From Alphaproteobacteria bacterium (GTDB taxonomy: Bacteria > Pseudomonadota > Alphaproteobacteria > Micropepsales > Micropepsaceae), in NCBI GenBank assembly GCA_028871345.1, contig JAGWNK010000009.1:1-64000 (forward strand): 64,000 bases of DNA, written 5' to 3'. Positions within the stretch are counted from its first letter, which is position 1. Every line of letters starts with the position of its first letter. A program made the position numbers and the translations under genes. Positions 1 to 64,000 of the stretch are shown piece by piece. The notes under the pieces are model-generated. The model was given only the letters and a program-made list of their open reading frames with translations, did no database searches and was not told the DNA's origin.

Positions 1-110
1 AACCGCCATCCTTTTTTCCTGCGATTTCCTGGTTCTTTTGAAGTTCCTTTCTCGTATTTCCTGGCGCTCAGAGCGCCGCCACCCCGAGCGGTTTGAAGCG
101 CAGCGAAAAA

Positions 111-147
111 CTGTAAGGGCGCACTTACGAGTTGCTGCGCAACTCTG
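111..147 (-). other. oriT: Origin of transfer (oriT), RSF1010/MobQ type
   Basis: The minus strand carries TAAGTGCGCCCT (complement of 116-127), identical to the nick core of RSF1010-type MobQ origins. Directly 5' of it on that strand is an inverted repeat, GAGTTGC/GCAACTC with a 3-nt loop (129-145). This IR-then-nick layout is the classic MobQ arrangement, in which the relaxase is expected to cut within TAAGTGCG/CCCT. It lies about 75 bp before the relaxase gene and would be read as coding only if the relaxase began at an implausible upstream ATG (38). Function is inferred from motif identity. Confidence 0.8.
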
Positions 148-220
148 GTGCTTGATAGGCTCAATGGGACGGACCCTGGCCGCGAAGGGGGAGTGTACCC
201 TTGGCCCGCCGGTGATCGTC

Positions 221-3200
221 ATGGCGATCTACCATCTGGCGATGAAGCCCATTGCCCGCAGCAGCGGCCGCAGCGCCGTGGCGGCGGCGGCTTATCGCGC
301 CGCGCAAAAGCTCACCAACGAACGCGATGGCCTGACCCATGACTTCACGCGGCGCGGCGGGGTGGAGCATGTCGAGATCGTCATTCCCAAGGGTTCGGAT
401 GCAGATTGGGCCAAAGACCGCTCGACCTTGTGGAACATGGCCGAGGCGGCGGAGAAGCGCAAAGACGCCCGCGTGGCGCGCGAGATCGAGGTGGCACTGC
501 CCCATGAACTGACGGCGGATCAGCGCTTGGCGCTGACGCGGGAGTTCGCGCAAAGCATGGCTGACCGCTATGGGGTGGCAGTGGATTTTGCACTCCACAG
601 CCCGCATGGCGCCACCGACATTCGCAACCATCACGCCCACATCCTGCTAACGACGCGGAAGGTGGAAAAGGACGGACTGGGCGAGAAGACCGACTTGGAA
701 CGTGAGAACCGGAAACTCCTCGCGCTCGGCCTGCCCACCTCGCACGATCAGTTGCGGGAAATTCGGGTTGATTGGGAGCAGCGGACCAATCATCACCTTG
801 CTCTGGCCGGCTATGATCTTCGCATCGACCATCGCTCGCATCGCGATTGCGGCCTGGAGATCGAACCGACCCAGCATATCGGGGTGCATGCCTCGCAAAT
901 GGAACGGCGGGGCAAGGCGGTGGATCGCCACCGCCAGGAGGCCGACAGCGCCCGTCATAACGCCAAACTGATCTGCGAACAGCCGCAACAGGCCTTGGCG
1001 CTCATCACCCACGAAAAGTCCGTCTTCGACCGCACCGACGTGGCGATGGTGTTGCACCGCTATATCGACAGTCCCGACGACTTTCAGGCGGCGTTTGCCA
1101 AGGCGATGGCCTCGCCAGTCTTGGTCGAGCTGTGCCCGGAGCAACGCGACGAGTCCGGCCGCACGATGGCGGCGGCGCGGTATTCCACCAAAGAAATGAT
1201 CGCGGTGGAACGTCAGCTTGCCGACAGCACCGACCGCATGGCCGAAAGCCGAACATTCGCAGTGGGACAGCGGAACATCGAACGGGCCATCGCCGCGCGC
1301 TCGTTCCTGGCCGAGGAACAACGAAACGCGATCCGCCATGTCGCCGGCCCGGAACGGATCGCCGCCGTTGTGGGTCTTGCCGGTGCCGGCAAGAGCACCA
1401 TGTTGGCGGCGGCGCGTGAGGCCTGGGAAGCGGATGGTTATCGGGTGTTTGGCGCGGCGCTGGCCGGCAAGGCGGCAGAGGGTTTGGAGGAATCCTCCGG
1501 CATCGCCAGCCGCACGCTGGCGAGCTGGGAACGGGGCTGGGAGCGGGGTTACGACCGGCTTTCGTCCCGGGACGTGTTGGTGGTGGACGAAGCCGGCATG
1601 GTGGGGTCCCGCCAACTGTCCCGTGTCATCGCCCACGCCGACCGGGCGGGCGCCAAACTCGTTTTGGTAGGCGATCCCGAGCAGTTGCAGCCCATAGGTC
1701 CGGGGGCGGCGTTTCGGGCGGTGACCGAGCGGGCTGGCGTCACCGAGCTTGGGCAAATCCGCCGCCAGCGGGAGGATTGGCAACGCGAGGCTTCGGTGGA
1801 TTTTGGTCGCCAGCGCACCCATGAGGGGCTGACAGCGTATGCCGAGCGCGGTGCCATCCGGTTCGAGGATGACATTGCTGCCGCACGCCGCGCCATCGTC
1901 AAGGACGTGATCACGGATCGGGACGCCCGGCCGGAAAGTTCCCGGCTGGTGCTGGCGCACCGCAAAGTGGACGTGCGGCAATTGAACGAGATGATCCGTG
2001 CCGCCCGCCAGGAACAGGGCGAGTTGCAGAACGAACGGGCTTACCAGACCGCGGAGGGCGATCGGGCCTTTGCGGCGGGTGACCGCATCCTCTTCAAGGA
2101 GAACAACCGCGACCTGGGAGTAAAAAACGGGATGCTGGGCACGGTGGAACGAGCCGAGCCGGGCCGGTTGGACGTCCGTCTCGACGCCGGACGCGGGCCA
2201 GGGCGCGTCGTTTCCGTCTCGATGGCCGATTACGCGGCGGTGGATCACGGCTATGCCGTCACCATCCACAAGGCGCAGGGCGCCACCGTGGACCGGACGT
2301 TTGTGCTGGCCTCCGGCTCGATGGACCGCCACCTAACTTATGTCGGTATGACGCGCCATCGGGATTCCGTGACGTTGTACGCCGGGCGCAACGAATTTGC
2401 CGACCTTGCTGCCTTGTCGTCGCGTCTCAGTCGTGCCGGTCTCAAGGAGACCACTCTCGACTACGCACAGCGGCGCGGTATCGAAAACGCCATCACCGTA
2501 CCCGACACGCTGCGTCAACGACTGACACAGGATTGGGGCTTGCACCAGCAGCCGGACGCGTCCGCTCCAAAGCGCAGCATATTTGACGGCTTAAAGTTGG
2601 CAGTGGCGAAGCCCGCGCCGGAGGTCGGGCGAGCGGAAGGATTGCCGGCGGCGCAGCAGGTGCCTTCGCCGTTCGACATCGGCAGCAAGGATTTGGCGCA
2701 GGCGGCGGAGCGCTATGCCCGGGCTTGGGAGGATCAGCAGCGCATGCGCGACCAGACCCTTCCCATTCTGGAATACCAGAAGCGCGAACTGCGGGAAGCG
2801 GCAGCGGCCCTGGAGACAGTGCAACCGGGCGCCGTCAACGATTTGCACAATGCAATGCGTTATGAGCCTTCCACGTTCCGCGCCATGAAACAGTTGCGCG
2901 GCCCGGAACGCGGCGCCGAACTGGCGGGGGCCATCCGGCATGAAGACCGGGTGCGTCGTGATCCCACTCTTAAAGCTGAACGGCTGGTCAAGGAATGGAA
3001 GAGGCTTGAAGTGCAGCATGAGCGGCTTGGCAGCGGCTATGCCTTTGACAAGGCACGCGGCAAGCTCGAATCCCGCATGGAATCTCTTGCCCGCGAATTC
3101 AAGCGCGATCCGCAGCTCGAATCCCTGGTCCGCGCCCGCATAAAATCGCTCGGGATCGACATGGACTCCACGCTGCGGCGTGTCCTTGAGGCGCCCAGCC

Positions 3201-3250
3201 TTGGCGCGGCCATGCGCGAGATCGGACGCGGACGAGGGCTATCGCTCTAG
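221..3250 (+). CDS. traA: MobQ conjugative relaxase/helicase TraA
   Basis: About 1009 residues. The N-terminal MobA/MobL relaxase domain has the candidate nicking tyrosine at Y25 (AAAYRA) and the metal-binding histidine cluster NHHAH near 136-140. The C-terminal half is a TraI/RecD-like superfamily 1 helicase: Walker A GLAGAGKST near 384, Walker B VVDEAG near 454, a GDPEQLQP motif, TIHKAQG and TYVGMTRH. It would nick oriT and unwind the transferred strand. I chose ATG 221 (MAIYHLAMKP) because this is how the family begins; the ATG at 38 would translate the oriT. No type IV secretion or coupling gene follows inside the window, so this may be a mobilisable element or one end of an ICE. Confidence 0.9.
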   Translation: MAIYHLAMKPIARSSGRSAVAAAAYRAAQKLTNERDGLTHDFTRRGGVEHVEIVIPKGSDADWAKDRSTLWNMAEAAEKRKDARVAREIEVALPHELTADQRLALTREFAQSMADRYGVAVDFALHSPHGATDIRNHHAHILLTTRKVEKDGLGEKTDLERENRKLLALGLPTSHDQLREIRVDWEQRTNHHLALAGYDLRIDHRSHRDCGLEIEPTQHIGVHASQMERRGKAVDRHRQEADSARHNAKLICEQPQQALALITHEKSVFDRTDVAMVLHRYIDSPDDFQAAFAKAMASPVLVELCPEQRDESGRTMAAARYSTKEMIAVERQLADSTDRMAESRTFAVGQRNIERAIAARSFLAEEQRNAIRHVAGPERIAAVVGLAGAGKSTMLAAAREAWEADGYRVFGAALAGKAAEGLEESSGIASRTLASWERGWERGYDRLSSRDVLVVDEAGMVGSRQLSRVIAHADRAGAKLVLVGDPEQLQPIGPGAAFRAVTERAGVTELGQIRRQREDWQREASVDFGRQRTHEGLTAYAERGAIRFEDDIAAARRAIVKDVITDRDARPESSRLVLAHRKVDVRQLNEMIRAARQEQGELQNERAYQTAEGDRAFAAGDRILFKENNRDLGVKNGMLGTVERAEPGRLDVRLDAGRGPGRVVSVSMADYAAVDHGYAVTIHKAQGATVDRTFVLASGSMDRHLTYVGMTRHRDSVTLYAGRNEFADLAALSSRLSRAGLKETTLDYAQRRGIENAITVPDTLRQRLTQDWGLHQQPDASAPKRSIFDGLKLAVAKPAPEVGRAEGLPAAQQVPSPFDIGSKDLAQAAERYARAWEDQQRMRDQTLPILEYQKRELREAAAALETVQPGAVNDLHNAMRYEPSTFRAMKQLRGPERGAELAGAIRHEDRVRRDPTLKAERLVKEWKRLEVQHERLGSGYAFDKARGKLESRMESLAREFKRDPQLESLVRARIKSLGIDMDSTLRRVLEAPSLGAAMREIGRGRGLSL

Positions 3251-3268
3251 CAACACGTGGAGAACACC

Positions 3269-3940
3269 ATGCCGGAGGATCACACAGGCGACCCGACCCA
3301 AGCCTTTGACGACCTGCGGGCCGAGGTGTCGGTGTTGCGCAAGGCGGTGGAGGCGCTTCCCCGCGCTATCCGCGACAACCGCCCGCCCGACTATGCCCAA
3401 GACCTCGCCGTGATCGGCAAAGGGCTAGACGAGATCGGCGCTCAGATCGAAGCGCTCCGGAAGTATCCCGCCTTGTGCATGACGCCGGAACAGCAAGGTC
3501 AATCCATCGCCAATGCCGGCAGCGCCCTCATCCGGGAGGTGGCGCAGAAATTTGATCGCGCGGCTCAGGAGTCTGATCGCGAGAGGTACAATCTAGCACA
3601 GATGGTTGGCACGCTCCGGGGACAACAGGATCAAAGAGTCTGGCTGCTGATGGTGGGCGCCGTTGCCTTCGTGATCGGATTCGCCGCGTTCCCGTTCGTA
3701 AGCCGCGCGCTGCCGTTCGGCATGAACGCCAACATCGCCGCGGTTATCATGAAAACAGACCAATGGGACGCAGGCATCGCCTTGATGAAATCCGACAATC
3801 CAGCGGGATGGGCGCAGCTCGCCGCCGAGGCCAATCTGGTCAGCGCCAACCGAGACAAAATCGTTGCCTGTCAGAACGCAGCCGCGAAGGCGAAGAAGGA
3901 AGAACGCTGCATCATCACCGTGCAGGCAGACGGTTTGTGA
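3269..3940 (+). CDS. DUF6118 family protein, conjugation-associated
   Basis: About 223 residues. The N-terminal part matches my memory of DUF6118 (PAQAF-like DPTQAFDDLRAEVSVLRKAV), followed by a long amphipathic helical region and one membrane segment near 128-150 (LLMVGAVAFVIGFAAFPFV). The tail is probably periplasmic and contains two cysteines. Such proteins commonly sit next to MobQ relaxases in alphaproteobacterial mobile elements, as here, 18 bp after traA; the role is unknown. ATG 3269 has GTGGAG 6 bp upstream. The upstream GTG at 3257 is part of that Shine-Dalgarno, so I did not use it. Confidence 0.75.
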   Translation: MPEDHTGDPTQAFDDLRAEVSVLRKAVEALPRAIRDNRPPDYAQDLAVIGKGLDEIGAQIEALRKYPALCMTPEQQGQSIANAGSALIREVAQKFDRAAQESDRERYNLAQMVGTLRGQQDQRVWLLMVGAVAFVIGFAAFPFVSRALPFGMNANIAAVIMKTDQWDAGIALMKSDNPAGWAQLAAEANLVSANRDKIVACQNAAAKAKKEERCIITVQADGL

Positions 3941-4325
3941 TCTTCCTGCCCCCGGCGATCCGCTCTGGCCATCGCCAACCAGCGTCAGCTTGTCGATAAG
4001 CCGCACCGTCTCGCCGCCACACGCGGCGGCCTCACTGCCTCGCGAACACAATGCCGAGATAGCGCTCTCCCGCGGTGTCGCGCAGCGTGCTTCTGTCATA
4101 GCTAGAAACTTTCACTTGCGCCGCGGACGCGGCGCGGATGCTTGGGGCTCCGCCCCTGGCGCACTTCGAGCGGCTTCCGCCCAGCTTCCTCCGCGCGTGC
4201 CGCGCTCCGTGCAGCCGGTTCCCCGCGAAGCCGCTGCTCCGTTTGCACCCCCCGGTCTCGCCGACGGGCAGGGGTTCAGGCGCGGCGCTTCGCTGCGCTG
4301 ACCCCTAGCCCCAAAAGAGATTGTC
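3941..4325. other. 385-bp gap without a clear gene
   Basis: No convincing gene on either strand. On the minus strand around 4030-4100 a short stretch reads DTAGERYLGIVFARQ and then hits a stop, which might be the tail of a decayed mobile-element gene, but I cannot name it. The right part (4120-4310) is very GC-rich with short inverted repeats such as GCGCCGCGG/CGCGGCGC. The last 20 bp supply AAGAGA as the ribosome binding site for the methyltransferase at 4326. Confidence 0.4.
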
Positions 4326-5012
4326 ATGGCGCACAACGTCAACCGGCATAGCGATAGTCTTTTCACCCCGCGCAACGCGGTCCTGTATGGCGATTGCATC
4401 GAGTTGATGTGTAGCATGGAGCGGGAGTCGGTGGACTTCATACTGACGGACCCGCCTTACATCACCCGCTATCGCGGACGTGACAACCGCACCGTCGCAA
4501 ACGACGACAATGCGCGTTGGTTAAAGCCGGCGTTCCATGAAATGTACCGCGCCCTAAAGCGCGGCTCTTTCTGTGTGAGCTTCTATGGCTGGAACAAGGC
4601 CGATTTGTTCATTGCCGCGTGACGAGCCGCCGGCTTCCGCATTGTCGGGCATCTTATTTTCAGGAAGCGTTATGCGTCATCGGCCCGCTTCGTTCGCTAT
4701 GAACACGAGCAAGCTTATTTGCTGGCGAAAGGCGACGTGAGACCGCCGGAAAAGCTCATCGCCGACGTAATCGACTTTGCCTATACCGGAAACCGCCTGC
4801 ATCCGACGCAAAAGCCTGTTGCGGCGCTCTTGCCGTTGATCGAGGCGTTTTCGGCCCCGGGCGGCCTGGTGTTCGATCCGTTCTGCGGTTCGGGGTCAAC
4901 GCTTGTCGCCGCGCGCGATCTTGGCCGCGACTATCTGGGTGCCGAACTCAGCGCTACACATCATCGCACCGCGAGCAAACGGCTAGGCGTGTCGCAGAGG
5001 GTGGCCGCATAG
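4326..5012 (+). pseudogene. Beta-class DNA methyltransferase with in-frame TGA
   Basis: Reads as one 228-codon frame apart from a TGA at 4620-4622. Before it lie LYGDCIELM and the catalytic DPPY (residues 42-45). After it, in the same frame, come the HPTQKP-like LHPTQKPVAALL and the AdoMet-binding DPFCGSGST. DPPY before FxGxG is the beta-class order of N6-adenine or N4-cytosine methyltransferases. In relatives the stop position is usually Trp (AAW-RAAGF), so a TGG-to-TGA change is the simplest explanation. The 98-residue first part alone lacks the AdoMet site and should be inactive. Alternatives are a sequencing error or readthrough. Context is the mobilisation remnant, where such orphan methyltransferases are common. 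Confidence 0.8.
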
Positions 5013-5086
5013 GCCCAGATCGCCAACCGCTTGCGCACTTTCACCAGCCCATCATCGGACGGCCAATGATTCCTGCCCCTCAAAGA

Positions 5087-5425
5087 TCAGCGCATGGCGC
5101 ATTCGAGCCAGTGCTTTCGCATGAAGTCGAGTTCCGGTGGCAATGCGCTGCCGATCACATGCGATACCTCGAAGCGCACTCCAGCATAATCGCCCTCCTG
5201 CCAAGCGACGGACGCCGCATGCACCATGCGGCTCTTAACGTCGAGCAGGAAGAATCGGGACGGTAGCGTGCTCTTGCGAGTCAAGCGGATGCGGGCGCCG
5301 GACACGGAGATATCGATGATCGTGCAATCGGCGAAATTCCCGTCCGCGAATACGGCGCGCCCCCGCCCGTTCGCGGGTTTTCGCGCTTCGGTGCGCTTGT
5401 TTGTGCTGCCAGATGCCTGTTGCAT
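5087..5425 (-). CDS. PilZ domain protein
   Basis: About 112 residues, a single PilZ domain. The c-di-GMP signature is visible: RTEAR (RxxxR form, residues 11-15) and DISVSGAR ((D/N)xSxxG form, about residues 38-45), followed by beta strands. It probably binds cyclic di-GMP and relays it to an unknown partner. I prefer ATG 5425, which has a GGGGGG stretch about 9 bp upstream; an in-frame ATG at 5455 has almost no ribosome binding site. It lies 47 bp after the PAS gene in the same direction, so the two are probably cotranscribed. Confidence 0.8.
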   Translation of the reverse strand: MQQASGSTNKRTEARKPANGRGRAVFADGNFADCTIIDISVSGARIRLTRKSTLPSRFFLLDVKSRMVHAASVAWQEGDYAGVRFEVSHVIGSALPPELDFMRKHWLECAMR

Positions 5426-5472
5426 GCCTTCTGTCCCCCCGCGAGGCGTCGCCATACTTGGCCAGCTCGGCT

Positions 5473-6018
5473 TTACAACAAGTCGCCGCTCCCCGCGCCT
5501 TCTTCGATGAGTTCGAGCGCATGGGATGCGAACGTCATCAAGTATTTCACGCGATCAGCCGTTCCGAGCGGCAGACAGACCGCTTCCGCATACGAATAGC
5601 GCACTTCGGGCATATCGGAACCAACTTGGATATGCATCGAAAGCGGCTCGCCGGTCTCAACTACCTTCCGGAATGCGGCGCGCCACCGCGGAACCGTTTT
5701 TGGCAGCTCCGCGTACAGCTCGCTGAGCAATCTGCCATTCAATCTTACGGGATATGCCCGCCGCACCTCGTCGCCGACAACGCGGATCAGAAAATCGGTG
5801 CCACCGTCGATCACCTGGATGAGCGATATGTTAGCGAGCGCGCTGCCGACATCACGGATGTCGAATTCTTCACGCGACGGGAATTTCCGCCCACCCCGGA
5901 TTTGCAGCCACTGCATCGCACCCAGGCGCACAGCCGTCTCGTGCAGGTCCGCGAGCGGGACCTCTGTGAAGATCGTGCGCTCGGGATAAAGATACTTCAC
6001 GCGATAACGAGGCGGCAT
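5473..6018 (-). CDS. PAS_5 family sensor-like protein
   Basis: About 181 residues. The hallmark start of the alphaproteobacterial PAS_5 family is present: LGAMQWLQIRGGRKFPSREE, then NISLIQVIDGGTDFLIRVVG and a YPVRLNGRLLSELY stretch. No output domain or membrane segment is seen, so it is a stand-alone PAS protein of unknown ligand. ATG 6018 has AGAGG 6 bp upstream; a GTG at 6051 in the same frame is weaker. It is the first gene of a likely two-gene unit with the PilZ protein downstream, which hints at a sensing role tied to c-di-GMP (inference). Confidence 0.75.
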   Translation of the reverse strand: MPPRYRVKYLYPERTIFTEVPLADLHETAVRLGAMQWLQIRGGRKFPSREEFDIRDVGSALANISLIQVIDGGTDFLIRVVGDEVRRAYPVRLNGRLLSELYAELPKTVPRWRAAFRKVVETGEPLSMHIQVGSDMPEVRYSYAEAVCLPLGTADRVKYLMTFASHALELIEEGAGSGDLL

Positions 6019-6199
6019 GCCGTGCCTCTGATGAGATGCAGACGCGGCCACATCTACTGGATGTGAGCTAATGTGCGCTTAACGGCAAATAACATAGGAA
6101 GAATATTGCCGCGATACTCAACCGCAATGCGGCATCAGACATGCGTGTTTGCGGTAACACCGGACACGAAGATGATAACATGTTGCGGGTGCTGCAAGA

Positions 6200-6604
6200 T
6201 TACTTCGCTGATGTCGCTTGGAGAGCTTGCATGAGATTGAGAAGGCACTTGCGCACACGCGGGCTCTTTACCGCAAAACACGCCATGGCAAACTGCAGGC
6301 CATCTCGACTCTGGACGAACCCTTGCAGGTGATGGGTATCTTCGTTGCCCCGAATCTGTGACACCGCCAGTTGGTCAGGAGCCTCTTCAAAGAAATATGG
6401 GACATCAACGCCAAGAATCCGTGCCGCCGTATATAGGCGGCCCGCGCCGATCCGATTAACTCCCTTCTCGTATTTCTGAATTTGCTGAAAGGTGAGATCG
6501 AGCGAGCGCGCCAATTCCTGCTGTGACATTCCAAGGCACATCCGCCGCAGACGAAGACGAGCCCCCACATGAATATCGATGCAGGTGGTTTCGCGTGCTT
6601 TCAT
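6200..6604 (-). CDS. XRE family transcriptional regulator
   Basis: About 134 residues. An N-terminal helix-turn-helix (VGARLRLRRMCLGMSQQELA, then SLDLTFQQIQKYEKG) is followed by GVDVPYFFE, the typical end of the domain in alphaproteobacterial SinR-like regulators. The C-terminal 60 residues are helical and unassigned. ATG 6604 is closest to the domain and preceded by AAAGG; in-frame ATGs at 6622 and 6724 would only add a tail. It lies between the two PAS_5 genes, and its targets are unknown. Confidence 0.75.
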   Translation of the reverse strand: MKARETTCIDIHVGARLRLRRMCLGMSQQELARSLDLTFQQIQKYEKGVNRIGAGRLYTAARILGVDVPYFFEEAPDQLAVSQIRGNEDTHHLQGFVQSRDGLQFAMACFAVKSPRVRKCLLNLMQALQATSAK

Positions 6605-6659
6605 GACCCCTTTACCAGCCATTGTCGGAGCAGTGTTTTCCGCCACAGCACTCAATCGG

Positions 6660-7097
6660 TTACCACAAGCTTTCGAGCTGAGAGCGATAGCAGGCAAATA
6701 GCAGCACGTTGGCCTGATATCCATGGTCGGACATGGGGAGCAGCAATTCCTCGAATTTCACTCGTTGTCCCTCGATGATGTGACTGTGTTGCCCTTCTAG
6801 GGGCGCGTTTGTCGTTTGGACAATTGCGACCAACTCGCGAAGCGACGCACCGATTTCATCACCCAGATCGGCCAGGACACGCCCGGTCACGTCGCCACCG
6901 AACCGAGAGAAAAGATTGATGCCGCAGAGGCGAAACTGTCCTTCCCCTTTTGCTGGAAGATCAATCAGGGCCAGATTTCCCAGCCACGGCCTGAGCACGA
7001 ACACACTGATATCGCTGCGCGACGGCATGGTCCTGCCTCGCCTCTTTTCTTCCCACAAAGCCTGCAATGTCACGAGTTTCCGATTCGTGGGGGCCAT
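6660..7097 (-). CDS. PAS_5 family sensor-like protein
   Basis: About 145 residues, the second PAS_5 protein in the cluster. Diagnostic blocks are LWEEKRRGRTMPSRSDI, LRPWLGNLALIDL, FRLCGINLFSRFGGDVTGR and LLLPMSDHG. No transmembrane or output domain is present. Its start lies divergent from the small XRE regulator at 7205, and the 107-bp gap holds a 19-bp palindrome (7145-7163) that could control both genes. Confidence 0.75.
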   Translation of the reverse strand: MAPTNRKLVTLQALWEEKRRGRTMPSRSDISVFVLRPWLGNLALIDLPAKGEGQFRLCGINLFSRFGGDVTGRVLADLGDEIGASLRELVAIVQTTNAPLEGQHSHIIEGQRVKFEELLLPMSDHGYQANVLLFACYRSQLESLW

Positions 7098-7144
7098 CTG
7101 ACCTCCGATGAAAATGTAAAGAGCAGTTTCAACGCCTTACCACA

Positions 7145-7163
7145 TTTGGTGATTTTCACCAAA
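7145..7163. promoter_or_regulatory. Perfect palindrome, candidate XRE operator
   Basis: TTTGGTGA-TTT-TCACCAAA: two perfect 8-bp arms around a 3-bp centre. It lies in the divergent region between the PAS_5 gene (start 7097) and the XRE gene (start 7205). Placement and symmetry suggest the binding site of the adjacent regulator; this is inference from position. Confidence 0.55.
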
Positions 7164-7204
7164 CAGATGGCGGTGTCCGTTTGGGTGGTCAAGGTAACCA
7201 GCGG

Positions 7205-7441
7205 ATGGTTACCTCTCGCCAAATCCGCGCAGCACGCGCTCTTCTCGGCTGGACGCAGCAATTGCTCGCCGACAGAGCCCTTGTTGCCGTCAATACGGTG
7301 CGCGCAATTGAAGCGGACAGACCTTATCCCAAGCCTGATTCTGTCGAGGCGGTCCATCGGGCGTTGGCAAAAGGCGGCATCGTTTTTCTGCCGAACGGGA
7401 CCATGGGAGAGGGTGTTCGTCTGGCAAGGCCTTCCCGTTGA
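7205..7441 (+). CDS. Small XRE family regulator
   Basis: About 78 residues, essentially a lone helix-turn-helix: SRQIRAARALLGWTQQLLAD, then ALVAVNTVRAIEAD. It ends in the GIVFLPNGTMGEGVRL segment typical of these small alphaproteobacterial regulators. ATG 7205 has AAGG about 10 bp upstream; the TTG at 7181 is a weaker choice. Likely autoregulated through the palindrome at 7145-7163. Confidence 0.7.
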   Translation: MVTSRQIRAARALLGWTQQLLADRALVAVNTVRAIEADRPYPKPDSVEAVHRALAKGGIVFLPNGTMGEGVRLARPSR

Positions 7442-7694
7442 TTCCAGCGGCTGACGGCGTCGTTCGGTGCAGCGTGTTGTCCGATCGCCACGATGCCCCG
7501 CAGTTTTTGCGGCAAGAGAGAACTCGCCAAAGCCGTTTGTCCTTCCCTACGCAAGGCGGCGGTGCCAAGATTCAGCGTGGCGCATGATCGAATCAGCTGA
7601 AATCCAACGAAAACGTCCAAAAGTCCTGCACAACATCTACACAGGCAAAAATGATGCAGGAAAAGTACATAATATCAGGATGTTGCTAGGTTGA

Positions 7695-7717
7695 GCCCTC
7701 CCACAAGGGGAGAGGGC
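7695..7717. terminator. Hairpin 3' of purL, dispersed repeat family
   Basis: GCCCTCCC-ACAAG-GGGAGAGGGC forms a short GC-rich hairpin just past the purL stop. It is one of the shortest members of the CCTCCCC/GGGGAGG repeat family in this window and could stop leftward transcription, although no T-run follows. The remaining bases from 7442 to 7694 show no gene. Confidence 0.45.
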
Positions 7718-7722
7718 AAATA

Positions 7723-9900
<2,178 letters not shown>

Positions 9901-9934
9901 GGAGCAATACTCGAACAAGAGGCTACGGTGGTTC

Positions 9935-10052
9935 TCCCTCTCCCCTTGTGGGAGAGCAAAATCTAGCACTTAGCGTCGCCCCTGCGCCGTTTGGCGGTTG
10001 TGCGCTCAGCTAAGTGCAAGATCTTGCGTCCTCTCCCGCAAGGGGAGAGGGG
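9935..10052. repeat. 118-bp inverted repeat between purQ and purL
   Basis: Two arms of about 40 bp: 9935-9974 (CCCTCTCCCC, GGGAGAG, then GCACTTAGC) and 10009-10052 (GCTAAGTGC, then CTCTCCC, GGGGAGAGG), around a 34-bp loop. Each arm also contains its own CTCTCCC/GGGGAGAG hairpin. It belongs to the dispersed family but is longer and more symmetric, like a very short MITE. It sits in the middle of the purine gene run and could attenuate or process the transcript. Confidence 0.7.
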
Positions 10053-10084
10053 AAGCTTCAGAGTGCGGTTCAAGGCGCAGTTCA

Positions 10085-10756
10085 TCACCCCACCGCTTCG
10101 ATCAAACTCTCGAACATCGCGCGCCCGTCGGTGCCCCCCAGCAGAGGATCGCAGACGCGTTCGGGATGGGGCATCAGGCCGAGCACGTTGCGCTTCTCGT
10201 TCAAAATGCCGGCGATATCCCGCGCCGAGCCGTTGGGGTTCTCGCCCGGCGCATAGCGGAACACCACGCGGCCTTCGCCTTCCAGGCGGTCGAGCGTCTC
10301 TGCGTCGGCCACGTAATTGCCTTCGCCATGCGCCACCGGAAAGACCACGCGCTGGCCGGCGTCATAGCGCCTGGTGAAGACGTTCTGCGTCTCGGTGACC
10401 GTCAGTCCCACCGGCTTGCAGACGAATTTGAGGGCGGCGTTGCGCATCAAGGCGCCCGGCAGCAGCCCCGATTCCGTCAGCACCTGGAAGCCGTTGCAGA
10501 TGCCGAGGATGAGGCGGCCCTCCTGCGCCTTCTTGATCACGTCCTGCATGACGCGCGACAGGCGCGCCATCGCCCCGCAGCGCAGGTAGTCGCCATACGA
10601 GAATCCGCCCGGCAGCACGATGAGGTCGGTGTCCTTGGGGATTTCGCTGTCGGCGTGCCACACCATGGCGGGCTTGTTGCCGGTGATCTGTTCGAGCGCC
10701 ACCGCCGCATCGCGGTCGCAGTTGGAGGCGGGGAAAACGACGACGGCGGATTTCAT
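10085..10756 (-). CDS. purQ: FGAM synthase glutaminase subunit PurQ
   Basis: About 223 residues, a class I glutamine amidotransferase that supplies ammonia to PurL. The catalytic cysteine lies in [10 protein letters not shown], and the His/Glu pair in LMPHPERV. The N-terminus [12 protein letters not shown] and [15 protein letters not shown] are diagnostic of PurQ. ATG 10756 overlaps the TGA of the upstream DUF2059 gene by one base (TGATG), which suggests translational coupling. Confidence 0.96.
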
Positions 10757-11265
10757 CAGTTGCTGCTCTTCTCCTGCTCGGGTGCCGCCTTCTGCGCGGC
10801 GGCCTTGTCCGCGATGTATTGCTTCACGCGCGCCATTAAGTGCTGCATGAACGGCACGTCGAGCTGGATGCATTCCTGCGACACCACCGGCAACTCGGCT
10901 GCGAAGTGCTGGCCGGCATCGGATTTGTAGAAGGTGATCAGGGCCCGCAAATCGTCTTCGGTGAAATGCCGGGCGTAGATCTTCACGGCGCCGTCCATCA
11001 TCTGCGGCCGATCGGCATTGAACTCCTCGACGGCGATCTTCTTGAGATCGGCGATGGTCGCCTCATCGGGGTGGGAGCCCTGCAGCATCTGGTTCAGCAT
11101 CACATCCAGGTTCTTGTCGAAATTGTCGTAGACCTTGGTGGCGCCGCTCAACTCCATCAGCTGCTTGGCCAGCGCCAGGCGCTCGGGCGCAATGTCCTGG
11201 TCGGCGGCAAAGGCCGGCATCACCAGTGTCAGCGCCATGGCAGCGGCGGTCAGGAACTTCCTCAT
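10756..11265 (-). CDS. Secreted DUF2059 family protein
   Basis: About 169 residues. A signal peptide ([20 protein letters not shown], likely cleavage after AFA-A) precedes a helical DUF2059 domain: [14 protein letters not shown], then [23 protein letters not shown], a characteristic FT-DL-ALI-FY-S--G block. Periplasmic; function unknown. It sits inside the purine run between purS (24 bp upstream) and purQ (1-bp overlap), so it is almost certainly cotranscribed with them although nothing in it points to purine metabolism. Confidence 0.8.
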
Positions 11266-11289
11266 CGTCTTCCCCCTGTTGCGAAGGCT

Positions 11290-11544
11290 TCAAGCCTTCA
11301 GCTCGATCTCGTATTTTTCGATCACCGTGTTGGCGAGGAGCTTCTCGCACATCTCCCTGAGGCCGGCGCGGGCCTTGGCCTCGTCGCGCTCGTCCAGTTC
11401 GATCTCGATTAGCTTGCCCTGGCGCACCGCGCCGACGCTGGCGAAGCCGAGATTGTTGAGGGCGTGCCCGATCGCCTTGCCCTGCGGATCGAGGACGCCG
11501 TTTTTCAAGGTCACGAAGACGCGCGCTTTCAATTCACACTCCAT
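11290..11544 (-). CDS. purS: FGAM synthase subunit PurS
   Basis: 84 residues, normal family length. KARVFVTLKNGVLDPQGKAI and the GFASVGAVRQGKLIEIEL strand are characteristic. PurS dimers hold PurL and PurQ together for ammonia transfer. The start codon lies next to the double palindromic repeat that separates it from purC. Confidence 0.95.
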   Translation of the reverse strand: MECELKARVFVTLKNGVLDPQGKAIGHALNNLGFASVGAVRQGKLIEIELDERDEAKARAGLREMCEKLLANTVIEKYEIELKA

Positions 11545-11551
11545 TTTTCAC

Positions 11552-11665
11552 CCCCCTTGAGGGAGGGTCGAAACGCGAAGCGTTTCGGAGAGGGGTGAAA
11601 TCCCCAGCCCCTCCCGAAGAATTCTCCGCTTCGCGCGAATTCTTCGACCCTCCAAGGGGAGGGTG
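11552..11665. repeat. Double palindromic repeat between purC and purS
   Basis: Two units of the dispersed family side by side. Unit a (about 11552-11600) is bounded by TTTCACCCC/GGGGTGAAA, with an inner GAAACGC/GCGTTTC hairpin. Unit b (about 11601-11665) has CGAAGAATTC/GAATTCTTCG arms and CCCCTCCC/AGGGGAGGG outside. The purC and purS genes are 147 bp apart because of it. Confidence 0.7.
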
Positions 11666-11691
11666 GAACCGGCGTTGCGCAGGCGCGGATA

Positions 11692-12456
11692 TCACCGCAC
11701 CAGCATCGGCCCTTTGGCTTCTCCTTGCCCCGATTCGGGCAGGATTCCCAGCCGCTTTGCGACCTCGGAATAGGCCTCCATCAGTCCGCCCATATCCTGG
11801 CGGAAGCGGTCCTTGTCCAGCTTCTCGTTGGTGGCGACGTCCCACAGCCGGCAGGAATCCGGCGTGATCTCGTCGGCCAGCACGATGCGCATGTAGTCGT
11901 TTTCCCACAGCCGGCCGAACTCCGCCTTGAAGTCCACCAGCTTGATGCCCACGCCCAGGAACAGGCCCGAAAGGAAGTCGTTGATGCGGATGGTGAGATT
12001 GACGATGTCGTCGAGATCCTGCGGGCTCGCCCAGCCGAAGGCGGTGATGTGCTCTTCGCTCACCCAGGGGTCGTGCAGCGCATCGTTCTTGTAATAATAC
12101 TCGATGATCGAGCGGGGCAGGGGCGTGCCTTCCTCGAGCCCCAGCCGCTTGGCCAGCGACCCGGCTGCGACGTTGCGCACCACCACTTCCAGGGGAACGA
12201 TCTCCACTTCGCGGACGAGCTGCTCGCGCATGTTGAGGCGGCGCACGAAGTGGGTGGGCACGCCGATGGCGTTGAGCTGGGTCATCAGGTATTCGCTGAT
12301 GCGGTTGTTGAGGACGCCCTTGCCTTCGATCACCGCCTTCTTGGTGGCGTCGAGGGCGGTGGTGTCGTCCTTGAAGTACTGGATGACCGTCCCGGGCTCC
12401 GGCCCCTCGTAGAGGATCTTGGCCTTGCCCTCGTAGATCATGCGGCGGCGCTTCAT
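11692..12456 (-). CDS. purC: SAICAR synthetase PurC
   Basis: 254 residues, normal length. It joins CAIR and aspartate to give SAICAR. Visible motifs: [16 protein letters not shown] (ATP loop), [34 protein letters not shown] and [17 protein letters not shown] 12456 has AAAGGA about 8 bp upstream; a longer frame to 12570 is not supported. It is the first gene of the leftward purine run and divergent from the DUF1476 gene. Confidence 0.97.
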
Positions 12457-12659
12457 TGTGCTGTTCCTTTGGCGCGGGACGCGCGCCTTGCTTCCTGCGT
12501 CTCCGCTGGAGCCGCAAAATAGCATGGAGCCACCCCACGGCAACGTGCGCGGGCAAGCGGCGCGGAACACGAGGTCGCAGGCGGGCGAAGGCTGCGCTAT
12601 GCTGTGGCGGACAGCGCTGCTGGCTCGTCTGTTCAGGCTTTTGGATCAAAGGGTTGCGC

Positions 12660-12980
12660 ATGACCGATGCGTTCGAAGAACGCCGCCGCAAGCAGGAGGA
12701 AAAATGGGCCCATGACGAGGCGCAGCGCTTCAAGGTGAAGGCGCGCCGCGACAAGCTGTTGGGGTTGTGGGCGGCCGCCGAGATGGGCCTTTCCGGCCCG
12801 CACGCCGACGCCTATGCGGCGTCGCTGGTGGCGGCGGACCTTCATGGCAAGGGCGAGGCGGTCCTCGACAAGCTGCGGGCCGATTTCGCGACTGCAAAGC
12901 TTGGTCATTCCGACGCCGTCATCCGCCACAAGATGGAAGAGCTTCTGGTGGTGGCCGCCGGGCAGCTCAAGCAGGCCTGA
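12660..12980 (+). CDS. DUF1476 protein, ATP synthase inhibitor zeta type
   Basis: 106 residues, all helical: FEERRRKQEEKWAHDEAQRFKVKARRDKLLGLWAA, then LGHSDAVIRHKMEEL. DUF1476 is nearly restricted to alphaproteobacteria. In Paracoccus this family is the zeta subunit that inhibits ATP hydrolysis by F1 through its N-terminal helix. By family it should act at the inner face of the membrane on F1FO; that is transferred, not shown here. ATG 12660 has AAAGGG 6 bp upstream. Its position next to purC is common in the class. Confidence 0.9.
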   Translation: MTDAFEERRRKQEEKWAHDEAQRFKVKARRDKLLGLWAAAEMGLSGPHADAYAASLVAADLHGKGEAVLDKLRADFATAKLGHSDAVIRHKMEELLVVAAGQLKQA

Positions 12981-13055
12981 CCAAAGTTCCCATCGACAGC
13001 ATCGCGGCCTGCCCCTACGTTTGCCGGGAAGGGGAGTTCGCCAGGGAGTCGCCGG

Positions 13056-14033
13056 ATGCCCCGCTTTCCGCTCGTTCTCGCCGTTCTTGCCGCCCTCGTC
13101 CTGCCGGCGTCCGCCCAGATGTCGGGACCGGCCGGCGGGGCGTCGATGCCGCCGCCCAATCCCAACGGTCCGGGCAGCAACCAGATTCCCAGCAATCTGC
13201 CGCAGACCCGCGGAACCGCGACCGGCATCAACCGTCCACCCAAGGCCAATCCCGAGGCCGACAAGGCCAGGGCGCAGCAGGCGGTCCAGGCCTTCGCCAT
13301 CGCCTGCCAGATGACCGATTCCCGCGTGCTCGCCAGCGGCAAGCAGAGCGTCAACGGCCAGGACGTGCCCACCCAGGTCTACGAAGTCGCCTGCAGCGAC
13401 GGGCTCGGCTACATCCTGCAGATGCACGACAGCCAGCCCGGCATGGCGTCGTCCTGCTTCGCCGCCGAAGGCGCCCATCAGGACGCGGTGGCCAAGCACG
13501 AGGAATATCCCTTCTACTGTCAGCTTCCCGCCAACGCCGACATCCGGCGCATGGCGCAGAACCAGCTGGCGAAATCCGGCACCGGCTGCACGGCCGCCAG
13601 GAGCATCTGGTTCGGCGTCAGCCGGACCGATCATCTCGAATACACCGAGGTCGCCTGCAGCGACGGCAAGGGCTATCTGCTCGCCACCGCCATGCCGGGA
13701 TACCAGACGCCCACGCGCGTCATGAGCTGCATCGAGGCGGCGCAGAGGGGCCTGCAGTGCAAGCTCACCAGCACGCCGGCGGTGGCGCGCCGGCCGACGC
13801 AGGAGGATCTGGTCGCCGCGCTGTCCCAACACGGCGTGGCCTGCACGGTGCAGAATTTCCATTTCTTCGGCCAGGAGACCAAGCAGAAGCGTTACGTCGC
13901 CGAGTTCTCCTGTCCCGAGCATCCCGAAGGCGTGGTGGCGTTCATTCCCTTGAACGGCAACGCGACGCCGTTCGAGACGCGCAGCTGCGCCCAGGCCGCC
14001 AAGGTCGGTGTCCAGTGCACGCTGAGCAAGTGA
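13056..14033 (+). CDS. Secreted protein with three cysteine repeats
   Basis: 325 residues, family not recognised. A signal peptide (cleavage near ASAQ) and a Pro/Asn-rich linker (about 22-65) are followed by three similar modules near 78-150, 175-245 and 258-325. Modules 1 and 2 share EVACSDGxGYxL; module 3 has AEFSCPEHPEG at that point. All end in a SC-xA or SSC block, and the last two close with QCxL. Twelve cysteines, four per module, suggest disulfide-bonded periplasmic or surface units. GGGAG lies 8 bp before the start. Function unknown. Confidence 0.65.
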   Translation: MPRFPLVLAVLAALVLPASAQMSGPAGGASMPPPNPNGPGSNQIPSNLPQTRGTATGINRPPKANPEADKARAQQAVQAFAIACQMTDSRVLASGKQSVNGQDVPTQVYEVACSDGLGYILQMHDSQPGMASSCFAAEGAHQDAVAKHEEYPFYCQLPANADIRRMAQNQLAKSGTGCTAARSIWFGVSRTDHLEYTEVACSDGKGYLLATAMPGYQTPTRVMSCIEAAQRGLQCKLTSTPAVARRPTQEDLVAALSQHGVACTVQNFHFFGQETKQKRYVAEFSCPEHPEGVVAFIPLNGNATPFETRSCAQAAKVGVQCTLSK

Positions 14034-14058
14034 TCTGAGGCCTACGTCTTCCCTGTTC

Positions 14059-14150
14059 CTCCCCCTTCTTCAGGGGGAGGGCCGATGGCGCCAGCGTATT
14101 CGGCGCGTTGGCGCCGGGTGCCAGCGTATTCGGCGCGTTAGCGCCGGGTG
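14059..14150. repeat. Hairpin plus 30-bp tandem duplication
   Basis: A CCTCCCCCTTC/GGGGGAGG hairpin (14059-14081) is followed by two copies of a 30-bp unit beginning CCAGCGTATTCGGCGCGTT (14091-14120 and 14121-14150) that differ at one base. Each unit contains GGCGC/GCGCC symmetry. It fills the space between two short genes. Confidence 0.65.
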
Positions 14151-14228
14151 TCAGGCTTCGAATTCCGCGCCTGGAACACCCGTCCCCCCGCCATGTTAGG
14201 ATCGCCATTCAAGTCGCGGACAAGGATC

Positions 14229-14510
14229 ATGGTTGACCACGGCAAGGCCGACGCGGTGCGGGCCAGGGTGCGCAAGGCCGTCGCCCTGGGGGACTACGGC
14301 CAACTCTATGCCATCGTTCCGGCCATGGACGGCGGCCAGTCCAACGAGATGACGTGCAAGATCTGCGGCGGCTACGGCAACGTCATGGGCGGGCCGTTCC
14401 TCCACGAGGACGGTTGCCCCGTCGCCCTCGAAGAGCAGCGCTGGCGCGCCCGCAGCCGCAACTGGTTCTTCCGCTTCTGGCGGCACGTGAAAAAAGCCCT
14501 GCGGGCGTGA
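14229..14510 (+). CDS. Small protein with CxxC zinc-ribbon-like motif
   Basis: 93 residues, not recognised. A CKICGGYGNVMGG block followed by DGCPV resembles a half zinc ribbon (C-x2-C...C), with a basic, aromatic C-terminus (WFFRFWRHVKKALRA). AAGG lies just ahead of ATG 14229, which I preferred to an upstream in-frame GTG at 14148 that would read through the tandem repeat. Function unknown. Confidence 0.5.
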   Translation: MVDHGKADAVRARVRKAVALGDYGQLYAIVPAMDGGQSNEMTCKICGGYGNVMGGPFLHEDGCPVALEEQRWRARSRNWFFRFWRHVKKALRA

Positions 14511-14630
14511 CGCTCGCTGCCATACGCCGTTTGCAGACCCCTGTTGCAGCCGGCGCCGTCGCACAAATCCGTTTTGAAGCGTCCTGTAGGACGAGATCGC
14601 GGCGACCGCGAACGAATGACGGGAGAGACC

Positions 14631-15020
14631 ATGCGAGAGGCCGCCTGTTCCTGCGGACAACTGCGCATCGCCTGCGAAGGCGAGCCGCTGCGCGTCTCCG
14701 TCTGCCATTGCCTGGCCTGCCAGCGGCGGACCGGCAGCGCCTTCTCGTTTGCCGTCCAGTATCCGCGGGATCGCGTCGCCGCCGCCGGCCGTTCGTCGCG
14801 CTTTTCCCGCGCCGGCGACAGCGGCAATTCGGCGACGTTTCATTTCTGTCCGGCCTGCGGCACGACGCTCTACTGGGAGTTCGACGCCAATCCCGACCGC
14901 ATCGGGATCGCCGCCGGCGCCTTCGCCGATCCGCGCTTCCCGCCGCCGCGCCACTCCGTGTACGAGGAATACAAGCACGCCTGGGTGACGGTGCCCGGCG
15001 ACGTGGAGCACTTCGATTAG
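14631..15020 (+). CDS. GFA/CENP-V family zinc protein
   Basis: 129 residues. Zinc-binding cysteines typical of the GFA (glutathione-dependent formaldehyde-activating-like) fold are visible: ACSCGQLRI near the start, CHCLACQRRTGSAF, and FCPACGTTLYWE. The enzymatic role of most GFA proteins is unproven, so I make no substrate claim. GGGAGAG precedes ATG 14631 at good spacing, favouring it over the ATG at 14616. Confidence 0.85.
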   Translation: MREAACSCGQLRIACEGEPLRVSVCHCLACQRRTGSAFSFAVQYPRDRVAAAGRSSRFSRAGDSGNSATFHFCPACGTTLYWEFDANPDRIGIAAGAFADPRFPPPRHSVYEEYKHAWVTVPGDVEHFD

Positions 15021-15072
15021 CCGCGCCTGATGCTCCGGACGGATATGCTGTTGCCGTCATTCTCAAACCTTC

Positions 15073-15143
15073 GCCCTCCCCTTGCGGGAGGGTCGAAAGA
15101 TCCGAAGGATTTTTCGGGGAGGGGCGAGCAGCGACGGCGTACG
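15073..15143. repeat. Dispersed palindromic repeat with GTACGAG tail
   Basis: CTCCCCTTGCGGGAGG-type hairpin, an inner AGATCC/GGATTT arm, GGGGAGGGG, then CGAGCAGCGACGGCGTACGAG. This tail is nearly the same as the one inside the dnaX coding region (53960-53995), which ties the two copies to one family. Confidence 0.7.
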
Positions 15144-15326
15144 AGCCGCAGAAGTAGCGTGTATCCGCTTGGCGTCGGCAGCACCGACAGCTGAAGCCTG
15201 AACCCGGATTCTCACCTTCGCCGGCATCGTTCGCTGATCTTCGGCGACAAGTGTGCGTCAACTTGGCCTCGCAAGCGCCGTTGGACGGAAGCGTATGCTG
15301 AGGATCGATGGCAGAGGAGCACAAAC

Positions 15327-15695
15327 ATGCTCGCAAAAACGTTGGGAGTGGCAGCCGCCGCGCTGCTGGCGTTTTCGGCAAGTTCCTTGGCTGCAGACAT
15401 CGCCGCGGGAAAGCGCGTGGCGGTCAGATGCGCATCGTGTCACTCGTTCGCCGAAGGCAAGAACGAGCTGGGGCCCAGCCTGTTCGGCGTCGTCGGGCGC
15501 AAGGCGGGCGCGATGGCGAATTTCGCCTATTCGCCGGCGATGAAGAATTCGGCGATCGTATGGACCGCCGACAATCTCGATGCGTATCTCGGCGGGCCGA
15601 AAGCCCTCGTCCTGGGCAACCACATGGGCTACCAGGGCGTCACCAAGGAAGGCGATCGCGCCGACCTGATCGCCTATCTGGCGACCTTGAAATAG
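15327..15695 (+). CDS. Secreted class I cytochrome c
   Basis: 122 residues. A signal peptide (MLAKTLGVAAAALLAFSASSLA) is followed by a single haem site CASCH and a likely axial methionine in NHMGYQG. LGPSLFGVVGRKAG is typical of small soluble cytochromes c (c2/c550-like). It should be a periplasmic electron carrier. AGAGGAG lies about 8 bp upstream of the start. A hairpin (15725-15751) follows the stop. Confidence 0.92.
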   Translation: MLAKTLGVAAAALLAFSASSLAADIAAGKRVAVRCASCHSFAEGKNELGPSLFGVVGRKAGAMANFAYSPAMKNSAIVWTADNLDAYLGGPKALVLGNHMGYQGVTKEGDRADLIAYLATLK

Positions 15696-15724
15696 CGCGC
15701 GCCGCCCGGCCGGGCCGCAAGAAG

Positions 15725-15751
15725 CGCATTTCCCTGCAAGAGAAATGCGCT
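15725..15751 (+). terminator. Hairpin after cytochrome c gene
   Basis: GCGCATTTC and GAAATGCGC form a 9-bp stem with a 9-nt loop 30 bp past the stop. It lacks a clear T-run, so it may also protect the 3' end. From 15752 to 15969 I see no gene. Confidence 0.5.
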
Positions 15752-15969
15752 GCGGGACAAGCGGTGCCGGGCGCCCGGCGCGATTTCTGAAACGCATCGG
15801 ACTGAGGACAGCCGGCCCAATCTCTGACCCATATCGTCATGGCCGCCCTCAAGGCGGCCATCCAGGAAGGTACGGATTTCCAAGAAGGATCAGTATCCCG
15901 AGTTCTGCGGAGTTCTGTAACAGGAGTACTTGTTCCTCCGTGGCAGTTTTCCAAGGAAAGCGCGTAGTG

Positions 15970-16797
15970 TCAGGTGGCAGGCGGCTGGTCCGGCCTCACC
16001 GTTTGCGGTGGTTCGACATCGCGGTCCTGGCCGTCCCCCTTGGAAGAACCGTTTCTTGCATTTTTTTCCCTGCGTTCTAGTTTTCGTACGGCTTTGGCTG
16101 CGGCCTTCGCGTCATCGGTTTCCATGAGCTCGCGTTTGATAACCTCGTCCGCGATGATCTTGCGTACCTCGTCGAGATCGGGGTTCAAACCGTCCGCCAG
16201 TTTGCGCAACTCACGTCGGACCATAGCGACAACGGGCTCGCACAATAGCAAGGCGGCAACGGAGTATTTGCTCATGGCTTGTTTGGCGCGAAACATTTGG
16301 GACATCGAATCGGGTGTGAACATCTCCCGACTTAGCCCGCCGAAGAATTCGATAACTTCGGTGGCTTTGGGATTTGCTGTCGTCAAGTCGATGTCCAGCA
16401 GCAATGTCCTGTCGATAGGTTTGCCGAAGCTTACTTTGTAGGCTTGCCAGTGCGCTGCGTTCGTCAAGACGATCCATTCGACGGGCAGATTTGCAGCGTA
16501 GTTCACGGCCTGTGTGACGTGATTCTCCTTCAGCTCGATATTGATAGCTTTGACTTCAATGAGGAACCGCACAGAGCTGCCGACCTTCACGGCAAGGTCA
16601 ACATATCCGCCGCGCACGGCATGTTCCGCTGTGATCTCCTCGAACTTCTTGTAACCGAGAAGGTCGCAGACCATATCCGCAACAATCATTCCCGTATCGG
16701 ACTCGTTGATGTCGCGCTTTTTCGCGTCGAGGATGATGGTTTGATAACGTTTCAGTTGCGAGCTGACCCGTGCTTCGACTTTCTGCGGTATTCTCAT
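15970..16797 (-). CDS. Orphan HsdR_N-like nuclease-domain protein
   Basis: 275 residues. The N-terminal half resembles the type I restriction HsdR N-terminal nuclease fold: IVADMVCDLLGYKKFEEITAE, then GGYVDLAVKV and FLIEVKA, which gives the D...ExK catalytic pattern. No helicase, HsdM or HsdS is nearby, so it is not a restriction system by itself. The C-terminal 80 residues are helical and end in a charged, Pro-rich tail. GC content is lower than that of its neighbours, which suggests acquisition. ATG 16797 is preceded by GGGGGCC; the frame stays open to 17007 without other support. Confidence 0.65.
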   Translation of the reverse strand: MRIPQKVEARVSSQLKRYQTIILDAKKRDINESDTGMIVADMVCDLLGYKKFEEITAEHAVRGGYVDLAVKVGSSVRFLIEVKAINIELKENHVTQAVNYAANLPVEWIVLTNAAHWQAYKVSFGKPIDRTLLLDIDLTTANPKATEVIEFFGGLSREMFTPDSMSQMFRAKQAMSKYSVAALLLCEPVVAMVRRELRKLADGLNPDLDEVRKIIADEVIKRELMETDDAKAAAKAVRKLERREKNARNGSSKGDGQDRDVEPPQTVRPDQPPAT

Positions 16798-17070
16798 GAC
16801 GGCCCCCAAATGCGCGCGCAACGAGATTAAGACCGCCAGCGCAACTAGAAAAGAAGTGCCGCACGTTGAGTAAAAGTAATACGCACATACAGTATCAAAC
16901 ACGCGTTGCCGTGCGGTGCGGTTCGCACCAAAGCCGATTGTCGATGGTGGGGTAAGGAACGCAGTACCTGGCGCCATATTCCCCGCGGCAATGGCGCCGT
17001 GGTCCATTCAGGGCAGCCGCCGCACCACCCCTGCCGCGATCAAGTTCACAAAGTCTGCATCAACCGCCGT

Positions 17071-17095
17071 CGGGAGCGGGCAAGGCCCGCTCCCG
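17071..17095 (-). terminator. Hairpin 3' of tetrahaem cytochrome gene
   Basis: CGGGAGCGGGC-AAG-GCCCGCTCCCG, an 11-bp perfect stem with a 3-nt loop, lies 14 bp past the stop of the leftward cytochrome gene. No T-run, but the stem is very stable. No gene is seen in the remainder of the 16798-17108 gap. Confidence 0.6.
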
Positions 17096-17108
17096 CAACA
17101 GCATATTC

Positions 17109-17759
17109 TCAGCGCGTCCGCTTGGCGGGCTTGGCCGGCTGGGCGGCCGGGGCCGATTCCTGCGGTGCGGCGCTGCCTTCGGGGCGGATGGCCGGTACGC
17201 TGAGAAGCGCGTCTCTCGGCTTGCTCTCGTCCATGCTGGTGAAGAACTTGGTGCCCTGGCTCTCGTCCGCGGCCGCCTTCATCTCGTGGCAGCTGGTGCA
17301 GAACCGCGCCATGTCCTTGCCGCCGCTGGTGTCGACGCGCAGGTATTTGTAGTTCGGGTTGGAGGGATGCGGGTCATGGCAGGCCATGCAGCCGAAATTG
17401 CCGTTCTCCAACAGGCCCGACGGCACGTTCGCCACATGCGAATTCACCACGTTGAGGCCGTAGGGGTGGCTGACATGCGAGGCGATGGGCTTCACGCCGA
17501 GGCCGCCGTTGGCCGAATCCTGATGGCAGCCGAGGCACAGCGCGGTCGTGCCCGCTTCCGGCTGACCGGTGCGGGCGTTGACGTCTTTGGTGTTCGGACC
17601 GACGGCGAATATGAAGTCGCCTTTGGCGGCGTGCGGGGCATGGCAGCCTTCGCACGAGAGGCCGTCGTGAGGCCCGTAAGCCAGAGCGCTTGTCGGCAGC
17701 ATCAATGCGAACGCGGCCGCAAATCCGAGCGCTGCCAAGAATCGATGTAGTTGAAACAT
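17109..17759 (-). CDS. Secreted tetrahaem cytochrome c
   Basis: 216 residues with a signal peptide (cleavage near ALA-Y) and four CxxCH haem sites: CEGCH, CLGCH, CMACH and CTSCH. The CHAPH and CHDPH contexts resemble doubled-CXXCH/cytochrome c3-like proteins. The last 40 residues are Pro/Ala-rich. It should be a periplasmic electron-transfer protein; no partner oxidoreductase is adjacent, so the redox partner is unknown. The likely start is ATG 17759, with GGGGG 9 bp upstream; ATGs at 17765 and 17768 are too close to it. Confidence 0.85.
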   Translation of the reverse strand: MFQLHRFLAALGFAAAFALMLPTSALAYGPHDGLSCEGCHAPHAAKGDFIFAVGPNTKDVNARTGQPEAGTTALCLGCHQDSANGGLGVKPIASHVSHPYGLNVVNSHVANVPSGLLENGNFGCMACHDPHPSNPNYKYLRVDTSGGKDMARFCTSCHEMKAAADESQGTKFFTSMDESKPRDALLSVPAIRPEGSAAPQESAPAAQPAKPAKRTR

Positions 17760-18485
17760 CTCCATCATCCCCCAAACTACTTTTTTCACGGTGCAGTCCG
17801 GTCCGGCGTTGAGGACCGGCGGCGACATTTTTGGGGTGAAGCAAGGGGGAGCGGTAGGACCAGGACGAGCAGATTCGATGCTACCAGTCGCTATTTGGGC
17901 CGCGGCGTCGATTTTGCCGCAAGGCTGCGCACGATGATGCTTAGGAGCATTCTGATGGGGCGCGGCATCTCTTCAGGGCTCGACGGGAGCCCGGCATGTT
18001 GAGAAGAAAAACGACACTGTGAAGCGTTTGCGACTTGTCGAAGCGCCGATCATCGCGGCACCGGCGAGCGCGCCTGCGGCGTCAAGACGGTGGACTGGGA
18101 ATGCTTCAGAAGAATCCTTCGGCCGCCCCTTGAAACGCGGCGGCGCGCTGCCCATCTCTTCGGCGCTGTTTGATCGTGTGGATCAAGGTGACGCAGGCGC
18201 GCGCTGCAATGTGCGCGCGGGGGAATGCGCGCGCCCGGGAATGCGCCAAGGATACCCCCTGGCGAAATTTGAAAACGAATGCGCCGCTGATGCCGCTCGG
18301 AGCGTCTTGCGAAAAATCCCGCACCGGGCGCCTCCAGGGCACCTTGCAGCGCCTTGGCGCGAACGGCGCCGCAAGGCGAAAAGCGTGGCGCCGCAAGGCC
18401 ATGGCGCCGGAAAAGCCGAATTGAATTGCGGTTTCCCCTGTTTTTTTCGCGCGAAGGCGGCGCTTCTTCGGACTGCAACGAAGTC
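17760..18485. other. 726-bp region without a supported gene
   Basis: Several open frames cross this region, but none has a start signal or recognisable protein. Base composition drifts, with CGCGCG-rich blocks at 18190-18250. An AAAAAAAC-type run preceded by a GCGCC stem on the minus strand (18430-18470) may end purB transcription. I see no RNA gene. Confidence 0.4.
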
Positions 18486-19793
18486 TCAGGCCGTCCCCAG
18501 CACCCGCGCGAAGGTCGCATCGACCTGCTTGAAGTGATAGGCGAGGTCGAACAGCCCTTCGAGCTCCTCGGCCGAGAGCGCCTTGGTCACGTCGGGGTCG
18601 GCCTTCAAGAGTTCGAGCAGCGTGCCTTCGCCGTTCCAGGCGCGCATGGCGTTCTTCTGCACCAGGCGATAGGAGTCCTCGCGCGCCACGCCTTTCTGGG
18701 TCAGGGCCAAAAGCACGCGCTGGCTGTGCACCAGGCCTCGGGTGCGCTCGAGGTTCTCCCTCATGCGCGCGGGATAGACCACGAGCTTCTCGATGATGCC
18801 CGCCGTGCGGTCGAGCGCGAAGTCGAGGGTGATGGTGGCGTCCGGCCCGATGAAGCGCTCCACCGAGGAATGCGAGATGTCGCGCTCGTGCCACAGCGCC
18901 ACGTTCTCCAGCGCCGGCACCACGGCCGAGCGCACCATGCGCGCCAGGCCGACGACGTTCTCGCTCAACACGGGGTTGCGCTTGTGGGGCATCGACGAAG
19001 AGCCCTTCTGTCCCTTGGAGAAGAATTCCTCCGCCTCAAGAACTTCCGTACGCTGAAGATGGCGGATTTCCACCGCCAGCCGCTCCAGCGACGAGGCGAC
19101 GACGCCCAGCGCCGCGAAGAACGCCGCGTGGCGGTCGCGCGGAATGACCTGCGTCGACACCGGCTCGACCGCGAGCCCCAGGGCCTTGGCGACATGGGCC
19201 TCGACGCGCGGATCGACCGAGGCGAAGGTGCCCACCGGCCCCGAGATGGCGCAGGTGGCGATCTCGGCCTTCGCCGCTTCCAGCCGGGCGCGGGCGCGCT
19301 GGAACTCGGCGTAATAGCCGAGCAGCTTCAGCCCGAAGGTGGTGGGTTCGGCATGGATGCCGTGGCTGCGCCCGATGGTGGGCGTGTGCTTGTGCTCGAG
19401 CGCGCGCGCCTTCAGCGCCGCCAGCAGCTTGTCGACGTCGGCGATCAGGATGTCGCTGGCGCGCGTGAGCTGCACCGCCAGGCACGTGTCGAGCACGTCC
19501 GACGAGGTCATGCCTTGGTGCACGAAGCGCGCCTCGGGGCCGACGATCTCCGACAGATGCGTCAGGAAGGCGATGACGTCGTGCTTGACCTCGCGCTCGA
19601 TCTCGTCGATGCGCGCCACGTCGAATTTGGCGGTGCGCCCTTTCGCCCAGATGGCGGCGGCCGCCGCCTTGGGCACCACGCCGAGCTCGGCCATGGCGTC
19701 GGCGGCGTGCGCCTCGATTTCGAACCAGATGCGGAAGCGGGTTTCGGCCGACCAGACGGCCGTCATTGCGGGGCGGGCGTAGCGCGGGATCAT
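18486..19793 (-). CDS. purB: Adenylosuccinate lyase PurB
   Basis: 435 residues, normal length. It cleaves SAICAR and adenylosuccinate. The family signature GSSSMPHKRNPVLSE is intact; the N-terminal HQGMTSSDVLDTCLAVQL and IGRSHGIHAEPTTFGLK carry active-site histidines. It starts 9 bp after the stop of the ABC ATPase gene, so it probably shares that transcript. Confidence 0.97.
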   Translation of the reverse strand: MIPRYARPAMTAVWSAETRFRIWFEIEAHAADAMAELGVVPKAAAAAIWAKGRTAKFDVARIDEIEREVKHDVIAFLTHLSEIVGPEARFVHQGMTSSDVLDTCLAVQLTRASDILIADVDKLLAALKARALEHKHTPTIGRSHGIHAEPTTFGLKLLGYYAEFQRARARLEAAKAEIATCAISGPVGTFASVDPRVEAHVAKALGLAVEPVSTQVIPRDRHAAFFAALGVVASSLERLAVEIRHLQRTEVLEAEEFFSKGQKGSSSMPHKRNPVLSENVVGLARMVRSAVVPALENVALWHERDISHSSVERFIGPDATITLDFALDRTAGIIEKLVVYPARMRENLERTRGLVHSQRVLLALTQKGVAREDSYRLVQKNAMRAWNGEGTLLELLKADPDVTKALSAEELEGLFDLAYHFKQVDATFARVLGTA

Positions 19794-19802
19794 GGGGTTC
19801 TT

Positions 19803-21398
19803 CTAGACCGAAGCCGTCGCCTGGGAAAGGTCGGGCGCGCCCAGCGTCACCGCTTCGATCAGCTCGCGCGTCGCCGGCTGCTTGGGCTCGCGCAGGATGT
19901 CGACGATGGGGCCGCGCTCCACGATCTTGCCGGCCTTGAACACCATGGCGTCGTCGGCCAGCGCCTGGGCCACCGTGAAATCCGAGGTGATGACGAGGAA
20001 GGCCGAACCCTGGGTGACGCGGAAATCCTTCAGCACTTCGCGCATGATGGTCTGGGCGAAGGCGTCCAGCCCGAGCAGCGGCTCGTCCACCACGGTCAGC
20101 AGCGGGGCGCCGACGATGGCGCGCGCCACCTGCAGGCGGCGCTTGTCGAAGGCGCTCAGCGTGCCCGCTATGCGCCGGCCGTTGTGCGAGGCCAGCCCCA
20201 CGCGCTTCAGCGCCCCTTCGCGGTACCCCGACACCAGGTCGCGCGACAGGTCGAGATGGGCGCGCAGCGGTTCGTCCACCGTGTCCCACAGGCTCATGCG
20301 CGGGTCGAGCGCCTCGTCGGTGCCGGTGATGAAGGCGACGCGCCGGCGCAGCCGCTCCACCATCGCTTCCGACAGGATGTTGAGATCGACGGCGTCGAAC
20401 ACCACGCGGCCCGCAGGCGCACGCTCCAGGCCCAGAAGCGCGCGCATCAGCCGGCGCCGCCCCGATCCTTCCTCGCCCACCAGCGCCAGCGAGGCGCCGC
20501 GGCGCAGTTCGAAGGACAGCGTCTCGCGCGACGCATGTTCCTCGGCGGGATCGGGCAGGCGCAGCATCAGGCCGTGCACCTGCAGCAGCGGCTGGCCGCG
20601 CGCCGTCTTGCGCTTGGGCCGTTCGAGGGAGAGCAGGGGCATCGCCTGGTAGAGCGTGCGCGTGTAGGCATGGGCGTGCCCGCTCATCAGCCGCGGCGCG
20701 TCGCCTTCCTCCACGATCTTGCCCTGGCGCATGACGAGGATGCGGGCATCGAGTCTTGCCGTAGGCTGCAGGCCGCCCGTGATGTAGAGCAGCGTGAAGC
20801 CGAGGCGCTTGCGTTCCTCGTTGAGCGCGTGCAGCAGCGCCTTCACCGCGATGGGCCCCAGGTCGGCGAAGGCATGGTCGGCCAGCACGAATTCGGGCGT
20901 CTGCGCCATCGCCGCGGCCAGCAGGCCCCAGGCCATCGACACCGGATCGAGCTGGGCCGGGGTGCAGTCGAGCAGCGCCGGCGTCGGCGCGCCCGCAAAG
21001 CGTTCGAGCGCCAGGCGCAGTTCCTCGCGGGCGCTGGCGAGCGGGGCGTTCAGCTTGCGCGCCACCACGCGGCTGAGCTGCGACAGCACGCTGGCTTGCG
21101 GCGCGAAGGGATGCGAGCGGGGGTTGGGAAGATAGGCGGTGCGCACCGGCGGGCGCAGCCGGCGGCTGGCGTGGCGCGGTTCGTGGCCGGCGAAACGGAT
21201 CGTCCCGCTGATCGCCTCGTTCCTGTCGGGAAAGCCGCCCAGCGCCCGCAACAGGGCTTCCTTGCCGCAGCCCGTCTCGCCGATCACCACGACGCTGTCG
21301 CCCGCCATCAGCGTCAGCGACAGGTGGTCGAGCTCGATCGTGCCCGATCGCGTCACGCAGAGATCGGAAATCTCGAGGAATGGGGCCGCCTCGTTCAT
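19803..21398 (-). CDS. Fused ABC ATPase with degenerate catalytic motifs
   Basis: 531 residues, two ABC domains in tandem (OppD-OppF or Dpp type). Domain 1 (about 8-240) has Walker A GETGCGKE (Thr/Ser replaced by Glu), Walker B VLADHAFAD (the catalytic Glu position reads His) and no LSGGQ. Domain 2 (about 272-500) has GEEGSGRRR (Lys replaced by Arg), an intact VVDEP, a degenerate signature LSAFDKRR, and ITSD where the switch histidine is expected. ATG 21398 overlaps the permease stop (ATGA) and has GGAGGAAGGGGAG upstream. Probably the energising or regulatory subunit of the two permeases, but ATP hydrolysis is doubtful. Confidence 0.8.
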   Translation of the reverse strand: MNEAAPFLEISDLCVTRSGTIELDHLSLTLMAGDSVVVIGETGCGKEALLRALGGFPDRNEAISGTIRFAGHEPRHASRRLRPPVRTAYLPNPRSHPFAPQASVLSQLSRVVARKLNAPLASAREELRLALERFAGAPTPALLDCTPAQLDPVSMAWGLLAAAMAQTPEFVLADHAFADLGPIAVKALLHALNEERKRLGFTLLYITGGLQPTARLDARILVMRQGKIVEEGDAPRLMSGHAHAYTRTLYQAMPLLSLERPKRKTARGQPLLQVHGLMLRLPDPAEEHASRETLSFELRRGASLALVGEEGSGRRRLMRALLGLERAPAGRVVFDAVDLNILSEAMVERLRRRVAFITGTDEALDPRMSLWDTVDEPLRAHLDLSRDLVSGYREGALKRVGLASHNGRRIAGTLSAFDKRRLQVARAIVGAPLLTVVDEPLLGLDAFAQTIMREVLKDFRVTQGSAFLVITSDFTVAQALADDAMVFKAGKIVERGPIVDILREPKQPATRELIEAVTLGAPDLSQATASV

Positions 21399-22204
21399 GG
21401 CCGCTCCCCTTCCTCCAGCCCGGCCGCCATGCGGGCGAAGAAGATCAGTGCGATCAGCGCCACGGCGGGAAAGCTCGCCGTCCACCAGGCCGAAAGATAG
21501 GTCGTCTTGGCGGCGGCGATCATCAGGCCGAGATCGCGCGCCGGCGGCGTCGCGCCGAAGCCGAGGAAGCTCACGGTCGACAGGATGATGGTCACCGCCG
21601 CCAGGGCGCGCGCCGCCACCGAGGCCAGCGTGTCGCGGAATTCGTAGATCAGGTCGCGCCGCAACAGCGTCGCCGCCGCGATGCCGCTGGCGCGCGCGTA
21701 ATAGGCGTGGGACGATTGCGTGTCGACGCGATCGAAGGCCCGCACGAAGGCCAGGGGCGCCGCCGCCAGTCCCGCCGCCAGAGGTGCCAGGCCGCGCGAG
21801 CTCAGTCCGATGATGATGATGGCGATGAGCAGGGCGGGCACCGCGGCGAAGACCCCGATAATGCCGCGCGCGGATTGTCCCAGCGGCCGGGGCAGGCGCG
21901 CGGCGACCGCGCCGGCAAGGCCGCCCAGGATGATGGCGACGAGAGCGGCGATCAGGGCATGTATCGTCGTCACCGAAAGCCCGTGCAAGGTCTCGCTCAA
22001 CAGGTCACGTCCCAGCAGATCGGTGCCGAAGGGATGATCCGCCGAAGGGGCCTCGAGCATGGCGCCCATGCCCACCGCGCCGGCCGGGGCGCGCGCCAGG
22101 AAGTCGCTCAGCGCCACGGCGATGGCGATTAGGCCCAGGCCGCACCAGCCGGTGGCGCGCAGCAGGGTGCGCGCCAATGACGGCGAAATCGTCTGGGCGG
22201 GCAT
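21395..22204 (-). CDS. ABC permease, DppC/OppC-like
   Basis: 269 residues with about six hydrophobic segments. HPFGTDLLGRDLLSETLHGLSVT is the standard DppC periplasmic/TM entry block, and an EAA-like loop follows (YYARASGIAAATLLRRDLIYEF). It starts 2 bp after the DppB-like gene and overlaps the ATPase start. No solute-binding protein is encoded nearby, so the substrate (peptide-type by family) is unknown. Confidence 0.85.
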   Translation of the reverse strand: MPAQTISPSLARTLLRATGWCGLGLIAIAVALSDFLARAPAGAVGMGAMLEAPSADHPFGTDLLGRDLLSETLHGLSVTTIHALIAALVAIILGGLAGAVAARLPRPLGQSARGIIGVFAAVPALLIAIIIIGLSSRGLAPLAAGLAAAPLAFVRAFDRVDTQSSHAYYARASGIAAATLLRRDLIYEFRDTLASVAARALAAVTIILSTVSFLGFGATPPARDLGLMIAAAKTTYLSAWWTASFPAVALIALIFFARMAAGLEEGERP

Positions 22205-22206
22205 CG

Positions 22207-23079
22207 TCACGGCGCGTCCCCATGGGCGATGGCGTGGGCCGCGATGCGGCCGAGGAATTCCGCCAGCAGGGTGAGCGCGGCGAACACGGCCACGATCAGC
22301 GCCGCCATGTTCCAGTCCTCCAGCGCCACGGATTTGACGAACAGGTCCGCCGCGCCCGGACGGTGAAACACCCATTCCGCCACCACCGCCGCCGAGAACA
22401 GCGACAGCAGGATCTCGCCCGCGCTGGCGGCGAGGCCGGCCAGCACGCGGGGCACGACATAGATGCGTTCGATCTCCAAGAGCGAGAGCCCCATGCGCTT
22501 CAGGCCCGTGCGGAACGCTTCGCCCGAACTGAGCGACGCGGCGCGGCGCAGCGCAAGCTGCACGGCGGCCGCACCCGCGAAGCCCACGGTCAGCACGGCC
22601 GGGGCCGCCATCGGGAAGGCGCCGTCGGCGAAGATGCGCGCGTCCGCTGCGGCGTTGACGCTGACGGGCCAATGCAGCAGGTGCACCGCGCCGTAGGCGA
22701 TGGCGAGGCCGGCGCAGAACACGGGCACGGCCGTCACGAGCTGGGTCATGGGGGCGGCGGCGCGGCGCGCCGAACTGATGCTGAACAGGAAGCCGAGGGG
22801 CACGCCGACCAGCACCGCCAGAAATCCGCCGGTTCCCACCAGGGCCAGGGTGGCGGGCAGGTTGGCCGCCAACTCGCTGGCGGCGGGCAGGCCGCTGATG
22901 GCGCTGTGGCCGAAATCCAGGCGAACGAAATCGAACAGGCGATGGGAGGCGGCCGCCAGGAAGGGCAGTGGCCCGCGCGCGTGGGGCATGCCGACGGCGG
23001 AAACCGCCGCCGCAATCACCACCGCTCCCAGGAGGCCGAGCGCCAAGCGTCCCGCCTGACGGGCCGCATATTCGAGCAT
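22207..23079 (-). CDS. ABC permease, DppB/OppB-like
   Basis: 290 residues. Membrane segments near 10-30, 75-105, 110-135 and toward the C-terminus; LPATLALVGTGGFLAVLVGVPLG is the typical DppB second segment. The EAA-like loop is FRTGLKRMGLSLLEIERIY. First gene of a four-gene leftward run (dppB-like, dppC-like, fused ATPase, purB). GGGGA precedes the start. Confidence 0.82.
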   Translation of the reverse strand: MLEYAARQAGRLALGLLGAVVIAAAVSAVGMPHARGPLPFLAAASHRLFDFVRLDFGHSAISGLPAASELAANLPATLALVGTGGFLAVLVGVPLGFLFSISSARRAAAPMTQLVTAVPVFCAGLAIAYGAVHLLHWPVSVNAAADARIFADGAFPMAAPAVLTVGFAGAAAVQLALRRAASLSSGEAFRTGLKRMGLSLLEIERIYVVPRVLAGLAASAGEILLSLFSAAVVAEWVFHRPGAADLFVKSVALEDWNMAALIVAVFAALTLLAEFLGRIAAHAIAHGDAP

Positions 23080-23188
23080 GGAGTCCCCGCGCCAATCTGG
23101 CGCAACACTATCTGCCGGGCTGCGTTTTTGGACAAGCCGGATTCAGTTATCCACTGGCAATGTCACGCTATTTTGGAAGTTTGACGGC

Positions 23189-23746
23189 TCAGAGGACCTG
23201 CACCAGAAGCTCCGGTGTGAACGGTCTGGGCTCCGCCGGCGATGCGCCGGTGCGGGCCAGCGGCACGCCCCACCACCCCACGTCGCGCCAAGCTCCCGCC
23301 TTGAAGCCGACTTCGGGGTAGACGCCGATGAGCGCGAAACCGAAGGCTTCGTGCAAACCGACGCTGGCGGCGTTCGGCAAGGTGATGCCGGCGAAGGCCG
23401 CATGGAAACCCTGAAGCTTCAGGATCGGCAGCAGGACACTATAGAGGATGCGTCCGATCCCCTGCCGGTGGCGTTGCGGCGCGACATAGACCGTGACGTC
23501 GGTCGACCAACGATAGGCGGCACGCTCGCGGTGCGGACTGGCATAGGCGTAACCGAGCACCTGTTCGTCCTGCTCCAGCACCAGCCAGGGATGCCTTGGA
23601 AGGATCTTGGCGATCCGCTGGGCCAATTCCGCCGCGTCGGGCGGATCGATTTCGAACGACGCAACGCCGTCGCGCACATAGGGCGCATAGATCGCCGCGA
23701 GCGCCGAAGAATCCTCGGGTCTGGCGATGCGCACACGGCCGGCCAT
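23189..23746 (-). CDS. GNAT acetyltransferase, phosphinothricin (PAT)-like
   Basis: 185 residues. Family blocks DGVASFEIDPPDAAEL, AYRWSTDVTVYV, QRHRQGIGRILYS (the acetyl-CoA loop, RxxGxG form), GITLPNAASVGLHEAFGF and VGWW match the Bar/Pat/MddA subfamily, which acetylates phosphinothricin or methionine sulfoximine/sulfone. Substrate here is not established. It is divergent from an XRE-cupin regulator 51 bp away, probably its controller. Confidence 0.88.
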   Translation of the reverse strand: MAGRVRIARPEDSSALAAIYAPYVRDGVASFEIDPPDAAELAQRIAKILPRHPWLVLEQDEQVLGYAYASPHRERAAYRWSTDVTVYVAPQRHRQGIGRILYSVLLPILKLQGFHAAFAGITLPNAASVGLHEAFGFALIGVYPEVGFKAGAWRDVGWWGVPLARTGASPAEPRPFTPELLVQVL

Positions 23747-23797
23747 GCGTCCTCTCTGATCTTGACCGGCAACAGGATATCCACGATAGGATACAGC
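23747..23797. promoter_or_regulatory. Divergent promoter region GNAT / XRE-cupin
   Basis: 51 bp between two divergent starts. It holds TTGACC (23762-23767), GGATATCC (23775-23782) and two direct AGGATA copies 14 bp apart. These repeats are candidate operator half-sites for the adjacent regulator; the assignment is positional. Confidence 0.35.
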
Positions 23798-24367
23798 ATG
23801 TCAATTATAGAAGACGATTCGTCGGCCCATTTGGCGGCCCGCATCGCCCGGGAACGCGAATCGCGCGACTGGTCGCTCGCCGACCTCGCGGCCCGCTCGG
23901 GCGTCTCCAAGGCCATGCTGAGCAAGATCGAGCGCCGCCAGGCGAGCCCCACGGCGCTGATCATCGGCCGCATCGCCGCCGCCTTCGGGCTGACGCTGGC
24001 GACGCTGTTGACCGAACCGGAAGCAGGCGAGCCCCGCCTGCTGACGAAGGCGCGGCAGCCGGTGTGGGGCGATCCCGCCACCGGTTATGTGCGCCGGCAG
24101 GTCTATCTCAGCGCCGGCATGCCCGTAGAGCTGGTCGAGATCGAGCTGCCGCCCGCGGCCGCGGTTTCGTTCCCCGCGTCCACCTATGTCCTGACCCGCC
24201 ACGTGGTCTGGGTGCTGGAAGGCCGCCTCGTCATCGTCGAAGGCGACAGTCGCAGCGAACTGGCCGCTGGCGACCGTCTGGCCTTCGGTCCGCCCTCCGA
24301 CACCACGTTCCGCAACGAGGCCCGCACGCCTTGCCGCTATCTCGTGACGGTGCTGCGGACCAACTAG
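23798..24367 (+). CDS. XRE-cupin transcriptional regulator
   Basis: 189 residues. Helix-turn-helix at about 12-65 (LADLAARSGVSKAMLSKIER, then GRIAAAFGLTLATLL), then a C-terminal cupin-2 barrel (VWVLEGRLVIVEGDSR, LAAGDRLAFGP). Such proteins sense a small molecule in the cupin and often regulate an adjacent acetyltransferase gene, as is likely here. AGGAT lies 7 bp before the start. Confidence 0.87.
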   Translation: MSIIEDDSSAHLAARIARERESRDWSLADLAARSGVSKAMLSKIERRQASPTALIIGRIAAAFGLTLATLLTEPEAGEPRLLTKARQPVWGDPATGYVRRQVYLSAGMPVELVEIELPPAAAVSFPASTYVLTRHVVWVLEGRLVIVEGDSRSELAAGDRLAFGPPSDTTFRNEARTPCRYLVTVLRTN

Positions 24368-24375
24368 AGCGTGCT

Positions 24376-25080
24376 CTAAAGCAGCCCCAGCGCCTTGAAG
24401 CTCGCATGGCCGGAGCGGCCGACGACGACGTGGTCGTGCACTGTGATGCGCAAGGCCCGCGCCGCCTCCACCACTTCGCGCGTCATGTCGATGTCGGCGC
24501 GGCTGGGGGTGGGATCGCCACTGGGATGGTTGTGCACCAGGATCAGTGCGGAAGCGGAGAGCTGCAAGGCACGCTTGACGATCTCGCGCGGATAGACCGG
24601 CGTATGGTCGACGGTGCCGCTCGACTGCACTTCGTCGGCGACGAGCACGTTCTTGCGGTCGAGGAACAGGACGCGGAATTCCTCGGTCGGCGCCCGCGCC
24701 ATCGCGGCGGCGCAATAGTCGATCAGCGCCGGCCACGAGCTCAGCGCCGGCCGCCCTAAGACGCGCGTCTTCGACAGGCGCAGCGCCGCCGCTTCCACAA
24801 TCTTGAGCTGCGTGGCGATGGCCTCGCTCACCCCTTCGACTTCGAGCATGCGCTCGCGCGGCGCCGCGATGGTCTCGGCGAAGCTGCCGAAGCGGGCGAT
24901 CAGCGCCTTGGCCAGTGGTTTGACGTCGCGCCGCGGCACGGCGGCGAACAGCACCAGTTCCATCAGTTCGTAATCGGGCATGGCCTCGGCGCCGCCCATG
25001 AGGAAGCGCCCGCGCAGGCGTTCGCGATGACCAAGAAAATGAGGCGCATCTTGTGCGCCGCCCGAAACCTTCGGTGCCAT
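24376..25080 (-). CDS. radC: RadC family JAB/JAMM domain protein
   Basis: 234 residues. N-terminal HhH-like part ([21 protein letters not shown]), then the JAMM metal motif in [18 protein letters not shown] and an upstream glutamate in [12 protein letters not shown]. Named for DNA repair, but the family role is unsettled. I start at ATG 25080; an open frame to 25179 has no added domain. It lies immediately after an AGAGC(G/A)TG-type small palindrome at 24365-24378. Confidence 0.85.
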
Positions 25081-25200
25081 GTCGCCGCCAGCGTTGTGGC
25101 CCGTCGCCGACCCTATCACAGGATGGCGCCCGCTCGCATCGGATGCCACATGGCCGAGGCCGCGATGCGTTCTCAGCAAGGTGGTCTCAATACGGCGGCC

Positions 25201-26034
25201 TTAGTAAGGCGGTTTGTGCAGCCCTTTGGGCGACAGCGTGAAGATCTCGACACCGTCCGCGGTCACGCCGATGGAGTGTTCGAACTGCGCCGACAACGAA
25301 CGGTCGCGGGTCACCGCGGTCCAGCCGTCGCTCAGTACCTTCACGCCATAGCCGCCGAGATTGATCATCGGCTCGATGGTGAAGAACATGCCCGGCTTCA
25401 GACCGATGCCGTGGCCAGCCTTGCCGTAATGCACGATGTTGGGCAGCGCATGAAACACCTTGCCCAGCCCGTGGCCGCAGAAATCGCGCACCACCGAGCA
25501 ATTCTCTTCGCCCTCGGCATAGGACTGGATGGCGTGGCCGATGTCGCCGGTGGTGGCGCCTGGCCGCACGGCGGCGATGCCGCGCAGCAGCGATTCATAG
25601 GTGATGTCGACGAGCCGCGCCGCTTTGCGCTTCACGTCGCCCACCAGGTACATGCGGCTGGTGTCGCCGTGCCAGCCGTCGAGCACCACGGTGACATCGA
25701 TGTTGACGATGTCGCCGTCGCGCAGTGCCTTGTCCGAGGGCATGCCGTGACAGACCACGTGGTTGATCGAGGTGCAGAGGGTGTAGCGGTAGCCGCGATA
25801 GCCCAGGCAGGCGGGGAGGGCGCCGTGGCTGACCGTGTAGTCATAGGCGAGCTTGTCGAGATAGGCCGTGGTGACCCCGGGCTTCACTTCGGGGGCCAGC
25901 AGGTCGAGCACCTCCGCCGCCAGCCGCCCGGCGCGGCGCATCCCTTCGAAATCCTTCTCGCCGTGCAGGGCTACGGCAAAATGGGCGCGGCGGGCCGCCT
26001 CGAAGACTTCGGCATCTTGCATCTGTGTCGGCAA
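25201..26034 (-). CDS. map: Methionine aminopeptidase type I
   Basis: 277 residues. Removes the N-terminal methionine from new proteins. Metal ligands are visible: D in NIDVTV, D in HGDTSRMY, H in GHGLGKVFH, E in TIEPM and E in FEHSIGV; the histidine in VVCHGMP lines the active site. About 25 extra N-terminal residues precede the usual core. It is 120 bp upstream of radC in the same direction. Confidence 0.96.
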   Translation of the reverse strand: MPTQMQDAEVFEAARRAHFAVALHGEKDFEGMRRAGRLAAEVLDLLAPEVKPGVTTAYLDKLAYDYTVSHGALPACLGYRGYRYTLCTSINHVVCHGMPSDKALRDGDIVNIDVTVVLDGWHGDTSRMYLVGDVKRKAARLVDITYESLLRGIAAVRPGATTGDIGHAIQSYAEGEENCSVVRDFCGHGLGKVFHALPNIVHYGKAGHGIGLKPGMFFTIEPMINLGGYGVKVLSDGWTAVTRDRSLSAQFEHSIGVTADGVEIFTLSPKGLHKPPY

Positions 26035-26190
26035 CAGGCTGGTGTTCGGGACTTAATCTAAGGCGCACGCTCGGACATTACCAGCACACCGCCCTGCGCT
26101 TTGTCGTATCCTGCCGTTGGTGAGGGTTCCCGGGCGGCCGCTCGGAACACGGGTTGAAACACGGTCCACGGCAAAGGCAGAGTGCGGGCG

Positions 26191-26931
26191 ATGAGCGAAA
26201 TCCCCTCCGCTGCGGTCCTGGTCATCGGTGACGAGATCCTCTCGGGCCGCACCCAGGACACCAACTCCTGCACCATTGCCCGTTTCCTCGCCTCGCTCGG
26301 CATCGACCTCAAGGAGGTCCGCGTCGTCGGCGACGTCGAGGCGGAGATCGTGGCGGCGGTGAACGCCCTGCGCGCGCGCTACCGCTACGTCTTCACCACG
26401 GGCGGCATCGGCCCCACCCATGACGACATCACCGCCGACGCCGTCGCCAAGGCGTTCGGTGTTGACATCGCCATCCATCCCGAGGCGCTGGCGATGTTGG
26501 CGGAGCGCATCAAGGACCTCAACGAGGCGCGCCGGCGCATGGCGCGCATCCCCGAGGGCGCCAGCCTGATCAAGAACAGCGTTTCCGCCGCGCCCGGCTT
26601 CCAGATCGGCAATGTTTTCGTCATGGCCGGGGTGCCCGGCATCATGCAGGCGATGCTGGAAGACGTGGCGCCTCGCCTGGCGCGCGGCACCCTGGTGCAC
26701 AGCCTGACCGTCACGGCGGCCATCGGCGAAGGCACGATCGCGGCCGGGCTCGCCAAGGTGCAGTTCGCCTTCCCCGGCGTCGCCATCGGCAGTTATCCTT
26801 ACTACCGCCCGGACGGCTTTGGTGTGAATCTGGTGGCGCGCGGACGCGATCGGGGCGCCGTGGAGAAAGCCGCGCAGGCCATCGAGGAGGTGGTACGCGA
26901 CTGCGGCGCAGAACCTTCCAGGAGCGCCTAA
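26191..26931 (+). CDS. CinA-N/MoCF molybdopterin-binding-like protein
   Basis: 246 residues, only the N-terminal half of classical CinA. The MoCF-binding fold is clear: VLVIGDEILSGRTQDTN, FTTGGIGPTHDDITADAVA and GVPGIM. These stand-alone forms are common in alphaproteobacteria and of uncertain function (COG1058 type; possible nucleotide pyrophosphatase activity by analogy). ATG 26191 chosen over a GTG at 26182. Confidence 0.85.
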   Translation: MSEIPSAAVLVIGDEILSGRTQDTNSCTIARFLASLGIDLKEVRVVGDVEAEIVAAVNALRARYRYVFTTGGIGPTHDDITADAVAKAFGVDIAIHPEALAMLAERIKDLNEARRRMARIPEGASLIKNSVSAAPGFQIGNVFVMAGVPGIMQAMLEDVAPRLARGTLVHSLTVTAAIGEGTIAAGLAKVQFAFPGVAIGSYPYYRPDGFGVNLVARGRDRGAVEKAAQAIEEVVRDCGAEPSRSA

Positions 26932-27112
26932 ACTTTTCCTAAAGCCCTGTCACAATATGAGAAAATGATGGCATTGCGCGTCAAAGCATGTAACGTTGAT
27001 GGCACAAGGGGGCGGCCGGTAGAACGGGCGCATTGGGGTTGGGTAATTGAACACGACAGGCAGGTGAGCGGCCGCGGCCGCTCTGTGTCCTGAAACTGTC
27101 GGGGAGTGGGCG

Positions 27113-27382
27113 ATGAAGCGGATCTTGGCGGCGGTTGCCGGCGGCATGGTGTTCGCCGCCGCCAGCGTTGCAGTGGCCGACAATCTTGCTTCCTCCAAGC
27201 AAACGGATTTCTTCGCGCCCGGCCGCCATCAGTTCTATGTCTGGTGCGCCGGCGGCGCCGACTACACCGCCGTGCAGAAGGGCCGCTCCGCCGAAGACGC
27301 CCAGATGAAGCTCTACAACGCCGTCAAGGCCGCGGGCCACGCCACCTGCTGGCCGGTGTGGCAGGGCCGGATTTCCGGTTAA
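27113..27382 (+). CDS. Small secreted protein, unknown
   Basis: 89 residues with a signal peptide (MKRILAAVAGGMVFAAASVAVA). The mature part has two cysteines (YVWCAGG, HATCWP) that could form a disulfide, and a repeat-free helical middle. GGGGAG lies 8 bp upstream of the ATG. No family recognised; periplasmic by prediction. Confidence 0.55.
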   Translation: MKRILAAVAGGMVFAAASVAVADNLASSKQTDFFAPGRHQFYVWCAGGADYTAVQKGRSAEDAQMKLYNAVKAAGHATCWPVWQGRISG

Positions 27383-27384
27383 GG

Positions 27385-27527
27385 TCCCCCCTCCGCTTCG
27401 CTCACTGCGTTCGCTCAGCGCCTCCCCCGTAAACGGCGGAGGAAAATCGTTGTATGCGCCGCGCCATCTTTCCTACCCCGTTTAAGGGGGGAGGCGATGA
27501 GCGAAGCGAATGAGGCGGAGGGGGGCG
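27385..27527. repeat. 143-bp inverted repeat before trmJ end
   Basis: Left arm CCCCCCTCCGC-TTCGCTCA and right arm TGAGCGAA-(CGAATGAG)-GCGGAGGGGGG enclose a GTAAACGGCGG/CCCCGTTTAAG centre. It is another member of the dispersed family and lies between convergent genes, where it may terminate both. Confidence 0.65.
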
Positions 27528-27528
27528 A

Positions 27529-28269
27529 CTATTCCTTCGGCGGGGCGCGGTGCTTGCCCTTGGCCAGCGCCACGATCATGCCGCGCAGGGTCTGCACCTC
27601 CTGGTAGGTCAGCTGGGCGCGATGGATGGTGGCGCGGATGGCGCGCTGCATGTGCTCGCGCTTGTCGGGCGGATAGAGAAATCCCGACTGTGTCAATTCG
27701 CCTTCCAGGTGATCGAACAGCTGGAACATCTCCTGGCGCGTCGGTTTTCTGTGCAGCGGGCCGTGCTCGATGCGCGCGGGCGGGGTGTCGTCCTCCTGTT
27801 TGAACCATTCATAGGTGCACAGCAGCACCGCCTGGCCGAGATTGAGCGAGGCGAAGGCGTCGGTGGGTATGGTGACCACCGCGTCGCACAGCGAGATGTC
27901 CTCGTTCTCGAGCCCCGCCCGCTCGTTGCCGAACAGGATCCCCGTGCGGTCTTCGGGGCCGGTGCAGCGCAGCCGCCGCGCCGCTTCTTCGGGCGTCAGC
28001 ACTTCCTTGGTGATGCCGCGCTCGCGCGCCGTGGTGGCGTAGACCAGGTTGAGGTCGGCCAGCGCGTCATGCAGCGTCGCGAAGACGTGCGCCCGCTCCA
28101 GGATGTCGACGGCGTTGACCGCCATCGCATTGGCCTTGTCGTTGGGCCAGCCGTCGCGCGGCTCGACCAGGCGCAGATCGTCGAGCCCGAAATTCTTCAT
28201 GGCGCGCGCCGCCGCGCCGATGTTCTCGCCCAGTTGCGGCCGGCACAGGATGATGGCGGGTGCGATCAT
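27529..28269 (-). CDS. trmJ: tRNA/rRNA 2'-O-methyltransferase, TrmJ-like
   Basis: 246 residues, SPOUT knot family. Motif 1 is GENIGAAARAMKNFG, motif 2 ILFGNERAGLEN, and motif 3 SLNLGQAVLLCTYEW. TrmJ methylates the ribose of nucleotide 32 of some tRNAs in E. coli; the exact target here is by family transfer. The stop abuts the inverted repeat. Confidence 0.9.
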   Translation of the reverse strand: MIAPAIILCRPQLGENIGAAARAMKNFGLDDLRLVEPRDGWPNDKANAMAVNAVDILERAHVFATLHDALADLNLVYATTARERGITKEVLTPEEAARRLRCTGPEDRTGILFGNERAGLENEDISLCDAVVTIPTDAFASLNLGQAVLLCTYEWFKQEDDTPPARIEHGPLHRKPTRQEMFQLFDHLEGELTQSGFLYPPDKREHMQRAIRATIHRAQLTYQEVQTLRGMIVALAKGKHRAPPKE

Positions 28270-28279
28270 GGGTTCACTT

Positions 28280-28413
28280 TACCTCCCCCTTGTGGGGAGG
28301 TCGATGCGCGGCGCGCAGCGAAGCGCGTCGGGTGGGGGGCGATGCAGCCCACAACCGAAGAATTTCTCCCGGCCGCTCGAAATTCTTCGACCTCCCCGCA
28401 AGGGGCAGGTGAA
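28280..28413. repeat. Double palindromic repeat before icd
   Basis: Unit a: ACCTCCCCCTTGTGGGGAGGT, inner GCGCGCAGCGAAGCGCGTC, GGGTGGGGGG. Unit b: CCGAAGAATTTC/GAAATTCTTCG arms, then CCTCCCCGCAAGGGG. Same two-unit composition as the copy between purC and purS. Confidence 0.7.
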
Positions 28414-28541
28414 GGAGAAAGATCCGGCGCTGACGGTCTCGTTCAGCCGGCCGCCGCATTTTGCCTTGCCAAAAGGGGCTTTGACGGCCCCGTCGCGCCT
28501 CGCTAGAACGCCTGCGCATTCTACCCCTTCCGAGGCCGTTC

Positions 28542-29756
28542 ATGGACAAGATCAAGGTAGCGCACCCCGTCGTCGAACTCGACGGCGACGAGATGACCCG
28601 CATCATCTGGGACCTCATCAAGCAGAAGCTGATCCTGCCCTATCTCGACATCACGCTGGAATACTACGACCTCGGCGTGGAGCACCGCGACGCCACCGCC
28701 GATCAGGTGACCATCGATGCGGCGGAAGCCATCCGCAAGCACGGTGTCGGCGTCAAATGCGCCACCATCACGCCCGACGAGGCGCGGGTGAAGGAATTCG
28801 GCCTCAAGAAGATGTGGAAGTCGCCCAACGGCACCATCCGCAACATCCTGGGCGGGGTGATCTTCCGCGAGCCCATCATCTGCAAGAACGTGCCGCGCCT
28901 GGTGCCGGGCTGGACGCAGCCCATCGTCATCGGCCGCCACGCCTATGGCGACCAGTACCGCGCCACAGATTTCCGCGTTCCGGGGCCGGGCACGCTGAAG
29001 ATGGTGTTCACCGGCAGGGACGGCAAGACGGTCGAGCACGAGGTGTTCGACTATCCGGGCTCCGGCGTCGCCTTGGCGATGTACAATCTCGACGAGTCGA
29101 TCCGCGATTTCGCGCGCGCCTCGATGAACTACGCCCTGGCGCGCAAATACCCGCTCTATCTCTCCACCAAGAACACGATCCTGAAAGCCTATGACGGCCG
29201 CTTCAAGGACCTCTTCCAGGAGGTGTTCGACGCCGAGTTCGCGCCCGCCTTCAAGTCGGCCGGCCTCACCTACGAGCACCGCCTGATCGACGACATGGTG
29301 GCCTCGGCGCTCAAATGGTCGGGCGGCTATGTCTGGGCCTGCAAGAACTACGACGGCGACGTGCAGTCCGACACCGTGGCGCAGGGCTTCGGCTCGCTCG
29401 GGCTGATGACCTCGGTCCTGATGTCGCCCGACGGCAGGACGGTGGAGGCCGAGGCGGCGCACGGCACGGTGACGCGCCATTACCGCGAGCATCAGAAGGG
29501 CAAGGCGACCTCGACCAATTCGATCGCCTCGATCTTCGCCTGGACGCGCGGGCTCGCCCATCGCGCCAAGCTCGACAACAACGGCGAGCTGGCGAGGTTC
29601 GCCGGCACGCTGGAGAAGGTGTGCGTTTCCACCGTCGAATCCGGCTTCATGACCAAGGACCTGGCGCTGCTCGTCGGCCCCGAACAGAAATGGCTGACGA
29701 CCGAAGGCTTCCTCGACAAGGTGGACGAAAACCTGAAGAAGGCGATGGCGTCGTAG
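28542..29756 (+). CDS. icd: NADP-dependent isocitrate dehydrogenase
   Basis: 404 residues, the eukaryote-like (type II, homodimeric) form common in alphaproteobacteria. It oxidises isocitrate to 2-oxoglutarate in the TCA cycle. Visible: [13 protein letters not shown] at the start, SPNGTIRN (substrate serine loop), [44 protein letters not shown], and [27 protein letters not shown] near the cofactor site. GAGG lies 7 bp before the start. Confidence 0.97.
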
Positions 29757-29810
29757 ATTATCCGGGCTGTTTTCGCGCTATGGTGCTGCGCTGTGGGCGC
29801 GGAGGGGGCG

Positions 29811-30254
29811 ATGCGCAAGCTACTGCCGGGAATCGTCGTTCTGATCGGGCTGGCGTCCGCATCTCAAGCGAACGATCCGGCAGGGGGGTGGCAGGTAAAC
29901 CGCGTGACGCCTGGCGGGTGTACGGCCAAGATTGCCGGTCCCGAAGTCGACACCCTTCTCATGGAAAGCAGGGACGGAAATCTGGTCCTTGTGGCGGCTT
30001 GGCCCGGGCGCGACCTTCCCGACGGTGCACAGCAGGGCACGCTTGCAATCGATGGCGCGGCCCCCCAGCCCATCGAGGTGCAGGCCCTGGCGATGATGGT
30101 CCTTTATCCGGTGAAGGACAAAGCGTTGGAAGAACGGCTCGCCACGGCAAATGTGCTGCACTGGCATTTCGCCTGGGGCGATTTTCGCGCCGATGTCACG
30201 GGCCTGGGTGATGCGGCGGCTGAGTTGCGCCGCTGCACGGCGACGAAGGCGTGA
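29811..30254 (+). CDS. Secreted protein, unknown
   Basis: 147 residues with a signal peptide (MRKLLPGIVVLIGLASASQA). The rest looks like a small beta-rich domain (GGWQVNRVTPGGCTAKI) with two cysteines. GGAGGGGGC directly ahead of ATG 29811 fixes the start. It is 54 bp after icd and could be cotranscribed. No family recognised. Confidence 0.55.
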   Translation: MRKLLPGIVVLIGLASASQANDPAGGWQVNRVTPGGCTAKIAGPEVDTLLMESRDGNLVLVAAWPGRDLPDGAQQGTLAIDGAAPQPIEVQALAMMVLYPVKDKALEERLATANVLHWHFAWGDFRADVTGLGDAAAELRRCTATKA

Positions 30255-30282
30255 TGGCTCAAGAGCATGATCTAAGAGGAAA

Positions 30283-31209
30283 TCAGGCCTGGGGCAGGGC
30301 GGTGCGGGTCGGCAGCGGCAGCTGATCGATCGCCGCGAACAGGCGGTGGCGCCAGGCGGGTCCGCGCCGGTGGGCGTCGTGCCAGACCTCGCCGAACGCG
30401 TCGGGGCGCCTCTTGAGCAGCGCGTCGACCAGGGCCTGGACCCGCGGGCTTTCCGCGGGCCGCCCGGCGATCAATCCGGCAACGGCGAAACGTGACGGCG
30501 CGGGCACCGGCACGGCGATGCCGCCATCGTGGAGCACGACGGCGCGCTCGGGCTTCTCCAGCAGGAACTCGAGCAGAAGCGGTTCGTCGGACTCCGGCTT
30601 GGCGGCCGGGGTGAGGAGATCGACCCGCGGTCCGTCCACTGCCACATGGCTCGTGGTGCGCACGCCGCCCTCGGTCCGCGACACCACGCGGTAGGCTTTG
30701 GCGGTCCCTTGCAGGGCCGCGAGCAGGGAAAGCTCGCCTGCGGCCCCGACCTGGATGGGGTCGCCGGCTTGAAGATCGCTGTCGGGCAGCGCGCTTCCCA
30801 GAAGGGCCAGATAGGTCTGATAGGCGGCCGGCCCCACCAGCACCGCCTGCCGGAAGACGCCTGCGCCCGCCAGGGCGGCGATCACCCGGCCGGCCGCGGG
30901 CGGCGGATGCGGCGCGGCGAATGTGCGCACCATCAGCGCCGCCAGGGTCCGGCGCTCCTTCGCCGCGGCCCTGGCCTGCTTCTGCCGGGCGACGCGGTCC
31001 ACGAGCTCCGGGGTCTCCGGGCCCAGGTAGCGCTGGCAGCGACGGCCGTCCTCGTCGCGGTCTTGGAGGTACCAGTAGCGCCGGCCCTTGATGAGCTTTG
31101 CCACCAGCCCGCCGTCGGTGCCGGGCTCCTCGTCGCAGCGCCGCAGCAACTCGGCATGGAGGGACTGGATCAGGAGGGGAGACGCCAGCATCGGCTCGGT
31201 ATACGCCAA
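30283..31209 (-). CDS. GSU2403-like nucleotidyltransferase-fold protein
   Basis: 308 residues. LIKGRRYWYLQDRDEDGR, then RCQRYLGPETPEL and IAALAGAGVFRQAVLVGPAAYQTYLALLG resemble the GSU2403 family, whose members have a nucleotidyltransferase fold and unknown targets. The usual D-x-D active-site pattern is weak here (SDLQAGDP). An AGAGCATGATC repeat lies just after the stop. The match is from memory of the family, so moderate confidence. Confidence 0.6.
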   Translation of the reverse strand: MAYTEPMLASPLLIQSLHAELLRRCDEEPGTDGGLVAKLIKGRRYWYLQDRDEDGRRCQRYLGPETPELVDRVARQKQARAAAKERRTLAALMVRTFAAPHPPPAAGRVIAALAGAGVFRQAVLVGPAAYQTYLALLGSALPDSDLQAGDPIQVGAAGELSLLAALQGTAKAYRVVSRTEGGVRTTSHVAVDGPRVDLLTPAAKPESDEPLLLEFLLEKPERAVVLHDGGIAVPVPAPSRFAVAGLIAGRPAESPRVQALVDALLKRRPDAFGEVWHDAHRRGPAWRHRLFAAIDQLPLPTRTALPQA

Positions 31210-31408
31210 TTTGGTGCTGAGTATAACGGCTCGCCGTTGCCACTCCAGAGATATCCTCAGGAAATTTTCTGCGTATAATATCCAATAGATTCAACTATGT
31301 ACAATTCGTTCTTAAAGTCACCAACGCTGCAAGCTGGCGCGCAGAATGTTCTTGCTTCGTTCCAATTCGCCCTGTAGGCTCCGCCGCCAATTCATTCGGA
31401 GGGTTCGC

Positions 31409-31789
31409 ATGCTCGGATACGTCACCATCGGCGCGCTCGATATCGAGGCGTCCGGCCGGTTCTATGACGCTGTCCTCGGCGCCATGGGCGACGAGCGCAA
31501 GTTCAAGGACGGCGGTTGGATCGGCTATGGCCCGAAGGGTGAGGACAGCCATTACTGTTATGTCTGCCCGCCCTTCGACGGCAAGCCGGCGCGCCCGGCC
31601 AACGGCCTGATGCTGGCGTTCAAGGCGAAGACCAAGGCCGAGATCGATGCGGCCCATGCCGCGGGGCTGGCCAATGGCGGCAGCGACGAAGGCAGGCCCG
31701 GGCCCCGCCCGGCCGACTCCACCACCTTCTACGGCGCCTATCTGCGCGACCCGACGGGCAACAAGATCTGCGTCTACTGCAAGCCCTGA
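31409..31789 (+). CDS. VOC family (glyoxalase-like) protein
   Basis: 126 residues, a single vicinal-oxygen-chelate fold: GYVTIGALDIEASGRFYDAVLGAMG at the start, and FYGAYLRDPTGNKICVYCKP at the end with a likely metal-ligand region. GGAGGG 5 bp upstream of ATG 31409 fixes the start. Substrate unknown; members include dioxygenases, lyases and resistance proteins. Confidence 0.8.
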   Translation: MLGYVTIGALDIEASGRFYDAVLGAMGDERKFKDGGWIGYGPKGEDSHYCYVCPPFDGKPARPANGLMLAFKAKTKAEIDAAHAAGLANGGSDEGRPGPRPADSTTFYGAYLRDPTGNKICVYCKP

Positions 31790-31794
31790 ACGCG

Positions 31795-31910
31795 CCTCGG
31801 TCCCCCTTCTTTCAGGGACGCGCCGCATCTTCTGTCATCCCGCATATTCAGGGGGAGGTCGGCCGTCCTGAGCTTTGCGAAGGACGGACGGGGCGGGGGT
31901 CCTTGTCGGC
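31795..31910. repeat. Dispersed repeat copy with CCTGAGC-type arm
   Basis: CCCCCTTCTTTCAGGG and CAGGGGGAGGTCGG parts are followed by GTCCTGAGCTTTGCGAAGGACG, a REP-like hairpin of a second type. It lies between convergent genes. Composite structure suggests nested insertion. Confidence 0.5.
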
Positions 31911-31943
31911 GGCCAGGGCGCGGTTCCCGCATGGGAACTCCGG

Positions 31944-32624
31944 TCAGGCGTCCGGCACCAGGTCGCAGAACCAGAAGCCTTCGCGGCAGACGGTTTCGCC
32001 GAAGGAGAACCGCACGGGCGCGGTGAAGATCGGCCCGTCGAACACGAAGGTGTGGAACTCGCCGTTCTCCCCGCAGGGATCGACGCCGTGGGGCAGGTCC
32101 GCCAGGAACCCGGCATCGATGATGCGGCCTGTGAAGGCGGGCGGCAGTTTGCGCGGATCGACGCAGACCACGGCGGTCTTGAAGCCCTGGGCGATGAAAT
32201 CGCGGATGAGGGCCGAGGTGTCGCGACCCCACAGCGGATAGATGGCGCGCATGCCGTGCGCCTCGAGCTGGCGGTCGCGATAGGCGCGGATGTCCTCCAG
32301 GAACAGATCGCCGAAGGCGCAGGTGACGATGCCGGCGCGCCGGTACTCCTCGAGCGCCTCCGCCATCCGCGCTTCGTACTGCGCGTTGCTGGCGCCGCGC
32401 GGAATCATGATCTCGCGCAAGGGCAGGCTGAGGCTCGCCGCCTGCTGCCGCAGAAGGCTTCGGCGCACGCCATGCATGCTGATGCGATCGAAATCCTCCG
32501 TCACGGTGGTGAGCAGCGCCCGGACGCGAACGCCTTGCTGCTGCAGCGCCTGCAGCGCCATGCAGCTGTCCTTGCCGCCGCTCCAGGACAGAAGGATGTC
32601 GGTCTCCTCCTGATCGGCCTTCAT
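31944..32624 (-). CDS. Dph6/DUF71-like ATP pyrophosphatase
   Basis: 226 residues. N-terminal PP-loop LSWSGGKDSCMALQAL, then GVRRSLLRQQAASL, AFGDLFLEDIRAYRD and CGENGEFHTFVFDGP, which fits the diphthine-ammonia-ligase family (Dph6, MJ0570-like). Bacteria lack diphthamide, so the role must be another amidation or thiolation. Start chosen at ATG 32624; another ATG is at 32633. Confidence 0.8.
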   Translation of the reverse strand: MKADQEETDILLSWSGGKDSCMALQALQQQGVRVRALLTTVTEDFDRISMHGVRRSLLRQQAASLSLPLREIMIPRGASNAQYEARMAEALEEYRRAGIVTCAFGDLFLEDIRAYRDRQLEAHGMRAIYPLWGRDTSALIRDFIAQGFKTAVVCVDPRKLPPAFTGRIIDAGFLADLPHGVDPCGENGEFHTFVFDGPIFTAPVRFSFGETVCREGFWFCDLVPDA

Positions 32625-33073
32625 GCCTGCCATTTCCCGTTGTCCGGACTTTGCCTTGGCGCCGCCATAACACGAAATTCGCTTGCCGGCTTGGCGTTCG
32701 ACAAGCCGGTCAGCGGCGGAACTCAGTTGAAATTGCCGCAATCGGCACTACGTCACGGATATGCTCGATGCAATGGCTGATCTCTTGGACGTGCTCGGAA
32801 ACCTCGCGACGGCAATTTCCAGTCTCAACGACTTGAGCAGCGGTTTTAGAGGAAAGCCTCCAATCACTTCGAAAAGTACCAACCTTATAAGCGTGGCGAG
32901 CGGAAAACAGGATTGCCTCCAATAGGCACCGGGCGCCCGGACCAATCTGGCGAGGGCGTGCCTGTAACCGGACGTTTGTGGAATGTCGGAAATTGGATGT
33001 GCCGTCGCCCTCGCCGGAAGCAGCATACGCGCGATGTCGAGCTGCTAGCGGCGCGTGAGATGGAGGGCGCGGC
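32625..33073. other. 449-bp gap without a supported gene
   Basis: Short frames occur on both strands, but no ribosome binding site or known protein. AT content is higher than in the flanking genes. On the minus strand a stretch around 32710-32800 reads VETGNCRREVSEHVQEISHC, possibly the tail of a lost gene; I cannot assign it. Confidence 0.35.
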
Positions 33074-34153
33074 CTACAGCCGGTCGTTCGCCAGGCGCAG
33101 CGCCGGGATGCCGTCCGCGTCGTGCGGCTTGGGCTCGGCCTTCGCCACGGCCGGTGTCGCCTTCGCCGCGACGGGCGCCGCTTTCGCCGCCGCGGTTGTC
33201 GCATTGGCCGCGGCAGTATTTGTCTTCACCGTCGCCGGCTTGGCCTTCGCCACCGCCTCGGGCCTCGACTTGGCGAGGCGTGCCGGCACGCGGTGCGCGG
33301 GCTTCTTGGCGGCCTTGTCGACCGGACCCGCCAGCGGATCGCGAGGGACGGCCTGCATGACGATGTCGCGCGGCGCGCCGTTGGCTTCGTGCACTGCCGG
33401 CGTTGCCGGCGCTTCGGCCGGCTTGGCAAGGGTCGTCAATTTGGCCGGTGCGGCGGAGGCAACATCGCTCCTGGGCGCGCGCCGGAGCGCCGGCTTTGCG
33501 GGGGCCGCGGCGGGAGGCGTGGGTGTGGTCGCAGCGGCGACCGGGCCATGGTGGGAAAGTTCCTCGATCAGCGCCGTGTTCTTGGCGACCCTGGGGTCGG
33601 TCGATGCGCCGGCCTGGGCGATGAGCTGGCGCGCCCCGGCAAGATCGCCGGCCAGCATGCGCGACATCGCATAATTGTTGAGGACCGCCGGCTCGCCCGG
33701 CTTCAGCCGCAGCGCCTCTTCATAAGCGACGCGGGCATTGGCGGGCTGTTTGGCCTGGTCATAGGCGACGCCCAGCGCGGAATAGATGGTCCAGTCCGTG
33801 GGCGCCAGTTCCACGGCGCGCTTGAGGAACGAGGTGGCTTCCTCGGGGCGCCCTTGCAGCACCAGCACCTTGCCGTATTCGCTCACCACTTTGGGATTGT
33901 CGGGATCGACCAGCATCAGCTGGCTCAAGAGACGCACGGCGTCGGCGTAATCGCCCTGCTCGCGCGCGCGCGCCGCATTCGCGATGTCGGCATTGATATC
34001 GAAGGCTTGGGTGGCGGGGGCCGCCGCGGCATCCGCCGTGGCGTCCGTGGCGGCAGCCTGCGGCGCCGCCGGCTTGTCGGCGGTGAACGCGGCGCAGCCG
34101 CCAAGCATGGCCGCCACGATAAGGAGTCCGCAGGATGAGTTGAATCGAAGCAT
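33074..34153 (-). CDS. TadD-like TPR lipoprotein
   Basis: 359 residues. Signal peptide II with lipobox LGGC-A near residue 20. Tetratricopeptide repeats from about 60 to 190 (ARAREQGDYADAVRLLSQLM, YGKVLVLQGRPEEATSFLKRA, LGVAYDQAKQPANARVAYEEAL). The last 150 residues are Ala/Lys/Pro-rich and probably unstructured. TadD proteins are outer-membrane-anchored pilotins of Flp pili, but no other tad gene is nearby, so this is a TadD-like lipoprotein only. Confidence 0.75.
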   Translation of the reverse strand: MLRFNSSCGLLIVAAMLGGCAAFTADKPAAPQAAATDATADAAAAPATQAFDINADIANAARAREQGDYADAVRLLSQLMLVDPDNPKVVSEYGKVLVLQGRPEEATSFLKRAVELAPTDWTIYSALGVAYDQAKQPANARVAYEEALRLKPGEPAVLNNYAMSRMLAGDLAGARQLIAQAGASTDPRVAKNTALIEELSHHGPVAAATTPTPPAAAPAKPALRRAPRSDVASAAPAKLTTLAKPAEAPATPAVHEANGAPRDIVMQAVPRDPLAGPVDKAAKKPAHRVPARLAKSRPEAVAKAKPATVKTNTAAANATTAAAKAAPVAAKATPAVAKAEPKPHDADGIPALRLANDRL

Positions 34154-34276
34154 GGCGGCCGCTCGCGATGGAATTGCGCCGTTCGAGCATGCGCGGCCGG
34201 CGTCAATAATCCCTTAAGTCGGGCGTCTTTGGGAAAGGTCCAATTACTGACGCAAAGTTCTGAAAGAAATAACTTT

Positions 34277-35272
34277 ATGGATCGGCTGAGAGCTGCCGTT
34301 GCGGGGATCGTGACGCTCGCCCTGACGGGCGCGCCGGCCCTTGCCCAGCGCCAGTCTTTTGCCATTGCCACGGGTTCGACGGCGGGCACCTATTTCCCGA
34401 TGGGAGAGCTGATTGCCGGCATCGTCAGCCACCCCCAGGGCCTGGACCGCTGCGATACGCGTGCCGTCTGCGGTCCGCCCGGCCTGATCGTCTCGGCACG
34501 GACGAGCGACGGGGCGGTGTCCAACCTGCTCGAGGTTAACGCCGGATTAATCGATTCGGCCCTGGCCGAAGGCAATGTCGTGGCGGACGCCGTCGCCGGC
34601 CGCGGAGCTTTCCGCCACGTCGGCAAGCAGGGCCATGTCCGCGTCATCGCCGATCTCTTTCCGGAAGAAATGCAGCTCGTGGCGGCGGCGGGATCGCATA
34701 TCGCGTCGGTCGGCGACCTCGGCGGCAAGCGGGTCTCGCTCGGCAATCCCGGCTCGGGTGCCCAAATTCTCGCGGAGCAGATCCTGTCCGCCTATGGCGT
34801 GCGCGTGAAGATCGTCCGCGCCGACTATGAAGCCAGTGCCAAGGCGCTGGGCAACCGCACGCTCGACGCCTTCTTCTTCCTGGGAGGGACGCCGGCGCCG
34901 CTGGTGCGCGATCTTCTGTTGCGCGGCGCCCATCTGGTGCCGCTCGACGGCAAGGGGCGCGCCCGCCTGCTGCGGCGGATCCCGAGCCTCGCCTCCGACA
35001 CCATCGCCGCCGGCGACTACAGGGGCGTCGGCGCCGTCGCGACCATCAGTTGCCGCTCTTTGTGGATCGTCAGCGATGCGGTGCCGGCCGATACGGTCTA
35101 CGGGCTGGTGCGGGCGCTCTACCATCCGGCCAACCGCGCGGCGCTTGCTGCGGGTCCGCCGGCGGCGCTGCACATCCGCCTCGATGAGGCCGCGAGCGGC
35201 CTCACGGCGCCGCTGCATCCGGGCGCCGAACGCTTCTATCGCGAAGCCGGCAGGCTGCCGGCGATTCGTTAG
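34277..35272 (+). CDS. TAXI family solute-binding protein
   Basis: 331 residues. Signal peptide ending near ALA-Q, then the TAXI start FAIATGSTAGTYFPMGELIAGIV. TAXI proteins feed TRAP transporters, but no TRAP permease is encoded here, so partners are elsewhere or it acts alone. Its stop overlaps the stop of the convergent GST gene by 4 bp. Ribosome binding site weak; ATG 34277 chosen because the signal peptide begins there. Confidence 0.85.
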   Translation: MDRLRAAVAGIVTLALTGAPALAQRQSFAIATGSTAGTYFPMGELIAGIVSHPQGLDRCDTRAVCGPPGLIVSARTSDGAVSNLLEVNAGLIDSALAEGNVVADAVAGRGAFRHVGKQGHVRVIADLFPEEMQLVAAAGSHIASVGDLGGKRVSLGNPGSGAQILAEQILSAYGVRVKIVRADYEASAKALGNRTLDAFFFLGGTPAPLVRDLLLRGAHLVPLDGKGRARLLRRIPSLASDTIAAGDYRGVGAVATISCRSLWIVSDAVPADTVYGLVRALYHPANRAALAAGPPAALHIRLDEAASGLTAPLHPGAERFYREAGRLPAIR

Positions 35273-35940
35273 GCCGACAGATATTCCGGCAGGCCCGCGT
35301 CCACTTCGGCCTTCGAGGCCGCGCCCCAATCCTGCATGGCCGGCAGGGCCATCACGCGCGCGCAATAGGCTTGGGCCGCTTTCGGCAGCGCCACGCCATA
35401 GGTCAGGAAGCGCGACACCACCGGCGCGTACATGCAGTCGGCGACCGTGAAATGGCCGAACAGGAACGGCCCGCCATGCTCGGCAAGCGCCGTGGTCCAA
35501 GCCTCCAGGATGCGCTCGATCTGGACCTTCGTCGCCTCGCTGAGCGTGGGCGTCGGCAGCTTGCGGGCGAATTCCATGGTCATCTGCTCGCGCAGGTCGG
35601 GAAAGCCCGAATGCATCTCGGCCGCGTAGGAACGCGCCAGCGCCCGCGTTTCGCTGTCTGCCGGCCACAGCCTGGCGTCGGGGTGGCGCTCCGCCAGGGT
35701 CTCGCAGATGGCGAGGCTGTCCCACACCGTCAGCGAGCGTCCGTCTTCTTCGATCTTGAGCACCGGCACGCGCCCCGCCGGGGAATGCTTCAGGATCTGG
35801 TCGCGCGTCGACGGCGATTCCTTGGCGCGCAGGCGGATGGTGATCTCCGAGAACGGTGCGCCCGTGGCCCGCATGGCCAAATAGGGCCTCAGGCTCCAGC
35901 TCGACCAGTTCTTGGTGCCGACGATCAGCGTATAGGCCAT
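35269..35940 (-). CDS. Glutathione S-transferase family protein
   Basis: 223 residues. N-terminal thioredoxin fold with the candidate catalytic serine in KNWSSWSLRPYLAM and the GSH-binding GRVPVL / VWDSLAICETLAE (cis-Pro and Ser67-like) blocks; C-terminal helical domain with FLFGHFTVADCMYAPVV. Substrate unknown. GGAGAAG lies ahead of ATG 35940. The M17 peptidase gene starts 70 bp away on the other strand. Confidence 0.88.
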   Translation of the reverse strand: MAYTLIVGTKNWSSWSLRPYLAMRATGAPFSEITIRLRAKESPSTRDQILKHSPAGRVPVLKIEEDGRSLTVWDSLAICETLAERHPDARLWPADSETRALARSYAAEMHSGFPDLREQMTMEFARKLPTPTLSEATKVQIERILEAWTTALAEHGGPFLFGHFTVADCMYAPVVSRFLTYGVALPKAAQAYCARVMALPAMQDWGAASKAEVDAGLPEYLSA

Positions 35941-36010
35941 GAGCTTCTCCGGTTGCGCGCCTTCCCGATGGTTTCTAATGTCCGCCGTTGCATCTTCCAA
36001 GGTTCCCCCG

Positions 36011-37393
36011 ATGCATCCATGCCTTGCGAAAAGCGCAAAAGGCGCCGTGCCGCTCCACGCCGTCGCCGAACGCGATCTCAAAGCTTTCCTCGCGAAACGT
36101 CCCAAACGCGCCGCCGCCTATCTGAAGGCCTCGGCCTTTGCGGCCGGGGAGGATGAGCTGCGCCTCGTGCCCGGCGCTTTGGGCGAAGTGGCCTTTGCGG
36201 TTCTCGGTCTCGGCGCCGCGCGCGATCCCTTGGCCCCGGCGCTCTTCTCGGAGCGCCTGCCGCAAGGAACCTACCGCTTCGAGACGTTGCCCAAGTCGAT
36301 TCCCGCGGATCTGGCGACGCTGGCCTGGCTCTATGGCACCTATCGCTTCGCGCGCTACCGCAGCGCCGGCAAATCCGCGCCGCGCCTTGTGGTGCCCGAC
36401 GGCGTCGACGGCGAGGAACTCAGCCGCATTGCCGGGGCGGTCTTCCTGGCGCGCGACCTTATCAACACGCCCGCCAACGACATGGGGCCTGAAGACCTCG
36501 CCGCTGCGGCCCGCGCCGTCGCCAAGGCGCAGGGTGCCAGGCTGCGCGAGATCGCCGGCGGGGCGCTGCTCAAGCAGAACTTCCCGCTGATCCATGCCGT
36601 GGGGCAAGGCTCGGCCCGTCCGCCGCGCCTGATCGATCTTTCCTGGGGCCGGCCCGGCGCCCCCAGGCTGACGCTGGTCGGCAAGGGCGTATGCTTCGAC
36701 ACCGGCGGCTACGACCTGAAGACCGCCGCCGGCATGCTCACCATGAAGAAGGACATGGGCGGCGGCGCCGTGGCGCTGGCGCTGGCGCAGCTCGTCATGC
36801 AGGCCAGGCTCGATGTGCGGCTGCGCCTCTTGATCCCGGCGGTGGAGAATTCCGTCTCGGGCACCGCCTATCGTCCTTCCGATGTCTTCAAGAGCCGCAA
36901 GGGTCTCACCGTCGAGATCGGCAACACCGACGCCGAAGGCCGCCTGGTGCTTGCCGACGCGCTGGCCGAGGCCGACAGCGAGGCGCCCGATCTCCTCATC
37001 GATATCGCCACGCTGACCGGTGCGGCGCGCGTCGCCACCGGCATGGAGCTGCCGCCCTTCTTCACCGACGACGAGGCGCTCGCCGCCGAGCTGACGCGCG
37101 CCTCGGCCGCGGTGCGCGATCCGGTGTGGCGGCTGCCGCTGTGGCGCGGTTATGAAGGGGCGCTGTCGAGCTCGGTCGCCGATCTCACCAACAGCCCCGA
37201 TTACGGCTATGCGGGGGCGATCACGGCGGCGTTGTTCCTCAACCGCTTCGTCACCCAGGCCAAGGCGTGGATGCATCTCGACATCGGCGCCTGGATCGAC
37301 CGCCCCAGGCCCGGTCGGCGCCGCGGTGCCGAGGCCACCGCCCTGCGCGCGCTCTATGCGATGGTGAAGGCAAGGTACGGGCGGACCGGATAG
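36011..37393 (+). CDS. M17 leucyl aminopeptidase family protein
   Basis: About 460 residues. Metal and catalytic motifs: GKGVCFDTGGYDLK (Lys, Asp), MKKDMGGGA (Lys, Asp) and NTDAEGRLVLADAL (Asp, Glu, Arg). The family normally uses two zinc or manganese ions to remove N-terminal amino acids. The N-terminal domain is typical of the alphaproteobacterial PepA-like group. ATG 36011 has AAGG 9 bp upstream; ATGs at 35978 and 35939 are possible but less supported. Confidence 0.92.
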   Translation: MHPCLAKSAKGAVPLHAVAERDLKAFLAKRPKRAAAYLKASAFAAGEDELRLVPGALGEVAFAVLGLGAARDPLAPALFSERLPQGTYRFETLPKSIPADLATLAWLYGTYRFARYRSAGKSAPRLVVPDGVDGEELSRIAGAVFLARDLINTPANDMGPEDLAAAARAVAKAQGARLREIAGGALLKQNFPLIHAVGQGSARPPRLIDLSWGRPGAPRLTLVGKGVCFDTGGYDLKTAAGMLTMKKDMGGGAVALALAQLVMQARLDVRLRLLIPAVENSVSGTAYRPSDVFKSRKGLTVEIGNTDAEGRLVLADALAEADSEAPDLLIDIATLTGAARVATGMELPPFFTDDEALAAELTRASAAVRDPVWRLPLWRGYEGALSSSVADLTNSPDYGYAGAITAALFLNRFVTQAKAWMHLDIGAWIDRPRPGRRRGAEATALRALYAMVKARYGRTG

Positions 37394-37459
37394 CCGTCAT
37401 GTGTGCGGTGCGGGGCCGCAATGCCGTCGCCAGGCTCCGCACCTTTGCTATGATCGATC

Positions 37460-38596
37460 ATGCCCGCCAAGATCGACCCGTTCTACGCCATGGAGATCAA
37501 CCGCTTGGCCCACCGCCTCAAGGCGGAAGGCCGTTCGGTCATCCACATGGAATACGGCCAGCCCTCCACCGGCGCGCCGCAGAAGGCGATCGCGCTCGCC
37601 CACCGCGTCCTCGATTCCGACGGCATGGGCTATTGGGAGAGCGCGGCGCTGCAGGCCGGCCTGGCGCGCCGTTACCGGGAGAGCTACGGGCTCACCATCG
37701 AACCCGAACGCTTCGTGCTCACCTGCGGCGCCTCGCCGGCGCTGGTGCTGGCGCTGGCGGCGAATTTCGAGGCCGGCGACCGCGTCGCCATCGCGCGTCC
37801 CGGTTATGTGGCCTATCGCAACGTGGTGAAGGCGCTGCATCTCGTGCCGGTCGAGATCGCCTGCGACGACAGCACGCGCTATCAGCTGACCGCCGGTCAT
37901 CTCGAAGCGATTGATCCACCGCCCGCGGGCGTGATCGTCGCCAGCCCCGCCAATCCCACCGGCACCATCATCGAAGCCGGCGAACTGGACGCCATCGCGC
38001 GCCTCTGCCGCGCCCGGCGCATCGCCATCATCTCGGACGAGATCTATCACGGCCTCAGCTATGTCGGCCCGGCGCAGACTTTGCTGCGCTACGATCCGGG
38101 CGCCTTCGTCGTCGGCAGCTTTTCGAAATATTTCAGCATGGTCGCCTGGCGGCTCGGCTGGCTGTTGGCGCCGGCCGGCAAGGTCGAGCGGGCGCGGGCC
38201 TTCTCGGGCAACATGTTTCTCACGGCGCCGTCGCTCAGCCAGCATGCGGCCCTGGCCGCGCTCGAAGCGCGCGACGAACTGGAAGCCAATGTGAGCGTCT
38301 ACCGGCGCAACCGCGATCTCCTGCTCGAGGCGCTGCCGCGTCTCGGCCTCAACCGCATTGCCCCGCCCGACGGCGCCTTCTATTTCTACATCGACGTGCG
38401 GCACCTCACCGACGACAGTCTCGCCTTCTGCAAGCGGCTGTTGCGCGACACCGGCGTGGCGACGGCGCCCGGCATCGATTTCGATCCCGTCGACGGGCGC
38501 CACCACATCCGCCTCAGCTTCGCGGTCTCCACGTCCGAGATCGAAGACGCCATCGGCCGACTGGAGCGCTGGTTTGCGTCTCCGCCGCGGGACTAG
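37460..38596 (+). CDS. Class I/II PLP aminotransferase
   Basis: 378 residues. PLP lysine in VVGSFSKYFSM, preceding DEIYHGLSY (Asp and Tyr), ASPANPTGTII (Asn) and the C-terminal HHIRLSFA (Arg). An aspartate/aromatic-type aminotransferase, substrate not resolvable. It starts 66 bp after the M17 peptidase, so the two may be cotranscribed. A terminator-like palindrome follows. Confidence 0.92.
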   Translation: MPAKIDPFYAMEINRLAHRLKAEGRSVIHMEYGQPSTGAPQKAIALAHRVLDSDGMGYWESAALQAGLARRYRESYGLTIEPERFVLTCGASPALVLALAANFEAGDRVAIARPGYVAYRNVVKALHLVPVEIACDDSTRYQLTAGHLEAIDPPPAGVIVASPANPTGTIIEAGELDAIARLCRARRIAIISDEIYHGLSYVGPAQTLLRYDPGAFVVGSFSKYFSMVAWRLGWLLAPAGKVERARAFSGNMFLTAPSLSQHAALAALEARDELEANVSVYRRNRDLLLEALPRLGLNRIAPPDGAFYFYIDVRHLTDDSLAFCKRLLRDTGVATAPGIDFDPVDGRHHIRLSFAVSTSEIEDAIGRLERWFASPPRD

Positions 38597-38666
38597 AGCA
38601 TGATCTCTTGGGGTGGAATCATCTGCGTTGGGCGCAGCCGGTTCCACCCCAAAAGATCGTGCTCTG
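38594..38666. terminator. AGAGCATGATC palindrome after aminotransferase
   Basis: AGAGCATGATCTCTTGGGGT pairs with ACCCCAAAAGATCGTGCTCT around a GTTGGGCGCAGC centre. It lies between convergent genes. Short relatives of its outer arm (AGAGCATGATC, AGAGCGTGCTCT) occur after the stops at 30254 and 24367, so it is also a repeat family. Confidence 0.6.
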
Positions 38667-38670
38667 ACGC

Positions 38671-39255
38671 TCAGTTCGTCGGCAGCTTCGAGACGTCATA
38701 GCCCGGGCCGAAATCCAGGACGAACACCGGCCCGAAATCCACCACTTGCTCACCCGATCCCAGCAGCATGCCGCAGCTCAGCGCGCCCGCGGGATAATCC
38801 TTGGTGACTGTGCCGTTGGCGTAATACAGCTTCCAGTCCTTGGTGATGTGGAACGCCGTTTCGGGCGTCACGCCCGTATTCGGCGGCGCCGCTTCGTAGA
38901 TGCGTCCGCTGAGATCGACTGTGGTGCTTCCCGGCGGCATCTGCTCGGCGCGCGCCCAGAACGCCAGCAGAAGCACGTCGCCCTTTCGCACCGGCTTGGT
39001 GGTGTTGGCATAGGTGCCGGCATCCCAGGGATGCTCGGGCTTGGGCGAGATGGTCACGCGCAGCGCGGCACCGCCGGTCACCGCCGGGTCCTTGACGATC
39101 TCGGACTTCGCGGCGCTGCCGTAGATCCCCCACGCCGCCGACGGATTGTTCACGGCCTTCGACAGGATGTCGTCATCTGCCGCTGCCTGCAAGGTCGCGG
39201 CGATGCCGACTGCCAGCGCCGCCAGCACGGCGCGCTTGGAAAGATGAATGGACAT
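38671..39255 (-). CDS. Secreted beta-sandwich-like protein, unknown
   Basis: 194 residues. Signal peptide to about residue 25 (MSIHLSKRAVLAALAVGIAATLQAA). The remainder has the look of a carbohydrate-binding-type beta sandwich (YANTTKPVRKGDVLLLAFWARAEQ, then TAFHITKDWKLYYANGTVTKDY, a CenC-like pattern). Ligand and function unknown. GGGGGAAG ahead of ATG 39255 fixes the start. Confidence 0.6.
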   Translation of the reverse strand: MSIHLSKRAVLAALAVGIAATLQAAADDDILSKAVNNPSAAWGIYGSAAKSEIVKDPAVTGGAALRVTISPKPEHPWDAGTYANTTKPVRKGDVLLLAFWARAEQMPPGSTTVDLSGRIYEAAPPNTGVTPETAFHITKDWKLYYANGTVTKDYPAGALSCGMLLGSGEQVVDFGPVFVLDFGPGYDVSKLPTN

Positions 39256-39340
39256 GGACACTTCCCCCGTTGTGCAAGAAGACTCTTCCGCCCCCGGTGA
39301 GAGCGGGTCAAGACTGCTCAGCGTCGCGTATCCCATGCCG

Positions 39341-39880
39341 CTAATAGGGCGCCAGTTGCACATCCGCCGACGAAAGGCGCCGATACAGGGCGCGCCGGCG
39401 CACCAGCGGGTACCAGTCGTAGAGGAATATCTCGATCGGCCGCCAGTTCGCCACCCAACCGACGATGATCAGGCTCTCTTCGGCGAAGCGTCCGATGCCG
39501 TCGGTTCCCACGAGCCCGGCCGCGAAGCGGCTGGCGGTGATGCAGGCGGCCAGGACCACCAAGCCGATCAGAAGCGAATAGCGTCCGAGCCGGAACAGTT
39601 CCTTCAGATCGTTGGTCACCGCCGCGGCGCGGTCGCGGAAATAGCTGGTGAGGGCGTGCCCCACCTCGCGTGCGGCTTCGCTCGCAGCCTCCGCCTTTGG
39701 TACATGCAGGCGCATGGCGATGGGCCGGCCGCCCGGCAGCTCCCGCGCCCAGCCGACGATGAATTCCTCGGCGTCCTTGTCGAGATCGCGCTCACGGAAC
39801 GGCACCGGGTCCAGGGTGTCGAACAGCTGGGCGATGCGCTCCACACGCACTTCGATCGTGCACGCGTGTTCCGCCGCCAT
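39341..39880 (-). CDS. Membrane protein with two TM segments
   Basis: 179 residues. A soluble N-terminus (RIAQLFDTLDPVPFRERDLDKDAEEFI) is followed by two hydrophobic segments, about 102-122 (YSLLIGLVVLAACITASRF) and 133-150. YDWYPLVRRRALYRRLS near the end is basic and likely cytoplasmic. This type is common in alphaproteobacteria, but I know no function. GGAGG sits ahead of the start. Confidence 0.6.
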   Translation of the reverse strand: MAAEHACTIEVRVERIAQLFDTLDPVPFRERDLDKDAEEFIVGWARELPGGRPIAMRLHVPKAEAASEAAREVGHALTSYFRDRAAAVTNDLKELFRLGRYSLLIGLVVLAACITASRFAAGLVGTDGIGRFAEESLIIVGWVANWRPIEIFLYDWYPLVRRRALYRRLSSADVQLAPY

Positions 39881-39994
39881 GACTTGCGCCTCCGCGAGGT
39901 CATCTTAGCATTGCTCGCCGGCAGGCGACATGACGGACCATCTGACACTTGCAAGTGGCCCCGCGCGGCCACGGCCGCGCGGGAACATCAGGCG

Positions 39995-40333
39995 TCACTC
40001 GTCGTCATCGTCGGAATTGTCGTAATGGCGGTCACCGTAATCGCGCTGGTCGTAGTCCCGCTGGTAATAGTCGCGCCGGTCATAGTCGCGCCGGTCATAA
40101 TCCGGTCCGTAGCCGTAACGCTCGCGGGCGTAATAGCCGTCGCGATCGTGATTCTGCGAGGCGATGATCGCCAGCGCGGCAAGGCCGACGCCGAAGGCGA
40201 CGATGGCGCCCGAGTTGTCTTCGTGGCGATAGCTTTGTCCGTCGTAGCGGTCGCGGCCGTGCCAGTCGCCGGCCATTGCCGGCGTGCTGGCGAGCAGTGC
40301 GAGCCCGATTGTGGCGGCAATGAGACGTTTCAT
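39995..40333 (-). CDS. Small secreted protein with YDRRD repeats
   Basis: 112 residues. Signal peptide to AMA-G. A hydrophobic segment (GAIVAFGVGLAALAIIA) is followed by a Tyr/Arg/Asp repeat tail, YDRRDYDRRDYYQRDYDQRD, ending in DDDDE. Perhaps an envelope or RcnB-like protein, but no family is certain. ATG 40333 has AGAGG 9 bp upstream. Confidence 0.6.
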   Translation of the reverse strand: MKRLIAATIGLALLASTPAMAGDWHGRDRYDGQSYRHEDNSGAIVAFGVGLAALAIIASQNHDRDGYYARERYGYGPDYDRRDYDRRDYYQRDYDQRDYGDRHYDNSDDDDE

Positions 40334-40485
40334 GGCACTTGGCCTCTTCTGTGCGCGTTCAACGCGGCTCGGTGCGCGATGCACCGTTGCCCGCAGCTTG
40401 AGGCCCGCCACATGAATGGGGGCTGAAAACGCCCGCCGCCAAGATTGTCGTTTCCCAATGCGGCAGGCGTCGTCGCGGTTGAAAT

Positions 40486-41427
40486 CTAATACGTCGTCGC
40501 CACGTCCACGATGTTGGCGGGCCGTTCGCCGCGCTCAAAGGCGGCGATGCCGTCGAGCGCATAGCGCACCACGACGTCGGGCTGCGAGATCGCCGCGATG
40601 TGGGGCGTGATCGAGACCTTGGGATGCGCCCATAACGGGCTGTCGGCCGGCAGGGGTTCGGTCTCGAACACGTCGAGCACGGCGCCCGACAAGTGTCCGC
40701 AGTCCAGGGCGGCGATCAGGTCGGTTTCGATGAGGTGTCCGCCGCGTGCCGCATTGATGACGAAGGCGTCCTTGGGCAGCGCCGCGAAGGTCCTGGCGTT
40801 CAGGATGCCCTTGGTCTGGCGCGTCAGCGACAACAGGCAGACAAGAATGTCGGCCTGTCCGAGAAACGCGGTGAACTGCGCCTCGCCGGCGAAGCTCTTG
40901 AGATACGGCGCCGCCTTGCCGCTGCGGCTCCATCCCGAGACGGGAAATCCCAGATCGGCCACGCGCTCGGCGGTGAACATTCCGATTTCGCCCAGCCCGA
41001 GGAAGCCGACGCGCGTGTCTTCGGTGCGGCGCGGCAGCACGCGCTGCATCCACGTCCTGTCGCGCTGCGCCGCGTCGAACTTGCGCTGCAGGCGGTGGTG
41101 CATCAGCACCTGCAGGATGACGTATTGCGCCATCTCCACCGACAGCGTCGGATCGACGAAGCGCACCAGCGGCACGCGCGCGGGATAGTCGCCGTTCTCC
41201 AGAAAGCCGTCGACCCCGGCGCCCAGCGAGAAGGCGGCCTTCAGGTTGGGCAGCGATTTGAGCAGGCCCGCTGGCGGGCGGAAGCTCAGCGCGTAATCGA
41301 TGGCGTCGGTCGCATAGGCGTCGCGGCCGTGGACCACCAGGCGGATCGGTCCCTTGGCCAGCTTGTCGATCCACAACGTGCCCCACTTGCCGGGGGCGAT
41401 GAGCAGAAGCGTCGGATGATGTGCCAT
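40486..41427 (-). CDS. ghrA: D-2-hydroxyacid dehydrogenase, GhrA-like
   Basis: 313 residues. Rossmann glycine loop FLGLGEIGMFTAERV and the catalytic triad: Arg in INAARGGHL, Glu in VFETEPLP, His in ITPHIAA. Most like glyoxylate/hydroxypyruvate reductase A, reducing glyoxylate to glycolate with NADPH; the substrate is inferred from family. Confidence 0.88.
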   Translation of the reverse strand: MAHHPTLLLIAPGKWGTLWIDKLAKGPIRLVVHGRDAYATDAIDYALSFRPPAGLLKSLPNLKAAFSLGAGVDGFLENGDYPARVPLVRFVDPTLSVEMAQYVILQVLMHHRLQRKFDAAQRDRTWMQRVLPRRTEDTRVGFLGLGEIGMFTAERVADLGFPVSGWSRSGKAAPYLKSFAGEAQFTAFLGQADILVCLLSLTRQTKGILNARTFAALPKDAFVINAARGGHLIETDLIAALDCGHLSGAVLDVFETEPLPADSPLWAHPKVSITPHIAAISQPDVVVRYALDGIAAFERGERPANIVDVATTY

Positions 41428-41476
41428 GCTCCGACGCTGGCGAGTTGCGAACGGCGATTCAAGTGCAAACTCGTCG

Positions 41477-42031
41477 CTACTTCTTCGGCGCGGGGATCGG
41501 CACGGGGTTGTCCGACTGGGTCCGCAGATAGGCGAGCAGGTTGATGCGGTCCTGTTCGCTGCGCAGTCCGGCGAAGCTCATCTTGGTGCCCGGCACATAG
41601 GATCCGGGCGACTTCAGGAATTGGAACAGCTCGTCGAAGGTCCACGGATTGTGGCTGGCGGCCATGGCGCTCGAATATTCGAAGCCGGGATGGGTGGCGC
41701 GGGCGCGGCCCACCACGCCCCACAGGTTCGGGCCGATCTTGTTGGGTCCGCCCTTCGACAGGTCATGGCATTGTTCGCAGCGCGTCGAGATCTCTTTGCC
41801 GGCGGCGGCATCGGCTTTCGGCAGCACCGTGCCCCAGTCGGGAATCGCCTCCGCCACGGGGGCCGCGGCGGGCGTGGTACTGGCCTGCTCGACCGGCACT
41901 TCCACGGCGTAGCCGGGCTTGGCCGGCGTGGCATGCTCGAACACCGCTTCCGTGGCGAATTTGATAACGAGAACGAACATCAATGTGCCGAGCACGGCGC
42001 CGGCGATCTTGTTCCACTCCCAGGAATCCAT
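41477..42031 (-). CDS. cycM: Membrane-anchored cytochrome c, CycM-like
   Basis: 184 residues. An N-terminal uncleaved anchor (WNKIAGAVLGTLMFVLVIKFA) precedes a class I cytochrome c with CEQCH and a methionine ligand in GTKMSFAG. CycM passes electrons from the bc1 complex to the aa3 oxidase in rhizobia; here by family and neighbourhood (kdsB, pheA divergent). A strong hairpin with a T-run lies upstream on its strand. Confidence 0.9.
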   Translation of the reverse strand: MDSWEWNKIAGAVLGTLMFVLVIKFATEAVFEHATPAKPGYAVEVPVEQASTTPAAAPVAEAIPDWGTVLPKADAAAGKEISTRCEQCHDLSKGGPNKIGPNLWGVVGRARATHPGFEYSSAMAASHNPWTFDELFQFLKSPGSYVPGTKMSFAGLRSEQDRINLLAYLRTQSDNPVPIPAPKK

Positions 42032-42079
42032 AAGGTCAGGCTCCGCTATCTTTTGTGGCCTTGCGCCGGAGGCGAACGA

Positions 42080-42112
42080 GGACGAAAAAAGAGGCCCGCC
42101 GCGGGACCTCTC
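42080..42112 (-). terminator. Intrinsic terminator-like hairpin upstream of cycM
   Basis: On the minus strand AGAGGTCCCGC and GCGGGCCTCT form a near-perfect stem directly followed by TTTTTT. It lies 50 bp upstream of the cycM start with no minus-strand gene before it. That is the layout of an attenuator; a short frame starting MRRFAALTPW could be read through it. Confidence 0.5.
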
Positions 42113-42184
42113 GGGTGCGACATTACAAGCACATCCCAAGGCGTCAGTGCGGCGAAGCGTCGCATTCCTTAGAGGTAAATCCCA

Positions 42185-42922
42185 ATGAAACCGATCGTCC
42201 TGATCCCGGCGCGCATGGCGTCCACGCGCCTGCCGGGCAAGCCTTTGGCCGACATCGGCGGCGTCGCGATGATCGTGCGCGTCTGGCGCCAGGCCATGGC
42301 CGCCAAGATCGGTCCCGTGGTGGTGGCTGCCGGCGAACGCGAGATCGCCGAAGCCGTTGAAGCTGCTGGGGGAAGAGCGGTTCTCACCGCCGCCGATCTG
42401 CCGTCGGGCTCCGATCGCATCTTCGCGGCGCTCAACGCCGTCGATCGCGGTTTCGAACATGACGTTGTCGTCAATTTGCAGGGCGACCTGCCGCTGATCG
42501 ATCCGGCTGCGGTCCGCGCCAGTCTTGACGCCCTCGTCACCACTGGCAGCGACATCGCCACGCTCGCCGCCGAGCTCGACGAGGACGCCGACGCGGACAA
42601 CCCCAACGTCACCAAGGTGGTCGCCACCTGGGACGTGGGCGGCACGCGCGGGCGCTGCCATTATTTCACCCGCGCCAGGGCGCCGTGGGGCAAGGGGCCC
42701 TGCTTCGCCCATATCGGGCTCTATGTGTACCGGCGCGAGGCGCTGCAGCGTTTCGTGTCGCTGCAGCCTTCGCCGCTCGAGAAGCGCGAGAAGCTGGAGC
42801 AGCTGCGCGCCCTGGAAGCCGGCATGTCGATTTCGGTGGAACGCGTCGACGAAGTGCCGCTCAGCGTCGACACGCCCGAGGATCTGGAGCGGGCGCGCGC
42901 CGCGGTGAAAGGGAAAGGTTGA
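42185..42922 (+). CDS. kdsB: CMP-KDO synthetase KdsB
   Basis: 245 residues. Makes CMP-3-deoxy-manno-octulosonate for lipopolysaccharide. LIPARMASTRLPGKPLADIGG is the nucleotide loop; NLQGDLPLIDP carries the metal aspartate; HIGLYVYRREAL and VDTPEDLERA are typical. AGAGGT lies 9 bp before the start. The stop overlaps the pheA start (TGATG). Confidence 0.96.
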   Translation: MKPIVLIPARMASTRLPGKPLADIGGVAMIVRVWRQAMAAKIGPVVVAAGEREIAEAVEAAGGRAVLTAADLPSGSDRIFAALNAVDRGFEHDVVVNLQGDLPLIDPAAVRASLDALVTTGSDIATLAAELDEDADADNPNVTKVVATWDVGGTRGRCHYFTRARAPWGKGPCFAHIGLYVYRREALQRFVSLQPSPLEKREKLEQLRALEAGMSISVERVDEVPLSVDTPEDLERARAAVKGKG

Positions 42923-43824
42923 TGGCCGACACGATGATTTCGCGTGCCCGCAAGGTTGCGTTCCAGGGCGAACCGGGCGCCTACGCCAATCTCGCCGCGC
43001 GCGAGGCGCTGCCGCAATGCCAGGCCATTCCGCGCCCCACCTTCGAGGCGGCGCTCGACGCCGTGCGCGCCGGCGACGCCGATCTCGCCGTCATCCCGGT
43101 TGAGAATTCCGTCTACGGACGGATCGCCGACGTGCATTTCCTGGTGCGCCATTTCGGCCGGGCCATCAAGGGCTATGTGCGCGAAGGCGACAAGAACCTT
43201 TTCATCCTCGGCGAGCATTTCCACCGCGTGCGCCACCAGCTCTTGGGCCTGCGCGGCGCCGGCCTCGCCGGCGTCAAGACCGTCTACAGCCAGGGGCCGG
43301 CGCTGGGGCAGTGCCGCAAGGTGATCAAGGAGCTGGGCCTTGCCGACAAGCAGTGGTCGGACACCGCGGGTGCGGCGCGCCACATCGCCGAGCTCAAGGA
43401 TGCGAGCGCCGCCGCCATTGCCTCGTCGCTGGCGGGCGAGATCTACGGCCTCGACATCCTCAAGCCCGACGTCGAGGACGAGCCGCACAACATGACGCGC
43501 TTCCTGATCGTGGGGCGCGAGCCCGACGATCCGCCCAATGACGGCCGTGCCGTGATCACCACCTTCCTGTTCGGCGTGCGCAACGTGCCCGCCGCGCTCT
43601 ACAAGGCCTTGGGCGGCTTCGCCACCAACGGCGTCAACATGACCAAGCTGGAGAGCTACCAGCTCGGCGGCTCGTTCAACGCCACCGAGTTCTATGCCGA
43701 CGTCGAAGGCCATCCCGATTCGCGCCCGGTGCGCCTGGCGCTGGAAGAGCTGTCGTTCTTCTCCTCCAAGGTCGTGATGCTCGGCATCTATCCCGCCCAT
43801 CCCTATCGCAGCGAGATGCCGTGA
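42922..43824 (+). CDS. pheA: Prephenate dehydratase PheA
   Basis: 300 residues. Converts prephenate to phenylpyruvate. The catalytic domain carries FQGEPGAYAN, VIPVENSVYGRI and the HNMTRFLIVG block; the ACT regulatory domain (about 205-285) carries VRNVPAALYKAL and KLESYQLGGSF, so phenylalanine feedback is likely. No chorismate mutase is fused. Translationally coupled to kdsB by a 1-bp overlap. Confidence 0.95.
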   Translation: MADTMISRARKVAFQGEPGAYANLAAREALPQCQAIPRPTFEAALDAVRAGDADLAVIPVENSVYGRIADVHFLVRHFGRAIKGYVREGDKNLFILGEHFHRVRHQLLGLRGAGLAGVKTVYSQGPALGQCRKVIKELGLADKQWSDTAGAARHIAELKDASAAAIASSLAGEIYGLDILKPDVEDEPHNMTRFLIVGREPDDPPNDGRAVITTFLFGVRNVPAALYKALGGFATNGVNMTKLESYQLGGSFNATEFYADVEGHPDSRPVRLALEELSFFSSKVVMLGIYPAHPYRSEMP

Positions 43825-43844
43825 TGCGCGTTCCATCCACCTGT

Positions 43845-44036
43845 TGAGGGCGAGACGCGGAGCGGCAGGGGTCTGCCCCCGCGCAGCGGGGAAGTCCCCA
43901 GAGCAGCGAAGGGAAGGGGGCTGTTGCCGCGCCCGGAGGGCATCCGCCAAAGGGCGTAGCCCTTCGCCTCCCCCTTTGCGCGGAGGTCGGAGCGGCAGCG
44001 GACGAGCGCGCTGCGATTTTTCGACCCGCGAAATCC
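43845..44036. repeat. Large composite of the dispersed repeat
   Basis: About 190 bp of GC-rich nested palindromes: GGGTCTGCCCCCGC, GCGGGGAAGTCCCC, AAGGGCGTAGCCCTT, CTCCCCCTTTGCGCGGAGG. It separates convergent pheA and the lipoprotein gene. Related to, but more degenerate than, the copy at 47185-47290. Confidence 0.5.
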
Positions 44037-44038
44037 AC

Positions 44039-45277
44039 CTAAGGGGACGTCGAGACGTTCTTGCACGCGAGCTGCTTGAACCAGACGTCTCCACTGGACG
44101 CCTGGGCGGTGCTCTGCTTCACGACGATCGCATACGTGCATGATTGCTGGTTCGATGTCACGGTATCTTGGATTTCCTGACCGTCTTTGAAGTCATGGGC
44201 TTTTTGGGCCCCTTGGAAACGGAATTCGGGCCTGGAAACCGTCGCCCCGGTGACGCCCTCCACGGCCGCCATCTTGAAGTCGATGTCTTTGTCGCCGCTC
44301 AGGAAGAGCTGATATTGGAAATTGTCCTTGTCGAAGGGAAATTTTGCGTAGACCGGTGCCGCGTCTGTCGAGAACGCTACTGTTTCCGTCGTTGAGCTAT
44401 CGGGGATCGGTGCCGTGGCCACGGCAAAATAGACCGGCACGCCGCTTGGAGACGTGTAACAGAGGTCGCCCTCGTCGGTGACATAGACATCAAGCGTTAT
44501 CGTTCCGAGCGATCCCGACTGGGATGGAGAAACAGTTCCAATCAATGCCGAGTGTTCGCAGGAGCCGCCGGATGTCGTAGGCGCTTGCGGGACCGTAGTT
44601 GGTCCAGAACCGCCCTTCGTCTCGGATGTTGACCCGCCCACCAAGTCGTTCGTCGATGCTGGCGCAGATCCCTTGCCTGGTTTCTTCGGACCAAGCAGTT
44701 TCGAAAGGTCCGCATTCAGATTAATGCGTGCGTTATCCTTGTCGAGGAGGGTGTAGGTAAACGACGTTGCGGCATAGGCGGCACTCACGTAGTGGTCGCT
44801 TGGCTGCAGGTTCTTGCAGAATGCTGGCGCGGTATTCAGGCCAGGGGCCAGAGCCGTTTCTTCGAACGCGCCGTCGGCTTTTACAACAACGGTTTTTGCT
44901 GCGCCGGCGGTAGCGCCGATTGATATCCCTTGCAGGGGTATCGAAATGTCGCCGCCGGCCCCGAAGGCTTTTGAATACGCGATTGTTCCAATGTTCTGAT
45001 GGGCCGGATTTGACGAATTCGCTTGGGCCGGAAGCGTAATGCAGTCCCAGCTGAGGGGCATCAGAGTCCCCGACTTGAGCGCCTGCAGGTTCGAGGATTG
45101 GATTACTGCTCCAACCAGACCTTGAGCATGGGCATCTTTCGAGATCGGAGGAGATAATTCGAATTCCCCCGCAGGAAGAGGCAGCGGCGGCTGGACCGGA
45201 CAATTTCCATCAGAGCAGCAGCCGGCCAGGACCAACGCGCCGAGCACCATCGAGCAAACGTGTTTCAATTGTATCAT
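44039..45277 (-). CDS. Large lipoprotein, unknown
   Basis: 412 residues. Lipobox VLAGC-C near residue 20, giving a lipid-anchored protein. Two halves are joined by a Ser/Thr/Gly/Pro linker (about 195-240): the N-terminal half is beta-rich, and the C-terminal half has four of its cysteines (CEHSAL, DLCYTS, QSCTYA, LACKN). GC content is clearly lower than in neighbours, which suggests horizontal transfer. No family recognised. Confidence 0.6.
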   Translation of the reverse strand: MIQLKHVCSMVLGALVLAGCCSDGNCPVQPPLPLPAGEFELSPPISKDAHAQGLVGAVIQSSNLQALKSGTLMPLSWDCITLPAQANSSNPAHQNIGTIAYSKAFGAGGDISIPLQGISIGATAGAAKTVVVKADGAFEETALAPGLNTAPAFCKNLQPSDHYVSAAYAATSFTYTLLDKDNARINLNADLSKLLGPKKPGKGSAPASTNDLVGGSTSETKGGSGPTTVPQAPTTSGGSCEHSALIGTVSPSQSGSLGTITLDVYVTDEGDLCYTSPSGVPVYFAVATAPIPDSSTTETVAFSTDAAPVYAKFPFDKDNFQYQLFLSGDKDIDFKMAAVEGVTGATVSRPEFRFQGAQKAHDFKDGQEIQDTVTSNQQSCTYAIVVKQSTAQASSGDVWFKQLACKNVSTSP

Positions 45278-45456
45278 GTGTTGCCCCCATCATTTCCCCC
45301 AAGTGCGTCGCATCGCTTGGGCGAACCCAATCGAGACAATCACTTAGATCTGAAACCCCCAACAACCTTAGGATGAGTTTAATTTAGAGTAGCATTAGTG
45401 TCCAGGTCGCAACCCGCGACCGGCTGGGCGTGCATGGGGTCGCGTAAGCCCGTCTT

Positions 45457-46986
45457 CTATTTCGGCTTCTTGCAGATGAAGTTCGCGGCATCGTCGGGCG
45501 ATCCGCTGCCCTTGTAGAAAGCGACCTTGGGTTCGGCGCACAGCAGCCGCGTCATGCCGATCGTCCCTTCTTGCGCCACGTGGAAGCCGATGAGCGTCTC
45601 GGGGGCGTGGTCGTATTCCACCCAGTCCACGATGGCCGAAGTGCTGTCGAAGCTGTTGGGGCCGTCGCCGCCGCCGCAATGGCCCATCGACGGGATCATG
45701 AACAGCCGCACGAAATCGTCGGCGCCGGGCGTCTTCTGCGCCACCGCATGGAAGTAGTCGAGCGTGTTGTACGGCGACAGCACGTTGTCCGCCCAGCCGT
45801 GATAGAGCACGAGCTTGCCGCCGCGCGCCTTGAAGGCGGCAAGATCGGGGTTGGTGGCGTCGAGCATCGCGCCCAGCTCCGCCTCGAGCGGGGGAATGTC
45901 GCGGCCCGGATCGAAGGTGGCCGTCCGCCAGGAGGGCTTCTCCTTCAACACCTGGATCATCATGACGGTGTCGAAGGGGTCGTGGTCGTGGGGATACTCG
46001 ATGGGGCCGATGGCGAAGGCGCCCAGCGGCATGCCGGGATAGAGCTTGACGCCGCCTTCCGCCGGCTTCGGATCATAGAGCTTTTTGGCGCGCGCGATCT
46101 GCGCCTTGGTCAGGCAGTCGGGCTTGTCGCCCGCCTTGCACTGCACGGCGCGGTAATCGAACTTGCACAGACGCGGGTCGGTGATGAAGTCGTCCTTCAC
46201 GCTCTGCTCGGCGACGCATTGCGCCACCATGGCCTTGGCGAGCAGCGTCAGCTTGGCGTTCGGGATGTCGCCTTTGGGGTCGCGGCGCGACCAATAGGCC
46301 TCGACGAAGGCGCGCGACTGCAGGCGCACGAAGTTGTTGGCCGGCGCGCCGGCGACGATGCCGTCATAGTCCTGGGGATAGCGCTGCGCCTCGCTCAGCC
46401 CCTGCCATCCGCCCGACGAGCAGCCGGTGAAATAGGCCTTGCGCGCCGGCGTGCCGTAATAGGCGGCGACGATCTTCTTGGCGGTGACCGCCATCAGGTG
46501 ATGGCCGCGATAGGCGAAGTTCTCGACGCGCTCGGGATGGCCCGCGATCCAGTCGGTGTCGAAGAACCCCTTGGGCGTGACATGTCCCGTGTCGGTCGAG
46601 GCGGTGGCGAAGCCCGCCGTCACCGCGCGCGACATCTCCGGATAGTTGAGGGCCCCGGTGAAGCCGCCGTTGCCCACGCCTTCGAAGCGTCCGTTCCAGA
46701 TGTCGGGCAGCCAGACTTCGACCTTGATCTCCGTTTCGATGGTCAGCGTGACGCGGCAGAACGACGTTCTGGCTTCCGTGGCCGCCCCGGCGAAGGAATT
46801 GAACAGAGACGGCGGGATCTTCCAGCCCGGCACGACGTGTTCGGCGGCGGTGATCCTGGCCGCGTCGAGCTTGAGGTCGGCGAGCGCCGCGCACGAGGCG
46901 TTCGATCCGGGCTGCGCCGGGGCGGCGGTTGCAAGCCCTGCCGCGGCCACCAACGCCGCTGCGAGCCGCCTGTGGATTTGCGCCAT
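45457..46986 (-). CDS. Tannase/feruloyl esterase family protein
   Basis: 509 residues with a signal peptide. The nucleophile serine is in FTGCSSGGWQG, the aspartate in YHGWADNVLSP and the histidine in PSMGHCGGG, where the C before S and C after H make the CS-D-HC disulfide motif of tannases. It should hydrolyse plant phenolic esters outside the inner membrane; the exact substrate is unknown. AAGGGGGG ahead of ATG 46986; the long open frame to 47322 is not the start. Confidence 0.92.
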   Translation of the reverse strand: MAQIHRRLAAALVAAAGLATAAPAQPGSNASCAALADLKLDAARITAAEHVVPGWKIPPSLFNSFAGAATEARTSFCRVTLTIETEIKVEVWLPDIWNGRFEGVGNGGFTGALNYPEMSRAVTAGFATASTDTGHVTPKGFFDTDWIAGHPERVENFAYRGHHLMAVTAKKIVAAYYGTPARKAYFTGCSSGGWQGLSEAQRYPQDYDGIVAGAPANNFVRLQSRAFVEAYWSRRDPKGDIPNAKLTLLAKAMVAQCVAEQSVKDDFITDPRLCKFDYRAVQCKAGDKPDCLTKAQIARAKKLYDPKPAEGGVKLYPGMPLGAFAIGPIEYPHDHDPFDTVMMIQVLKEKPSWRTATFDPGRDIPPLEAELGAMLDATNPDLAAFKARGGKLVLYHGWADNVLSPYNTLDYFHAVAQKTPGADDFVRLFMIPSMGHCGGGDGPNSFDSTSAIVDWVEYDHAPETLIGFHVAQEGTIGMTRLLCAEPKVAFYKGSGSPDDAANFICKKPK

Positions 46987-47184
46987 GAGCCCCCCTTGGT
47001 CCTGCCCGGCGCCAGAGTATGCCGGAACGCCCGCCCGCCAAAGCCCCGACGGTCGCGGCGCGTGCCGATGCGCCTGAGGTCCCATCGTTCCAAGTCCGCC
47101 TCGCGCCGGAAAGAGCGGGCAACCCTCTTTCTGCCCGCTGGACGCGGAGCGATCATCCATGGCGGTTGCGTTTATGGCGATTGG

Positions 47185-47290
47185 GTTTGTTTGTGCCCCC
47201 GCTTTGGCGGGGGAAGTCCGCCCGAAGGGCGGCAAGGGGGCGGCCGACCTGCGGAACGCGCCGCGAAGCGGAGGGGGAAGGCGGGCGGAG
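47185..47290. repeat. Dispersed palindromic repeat copy
   Basis: GCCCCCGCTTTGGCGGGGGAAGT, CCGCCCGAAGGGCGG and GCGCCGCGAAGCGGAGGGGGAAGG form nested hairpins. It lies between the tannase gene and the small membrane protein gene. Confidence 0.6.
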
Positions 47291-47410
47291 ATCGGCATGA
47301 AAATCCGTTCTTTCCTCCGCATCCGCGCAAGCCCGGTCTTCCTCGCTGCCGTGTGCTATGCTTCTGCCGGCAGGGGCGCTTGCCTCCTGTCGATCGGCAA
47401 GGGGGATGTC

Positions 47411-47704
47411 ATGGGGGTGATGGTTGCTGTCGCCGTGATCGCCGTCGCACTCGGTTTTGGCCTGGGCTGGGTCGTCGGCAGCCGTCGTCGCAAGATCGAA
47501 GCCGATCTCGACGCTCTGTGGTGCGATGCCTATCGCGAAAACGCGCAGGTCGACCTGGAAGCGATGCGCAAGAAGGCCATGACCATCGTGCGGCTGGCCA
47601 ACGAGATCGCGACGACGGCCACCCAGGCCCATGAGACGGTGCTGAAGACGCACGGCATTCTGGAGCCGCCGGCGCTGCCGGCGAATGCGCCCTTGCAGGA
47701 TTAG
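47411..47704 (+). CDS. Small single-TM protein, unknown
   Basis: 97 residues. N-terminal membrane anchor (VAVAVIAVALGFGLGWVVGS) followed by a charged helical cytoplasmic part with one cysteine (LWCDAYRENAQVDLEAMRKKAM). AAGGGGG 5 bp ahead of ATG 47411 supports this start rather than the ATG at 47159, which would translate the repeat. Function unknown. Confidence 0.5.
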   Translation: MGVMVAVAVIAVALGFGLGWVVGSRRRKIEADLDALWCDAYRENAQVDLEAMRKKAMTIVRLANEIATTATQAHETVLKTHGILEPPALPANAPLQD

Positions 47705-47781
47705 CGGACACCTCCGCCCCGCGAAACGCCGGTTCGTCATCACCACCCGCGGCCGACCGCGCGGCGGTCGCGTTTCATTGC

Positions 47782-47807
47782 CCGAACAATATGCGGATTC
47801 TGTTCAC
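47782..47807. repeat. Boundary palindrome, copy 1
   Basis: CCGAACA-N12-TGTTCAC, with ATTCTGTTCAC at its right end (47797-47807). It marks the left side of the low-GC island, 120 bp before the AAA/DUF4143 gene. See copies 2 (49172-49200) and 3 (50618-50644). Confidence 0.55.
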
Positions 47808-47929
47808 AGGCGAGCAAATGCTATCGAAAGAAGACAATTCTGCACTTCAGGCTATGTAGTAATATATTGATTTTCCTTTAGTAATTTTAATATCTTGCAA
47901 TTTCGCTCTCTATGCGCGAATTTGCATAG

Positions 47930-49132
47930 ATGCTTCCCAGGCTTCTCAAACCGACACTTGAAAACCGGCTCAAGCAGTTTCCGGCCGTGGCATTGCTTGG
48001 CCCGCGCCAATCGGGAAAAACGACGCTCGCCCTCGAATTGGCCGAGGAGCGCAAGGACAAAGCCGTTTATCTCGATCTGGAGAATCCGGCCGACCGGCGG
48101 CGTCTCGACGATCCAGTCGCTTATCTCCGTGCCCAACGCGGGCGCTTGGTCATTCTCGACGAGATTCACCGTGTCCCCGAAATCTTTGCCGTCCTACGCG
48201 GCGAAATCGACGCAAGGCGGCGCGCTGGAGAAAAATCGGGACAATTCCTCATTCTCGGCTCTGCCGCGCTCGATCTCCTGCGGCAATCTTCCGAGAGCCT
48301 CGCGGGGCGGATCAGCTTCCTTGAACTCATGCCGTTCCAGCCGCAGGAAGTCCTACCCGTCGATGGTGTCGAAGCCGCCGACAAGCTATGGCTGCGCGGC
48401 GGATTCCCAAGCAGCTATCTCGCCGAAAACGATCAAGAAAGCAGCCTATGGCGTGCCTCCTTCATTCGCTCATACCTTGAACGAGACATTCCCCAATTCG
48501 GCGTTCGCATCCCGGCGGAAACCGTCGAGCGCTTTTGGACGATGCTCGCCCATACGCAGGGCGGGTTATTCAACGGCCATCGTCTCGCGCAAAGTCTCGG
48601 CGTCGGCTGGCACGCGGTTTCCCATTATCTCGGGCTTCTGGCGGACTTGATGCTTGTGCGGCGCTTGTCGCCATGGACGGCGAATGTCGGCAAGCGACTC
48701 GTTAAATCCCCCAAGATCTATTTACGAGACTCCGGCCTTTTGCATTCCCTGTTGAATCTGCCGACGTTGAACGACGTATTGGGCCATCCGATTGCCGGCG
48801 CAAGCTGGGAGGGATTTGCGATGGAGGCCATCATTGCCGCCGCGCCCGATGGAACCAAGCCCCATTTCTATCGCTCGGCAACGGGGCACGAGATCGACCT
48901 CGTGCTCGAATTGTCTGCATCGCGCCGTTGGGCGTTCGAATTCAAGAAATCGCTCTCGCCGAACGTCGAGAAAGGCTTTCACGTCGCAAGCGCGGACATA
49001 AAGGCCGAGCGTAAAATCCTCGTCTATCCGGGGCAAGACGCTTATCCCGGCACCGGCGGCGCGGAAGTCTTGCCGCTCCTCGACGCGGTCAAAGCCGTCG
49101 ATAAACCCGGTGCAAAGGCGGCAAAGCGATGA
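47930..49132 (+). CDS. AAA family ATPase with DUF4143
   Basis: 400 residues. N-terminal AAA_14 ATPase: Walker A ALLGPRQSGKTTLA near 22-35 and Walker B LVILDEIHRVPE; C-terminal DUF4143, a nuclease-like fold, with YLERDIPQFG, LAQSLGVGWHAVSHYLGLL and GHEIDLVLEL, EFKKS (D...ExK-like). These proteins are widespread in accessory DNA and of unknown role, perhaps defence or toxin-antitoxin-like. Low GC fits transfer. Confidence 0.85.
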   Translation: MLPRLLKPTLENRLKQFPAVALLGPRQSGKTTLALELAEERKDKAVYLDLENPADRRRLDDPVAYLRAQRGRLVILDEIHRVPEIFAVLRGEIDARRRAGEKSGQFLILGSAALDLLRQSSESLAGRISFLELMPFQPQEVLPVDGVEAADKLWLRGGFPSSYLAENDQESSLWRASFIRSYLERDIPQFGVRIPAETVERFWTMLAHTQGGLFNGHRLAQSLGVGWHAVSHYLGLLADLMLVRRLSPWTANVGKRLVKSPKIYLRDSGLLHSLLNLPTLNDVLGHPIAGASWEGFAMEAIIAAAPDGTKPHFYRSATGHEIDLVLELSASRRWAFEFKKSLSPNVEKGFHVASADIKAERKILVYPGQDAYPGTGGAEVLPLLDAVKAVDKPGAKAAKR

Positions 49133-49171
49133 TCCCCGATTGGAAACTTACGGCCCCGAATCGGGGGCACG

Positions 49172-49200
49172 GTGAATACAATTTGCTGTATTCTGTTCAC
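49172..49200. repeat. Boundary palindrome, copy 2
   Basis: GTGAATACA-ATTTGC-TGTATTC then TGTTCAC; contains a perfect 7-bp inverted repeat (GAATACA/TGTATTC) and the common ATTCTGTTCAC (49190-49200). It lies between the ATPase gene and the HigBA operon. Confidence 0.6.
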
Positions 49201-49275
49201 GCGCCGCGTCGTCCCCGAGGGTCGGAGAGGGCCACTTCGGCTGTTAAACCCCTGAAACTCGCCAAATATAACACC

Positions 49276-49304
49276 TTGCACTATAGTTCATAGTGCTATA
49301 TATT
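49276..49304 (+). promoter_or_regulatory. higBA promoter with overlapping operator
   Basis: TTGCAC (49276-49281), 17-bp spacer, TATATT (49299-49304). A perfect palindrome GCACTAT-AGTTC-ATAGTGC (49278-49296) covers the spacer, as expected for autorepression by the antitoxin. The first codon of higB follows at 49317. Confidence 0.75.
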
Positions 49305-49316
49305 ATGACTTGATGG

Positions 49317-49724
49317 GTGGACGTGCCGATATTCAAAACGAAATGGTTCGCACGGTTTGCCCGCAAAGAAGGCATCAGTGACGCTGCGCTGACAGAGGCG
49401 ATTTCTCAGGCCGAGAAAGGCTTGGTCGATGCCAAGCTTGGCGGCGACCTGATCAAGCAGCGCGTTGCCCGGTCTGGCGGAGGAAAGTCTGGCGGGTACC
49501 GCACCCTGATTGCGTTTCGAGCAAAGGACCGAGCCGTGTTCCTGTATGGGTTTGCAAAGAATGAGCGCGAAAACATCAAGGACGACGAACTGGCGACACT
49601 TAAGGAAATCGCTGCCGCATGGATGGCCGCAGACACAAAGAAGATTGAGCGCGCCCTCAAGGAAGGCGAACTGCACGACGTAAACCCGAAGGAGCCGAAA
49701 GATGAAAAAGACAGGAAAAAGTAA
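49317..49724 (+). CDS. higB: RelE/HigB family toxin
   Basis: 135 residues. FKTKWFARFARKEGISDAAL and GGGKSGGYRTLIAFRAKDRAVFLYGFAKNERENI are typical of the RelE/HigB2-like toxin group (ribosome-dependent mRNA cleavage by family). GTG start at 49317 (or 49323). It overlaps the antitoxin gene by 23 bp, toxin first, which is the Hig order. Confidence 0.85.
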   Translation: MDVPIFKTKWFARFARKEGISDAALTEAISQAEKGLVDAKLGGDLIKQRVARSGGGKSGGYRTLIAFRAKDRAVFLYGFAKNERENIKDDELATLKEIAAAWMAADTKKIERALKEGELHDVNPKEPKDEKDRKK

Positions 49725-50034
49725 GCTCACAAAGGCATTGCTCGAAACCGCAGACGGCATGCATCGCACTGGTATCTTGTCCGATGCCGCTCATGCGAAG
49801 ATCACGAAGCGACATTTAGATGCTGCCGAAGCGGCAACGGTCGCACCGCTGTCGCCGCGAGAAATCCGTAGCCTCCGCGAGAACGCGAAGATGAGCCAAG
49901 CGGTATTTGCCCACTATCTCCATCTGACGACGGGCTACGTTTCACAATTGGAACGCGGCATTAAACACCCGAAGGGGCCGGCATTGGTGCTGCTCAACGT
50001 CATCCGGCGCAAGGGGATGGAAGCGATCTTGTGA
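49702..50034 (+). CDS. higA: HigA-like XRE antitoxin
   Basis: 110 residues. Helix-turn-helix SPREIRSLRENAKMSQAVFA, then LHLTTGYVSQLERGIKHPKG. It should bind HigB and repress the operon through the palindrome at 49278-49296. Its 3' end is antisense to the decayed recombinase that follows. Confidence 0.88.
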   Translation: MKKTGKSKLTKALLETADGMHRTGILSDAAHAKITKRHLDAAEAATVAPLSPREIRSLRENAKMSQAVFAHYLHLTTGYVSQLERGIKHPKGPALVLLNVIRRKGMEAIL

Positions 50035-50552
50035 CGACGGCAATGCCATACTCGGTCGGGGAGATGATGGCCTGAATGGATGCCCGAGCCATCGTTGGAC
50101 AATGTTGAGCGGAATTCCCTTCTGACCAGCTTCCACGGCAAACGCGTGACGCAATGCCTTCGGCTTGCAGAGGCTTTCGGCGATCCCGACCTTCCGCATA
50201 ACTGCCTTGACCACCTTCCACGCATTCGTGCGTCCCCAAGACCACAAGCGACCTTCTCTGCTTATGCCGTACGTCGTCAGAAGCGGGATTAACGTGCGGG
50301 GCACAGGGACTGCCCGATATATCTGTTTTTTCGCTGCTTGAGCGTCTCGAAGATGATCGCCTCGTCGGCGGCGTCGATACGGTATGGCGTTAGAGCGAGC
50401 ACTTCCGATATCCGCGCACCTGTGAATGCCAACGTGAGACAAAACGTGGAGACTGCATCTCGCTCCTTCGAGGCGGCATAAACGAAAGCCAGCCGCTCTC
50501 TCGCAATCAGATGTTTGCGATTGCCGCGTTGGTCGAAGAGTGCCGGTGTCAT
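50030..50552 (-). pseudogene. Decayed tyrosine recombinase
   Basis: The integrase begins MTPALFDQRGNRKHL, with LAFTGARISEVLAL carrying the first active-site Arg. A frameshift near 50320 moves the rest into another frame (IYRAVPVPRTLIPLL, KALRHAFAVEAG, LNIVQRWLGH), and another shift near 50110 affects the tyrosine end (ASIQAIISPTEY). The N-terminal core-binding part is short. It is therefore nonfunctional, but it explains how the island arrived. Confidence 0.8.
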
Positions 50553-50617
50553 GGGTTCGATCCTTCCGTTGGAGGTTGGAAAAATCGAGGCCGGACGATT
50601 GACCGGGCAAATATGGT

Positions 50618-50644
50618 GTGAACAAAATACAGCATTCTGTTCAC
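50618..50644. repeat. Boundary palindrome, copy 3
   Basis: GTGAACA-N13-TGTTCAC, a perfect 7-bp inverted repeat; contains the common ATTCTGTTCAC (50634-50644) followed by GC as in copy 2. It lies 66 bp upstream of the recombinase start at the right side of the island. Confidence 0.6.
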
Positions 50645-50981
50645 GCACGGTGATACATTGGGCCGGTCAATGACCGAGCCGGCGAAGGCGGTAGGGCCTT
50701 CGGCATGTGAGGAGATGATACCGAGTACGGAAAAATCAATTACGTCGCGCACGAAAGGCTCCATCGCCATTCATGGCGCCATGCGCCATTGATCGATTGA
50801 CGACGAAGAAATTTGGTGAAGCCAGGAGGCAAGGCGGAGGCGCTGATTCCCAGGCCTCCGCAAGAGAACGAACGCAGAGCGCAGTGGTCCGGCGACGAAG
50901 AATATTCGTCCGCCCACATACTGACGTTCCGTTCTTTATACGGAAAATCATTCGCCGGGCCAACGATGGCAAATCACTTGC
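50645..50981. other. 337-bp gap without a supported gene
   Basis: An 86-codon open frame (50773-51033) has no recognisable content and runs into nudC antisense, so I do not call it. Low GC relative to the right flank; it may be the trailing edge of the island. Confidence 0.35.
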
Positions 50982-51881
50982 TTATGAATCGGTCGACGAC
51001 TCGCGACCTTCCACCCACGCCCTGACCAGGTGATGGGCGATGGCGGCGGGGAACGGCCCGCGGCGGCCGGCCATCTTGCCGTCGAGCAGATCGCGCGCCT
51101 CGGCACGCGTCAGCCACACGGAGTCCACCAGCTCGTTGCCGTCGAGCGTCACCTCCGACCGCGCGCATTGCGCGAAGCATCCGATCATCAGCGAAGAGGG
51201 AAACGGCCAGGGCTGGCAGGCGTAATACGTCACTTCGCCCGCCGTCACGCCGGCTTCCTCGAACAGCTCGCGGCGCACCGCCTCTTCGAAGGTCTCGCCC
51301 GGCTCCACGAATCCCGCCAGCGCCGAATAGAAGTCCGCCCCCCACGCCTTGTTGCGCGCCAGAAGGCAGCGCTCGCCGCAGATCGCCAGCATGATCACCG
51401 CCGGATCGGTGCGCGGGAAATGCTCGGCGCCGCAGGGCGTGCAGATGCGCTTGTAGCCGGCATCGCCGGGCGTGGTCGGCGCCCCGCAGCGCGCGCAGAA
51501 GCCGTGCCGGGCATGCCAATCGATCATCGCTTTGGCCTGGCTGAGGATGGCGAGATCGCCGAGATCGAGCAGCGCCGCCGCGGCGCGCAGCTCGCGGAAC
51601 ACGCCGTGTGGGGCGAACCGCTCGGCCGCATCGCTGCACGCCGACACGTCCACCGCGAACAGTGCCGCTTCGCCCTCGAGGCCGAGGAACACCGACGGCG
51701 CGCCGGCGAATTCCTCCATCGCCCTAACCCGCGCGGCGCGCAGGACCGATTCGCCCGACACCAGCACCTGCAAGCGCGCCAGGGGCAGAATCAGTCCGCG
51801 CTGCCGCCGCTCGGCGATCCAGGCGGCATCCGCGCGCCGTTCGCTGGCGCGATTGAGGGGATTTCCGGTGAAAGGCAGCAT
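50982..51881 (-). CDS. nudC: NADH pyrophosphatase NudC
   Basis: 299 residues. Zinc ribbon CARCGAPTTPGD with CTPCG, then the Nudix box GFVEPGETFEEAVRRELFEEAG and the NudC-specific QPWPFPSSLM. It cleaves NAD(H) and removes NAD caps from RNA by family. It is divergent from the 30-residue membrane peptide gene. Confidence 0.95.
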   Translation of the reverse strand: MLPFTGNPLNRASERRADAAWIAERRQRGLILPLARLQVLVSGESVLRAARVRAMEEFAGAPSVFLGLEGEAALFAVDVSACSDAAERFAPHGVFRELRAAAALLDLGDLAILSQAKAMIDWHARHGFCARCGAPTTPGDAGYKRICTPCGAEHFPRTDPAVIMLAICGERCLLARNKAWGADFYSALAGFVEPGETFEEAVRRELFEEAGVTAGEVTYYACQPWPFPSSLMIGCFAQCARSEVTLDGNELVDSVWLTRAEARDLLDGKMAGRRGPFPAAIAHHLVRAWVEGRESSTDS

Positions 51882-51905
51882 GTCGGCTCCGAATGTTTGC
51901 CGCGG

Positions 51906-51933
51906 TTGACAGGCGGGCTCGCCACGCTACCAT
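51906..51933 (+). promoter_or_regulatory. Sigma-70-type promoter of small peptide gene
   Basis: TTGACA (51906-51911), 16-bp spacer, TACCAT (51928-51933). It lies 42 bp upstream of the ATG at 51975. The -35 box matches consensus exactly. Confidence 0.5.
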
Positions 51934-51974
51934 TGCGGACGCGGGGCTTTTCTGCCTAACCACGGAGAAACGCC

Positions 51975-52067
51975 ATGGCAACGGCACTCTTGGTCAGCTT
52001 TGTGACCCTCGGACTTGCGGTGTTCGGAACGACCCTCGTCAAGATGCTGTCTCAAGTCGAAGATTAG
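51975..52067 (+). CDS. 30-residue membrane peptide
   Basis: A short reading frame: MATALLVSFVTLGLAVFG, then TTLVKMLSQVED, a single membrane helix with an acidic end. GGAG lies 8 bp before ATG 51975, a consensus-like promoter is upstream, and a stable hairpin follows, so it has all parts of a small transcription unit. Small-protein families of this type are poorly catalogued; function unknown. Confidence 0.6.
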   Translation: MATALLVSFVTLGLAVFGTTLVKMLSQVED

Positions 52068-52073
52068 TGGCAA

Positions 52074-52096
52074 CGGCGCCCGCTGGGCGGCGCCGT
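52074..52096 (+). terminator. Hairpin after 30-residue peptide gene
   Basis: CGGCGCC and GGCGCCG form a 7-bp perfect stem around CGCTGGGC, starting a few bases past the stop codon. No T-run follows. Confidence 0.5.
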
Positions 52097-52150
52097 CCAC
52101 TGCCATTTGGTGCAAGGCCGCGGTTCCGCGGGAAATTAAGCGCCGCCGTC

Positions 52151-52221
52151 CCGGTCAGGTCCGGAAGGGCGCGGCAGCGCGCGAGCGCCGTAACGATTGC
52201 GGTCCAGCCCGCAACCGCCGC
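52151..52221 (+). ncRNA. SRP RNA-like unit 1, 5'-truncated
   Basis: Starts at CCGGTCAGGTCC (GGTCAGG from 52153) and shares with units 2 and 3 the GGAAGG, a GC-rich hairpin 6 nt shorter than theirs, CGCCGTAACGATTGCGGTCC and CCGCCGC. The upstream 5' arm and promoter box are replaced by unrelated sequence, so it is probably not transcribed as an SRP-like RNA by itself. Confidence 0.55.
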
Positions 52222-52267
52222 TTTTGCCAGACTCGCCATCGGTGGACGCCTGCACTATATCCATCCC

Positions 52268-52377
52268 GGGAACCGGTGGTGGACGGACCGCTCGTGGGCG
52301 CGGTCAGGTCCGGAAGGGCGAGGGCGCGGCGGCGCGCGAGCGCCGTAACGATTGCGATCCAGCCCACAACCGCCGCC
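52268..52377 (+). ncRNA. SRP RNA-like unit 2 with altered apex
   Basis: Starts at GGGAACCGG 6 bp after a TATATC box (52256-52261). The 5' arm GGACCG, GGTCAGGTCC (52302) and GGAAGG match canonical ffs. Where ffs has AAGCAGCC, this copy has a hairpin with stems GGCG/CGCC and CGCG/CGCG, then GTAACGA as in ffs. The 3' arm ends CCGCCGCC, which can pair with GGTGGTGG (with two wobbles). One base of the inner helix is mismatched (GCGATCC). Confidence 0.6.
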
Positions 52378-52422
52378 TTTGCCAGACTCGCCATCGGTGG
52401 ACGCCTGCACTATATCCATCCC

Positions 52423-52532
52423 GGGAACCGGTGGTGGACGGACCGCTCGCCAACCCGGTCAGGTCCGGAAGGGCGAGAGCGCGACAGCGCGCGAGCGCCG
52501 TAACGATTGCGGTCCAGCCCACAGCCGCCGCC
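52423..52532 (+). ncRNA. SRP RNA-like unit 3 with altered apex
   Basis: 155 bp downstream of unit 2 and about 95% identical. GGACCGC/GCGGTCC, TCGCCAAC/GTAACGA and GGTGGTGG/CCGCCGCC can all form, so an SRP-like rod is still possible. The apical insert keeps its stem bases and differs from unit 2 only at loop positions (AGAG for AGGG, ACAG for GCGG). The Ffh-contact strand AGCA of canonical 4.5S RNA is absent. Confidence 0.6.
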
Positions 52533-52565
52533 TTTGCCAGACTCGCCATCCAGGGACGCCTGCAC

Positions 52566-52571
52566 TATATC
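52566..52571 (+). promoter_or_regulatory. -10 box of ffs
   Basis: TATATC, 6 bp before GGGAACCGG where the ffs stem begins. The same CACTATATCCATCCCGGG context is repeated exactly in front of units 2 (52256) and 3 (52411). I see only a weak -35 (TCGCCA, 17 bp upstream). Confidence 0.45.
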
Positions 52572-52577
52572 CATCCC

Positions 52578-52669
52578 GGGAACCGGTGGTGGACGGACCG
52601 CTCGCCAACCCGGTCAGGTCCGGAAGGAAGCAGCCGTAACGATTCCGGTCCGGGTTGCTGCCGGTTCCC
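52578..52669 (+). ncRNA. ffs: Signal recognition particle 4.5S RNA
   Basis: Canonical bacterial small SRP RNA: terminal stem GGGAACCGG/CCGGTTCCC, inner helices CGGACCG/CGGTCCG and TCGCCAAC/GTAACGA, and apex GGTCAGGTCC-GGAA-GGAAGCAGCC with the GNRA loop and the CAGG/AGCA internal loop that binds Ffh. It targets nascent membrane proteins with Ffh. The position 20 bp before dnaX is usual in several bacteria. It is the last and only canonical copy of the array. Confidence 0.95.
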
Positions 52670-52688
52670 ACCTCACACCGGGCGCGCG

Positions 52689-54512
52689 ATGGACGACACG
52701 GAACCTTCTCTGGGCCTCGGCGGCGAATACAAGGTCCTGGCGCGCAAATACCGCCCCTCCGATTTCACCGGCCTGATCGGCCAGGAGGCCTTGGTCCGCA
52801 CCCTCTCGAACGCCTTCGCCACGGGGCGCATCGCCCATGCCTTCATGCTCACCGGCGTGCGCGGCGTGGGCAAGACGACGACGGCGCGCATCATCGCCCG
52901 CGCCTTGAACTGCATCGGGCCCGACGGCAAACGCGGCGAGCCTTCCATCCAGCCCTGCGGCGTCTGCGAGCCCTGCGTCGCCATCGCCGAGAGCCGCCAT
53001 GTCGACGTGCAGGAGATGGACGCGGCCTCGCGCACCGGCATCGACGACGTGCGCGAGATCATCGAGGGCGTGCGTTACGCCCCGGCCTCGGCGCGCTACA
53101 AGGTCTACATCATCGACGAAGTGCACATGCTGTCCAAGCAGGCCTTCAACGGGCTCCTCAAGACGCTGGAGGAGCCGCCGCCGCACGTGAAGTTCGTCTT
53201 CGCCACCACCGAGATCCGCAAGGTGCCGGTGACGGTCCTGTCGCGCTGCCAGCGCTTCGACCTCAGGCGCATCGACACCCCCGAGCTCGCCGCCCATCTC
53301 GCCGCCGTCGCCGCCAAGGAGAACGTGGCGCTGGAGGAGCCGGCGCTCGGCCTGATTGCGCGGGCCGCCGAAGGCAGCGTGCGCGACGGGCTGTCGCTGC
53401 TCGACCAGGCGATCGCTCATGGCGAGGGTCCGATCACGGCGGAGGCGGTGCGCGCCATGCTGGGGCTGGCCGACCGCGGCCGCGTCCTCGACCTGTTCGA
53501 GAAGGTGATGGCGGGCGACGTCGCGGCGGCGCTTACGGGCCTCGGCGAGCTCTACGACCGCGGCGCCGATCCGCTTGCCGTGATGCAGGACCTGCTCGAG
53601 ATCACCCATTTCCTCACCCGCGTGAAGGTGGCCCCGGCCGCGCAAGGCTTCTTCGACGGCGGTTCGGGCGAAGCCGGGCGCGCCGCCGAGATGGCGGGCA
53701 GGCTTTCGGTGCCGTCGCTGACGCGGGCCTGGACCATGCTGTTGAAGGGCCTCTTCGAGGTGCGCGACGCGGCGCGCCCGGTGGCGGCCTGCGAGATGGC
53801 GCTCATCCGCCTCGCCTATGCCGCCGATCTTCCGCCCACGGACAAGCTGGTGCGCGAGGTGATGGACTCCTCCCGCCCCCCCCTTGAGGGCGGAGGGCGA
53901 TCAGCCGGCGCCCAGCAGGGCGGCGGCAGCCCGACATCCAAAACGCGCGGCGTTCTGGGGGAGGAGGCGAGTAGCAACAGCGTACGAGCGCGAAGCGCGG
54001 CCGGCGCCACGACGCACCCCTCCGCGAAATCTGCTTCACAGAGTTCGGCCCTGCCTCAAGGAGAGGGTGGGAATTTGGCCGTCGCTCCGCGGCAGGACAC
54101 CAACGAGCCCGCTCTGCGCACCCTCGAGGATCTCGCCGCCATGGCGCAGGCCAACGGCTCGCCGGTGCTCAAGGTGCACATCGAGAACGACGTCCACCTC
54201 GTGTCGCTCGAGCCGGGGCGGCTGGAATTCCGCCCCTCCGAGCGCGCGCCCAAGACGCTCGCCGCCGACCTGGCGCAGAAGCTGAAGGACTGGACGGGCA
54301 CGCGCTGGATCGTCACGGTGGCGCGCGAAGGCGGCGACCTCACCCTGGCCGAGCAGAAGAAGGCCGCCAGGGCCGCGCGCCACGAGCGCGTGCTGCAGGA
54401 ACCTCTGGTGCGCGCGGTGATGGACCGCTTCCCCGGCGCCGAGATCGTGAAGGTGCACGAAGTCGCCGGCGAAGGCTCCGCCGCCCCGCTGCCGGAAGCG
54501 GAAGAAGAATGA
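52689..54512 (+). CDS. dnaX: DNA polymerase III subunit gamma/tau, repeat inside
   Basis: 607 residues. AAA+ clamp loader: Walker A GVRGVGKTTTARIIARALNC, zinc cysteines (C, then CGVCEPC), Walker B IIDEVHMLSKQAFNGLLKTLEEPP and sensor-1 FATTEI. Domains I-III run to about 390; then residues about 396-462 are encoded by a copy of the dispersed palindromic repeat read in frame (PLEGGGRSAGAQQGGGSP, then LPQGEGG); tau-type C-terminal domain from about 465. The repeat lies in the natural linker, so function is probably kept. ATG 52689 fits family start MDDTEPSLG-KVLARKYRP; the frame stays open back into the ffs array but that is not coding. Confidence 0.95.
   Translation: MDDTEPSLGLGGEYKVLARKYRPSDFTGLIGQEALVRTLSNAFATGRIAHAFMLTGVRGVGKTTTARIIARALNCIGPDGKRGEPSIQPCGVCEPCVAIAESRHVDVQEMDAASRTGIDDVREIIEGVRYAPASARYKVYIIDEVHMLSKQAFNGLLKTLEEPPPHVKFVFATTEIRKVPVTVLSRCQRFDLRRIDTPELAAHLAAVAAKENVALEEPALGLIARAAEGSVRDGLSLLDQAIAHGEGPITAEAVRAMLGLADRGRVLDLFEKVMAGDVAAALTGLGELYDRGADPLAVMQDLLEITHFLTRVKVAPAAQGFFDGGSGEAGRAAEMAGRLSVPSLTRAWTMLLKGLFEVRDAARPVAACEMALIRLAYAADLPPTDKLVREVMDSSRPPLEGGGRSAGAQQGGGSPTSKTRGVLGEEASSNSVRARSAAGATTHPSAKSASQSSALPQGEGGNLAVAPRQDTNEPALRTLEDLAAMAQANGSPVLKVHIENDVHLVSLEPGRLEFRPSERAPKTLAADLAQKLKDWTGTRWIVTVAREGGDLTLAEQKKAARAARHERVLQEPLVRAVMDRFPGAEIVKVHEVAGEGSAAPLPEAEEE
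53875..54075. repeat. Palindromic repeat inserted in dnaX
   Basis: About 200 bp of composite repeat: CCCCCCCTTGAGGGCGGAGGG, a GGGGGAGGAGGCGAGTAGCAA-type stretch with CAGCGTACGAG, and CCTGCCTCAAGGAGAGGG. The CGAG-AGC-AC-GCGTACGAGC part matches the intergenic copy at 15110-15143. It is read in frame in dnaX. This is the pattern of Rickettsia-type palindromic elements in coding regions. Confidence 0.75.
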
Positions 54513-54514
54513 GA

Positions 54515-54575
54515 GCGCCTTCCCCTTGTGGGGAGGTCGAAAAACGCGCAGCGTTTTTCGGGTGGGGGGAGAAAT
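54515..54575. repeat. Dispersed palindromic repeat, dnaX-recR gap
   Basis: CCTTCCCCTTGTGGGGAGGTCG, AAAAACGC/GCGTTTTT, GGGTGGGGGGAG: one clean unit. In many bacteria ybaB/ebfC lies between dnaX and recR; here there is only this repeat. Confidence 0.7.
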
Positions 54576-54641
54576 ACCACGAATGGGTTCCCGGTTCTGC
54601 GCTCCCTTCGGTCGCCTGACCGGGAATGATGAGGCTTGATC

Positions 54642-55238
54642 GTGTCCACCATCGGTCCCGAGATCGAACGCCTCGTCCAGCTGCTCGCCAGGTTGCCGGG
54701 CCTCGGCCCGCGCTCGGCGCGCCGCGCCACGCTCGAGCTGTTGAAGAAGCGCGAGGCGCTGATGGAGCCGCTGGCCGCCGCGCTGCGCGACGCCGCCGCC
54801 GCCATCAAGACCTGCGGGATCTGCGGCAATCTCGACACCTCTTCGCCCTGCGCCTTGTGCCGCGATCCGCGCCGCGACGCGCACCTGCTGTGCGTGGTCG
54901 AGGACGTCGCCGACCTGTGGGCGCTGGAGCGCGCCGGCGTCTTCCGCGGCCGCTATCACGTGTTGGGCGGCGCGCTCTCCGCACTCGACGGCGTCACGCC
55001 CGAACGCCTCAATGTCGCGTCGCTCGCCTCCCGCGTCGCCGAAGGCGTCGATGAAGTCATCCTCGCCATGAACGCCACGGTGGAAGGCCAGACCACGGCC
55101 CATTACCTGATGGACGCCTTGGCGCCCACCGGCGTGAAGCTGACGCGGCTGGCGCACGGCGTCCCCGTCGGCGGCGAACTCGACTATCTCGACGAAGGCA
55201 CGCTGTCGGCCGCCTTCAAGGCGCGGCGTTCGCTTTAG
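54642..55238 (+). CDS. recR: Recombination mediator RecR
   Basis: 198 residues, normal length. HhH motif ([20 protein letters not shown]), zinc finger [16 protein letters not shown], and Toprim domain ([36 protein letters not shown]). It helps RecF/RecO load RecA at gaps. GTG 54642 has GAGG 7 bp upstream; a TTG at 54636 is less likely. Confidence 0.96.
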
Positions 55239-55356
55239 CGCGCCATCCGGCGGTTTTCCTGACCGCTACGTCAGGAAGGCGGGTGCCGCCGGGGATCTCT
55301 ATTCGTGTATTTCAAATACCGGTATAATCCGCCGTCGCGCTTGATGGGGGCCGCGC

Positions 55357-55797
55357 ATGAACATCAGATCCCTGGGGCATGTCGTGCTGCGCGTGCGGGA
55401 TTGCGCGCGCGCCGAAAGGTTCTACGGCGGATTGCTGGGCCTGCCGATCGTCGCCCGCTACGACGAGAACGGCATGAAGATGACGTTCTTCTCTCTCGGC
55501 AATCATCACGATTTCGCGGTGATGCAGGTGAGCGGCGAGGGCAGCAGCTCGGCGGAGTCCGCCGTGGGCCTGCACCACGTCGCCTTCAACATCGGCACCG
55601 ATCTCGGCGAGCTGCGCGATGCCAAGAAGAGGCTCGAGACGGCCGGCATCACGGCGGTGCCGGTCGACCACGAGATCACCAAGTCGCTCTATTTCGCGGA
55701 TCCGGACGGCAACGGCATCGAATTGTATGTCGATGCATCCGACATCTGGCGCCGCGAGCCGCAATGGGTTCCACAGGCGCGGCGGCTGGAGCTGTAG
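55357..55797 (+). CDS. VOC family dioxygenase/glyoxalase-like protein
   Basis: 146 residues. GHVVLRVRDCARAERFYGGLLGL (first metal His), VGLHHVAFNIG, and YFADPDGNGIELYVD (Glu ligand) are the classic VOC repeats of extradiol dioxygenase/glyoxalase type. Substrate unknown. GGGGG lies ahead of the ATG. Confidence 0.87.
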   Translation: MNIRSLGHVVLRVRDCARAERFYGGLLGLPIVARYDENGMKMTFFSLGNHHDFAVMQVSGEGSSSAESAVGLHHVAFNIGTDLGELRDAKKRLETAGITAVPVDHEITKSLYFADPDGNGIELYVDASDIWRREPQWVPQARRLEL

Positions 55798-55904
55798 GCC
55801 GCGCCCGCAGTCGCGCCGGCTCCGCGTTGTGCCGGCCATCGTTGCGTTGCGTTCAAGCCGCCCTGACGACACCGGATGGGCTTTCCGACAAGGAGGAGAT
55901 CGTC

Positions 55905-56198
55905 ATGCGTAAGCTCATGATCGTTGTTCCTGCGCTTGCTCTGGCATTCGCCGCGCCGGCCTTCGCTGGCAAGGCCGTGGTCAAATCGACGTCCACCCAG
56001 AACCCGCCGCCTTCGACGCCGGGATTTCCCGCCTGCGATGCCGGATCAAAGGATCCGGCCTTGACGGCCAGGAACGGCCAAGGCGGCGCGCCCAAGACCA
56101 ATGCGATGCAGGGCGGCCAAGGTTCTTCGACGCCGGACAAGGCCGGCACGGGCGATACCCATGGCTGCCCCATCGGCAGACGGGCACATCAACTCTGA
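55905..56198 (+). CDS. Small secreted Gly/Pro-rich protein
   Basis: 97 residues. Signal peptide to AFA-G, then a low-complexity mature part rich in Gly, Pro, Thr and Ser with two cysteines (FPACDAG, HGCPIG). AGGAGGAGA ahead of ATG 55905 is a near-consensus ribosome binding site, so it is probably well translated. No family recognised. Confidence 0.6.
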   Translation: MRKLMIVVPALALAFAAPAFAGKAVVKSTSTQNPPPSTPGFPACDAGSKDPALTARNGQGGAPKTNAMQGGQGSSTPDKAGTGDTHGCPIGRRAHQL

Positions 56199-56210
56199 TA
56201 CCGTTCGCGA

Positions 56211-56585
56211 CTACGCCGCGAGGTCCGCGAAGGCGGGCTGCGCGAACACGGACTTGAGCGCCGCTCCGTCGAAGGGCACGAACAGGAAATCGTCGGCGCC
56301 GGCCTGCATGACGTCCGTGATGCGGGCCGTGTCGTTTTCGATGGTGCACAGGATGACATGCGTGCCGGCCCCGTTGGGCGCGGCGCGCAGCGAACGCACG
56401 ACCGCCGCTTCGTCCATGTCGTTGATGTGCCCGAGCAGCAGGATGTCCGGCATCGCCCGCCGGCAGGCCAAAAGCGCCTGGGCGCCGTCTTCCGCATCCT
56501 CGACCGCGAACGAAAGCCGTTCGAGGATGCGATGGGCGACGAGCCGGATGACGCGGCTGTGGTGGACGACGAGCGCCGATTTCAT
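56211..56585 (-). CDS. Pseudo-receiver domain protein
   Basis: 124 residues with the full CheY-like length and pattern (RVIRLVAHRILERLSFAVEDAEDGAQAL, then ADDFLFVPFDGAAL). Every phosphorylation residue is altered: the acidic pair is HH (VVHHS, 8-9), the acceptor Asp position reads Gly 52 (ILLLGHIN), and the switch Lys reads Val 103 (FVPFD). It cannot be phosphorylated in the usual way. It may act as a constant or ligand-gated adaptor; partner unknown. No histidine kinase nearby. Confidence 0.75.
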   Translation of the reverse strand: MKSALVVHHSRVIRLVAHRILERLSFAVEDAEDGAQALLACRRAMPDILLLGHINDMDEAAVVRSLRAAPNGAGTHVILCTIENDTARITDVMQAGADDFLFVPFDGAALKSVFAQPAFADLAA

Positions 56586-56868
56586 GGCAATTCCCCCGGC
56601 ATGCTGAAAGTGGACAGGCGCAGCATAAGGCGGGATCGGTAAACCGCGCTTTACGCTGCGATTCGCCGGCCGGAACGGGTGCGATCGTGCTGCAGCTCAT
56701 TCCTATTCTCACCGCTCGCCGCGAAAGGACCTGCGACTTTTTGTACGCATCTTCTTCAGGCGCATCAGTGGGTTGGCTCCGCGGCCCGCAGCGGACCGCC
56801 GGCGTCCTCACCCGTCGTCGCACAATCACACCTAGATTCCTGAGGTCCGTGCAACTGGAGGCATGAGA

Positions 56869-57208
56869 ATGACCCATCGCGTTGAAACACCCCCCAAGCG
56901 TGGCGCTGCTGGAGGCCGAGCTCACCGAAACGCTCAAGGCCGTGGCCGATTGCTTCGCCCAGTCGCGCCTGTCGACGCCGGCCAACGACGAGCACGGTCA
57001 TCGCCGCGGCCGCGAGATCGATGGCGCCGTCAGTCTCTTGAAGGTCAGCGCCGAGCTCGGCATCGCCATCGCCCGCATCAACGGCGAATACAATCAGAAC
57101 ATCAACGTCTTGCACGGTGAAATCTGGCCGCCGCGGCGCGCTGCCAAGCCGGAGACGCTCTCCGAAGAGCGGCCGGCCCGCGGCGCCGTTCCAGGCGTGT
57201 CGGCCTAG
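56869..57208 (+). pseudogene. Small helical protein, apparent frameshift at C6 tract
   Basis: A good ribosome binding site (GGAGG, 8 bp) precedes ATG 56869, which reads MTHRVETPP and then meets a run of six C at 56889. The long conserved-looking frame (SVALLEAELTETLKAVADCF, then EIDGAVSLLKVSAELGIAIARINGEYNQNINVL) lies one frame over and has only a TTG at 56882. Loss of one base in the C6A2 run would join them into a ~113-residue protein. Sequencing error, frameshift or a weak TTG start are the alternatives. Confidence 0.5.
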
Positions 57209-57237
57209 GGGAGGCCCCCCCAAATTCGGAGGTTCAA

Positions 57238-57702
57238 TTGGGCAAGCGAACCGGCAGGCCTCGGGGTGCTCCCTTCGGCAACCAAAACCGTCTGAAGCAC
57301 GGGCTCTATTCCCGCGCCGCAGCGGCGCGCTGGCGCGCCGTGCGCCAACGCGTGGCCGCCGCCCGCTTCGCCATCGCCCAGGCCCTGGCCTGGACCAGAT
57401 GCGAGCTTTCCGCGCTGCGCCAAGATGTTCCGGCGCCGCCTATGCGGGGCCGGCGAGCTTCGCCTTCTCTTCCGGCTGCGACAGCTCGACGGCTTCGATC
57501 TTGTCCGCCCGCGCGGCGATGCGCTTCATCGAGATCTCGATCTGGCCGATGTCCTTGTTCGTGGAGTCGAAATGCTTGCGCAGGTCGCCCACCCGTTCGC
57601 CCAGCCGGTTCACGTCCAGGAGAAGCTCGCCCACCTCCTTCTGGATCAGGCTCGCCTGCTCGCGCATCTTGGCGTCGCGCATCAGGGTGCGCATCGTGTT
57701 GA
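57238..57702 (+). CDS. HGLYS-motif small protein, C-terminus uncertain
   Basis: TTG start with GGAGG 5 bp upstream. GKRTGRPRGAPFGNQNRLKHGLYS is a common N-terminal block of small alphaproteobacterial proteins of unknown role. After residue ~65 the frame overlaps the convergent rmuC gene and looks non-natural, so the true product may end or shift near 57440. Same direction as the frameshifted gene 30 bp upstream. Confidence 0.4.
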   Translation: MGKRTGRPRGAPFGNQNRLKHGLYSRAAAARWRAVRQRVAAARFAIAQALAWTRCELSALRQDVPAPPMRGRRASPSLPAATARRLRSCPPARRCASSRSRSGRCPCSWSRNACAGRPPVRPAGSRPGEARPPPSGSGSPARASWRRASGCASC

Positions 57703-58513
57703 CGGCCAGCCACAGGATGTGCGGCGACACGATCACCACCTGGGCGCGGCGGGCCTTCTGGATCACGTCGGGGAAGGTGTCGTGCAGTTCGGCATAGATC
57801 GACTCCGACGGCACGAACATCAGCGCCGGGGCCTGCACTTCGCCCGGGATCAGGTATTTGCGGGCGATGTCGGCGATGTGTTTCTGCACGTCGGCCTTGA
57901 GCTGCGCCGCGGCCAGCTTGCGTTGCCCGTCGTCGCCTGCCGCCTTGAGGAGTTCGAAGGCCTCCAGCGGGAACTTGGCATCGATCACGATCGCCGCCGC
58001 CATGCCGGGGATGCGGATGACGCAGTCCGGTGCGTTGTTGTTGGAGAGCCGGCACTGGAACTCGTACAGCTCCGGCGGCAACTGGTCGCGCACGATGTCT
58101 TCCATGCGGTCCTGGCCCCAGGCGCCGCGCGCCTGCTTGTCCGACAGGATGTCCTGCAGCGACACCATGCGGTCCGACAGCGCCGTGATGTTCTTCTGCG
58201 CCTGGTCGATGACGTTCAGCCGCTCGCCGATTGCCGTCAGCGTCGCCGTCGTCTTGGTGGCCGAATCCGCCAGGCTGTCGCCGAGCCGCTTGTTGAGCGC
58301 GTCCAGACGCTCCGACAGCGCACGCTGCAATTCCGCCTGCGCCGCCACGGTCTGCTGGAATTGGCCGGCGATCTTGCCCTGTTCGGCGATCACCGAATCC
58401 AACCGCGGGTCGGGCGCCGCCTCGGGCACGTTGCTCCGGCCCATCAGGGCGAAAGCGATGATGGCGGCCGCCACAACCAGCGCCGCGGCCAGAATGATGA
58501 GGGGCAGGTCCAT
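57440..58513 (-). CDS. rmuC: DNA recombination protein RmuC
   Basis: 357 residues. N-terminal membrane anchor (LPLIILAAALVVAAAIIAFALM), coiled-coil region about 40-125, then the nuclease-like RmuC core: GAWGQDRMEDIVRDQLP, VIDAKFPLEAFELL, APALMFVPSESIYAEL and VIVSPHILWLAVNTMRTL. By family it limits sequence inversion at short inverted repeats, which is of interest in a genome so rich in them. Confidence 0.93.
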   Translation of the reverse strand: MDLPLIILAAALVVAAAIIAFALMGRSNVPEAAPDPRLDSVIAEQGKIAGQFQQTVAAQAELQRALSERLDALNKRLGDSLADSATKTTATLTAIGERLNVIDQAQKNITALSDRMVSLQDILSDKQARGAWGQDRMEDIVRDQLPPELYEFQCRLSNNNAPDCVIRIPGMAAAIVIDAKFPLEAFELLKAAGDDGQRKLAAAQLKADVQKHIADIARKYLIPGEVQAPALMFVPSESIYAELHDTFPDVIQKARRAQVVIVSPHILWLAVNTMRTLMRDAKMREQASLIQKEVGELLLDVNRLGERVGDLRKHFDSTNKDIGQIEISMKRIAARADKIEAVELSQPEEKAKLAGPA

Positions 58514-58633
58514 GGGCGATTCTCCAGGCGAACTCTACCGTATGCCCATTCTCTTGGGGCGCTGGAAACGGGGCGTAGCGTCCGGGATTTTCCCAAACTT
58601 GACCCACTTTCCGCGGGCGCTTATCTGACGGCC

Positions 58634-59152
58634 ATGGCCAAACGCCCCATTCTCGTCGCCCCCGACCCCCGCCTGAAGGCGGTGGCGCAGGACGTCGCCA
58701 AGGTCGATGGAGAGATCCGCCGGCTGGTCGACGACATGCTGGAAACCATGTACGCCGCCGACGGCATCGGGCTGGCCGCCGTCCAGATCGGCGTGGCGCA
58801 GCGCGTCGTCGTCATGGACATTGACCAGAAGGACGGCAAGCGCAATCCGCGCGTCTTCATCAACCCCGCCATCCTGTGGGCATCCGACGAGTTGGCCACC
58901 TTCGAGGAAGGCTGCCTGTCGGTGCCCGACATCTGGGAAGAGGTCGAACGCCCGGCCGCCATCCGCGCCGAATACCTGGATCGCGACGGCAGGAAGCAGA
59001 CGGTGGAGGCCGACGGGCTGTTGGCCGACTGTCTGCAGCACGAGATGGACCACCTGAACGGCGTGCTGTTCATCGACCATCTGTCGCGGCTGAAACGCTC
59101 CATCGCCCTGCGCAAGCTGGCCAAGGCGAAGAAGCAGAAGGAAACGGCGTGA
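58634..59152 (+). CDS. def: Peptide deformylase
   Basis: 172 residues. The three PDF motifs are GIGLAAVQIG, EEGCLSVPD (metal Cys) and QHEMDHLNG (two metal His and catalytic Glu). Removes the formyl group from new proteins, working with Map. It is followed by fmt, separated only by a palindromic repeat. Confidence 0.96.
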   Translation: MAKRPILVAPDPRLKAVAQDVAKVDGEIRRLVDDMLETMYAADGIGLAAVQIGVAQRVVVMDIDQKDGKRNPRVFINPAILWASDELATFEEGCLSVPDIWEEVERPAAIRAEYLDRDGRKQTVEADGLLADCLQHEMDHLNGVLFIDHLSRLKRSIALRKLAKAKKQKETA

Positions 59153-59162
59153 AGACGCGTTC

Positions 59163-59219
59163 TTCTTTACCTCCCCCTCGTGGGGAGGTCGAAGCGCGAA
59201 GCGCTTCGGGTGGGGGGCC
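59163..59219. repeat. Palindromic repeat supplying fmt leader
   Basis: TTACCTCCCCCTCGTGGGGAGGTC, GCGCGAAGCGCTTCG, GGTGGGGGGCC directly joined to the fmt ATG at 59220. The GGTGGGGGG end sits where the Shine-Dalgarno should be. Confidence 0.75.
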
Positions 59220-60149
59220 ATGACCCTCCGTCTCGCCTTCATGGGAACGCCGGATTTCGCGGTCCCTTTGTTGGCCGAGTTGATCGCCCAGGGTCACGAC
59301 ATCGCCGCCGTCTATTCCCAGCCGCCGCGTCCCAAGGGGCGCGGCTACGGCGAAGAACCGTCGCCGGTCGCCAGGCTGGCGCTGGCCCACGGTCTGGACG
59401 TGCGTGCGCCGCTGTCGCTCAAGGCGCCGGAGGCGCAGGCCGCGTTTGCGGCGCTCAGTCTCGACGCCGCGGTGGTCGCCGCCTACGGCCTGATCCTGCC
59501 CAAGCCCATCCTGGAGGCGCCGAGGCTCGGCTGCTTCAACCTGCATGCCTCGCTCCTGCCGCGCTGGCGCGGTGCGGCGCCCATCCAGCGCGCCATCATG
59601 GCGGGCGATGCCGAGACCGGCGTCATGGTGATGCGCATGGCGGAAGGCCTCGACACCGGCCCCGTCTTGATGGCGGAACGCGTCACCATCGGCCGGCGCA
59701 CCGCCGGCGAACTGACCAATGAGCTGGCGCGTCGGGGCGCCTCGCTGATGGCCCGGGCGCTGGCGGCCATCGAACGCGGCAGCATCGCGGAGCACAAGCA
59801 GCCCGAGGAAGGCGCCACCTACGCCAAGAAGGTCCTCAAGGAAGAGGCGCGCATCGACTGGACCAAGAGCGCCGCCGAAGTCGATTGCCACATCCGCGGC
59901 CTGTCGCCGGTGCCCGGCGCCTGGACCGAGGCGGCCGGCGAGCGCCTCAAGATCCTCTATGGCGAGCCTCGCGGCGATCTCGCGCTGGCGGGCGCCGAGC
60001 CGGGACAGGTGCTCGACGACAATCTCGTGATTGCTTGCGGCCGGGGGGCCGTGCGCCTCGTGCGCCTGCAGCGCGCCGGCAAGTCTGCCATGTCGGCCGC
60101 CGAACTGGTGCGCGGCTTTGCGCTGCCGCGGGGCAGCAGGCTGGGCTAG
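59220..60149 (+). CDS. fmt: Methionyl-tRNA formyltransferase
   Basis: 309 residues. FMGTPDFAVPLL start, folate-site AAYGLILP, and NLHASLLPRWRGAAPIQ with the catalytic Asn/His; C-terminal OB domain carries CHIRGLSPVPGAW. Formylates initiator tRNA with 10-formyl-THF. The only purine-rich leader in front of it is the end of the repeat element. Confidence 0.96.
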   Translation: MTLRLAFMGTPDFAVPLLAELIAQGHDIAAVYSQPPRPKGRGYGEEPSPVARLALAHGLDVRAPLSLKAPEAQAAFAALSLDAAVVAAYGLILPKPILEAPRLGCFNLHASLLPRWRGAAPIQRAIMAGDAETGVMVMRMAEGLDTGPVLMAERVTIGRRTAGELTNELARRGASLMARALAAIERGSIAEHKQPEEGATYAKKVLKEEARIDWTKSAAEVDCHIRGLSPVPGAWTEAAGERLKILYGEPRGDLALAGAEPGQVLDDNLVIACGRGAVRLVRLQRAGKSAMSAAELVRGFALPRGSRLG

Positions 60150-60151
60150 TC

Positions 60152-60535
60152 ATGGGAGCGATCGCTTATCTCATCGTGATCGCCCTGCTCGTGCTCTCGG
60201 TCCGGCGGCTGTTCCGCTCCAGGACCAAGCCCATCGTGGTGGTGACAGGGTCCGAGGTGAGCGTCCGCGGCTGGCGCACCAGTTCGACGCTTTCGTGGTC
60301 CAGGATCTGCCGGATCGACGTCGCGCGGGCACCCGAGATCGGCGTCGACGACTTCTGCGCCATCCTGTCGGCCGACGGCGGCGAGGCGCTGTCGGTCAGC
60401 GACACCTATGACGGTTTCAAGGCCTTCCAGGAGGCGATGTTCGCACGCTGGCCGCAGATCGAGGCGGAGTGGCGGAGAGTTCGGGCGCTTCCGGCCGACC
60501 TCAGCCAGCGCTCGATCGCGTGGAGGCGCAACTGA
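60152..60535 (+). CDS. Single-TM protein between fmt and truA
   Basis: 127 residues. N-terminal membrane segment ([18 protein letters not shown]), then a soluble PH-like beta domain ([21 protein letters not shown], then [21 protein letters not shown]) by pattern. It starts 2 bp after the fmt stop and its stop overlaps truA (TGATG), so it is in the same operon. Function unknown. Confidence 0.65.
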
Positions 60536-61278
60536 TGCCGCGCTACCGTCTCACCATTGAATACGATGGTGGCCCCTTCGTCGGCTGGCAGCGTCAGGAC
60601 AACGGCCCCTCGGTGCAGGGGGCCATCGAAGAGGCGATCTTCAAGCTCTGCGCCGATTCCGTCACCGTCACCGGGGCCGGGCGCACCGACGCCGGCGTGC
60701 ACGCCATGGGCCAGGTTGCCCATTTCGACCTCGGCAAGGAATTCGCGCCCGAGAAGATTCGCGATGCGCTCAACCATTTCCTGCGGCCGGCGCCGGTGGC
60801 GGTGCTGGAGGCCGCGATCGTCCCCGCTGAATTCCACGCGCGGTTCTCGGCCACCGCGCGCCATTATCTCTATCGCATCGTCTGCCGCCGGGCGCCCTTG
60901 GCGTTGGAGCGCGGCCGCGCCTGGCATGTGGTCCACGATCTCGATGCCGAAGCCATGCACGCCGCCGCCCAGGGTCTCGTCGGTCAGCATGATTTCACGA
61001 CCTTCCGCGCTTCCGAATGCCAGGCCAAATCGCCGGTGAAGACGCTCGACCGCCTCACGGTGCGCCGGGCGCTGGACGAGATTGATGTGGAAGCCTCGGC
61101 GCGCTCCTTCCTGCACCGTCAGGTGCGCTCGATGGTGGGCACCCTCAAGCTGGTCGGCGAAGGCAAGTGGCGGGTGCGCGAGGTGGTTGATGCGCTGGCG
61201 GCGCGCGACCGCGGCCGCTGCGGTCCGGTGGCGCCGCCGGACGGCCTGCACCTGGTGCGCGTGGATTATCCCCCCTGA
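60535..61278 (+). CDS. truA: tRNA pseudouridine synthase A
   Basis: 247 residues. Catalytic aspartate in [33 protein letters not shown] and [12 protein letters not shown] are typical TruA blocks. It makes pseudouridine at positions 38-40 of tRNAs. GGAGG 8 bp before ATG 60535. Its 3' end overlaps the convergent murI gene by 13 bp. Confidence 0.96.
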
Positions 61279-62111
61279 AGAACCCGCGCAGCGGGGGGCT
61301 CCAACGACTGCAGGTCGATCTGCTCGACGCTGCCGGGGTCGATCGTTTCGCCGAGGAAAATTTCGCCGACGCGGGCAAAGCGGTCTGGCGCGTCGGTGAC
61401 GAGAAAGCGGTGCGGCTGCGCGCTGCCGGCGCTTTCCAGGTTTCGTTCCGCCAGCAGCCGCGCCACGGCTTCTGCGGTCGTCGCCGCGCTGTCGACCAGC
61501 GTCACGCCTTCGCCTGCCGCTTCGGCGATGACGCTCTGCAGCACGGGGAAATGCGTGCAGCCCAAGACCAGCGCGCGCGGTCGCGGCATGGTCGCCATCA
61601 GCGGATCGAGATAGCGGTGCGCCACCGCGCTGGCGATCGCTCCGTCGGTCAACCCTTCTTCCGCCATGGGCACGAACAGCGGACAAGCCTGCTGCACCAC
61701 CGGCGCCGTGCTGAGGCCGTGGATGGCGCGCACATAGGCGCCGCCCTTGACCGTACCCTCGGTGGCGATGACGGCGATGGGCCCCTGCGGCGCCGCCTCG
61801 AGCGCCGCGCGCGCCCCCGGCTCGATCACCCCGATCACCGGCAACGGCGCCAGGGCCTGCTGCAGGGCGTCCAGCGATACCGATGCGGTGTTGCAGGCAA
61901 TGACCAGCAGCTTGACGCCGCGTGCGGTCAGCGCCTGCGAGGCCTGCAAGGCGTAGCGGCGCACGGTGTCGGCGCTCTTGGTGCCGTACGGCAGGCGCGC
62001 CATGTCGCCCAGGTAGAGGAAGCGCTCCCTGGGTAGCCGGTGCGTCAACGCCCGCATGACCGTCAGCCCGCCCATGCCGGAATCGAAGATGCCGATCGGC
62101 AGGCTGTTCAT
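61266..62111 (-). CDS. murI: Glutamate racemase MurI
   Basis: 281 residues. [14 protein letters not shown] (Asp), IACNTASVS (first Cys) and LGCTHFPVL (second Cys, His). Provides D-glutamate for peptidoglycan. ATG 62111 overlaps the dapE stop (ATGA) and the region ahead has no Shine-Dalgarno, so it depends on coupling to dapE. Confidence 0.95.
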
Positions 62112-63253
62112 CGTGGAGGGTTCGCGAAGTAGGTCTTGAGGATGGCTTCGTAGAGATCCACCAGGCGCAGGATGTCGGCGACCGGCGCGCATTCGTCCGC
62201 CTTGTGCATGGTGGCGTTGACGAGGCCCAGTTCGGCTACCGGGCACTGATCCTTGATGAAGCGGGCGTCGGATGTGCCGCCGCCGGTGGAGAGTTGCGGC
62301 AACTCGCCGGTGGCGCCGGCGACAACCTTCTGCAGGAGCTCCAGGAAGGGACCGGGCTGCGTGAGGAACGCCTCGCCGCTGACGCTCGGTTCAACCACGA
62401 TGGTGCAGGCCGTCTCCCTGGCCACGGCGGCAGCCTCGCTCTCGATCCGCCGGACAAGCGAGGCTGACGTGTGCAGGTCGTTGAAGCGGATATTGAGGGC
62501 GGCTCGCGCCTCCGCCGGTATGACGTTGGCCGCGGGATTGCCCACGTCGACGCTGGTGAATGCCAGCGTCGAGGGATCGAAATAGGCGGTGCCGTCGTCC
62601 AGCGTCAGGTCGTTGAGACGCGTCACGAGGACGGCCAGCGCTGGGATCGGGTTAAGCGCCCGCGCGGGATACGCGACATGGCCTTGCGTGCCCTGCACCG
62701 TCACCCGGAAAGTCACCGACCCACGCCGCCCCACCTTGATCGTGTCGCCGACGGCGGCGGCCGAACTGGGCTCGCCCACCACGCAATGGTCTATGCGTTC
62801 GCCATGTTCCTTCATCCAGGCAAGCACCTTGGTGGTGCCGTTGATCGCCTCACCCTCTTCATCCCCGGTGATGAGCAAGGCGATGGAACCTTCGATCGGT
62901 GCTTTGCGCAGGATGCGCTCTACCGCAGCGGTGAAAGCCGCTACTGCGCCCTTCATGTCGGCTGCGCCTCTGCCATAGAGCACGCCGTCGCGGATTTCCG
63001 CTTCGAACGGATCGCTGTGCCACAGATTTCTGTGCCCGGGCGGTACGACGTCCGCGTGCCCCGCGAAGCAAAACACCGGTGAACTCGTACCCAGTCGGGC
63101 ATACAGATTCTCGACGCCGCCGTAGGTCAGGCGATGGAGGCGAAAGCCGAGCGGCTTCAGGGCTGTCTCGATGACGCTCAGCGCCCCTTCGTCGTTTGGC
63201 GTAACCGAAGGGCAGCGAATCAGTGCCTGCGCGAGGGCGATGGGATCGACCAT
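62108..63253 (-). CDS. dapE: Succinyl-diaminopimelate desuccinylase
   Basis: 381 residues. Metal ligands: FAGHADVVPPG (His), GRGAADMKG (Asp), LITGDEEGEAINGT (catalytic and metal Glu), and ATMHKADECAPV (His). Peptidase M20 fold. Makes LL-diaminopimelate in the succinylase branch of lysine and cell wall synthesis. Encoded between dapD and murI. Confidence 0.96.
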   Translation of the reverse strand: MVDPIALAQALIRCPSVTPNDEGALSVIETALKPLGFRLHRLTYGGVENLYARLGTSSPVFCFAGHADVVPPGHRNLWHSDPFEAEIRDGVLYGRGAADMKGAVAAFTAAVERILRKAPIEGSIALLITGDEEGEAINGTTKVLAWMKEHGERIDHCVVGEPSSAAAVGDTIKVGRRGSVTFRVTVQGTQGHVAYPARALNPIPALAVLVTRLNDLTLDDGTAYFDPSTLAFTSVDVGNPAANVIPAEARAALNIRFNDLHTSASLVRRIESEAAAVARETACTIVVEPSVSGEAFLTQPGPFLELLQKVVAGATGELPQLSTGGGTSDARFIKDQCPVAELGLVNATMHKADECAPVADILRLVDLYEAILKTYFANPPR

Positions 63254-63309
63254 GGCGAGGGTTTAGGCTCGCCCCGTTTTCCGGTCAATCTGCGGCACCG
63301 GAAAGGACC

Positions 63310-64000
63310 TTAATCCCGCAAGAGTTCGTTGATCGACGTCTTGGCCCGAGTGCGTTCGTCGACCCGCTTGACGATCACCGCGCAGTAGAGCGCCGGCTTG
63401 CCATCACCGCCACCCACCGTCCCGGGGACCACAACCGAGTAGGGCGGGACGCGTCCATACAACACCTCGCCCGTCGTCCGGTCGACGATCTTGGTAGACT
63501 GCCCAAGATAGACGCCCATCGACAGCACCGAGCCTTTGCCGACAATGACGCCTTCGGCAACTTCCGATCGCGCCCCGATGAAGCAGTTGTCCTCGACGAT
63601 GGTGGGGCTTGCCTGCATGGGCTCAAGCACACCTCCGATTCCAGCTCCACCGGAGATGTGGCAATGCTTGCCGATCTGGGAGCATGAGCCGATGGTCGCC
63701 CAAGTGTCCACCATGGTGCCTTCGTCGACATAGGCGCCTAGGTTGACGAAACTCGGCATCAGCACGACGCCTTTGGCGACAAAGGCGGTGCGGCGCACGA
63801 CGCAGCCTGGTACGGCACGAAAGCCCGCAGCGCGAAACCTGGCGTCGTCCCAACCCGCAAATTTGGAATCGATCTTGTCCCACCACACGGCACTGGCGGG
63901 ACCTCCTTCGATGCGCCTCATGTCGTTGAGGCGGAATGAAAGAAGTACGGCCTTCTTCAGCCACTGGTTCACCTGCCAAGTGTCGCCGCGCTTCTCCGCG
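63310..64000 (-). CDS. dapD: Tetrahydrodipicolinate N-succinyltransferase, 5' cut
   Basis: Visible part about 230 of the usual ~280 residues; the N-terminus lies beyond the window edge. [24 protein letters not shown] near the cut, then left-handed beta-helix hexapeptide turns ([47 protein letters not shown]). Makes N-succinyl-2-amino-6-oxopimelate, two steps before DapE. An internal ATG at 63972 is not the start. Confidence 0.95.

What the first reader, a model, noticed from the sequence alone, without database searches (positions are those of the whole stretch)
52151..52669. Array of SRP RNA-like units with hairpin-replaced apex ahead of ffs
Canonical ffs (52578-52669) is preceded by two full units at exact 155-bp steps (starts 52268, 52423) and one 5'-truncated unit. 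Each full unit repeats the TATATC box, the GGGAACCGG 5' arm, GGACCG and GGTCAGGTCC-GGAAGG. They lack the AGCA strand that contacts Ffh; instead they carry a hairpin with stems GGCG/CGCC and CGCG/CGCG. Between units 2 and 3 all three differences in this hairpin fall in loop positions, and alternative 3' pairings (GCGGTCC, CCGCCGCC) keep a rod possible. These could be SRP RNA paralogues, decoys or regulators of ffs/dnaX; simple decay is the null model. I know of no described case.
Basis: partly seen in the sequence, partly recalled or inferred. Interest (0 to 1): 0.85.

Follow-up and report, generated by a model that had tools for sequence, protein, structure and literature searches.

The report
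Palindromic repeats inside partial ffs copies
The odd SRP-RNA-like units look like partial tandem copies of the SRP RNA gene whose tip was replaced by a small hairpin repeat; related repeats are scattered through relatives' genomes and also sit in broken tRNA gene copies, so these are more likely relics of a mobile hairpin beside an intact gene than a new kind of SRP RNA.

Summary
The array is real: units at exact 155-bp steps precede an intact ffs, the only one passing Rfam's SRP RNA cut-off. Each unit's apex is replaced by a hairpin module, GGYGAG-hairpin-CGARCGCCG.

In the genus (Rhizomicrobium) 15 of 62 genomes with a located ffs carry such a unit, up- or downstream of ffs, scattered on a dnaX tree. 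Hairpins differ but mostly stay paired, so this is not plain decay.

The module is not ffs-specific. A model built from ten copies away from ffs matches in 42 of 69 genus genomes (up to 41 copies). It re-finds the ffs-linked module in 10 of 15 genomes, the window's only weakly, and misses five, four of them in the window's clade. A short form typical of that clade is dispersed too (45 places, 22 genomes, no control match). Other copies interrupt partial duplicates of tRNA-Ala, tRNA-Arg and tRNA-Val beside the intact gene, sometimes as arrays: the architecture seen here.

Best explanation: a small palindromic repeat, comparable to Rickettsia palindromic elements and REPs, caught in partial duplicates of ffs, then amplified by recombination. 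SRP paralogue or decoy function is unsupported but not excluded. How insertion and flank duplication are coupled is inferred.

The parts
52151..52267 (+). Unit 1, 5'-truncated: ffs core CCCGGTCAGGTCCGGAAGG, shortened hairpin module, then GCCGTAACGATT and the promoter-like spacer of unit 2
   Evidence: R1 match 52154-52196, 45.8 bits (unit 1 was not in the R1 alignment)
52268..52422 (+). Unit 2: ffs 5' half, core, hairpin module, CCGTAACGATT, spacer with the next promoter-like box
   Evidence: R1 match 52303-52351, 65.8 bits, by construction
52317..52345 (+). Hairpin module of unit 2 (GGCGAG-hairpin-CGAGCGCCG) in place of the AAGCAG strand of ffs
   Evidence: R2 (built from copies outside ffs) E 0.6 only, below a chance-like match elsewhere in the window
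52423..52577 (+). Unit 3: first 49 nt identical to ffs, core, hairpin module, spacer with the ffs promoter-like box
   Evidence: RF00169 only 15.5 bits
52472..52500 (+). Hairpin module of unit 3
   Evidence: R2 E 0.017
52256..52261 (+). TATATC box before unit 2; repeated at 52411-52416 and 52566-52571
   Evidence: read from the sequence
52578..52672 (+). ffs, intact small bacterial SRP RNA gene
   Evidence: RF00169, 59.9 bits, gathering 40
53966..54004 (+). Another copy of the short palindromic repeat, in the dnaX linker; the pattern match itself covers 53966-53991, the rest is read by eye
   Evidence: pattern matches; linker stretch mostly absent from nine aligned relatives
52689..54512 (+). 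dnaX, downstream neighbour of ffs (gene name recalled)
   Evidence: ORF; a dnaX match in 57 of 62 oriented loci, window included
50982..51881 (-). Nudix/NudC-like ORF (name recalled), upstream neighbour
   Evidence: ORF; a relative in 33 of 62 oriented loci, window included

Best explanation
The units are partial tandem duplicates of ffs (spacer plus 5' half in upstream units, 3' half in downstream units). A small dispersed palindromic repeat, GGYGAG-hairpin-CGARCGCCG with a second hairpin in complete copies, was inserted at, or substituted for, the apex of the copy. Shown: the hairpin family and its dispersal, the same architecture at tRNA genes, an intact gene next to the interrupted copy in every ffs and tRNA case examined, patchy distribution. 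Inferred: the interrupted copy is tolerated because an intact essential copy stays next to it; in most units the second hairpin and the AAGCAG strand were lost by deletion between GCCG words, G057 keeping a longer form that ends in AGCAGCC; in the window, crossing-over between repeats raised the array to three units. The promoter-like boxes may still fire, but no SRP function of the units is needed to explain them.
For: R2, built from ten copies away from ffs, matches at E <= 0.01 in 42 of 69 genus genomes, up to 41 copies in G048 (training copies included, E-values rough). It re-finds the ffs-linked module in 10 of 15 genomes: E 1.6e-10, 2.2e-9, 4.3e-9, 9.4e-9, 1.6e-5, 1.6e-5, 2.7e-5, 2.0e-4, 0.015 and the window's unit 3 at 0.017. 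The window-clade short form occurs at 45 places in 22 of 69 genomes, up to three mismatches, with no reversed-pattern match in any; two are in the window's genome, one in dnaX; the hairpin of the G026 ffs unit is letter for letter that of copies in G039 away from ffs. Same architecture at tRNA-Ala(CGC), at tRNA-Arg with an exact 72-bp flank duplicate and at tRNA-Val, five tandem units, in another family. Local duplication beside 10 of 65 elements against 1 of 514 matched control positions; 6 of these 10 overlap an intact tRNA gene (same loci). Unit-bearing rows scattered on the dnaX tree, 11 changes at least among 53 rows.
Against: R2 misses the ffs-linked module at E <= 1 in 5 of 15 genomes (G054, G039, G033, G026, G010), four of them near the window in the tree. 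In the window a match at 48499-48550 inside an ORF, taken as chance, scores better (E 0.12) than unit 2 (0.6); in G000 R2 has no match at E <= 0.01. For the window the link thus rests mainly on the short form and on shared flanks. Only two short-form copies were found in its genome. No transposase was identified. The same segment is replaced in most ffs units, and in G102 and G031 the 5' halves of unit and ffs differ clearly, which fits an old duplicate. Of the 10 duplications, L262 is element beside element and L220 does not touch the element, leaving 8. The flank pattern alone is unspecific (G000 23 matches, 9 control).
Confidence: 0.72

Rival explanations
1. The units encode functional SRP RNA variants or decoys whose apex was remodelled to lose Ffh binding or to bind something else.
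For: The GGAA hairpin and GGTCAGG core are kept in most units, with UCC/GGG and UCG/CGG forms; promoter-like boxes persist; units occur in 15 genomes.
Against: Related modules dispersed elsewhere; units lack much of one half of ffs; weak folding and different structures for units 2 and 3; patchy distribution; not found in the 380 class genomes outside the genus that were drawn (E <= 1e-4, strict filters).
Confidence: 0.09
2. The array is kept because each copy adds a promoter in front of ffs and raises or tunes ffs-dnaX transcription.
For: Each full unit repeats the TATATC box and spacer; the array is tandem and in the sense direction.
Against: Five genomes carry the unit downstream of ffs without the 5' half and spacer; nothing here measures transcription.
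Confidence: 0.08
3. One ancestral insertion into an ancient ffs duplicate, then vertical descent with many losses and hairpin turnover, without further mobility at ffs.
For: Same replaced segment in most units; sister pairs G026/G010 and G039/G033 share units; in G102 and G031 unit and ffs have different 5' halves, and the downstream units of G059, G056, G057 and G017 end in a GGGCTCTC type that differs from their own ffs.
Against: In G028, G054 and the window, spacer and 5' half of unit and ffs are near-identical within the genome and differ between genomes; upstream and downstream forms both exist.
Confidence: 0.25
4. Plain decay of duplicated ffs genes, the hairpin being a chance product.
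For: Units are incomplete and below the SRP RNA cut-off.
Against: Same flanks and paired stem changes across genomes and in copies outside ffs.
Confidence: 0.03

Closest known systems
Rickettsia palindromic elements (RPE)
   Same: Small palindromic repeats in an alphaproteobacterium, intergenic, in frame in protein genes and in stable RNA genes (tmRNA and RNase P RNA, per passages of the review PMC2229807).
   Different: Sequences were not compared; here the interrupted RNA genes are partial duplicates beside an intact gene, sometimes in arrays.
REP repeats, GTAG- and CGTC-tagged (PMC3733652, passages)
   Same: Short stem-loops, heterogeneous stems, many copies, alphaproteobacterial hosts (CGTC type), intragenic copies.
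   Different: No GTAG or CGTC tag in the conserved flanks of the ten aligned copies; Y1 transposase genes do not follow copy number.
Partial tRNA copies left by integrative elements (PMC9897764, passages)
   Same: A partial and an intact RNA gene copy flank an element.
   Different: There about 9-23 kb of integrated DNA; here an element of about 50-110 bp in which no gene was noticed.
Bacterial small SRP RNA (RF00169)
   Same: 5' half and GGAA core derive from ffs.
   Different: Much of one half and the AAGCAG strand are missing; below gathering score.

Membership tests
Bacteria_small_SRP (RF00169) | covariance model score at or above gathering | tested here: not met
   only ffs passes (59.9 bits); unit 3 15.5 bits
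Bacteria_small_SRP (RF00169) | symmetric-loop strand AGCA for Ffh (role recalled) | tested here: not met
   replaced by the hairpin in the three window units
Bacteria_small_SRP (RF00169) | Ffh binding | not testable with these tools
   needs biochemistry
dispersed palindromic repeat found here | GGYGAG-stem-CGARCGCCG with paired stem changes | tested here: met
   alignment and pair counts
dispersed palindromic repeat found here | match to a model built without ffs copies | tested here: inconclusive
   10 of 15 unit-bearing genomes match at E < 0.02, 5 do not; window 0.017 and 0.6
dispersed palindromic repeat found here | copies outside ffs in the same genome | tested here: met
   two short-form copies in G000, with 2 and 3 mismatches
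REP (GTAG/CGTC) | unpaired GTAG or CGTC tag at one end of the stem | tested here: not met
   conserved flanks are GGTGAG and CGAACGCCG
REP (GTAG/CGTC) | association with RAYT transposase | tested here: inconclusive
   PF01797 in 18 of 69 genomes; absent from G048, G055, G056, G106, G102, present in G008 and G014, all copy-rich; flanking by repeats was not tested
Rickettsia palindromic elements | sequence similarity to RPE families | not tested
   no RPE sequence was compared

The most novel reading that the evidence does not exclude
A small palindromic element that enters the loops of structured RNA genes by a process coupled to duplication of about 50-115 bp of one flank. Insertion then regenerates an intact gene in the same event, so essential tRNA and SRP RNA genes become safe targets and seeds of tandem arrays.
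Probability: 0.25. Interest if true: 0.75.

Novelty: new variant of a known kind. Interest (0 to 1): 0.48.

Why it matters
It explains a striking SRP-RNA-like array without inventing a new RNA, and it describes a repeat family that marks interrupted partial copies of essential RNA genes in alphaproteobacteria. If duplication and insertion are one event, it would be an unusual way for a short element to hit essential genes without killing the cell. It also warns that paired changes in a stem can come from a mobile palindrome and not from function of the host RNA.

Tried and rejected
Flank pattern GGYGAG-N-CGARCGCCG over 69 genomes: unspecific, the listed matches look mostly coding and the reversed control is high; not used for counts. 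Y1 transposase as the mover: presence does not follow copy number. R1 over 385 class genomes: units in two genomes, both of the genus. A hammerhead- or kink-turn-like reading of the GA/GAA internal loop was considered by eye and dropped. R2 match 48499-48550 in the window lies in an ORF and was taken as chance, although it scores above unit 2. Alignments A3 and A4 misplaced the short hairpins; R2 was therefore built from ten long copies, leaving out of the 20 fetched the short L158, L159, L160, the similar L165, L168, L175 and the weak, coding-like or differently matched L170, L171, L176, L177; five of the ten lie at tRNA-Ala. Of 57 loci with dnaX, four were dropped before the tree (short or reversed match), among them none with a unit. 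The flank-duplication test gave elements more query (60 plus 120 bp) than controls (60 bp); one search repeated it with matched controls and without L284, the same locus as L226; three of the 29 best-of-genome loci (L232, L234, L237) gave no element. The sample is biased to high-scoring copies and to seven copy-rich genomes. Searches took the unit for ffs in G010; one search corrected it. One search used a wrong dnaX frame with its stops dropped from the query; one search corrected it.

Papers: only search listings; passages for PMC3733652, PMC2229807, PMC9897764. These listings showed no ffs array of this kind, but most subscription journals are not held.

Full report
Observation. The 155-bp units, their phase and their similarity to ffs are as described. 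Only the gene at 52578-52672 passes Rfam's SRP RNA cut-off; unit 3 scores 15.5 bits. Units 2 and 3 carry the spacer with TATATC, the 5' half of ffs and the core GGTCAGGTCCGGAAGG, then the hairpin, then GCCGTAACGATT with a few more bases like the ffs 3' side, and run into the next spacer. The first 49 nt of unit 3 equal those of ffs, so the duplication or a conversion is recent. Folding of the units is close to shuffled sequence and differs between the two.

Relatives. The collection holds 69 genomes of the genus. Two contigs of equal length and position tie handles to named records: G039:C6 (375,169 bases) to Rhizomicrobium electricum DSM 21034 and G026:C153 (8,521 bases) to a Rhizomicrobium MAG. 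RF00169 passes its cut-off in 62 of 69. I fetched the flanks of the 61 genes other than the window's. Altered-apex units lie upstream of ffs in ten genomes (G000, G010, G026, G028, G031, G033, G039, G048, G054, G102; those of G026, G033 and G039 are degenerate in the 5' half) and downstream in five (G017, G040, G056, G057, G059); G017 also keeps a remnant upstream. R1 gives 39 bits or more in these 15 of 69 genomes, by construction for all but G057, which was not in its alignment. On a dnaX tree of 53 rows, many forks open, the 14 unit-bearing rows need at least 11 changes; G028 is absent because its fetched locus shows no dnaX match.

The hairpin. Across 15 aligned modules the flanks hold while the hairpin stem changes on both sides at four of five pairs; the outer helix shows none. 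84.8% of cells pair against 78.7% after shuffling; the control slid by -2 has as many both-side changes, so this statistic alone is modest.

A dispersed repeat. R1 also matched places with no ffs core. R2, from ten such copies alone, finds the family in 42 of 69 genus genomes at E <= 0.01: 41 copies in G048, 29 in G106, 28 in G008, 23 in G055, 20 in G102, none in G000. In one search it matches the ffs-linked modules of eight genomes at E <= 2e-4, of G040 at 0.015 and of the window at 0.017 (unit 3) and 0.6 (unit 2); it misses G054, G039, G033, G026 and G010 at E <= 1, and an ORF match in the window scores 0.12. For the window lineage a short form, up to three mismatches, occurs at 45 places in 22 of 69 genomes, one of them the G026 ffs unit, none for the reversed pattern; two are in the window's genome, one inside dnaX in a linker stretch mostly absent from nine relatives. 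The G026 ffs hairpin core is identical to copies in a G039 array away from ffs. Outside the genus R2 matches in 8 of 380 class genomes at E <= 1e-4 (10 of 385 in all, five of the 385 being listed as of the genus).

Same architecture at other RNA genes. In G040, G048, G055, G056, G057, G103, G106 and G107 copies interrupt a partial tRNA-Ala(CGC) beside the intact gene, on the opposite strand; most breaks follow GAGCG or GAAC. In G008 a 72-bp stretch with the start of tRNA-Arg is repeated exactly on both sides of an element lying on the tRNA's strand. In G014 element plus about 114 bp of tRNA-Ala flank occurs twice before the intact gene. In G286, of another family, five units of about 110 bp follow tRNA-Val(GAC), each with the T-loop side replaced by the hairpin. 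With matched controls, 10 of 65 elements against 1 of 514 control positions show a local duplicate of at least 30 bp and 90%; six of the ten overlap an intact tRNA gene, one (L262) is element beside element and one (L220) does not touch the element. L273 lies at a stem-loop and L290 in what looks like a protein gene's end, so RNA genes are not the only targets. Most sampled elements (55 of 65) show no such duplicate.

Mechanism. Most likely: partial tandem duplication of an essential RNA gene and insertion of the repeat in the spare copy, by way of short shared words (GAACG, GCCG), followed by deletion between GCCG words and unequal crossing-over. G057 keeps element sequence followed by an intact AGCAGCCGTAACGAA, which fits an insertion not yet trimmed. 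Whether duplication precedes or accompanies insertion, and whether ffs was hit once or often, is open.

Known kinds. RPE in tmRNA and RNase P RNA genes are the nearest precedent; REPs are similar but tagged and partly RAYT-linked. I saw no description of this family or of ffs arrays in the listings of searches, which cover open-licence papers only.

Noticed in passing
54514-54569: GC-rich hairpins just after dnaX give sub-threshold matches to whalefall-1 (22.5 bits, gathering 37) and CRISPR-DR57 (20.2, gathering 39); perhaps another palindromic repeat.
   Followed up: no
L241 1159-1669: In R. electricum (G039) a 142-bp tandem array holding the short palindrome lies beyond a tRNA-Ala(GGC) gene at 845-920; a stretch before it reads N.
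   Followed up: partly
L315 1-650: In G286, another alphaproteobacterial family, five tandem units of tRNA-Val fragment plus hairpin follow the intact tRNA-Val(GAC).
   Followed up: partly
53966-54004: Palindromic repeat inside the dnaX ORF of the window, in a linker stretch mostly absent from nine relatives.
   Followed up: partly
L290 (reverse strand) 639-847: About 62 bp, 95% identical, on both sides of one element copy, in what looks like the end of a protein gene.
   Followed up: no
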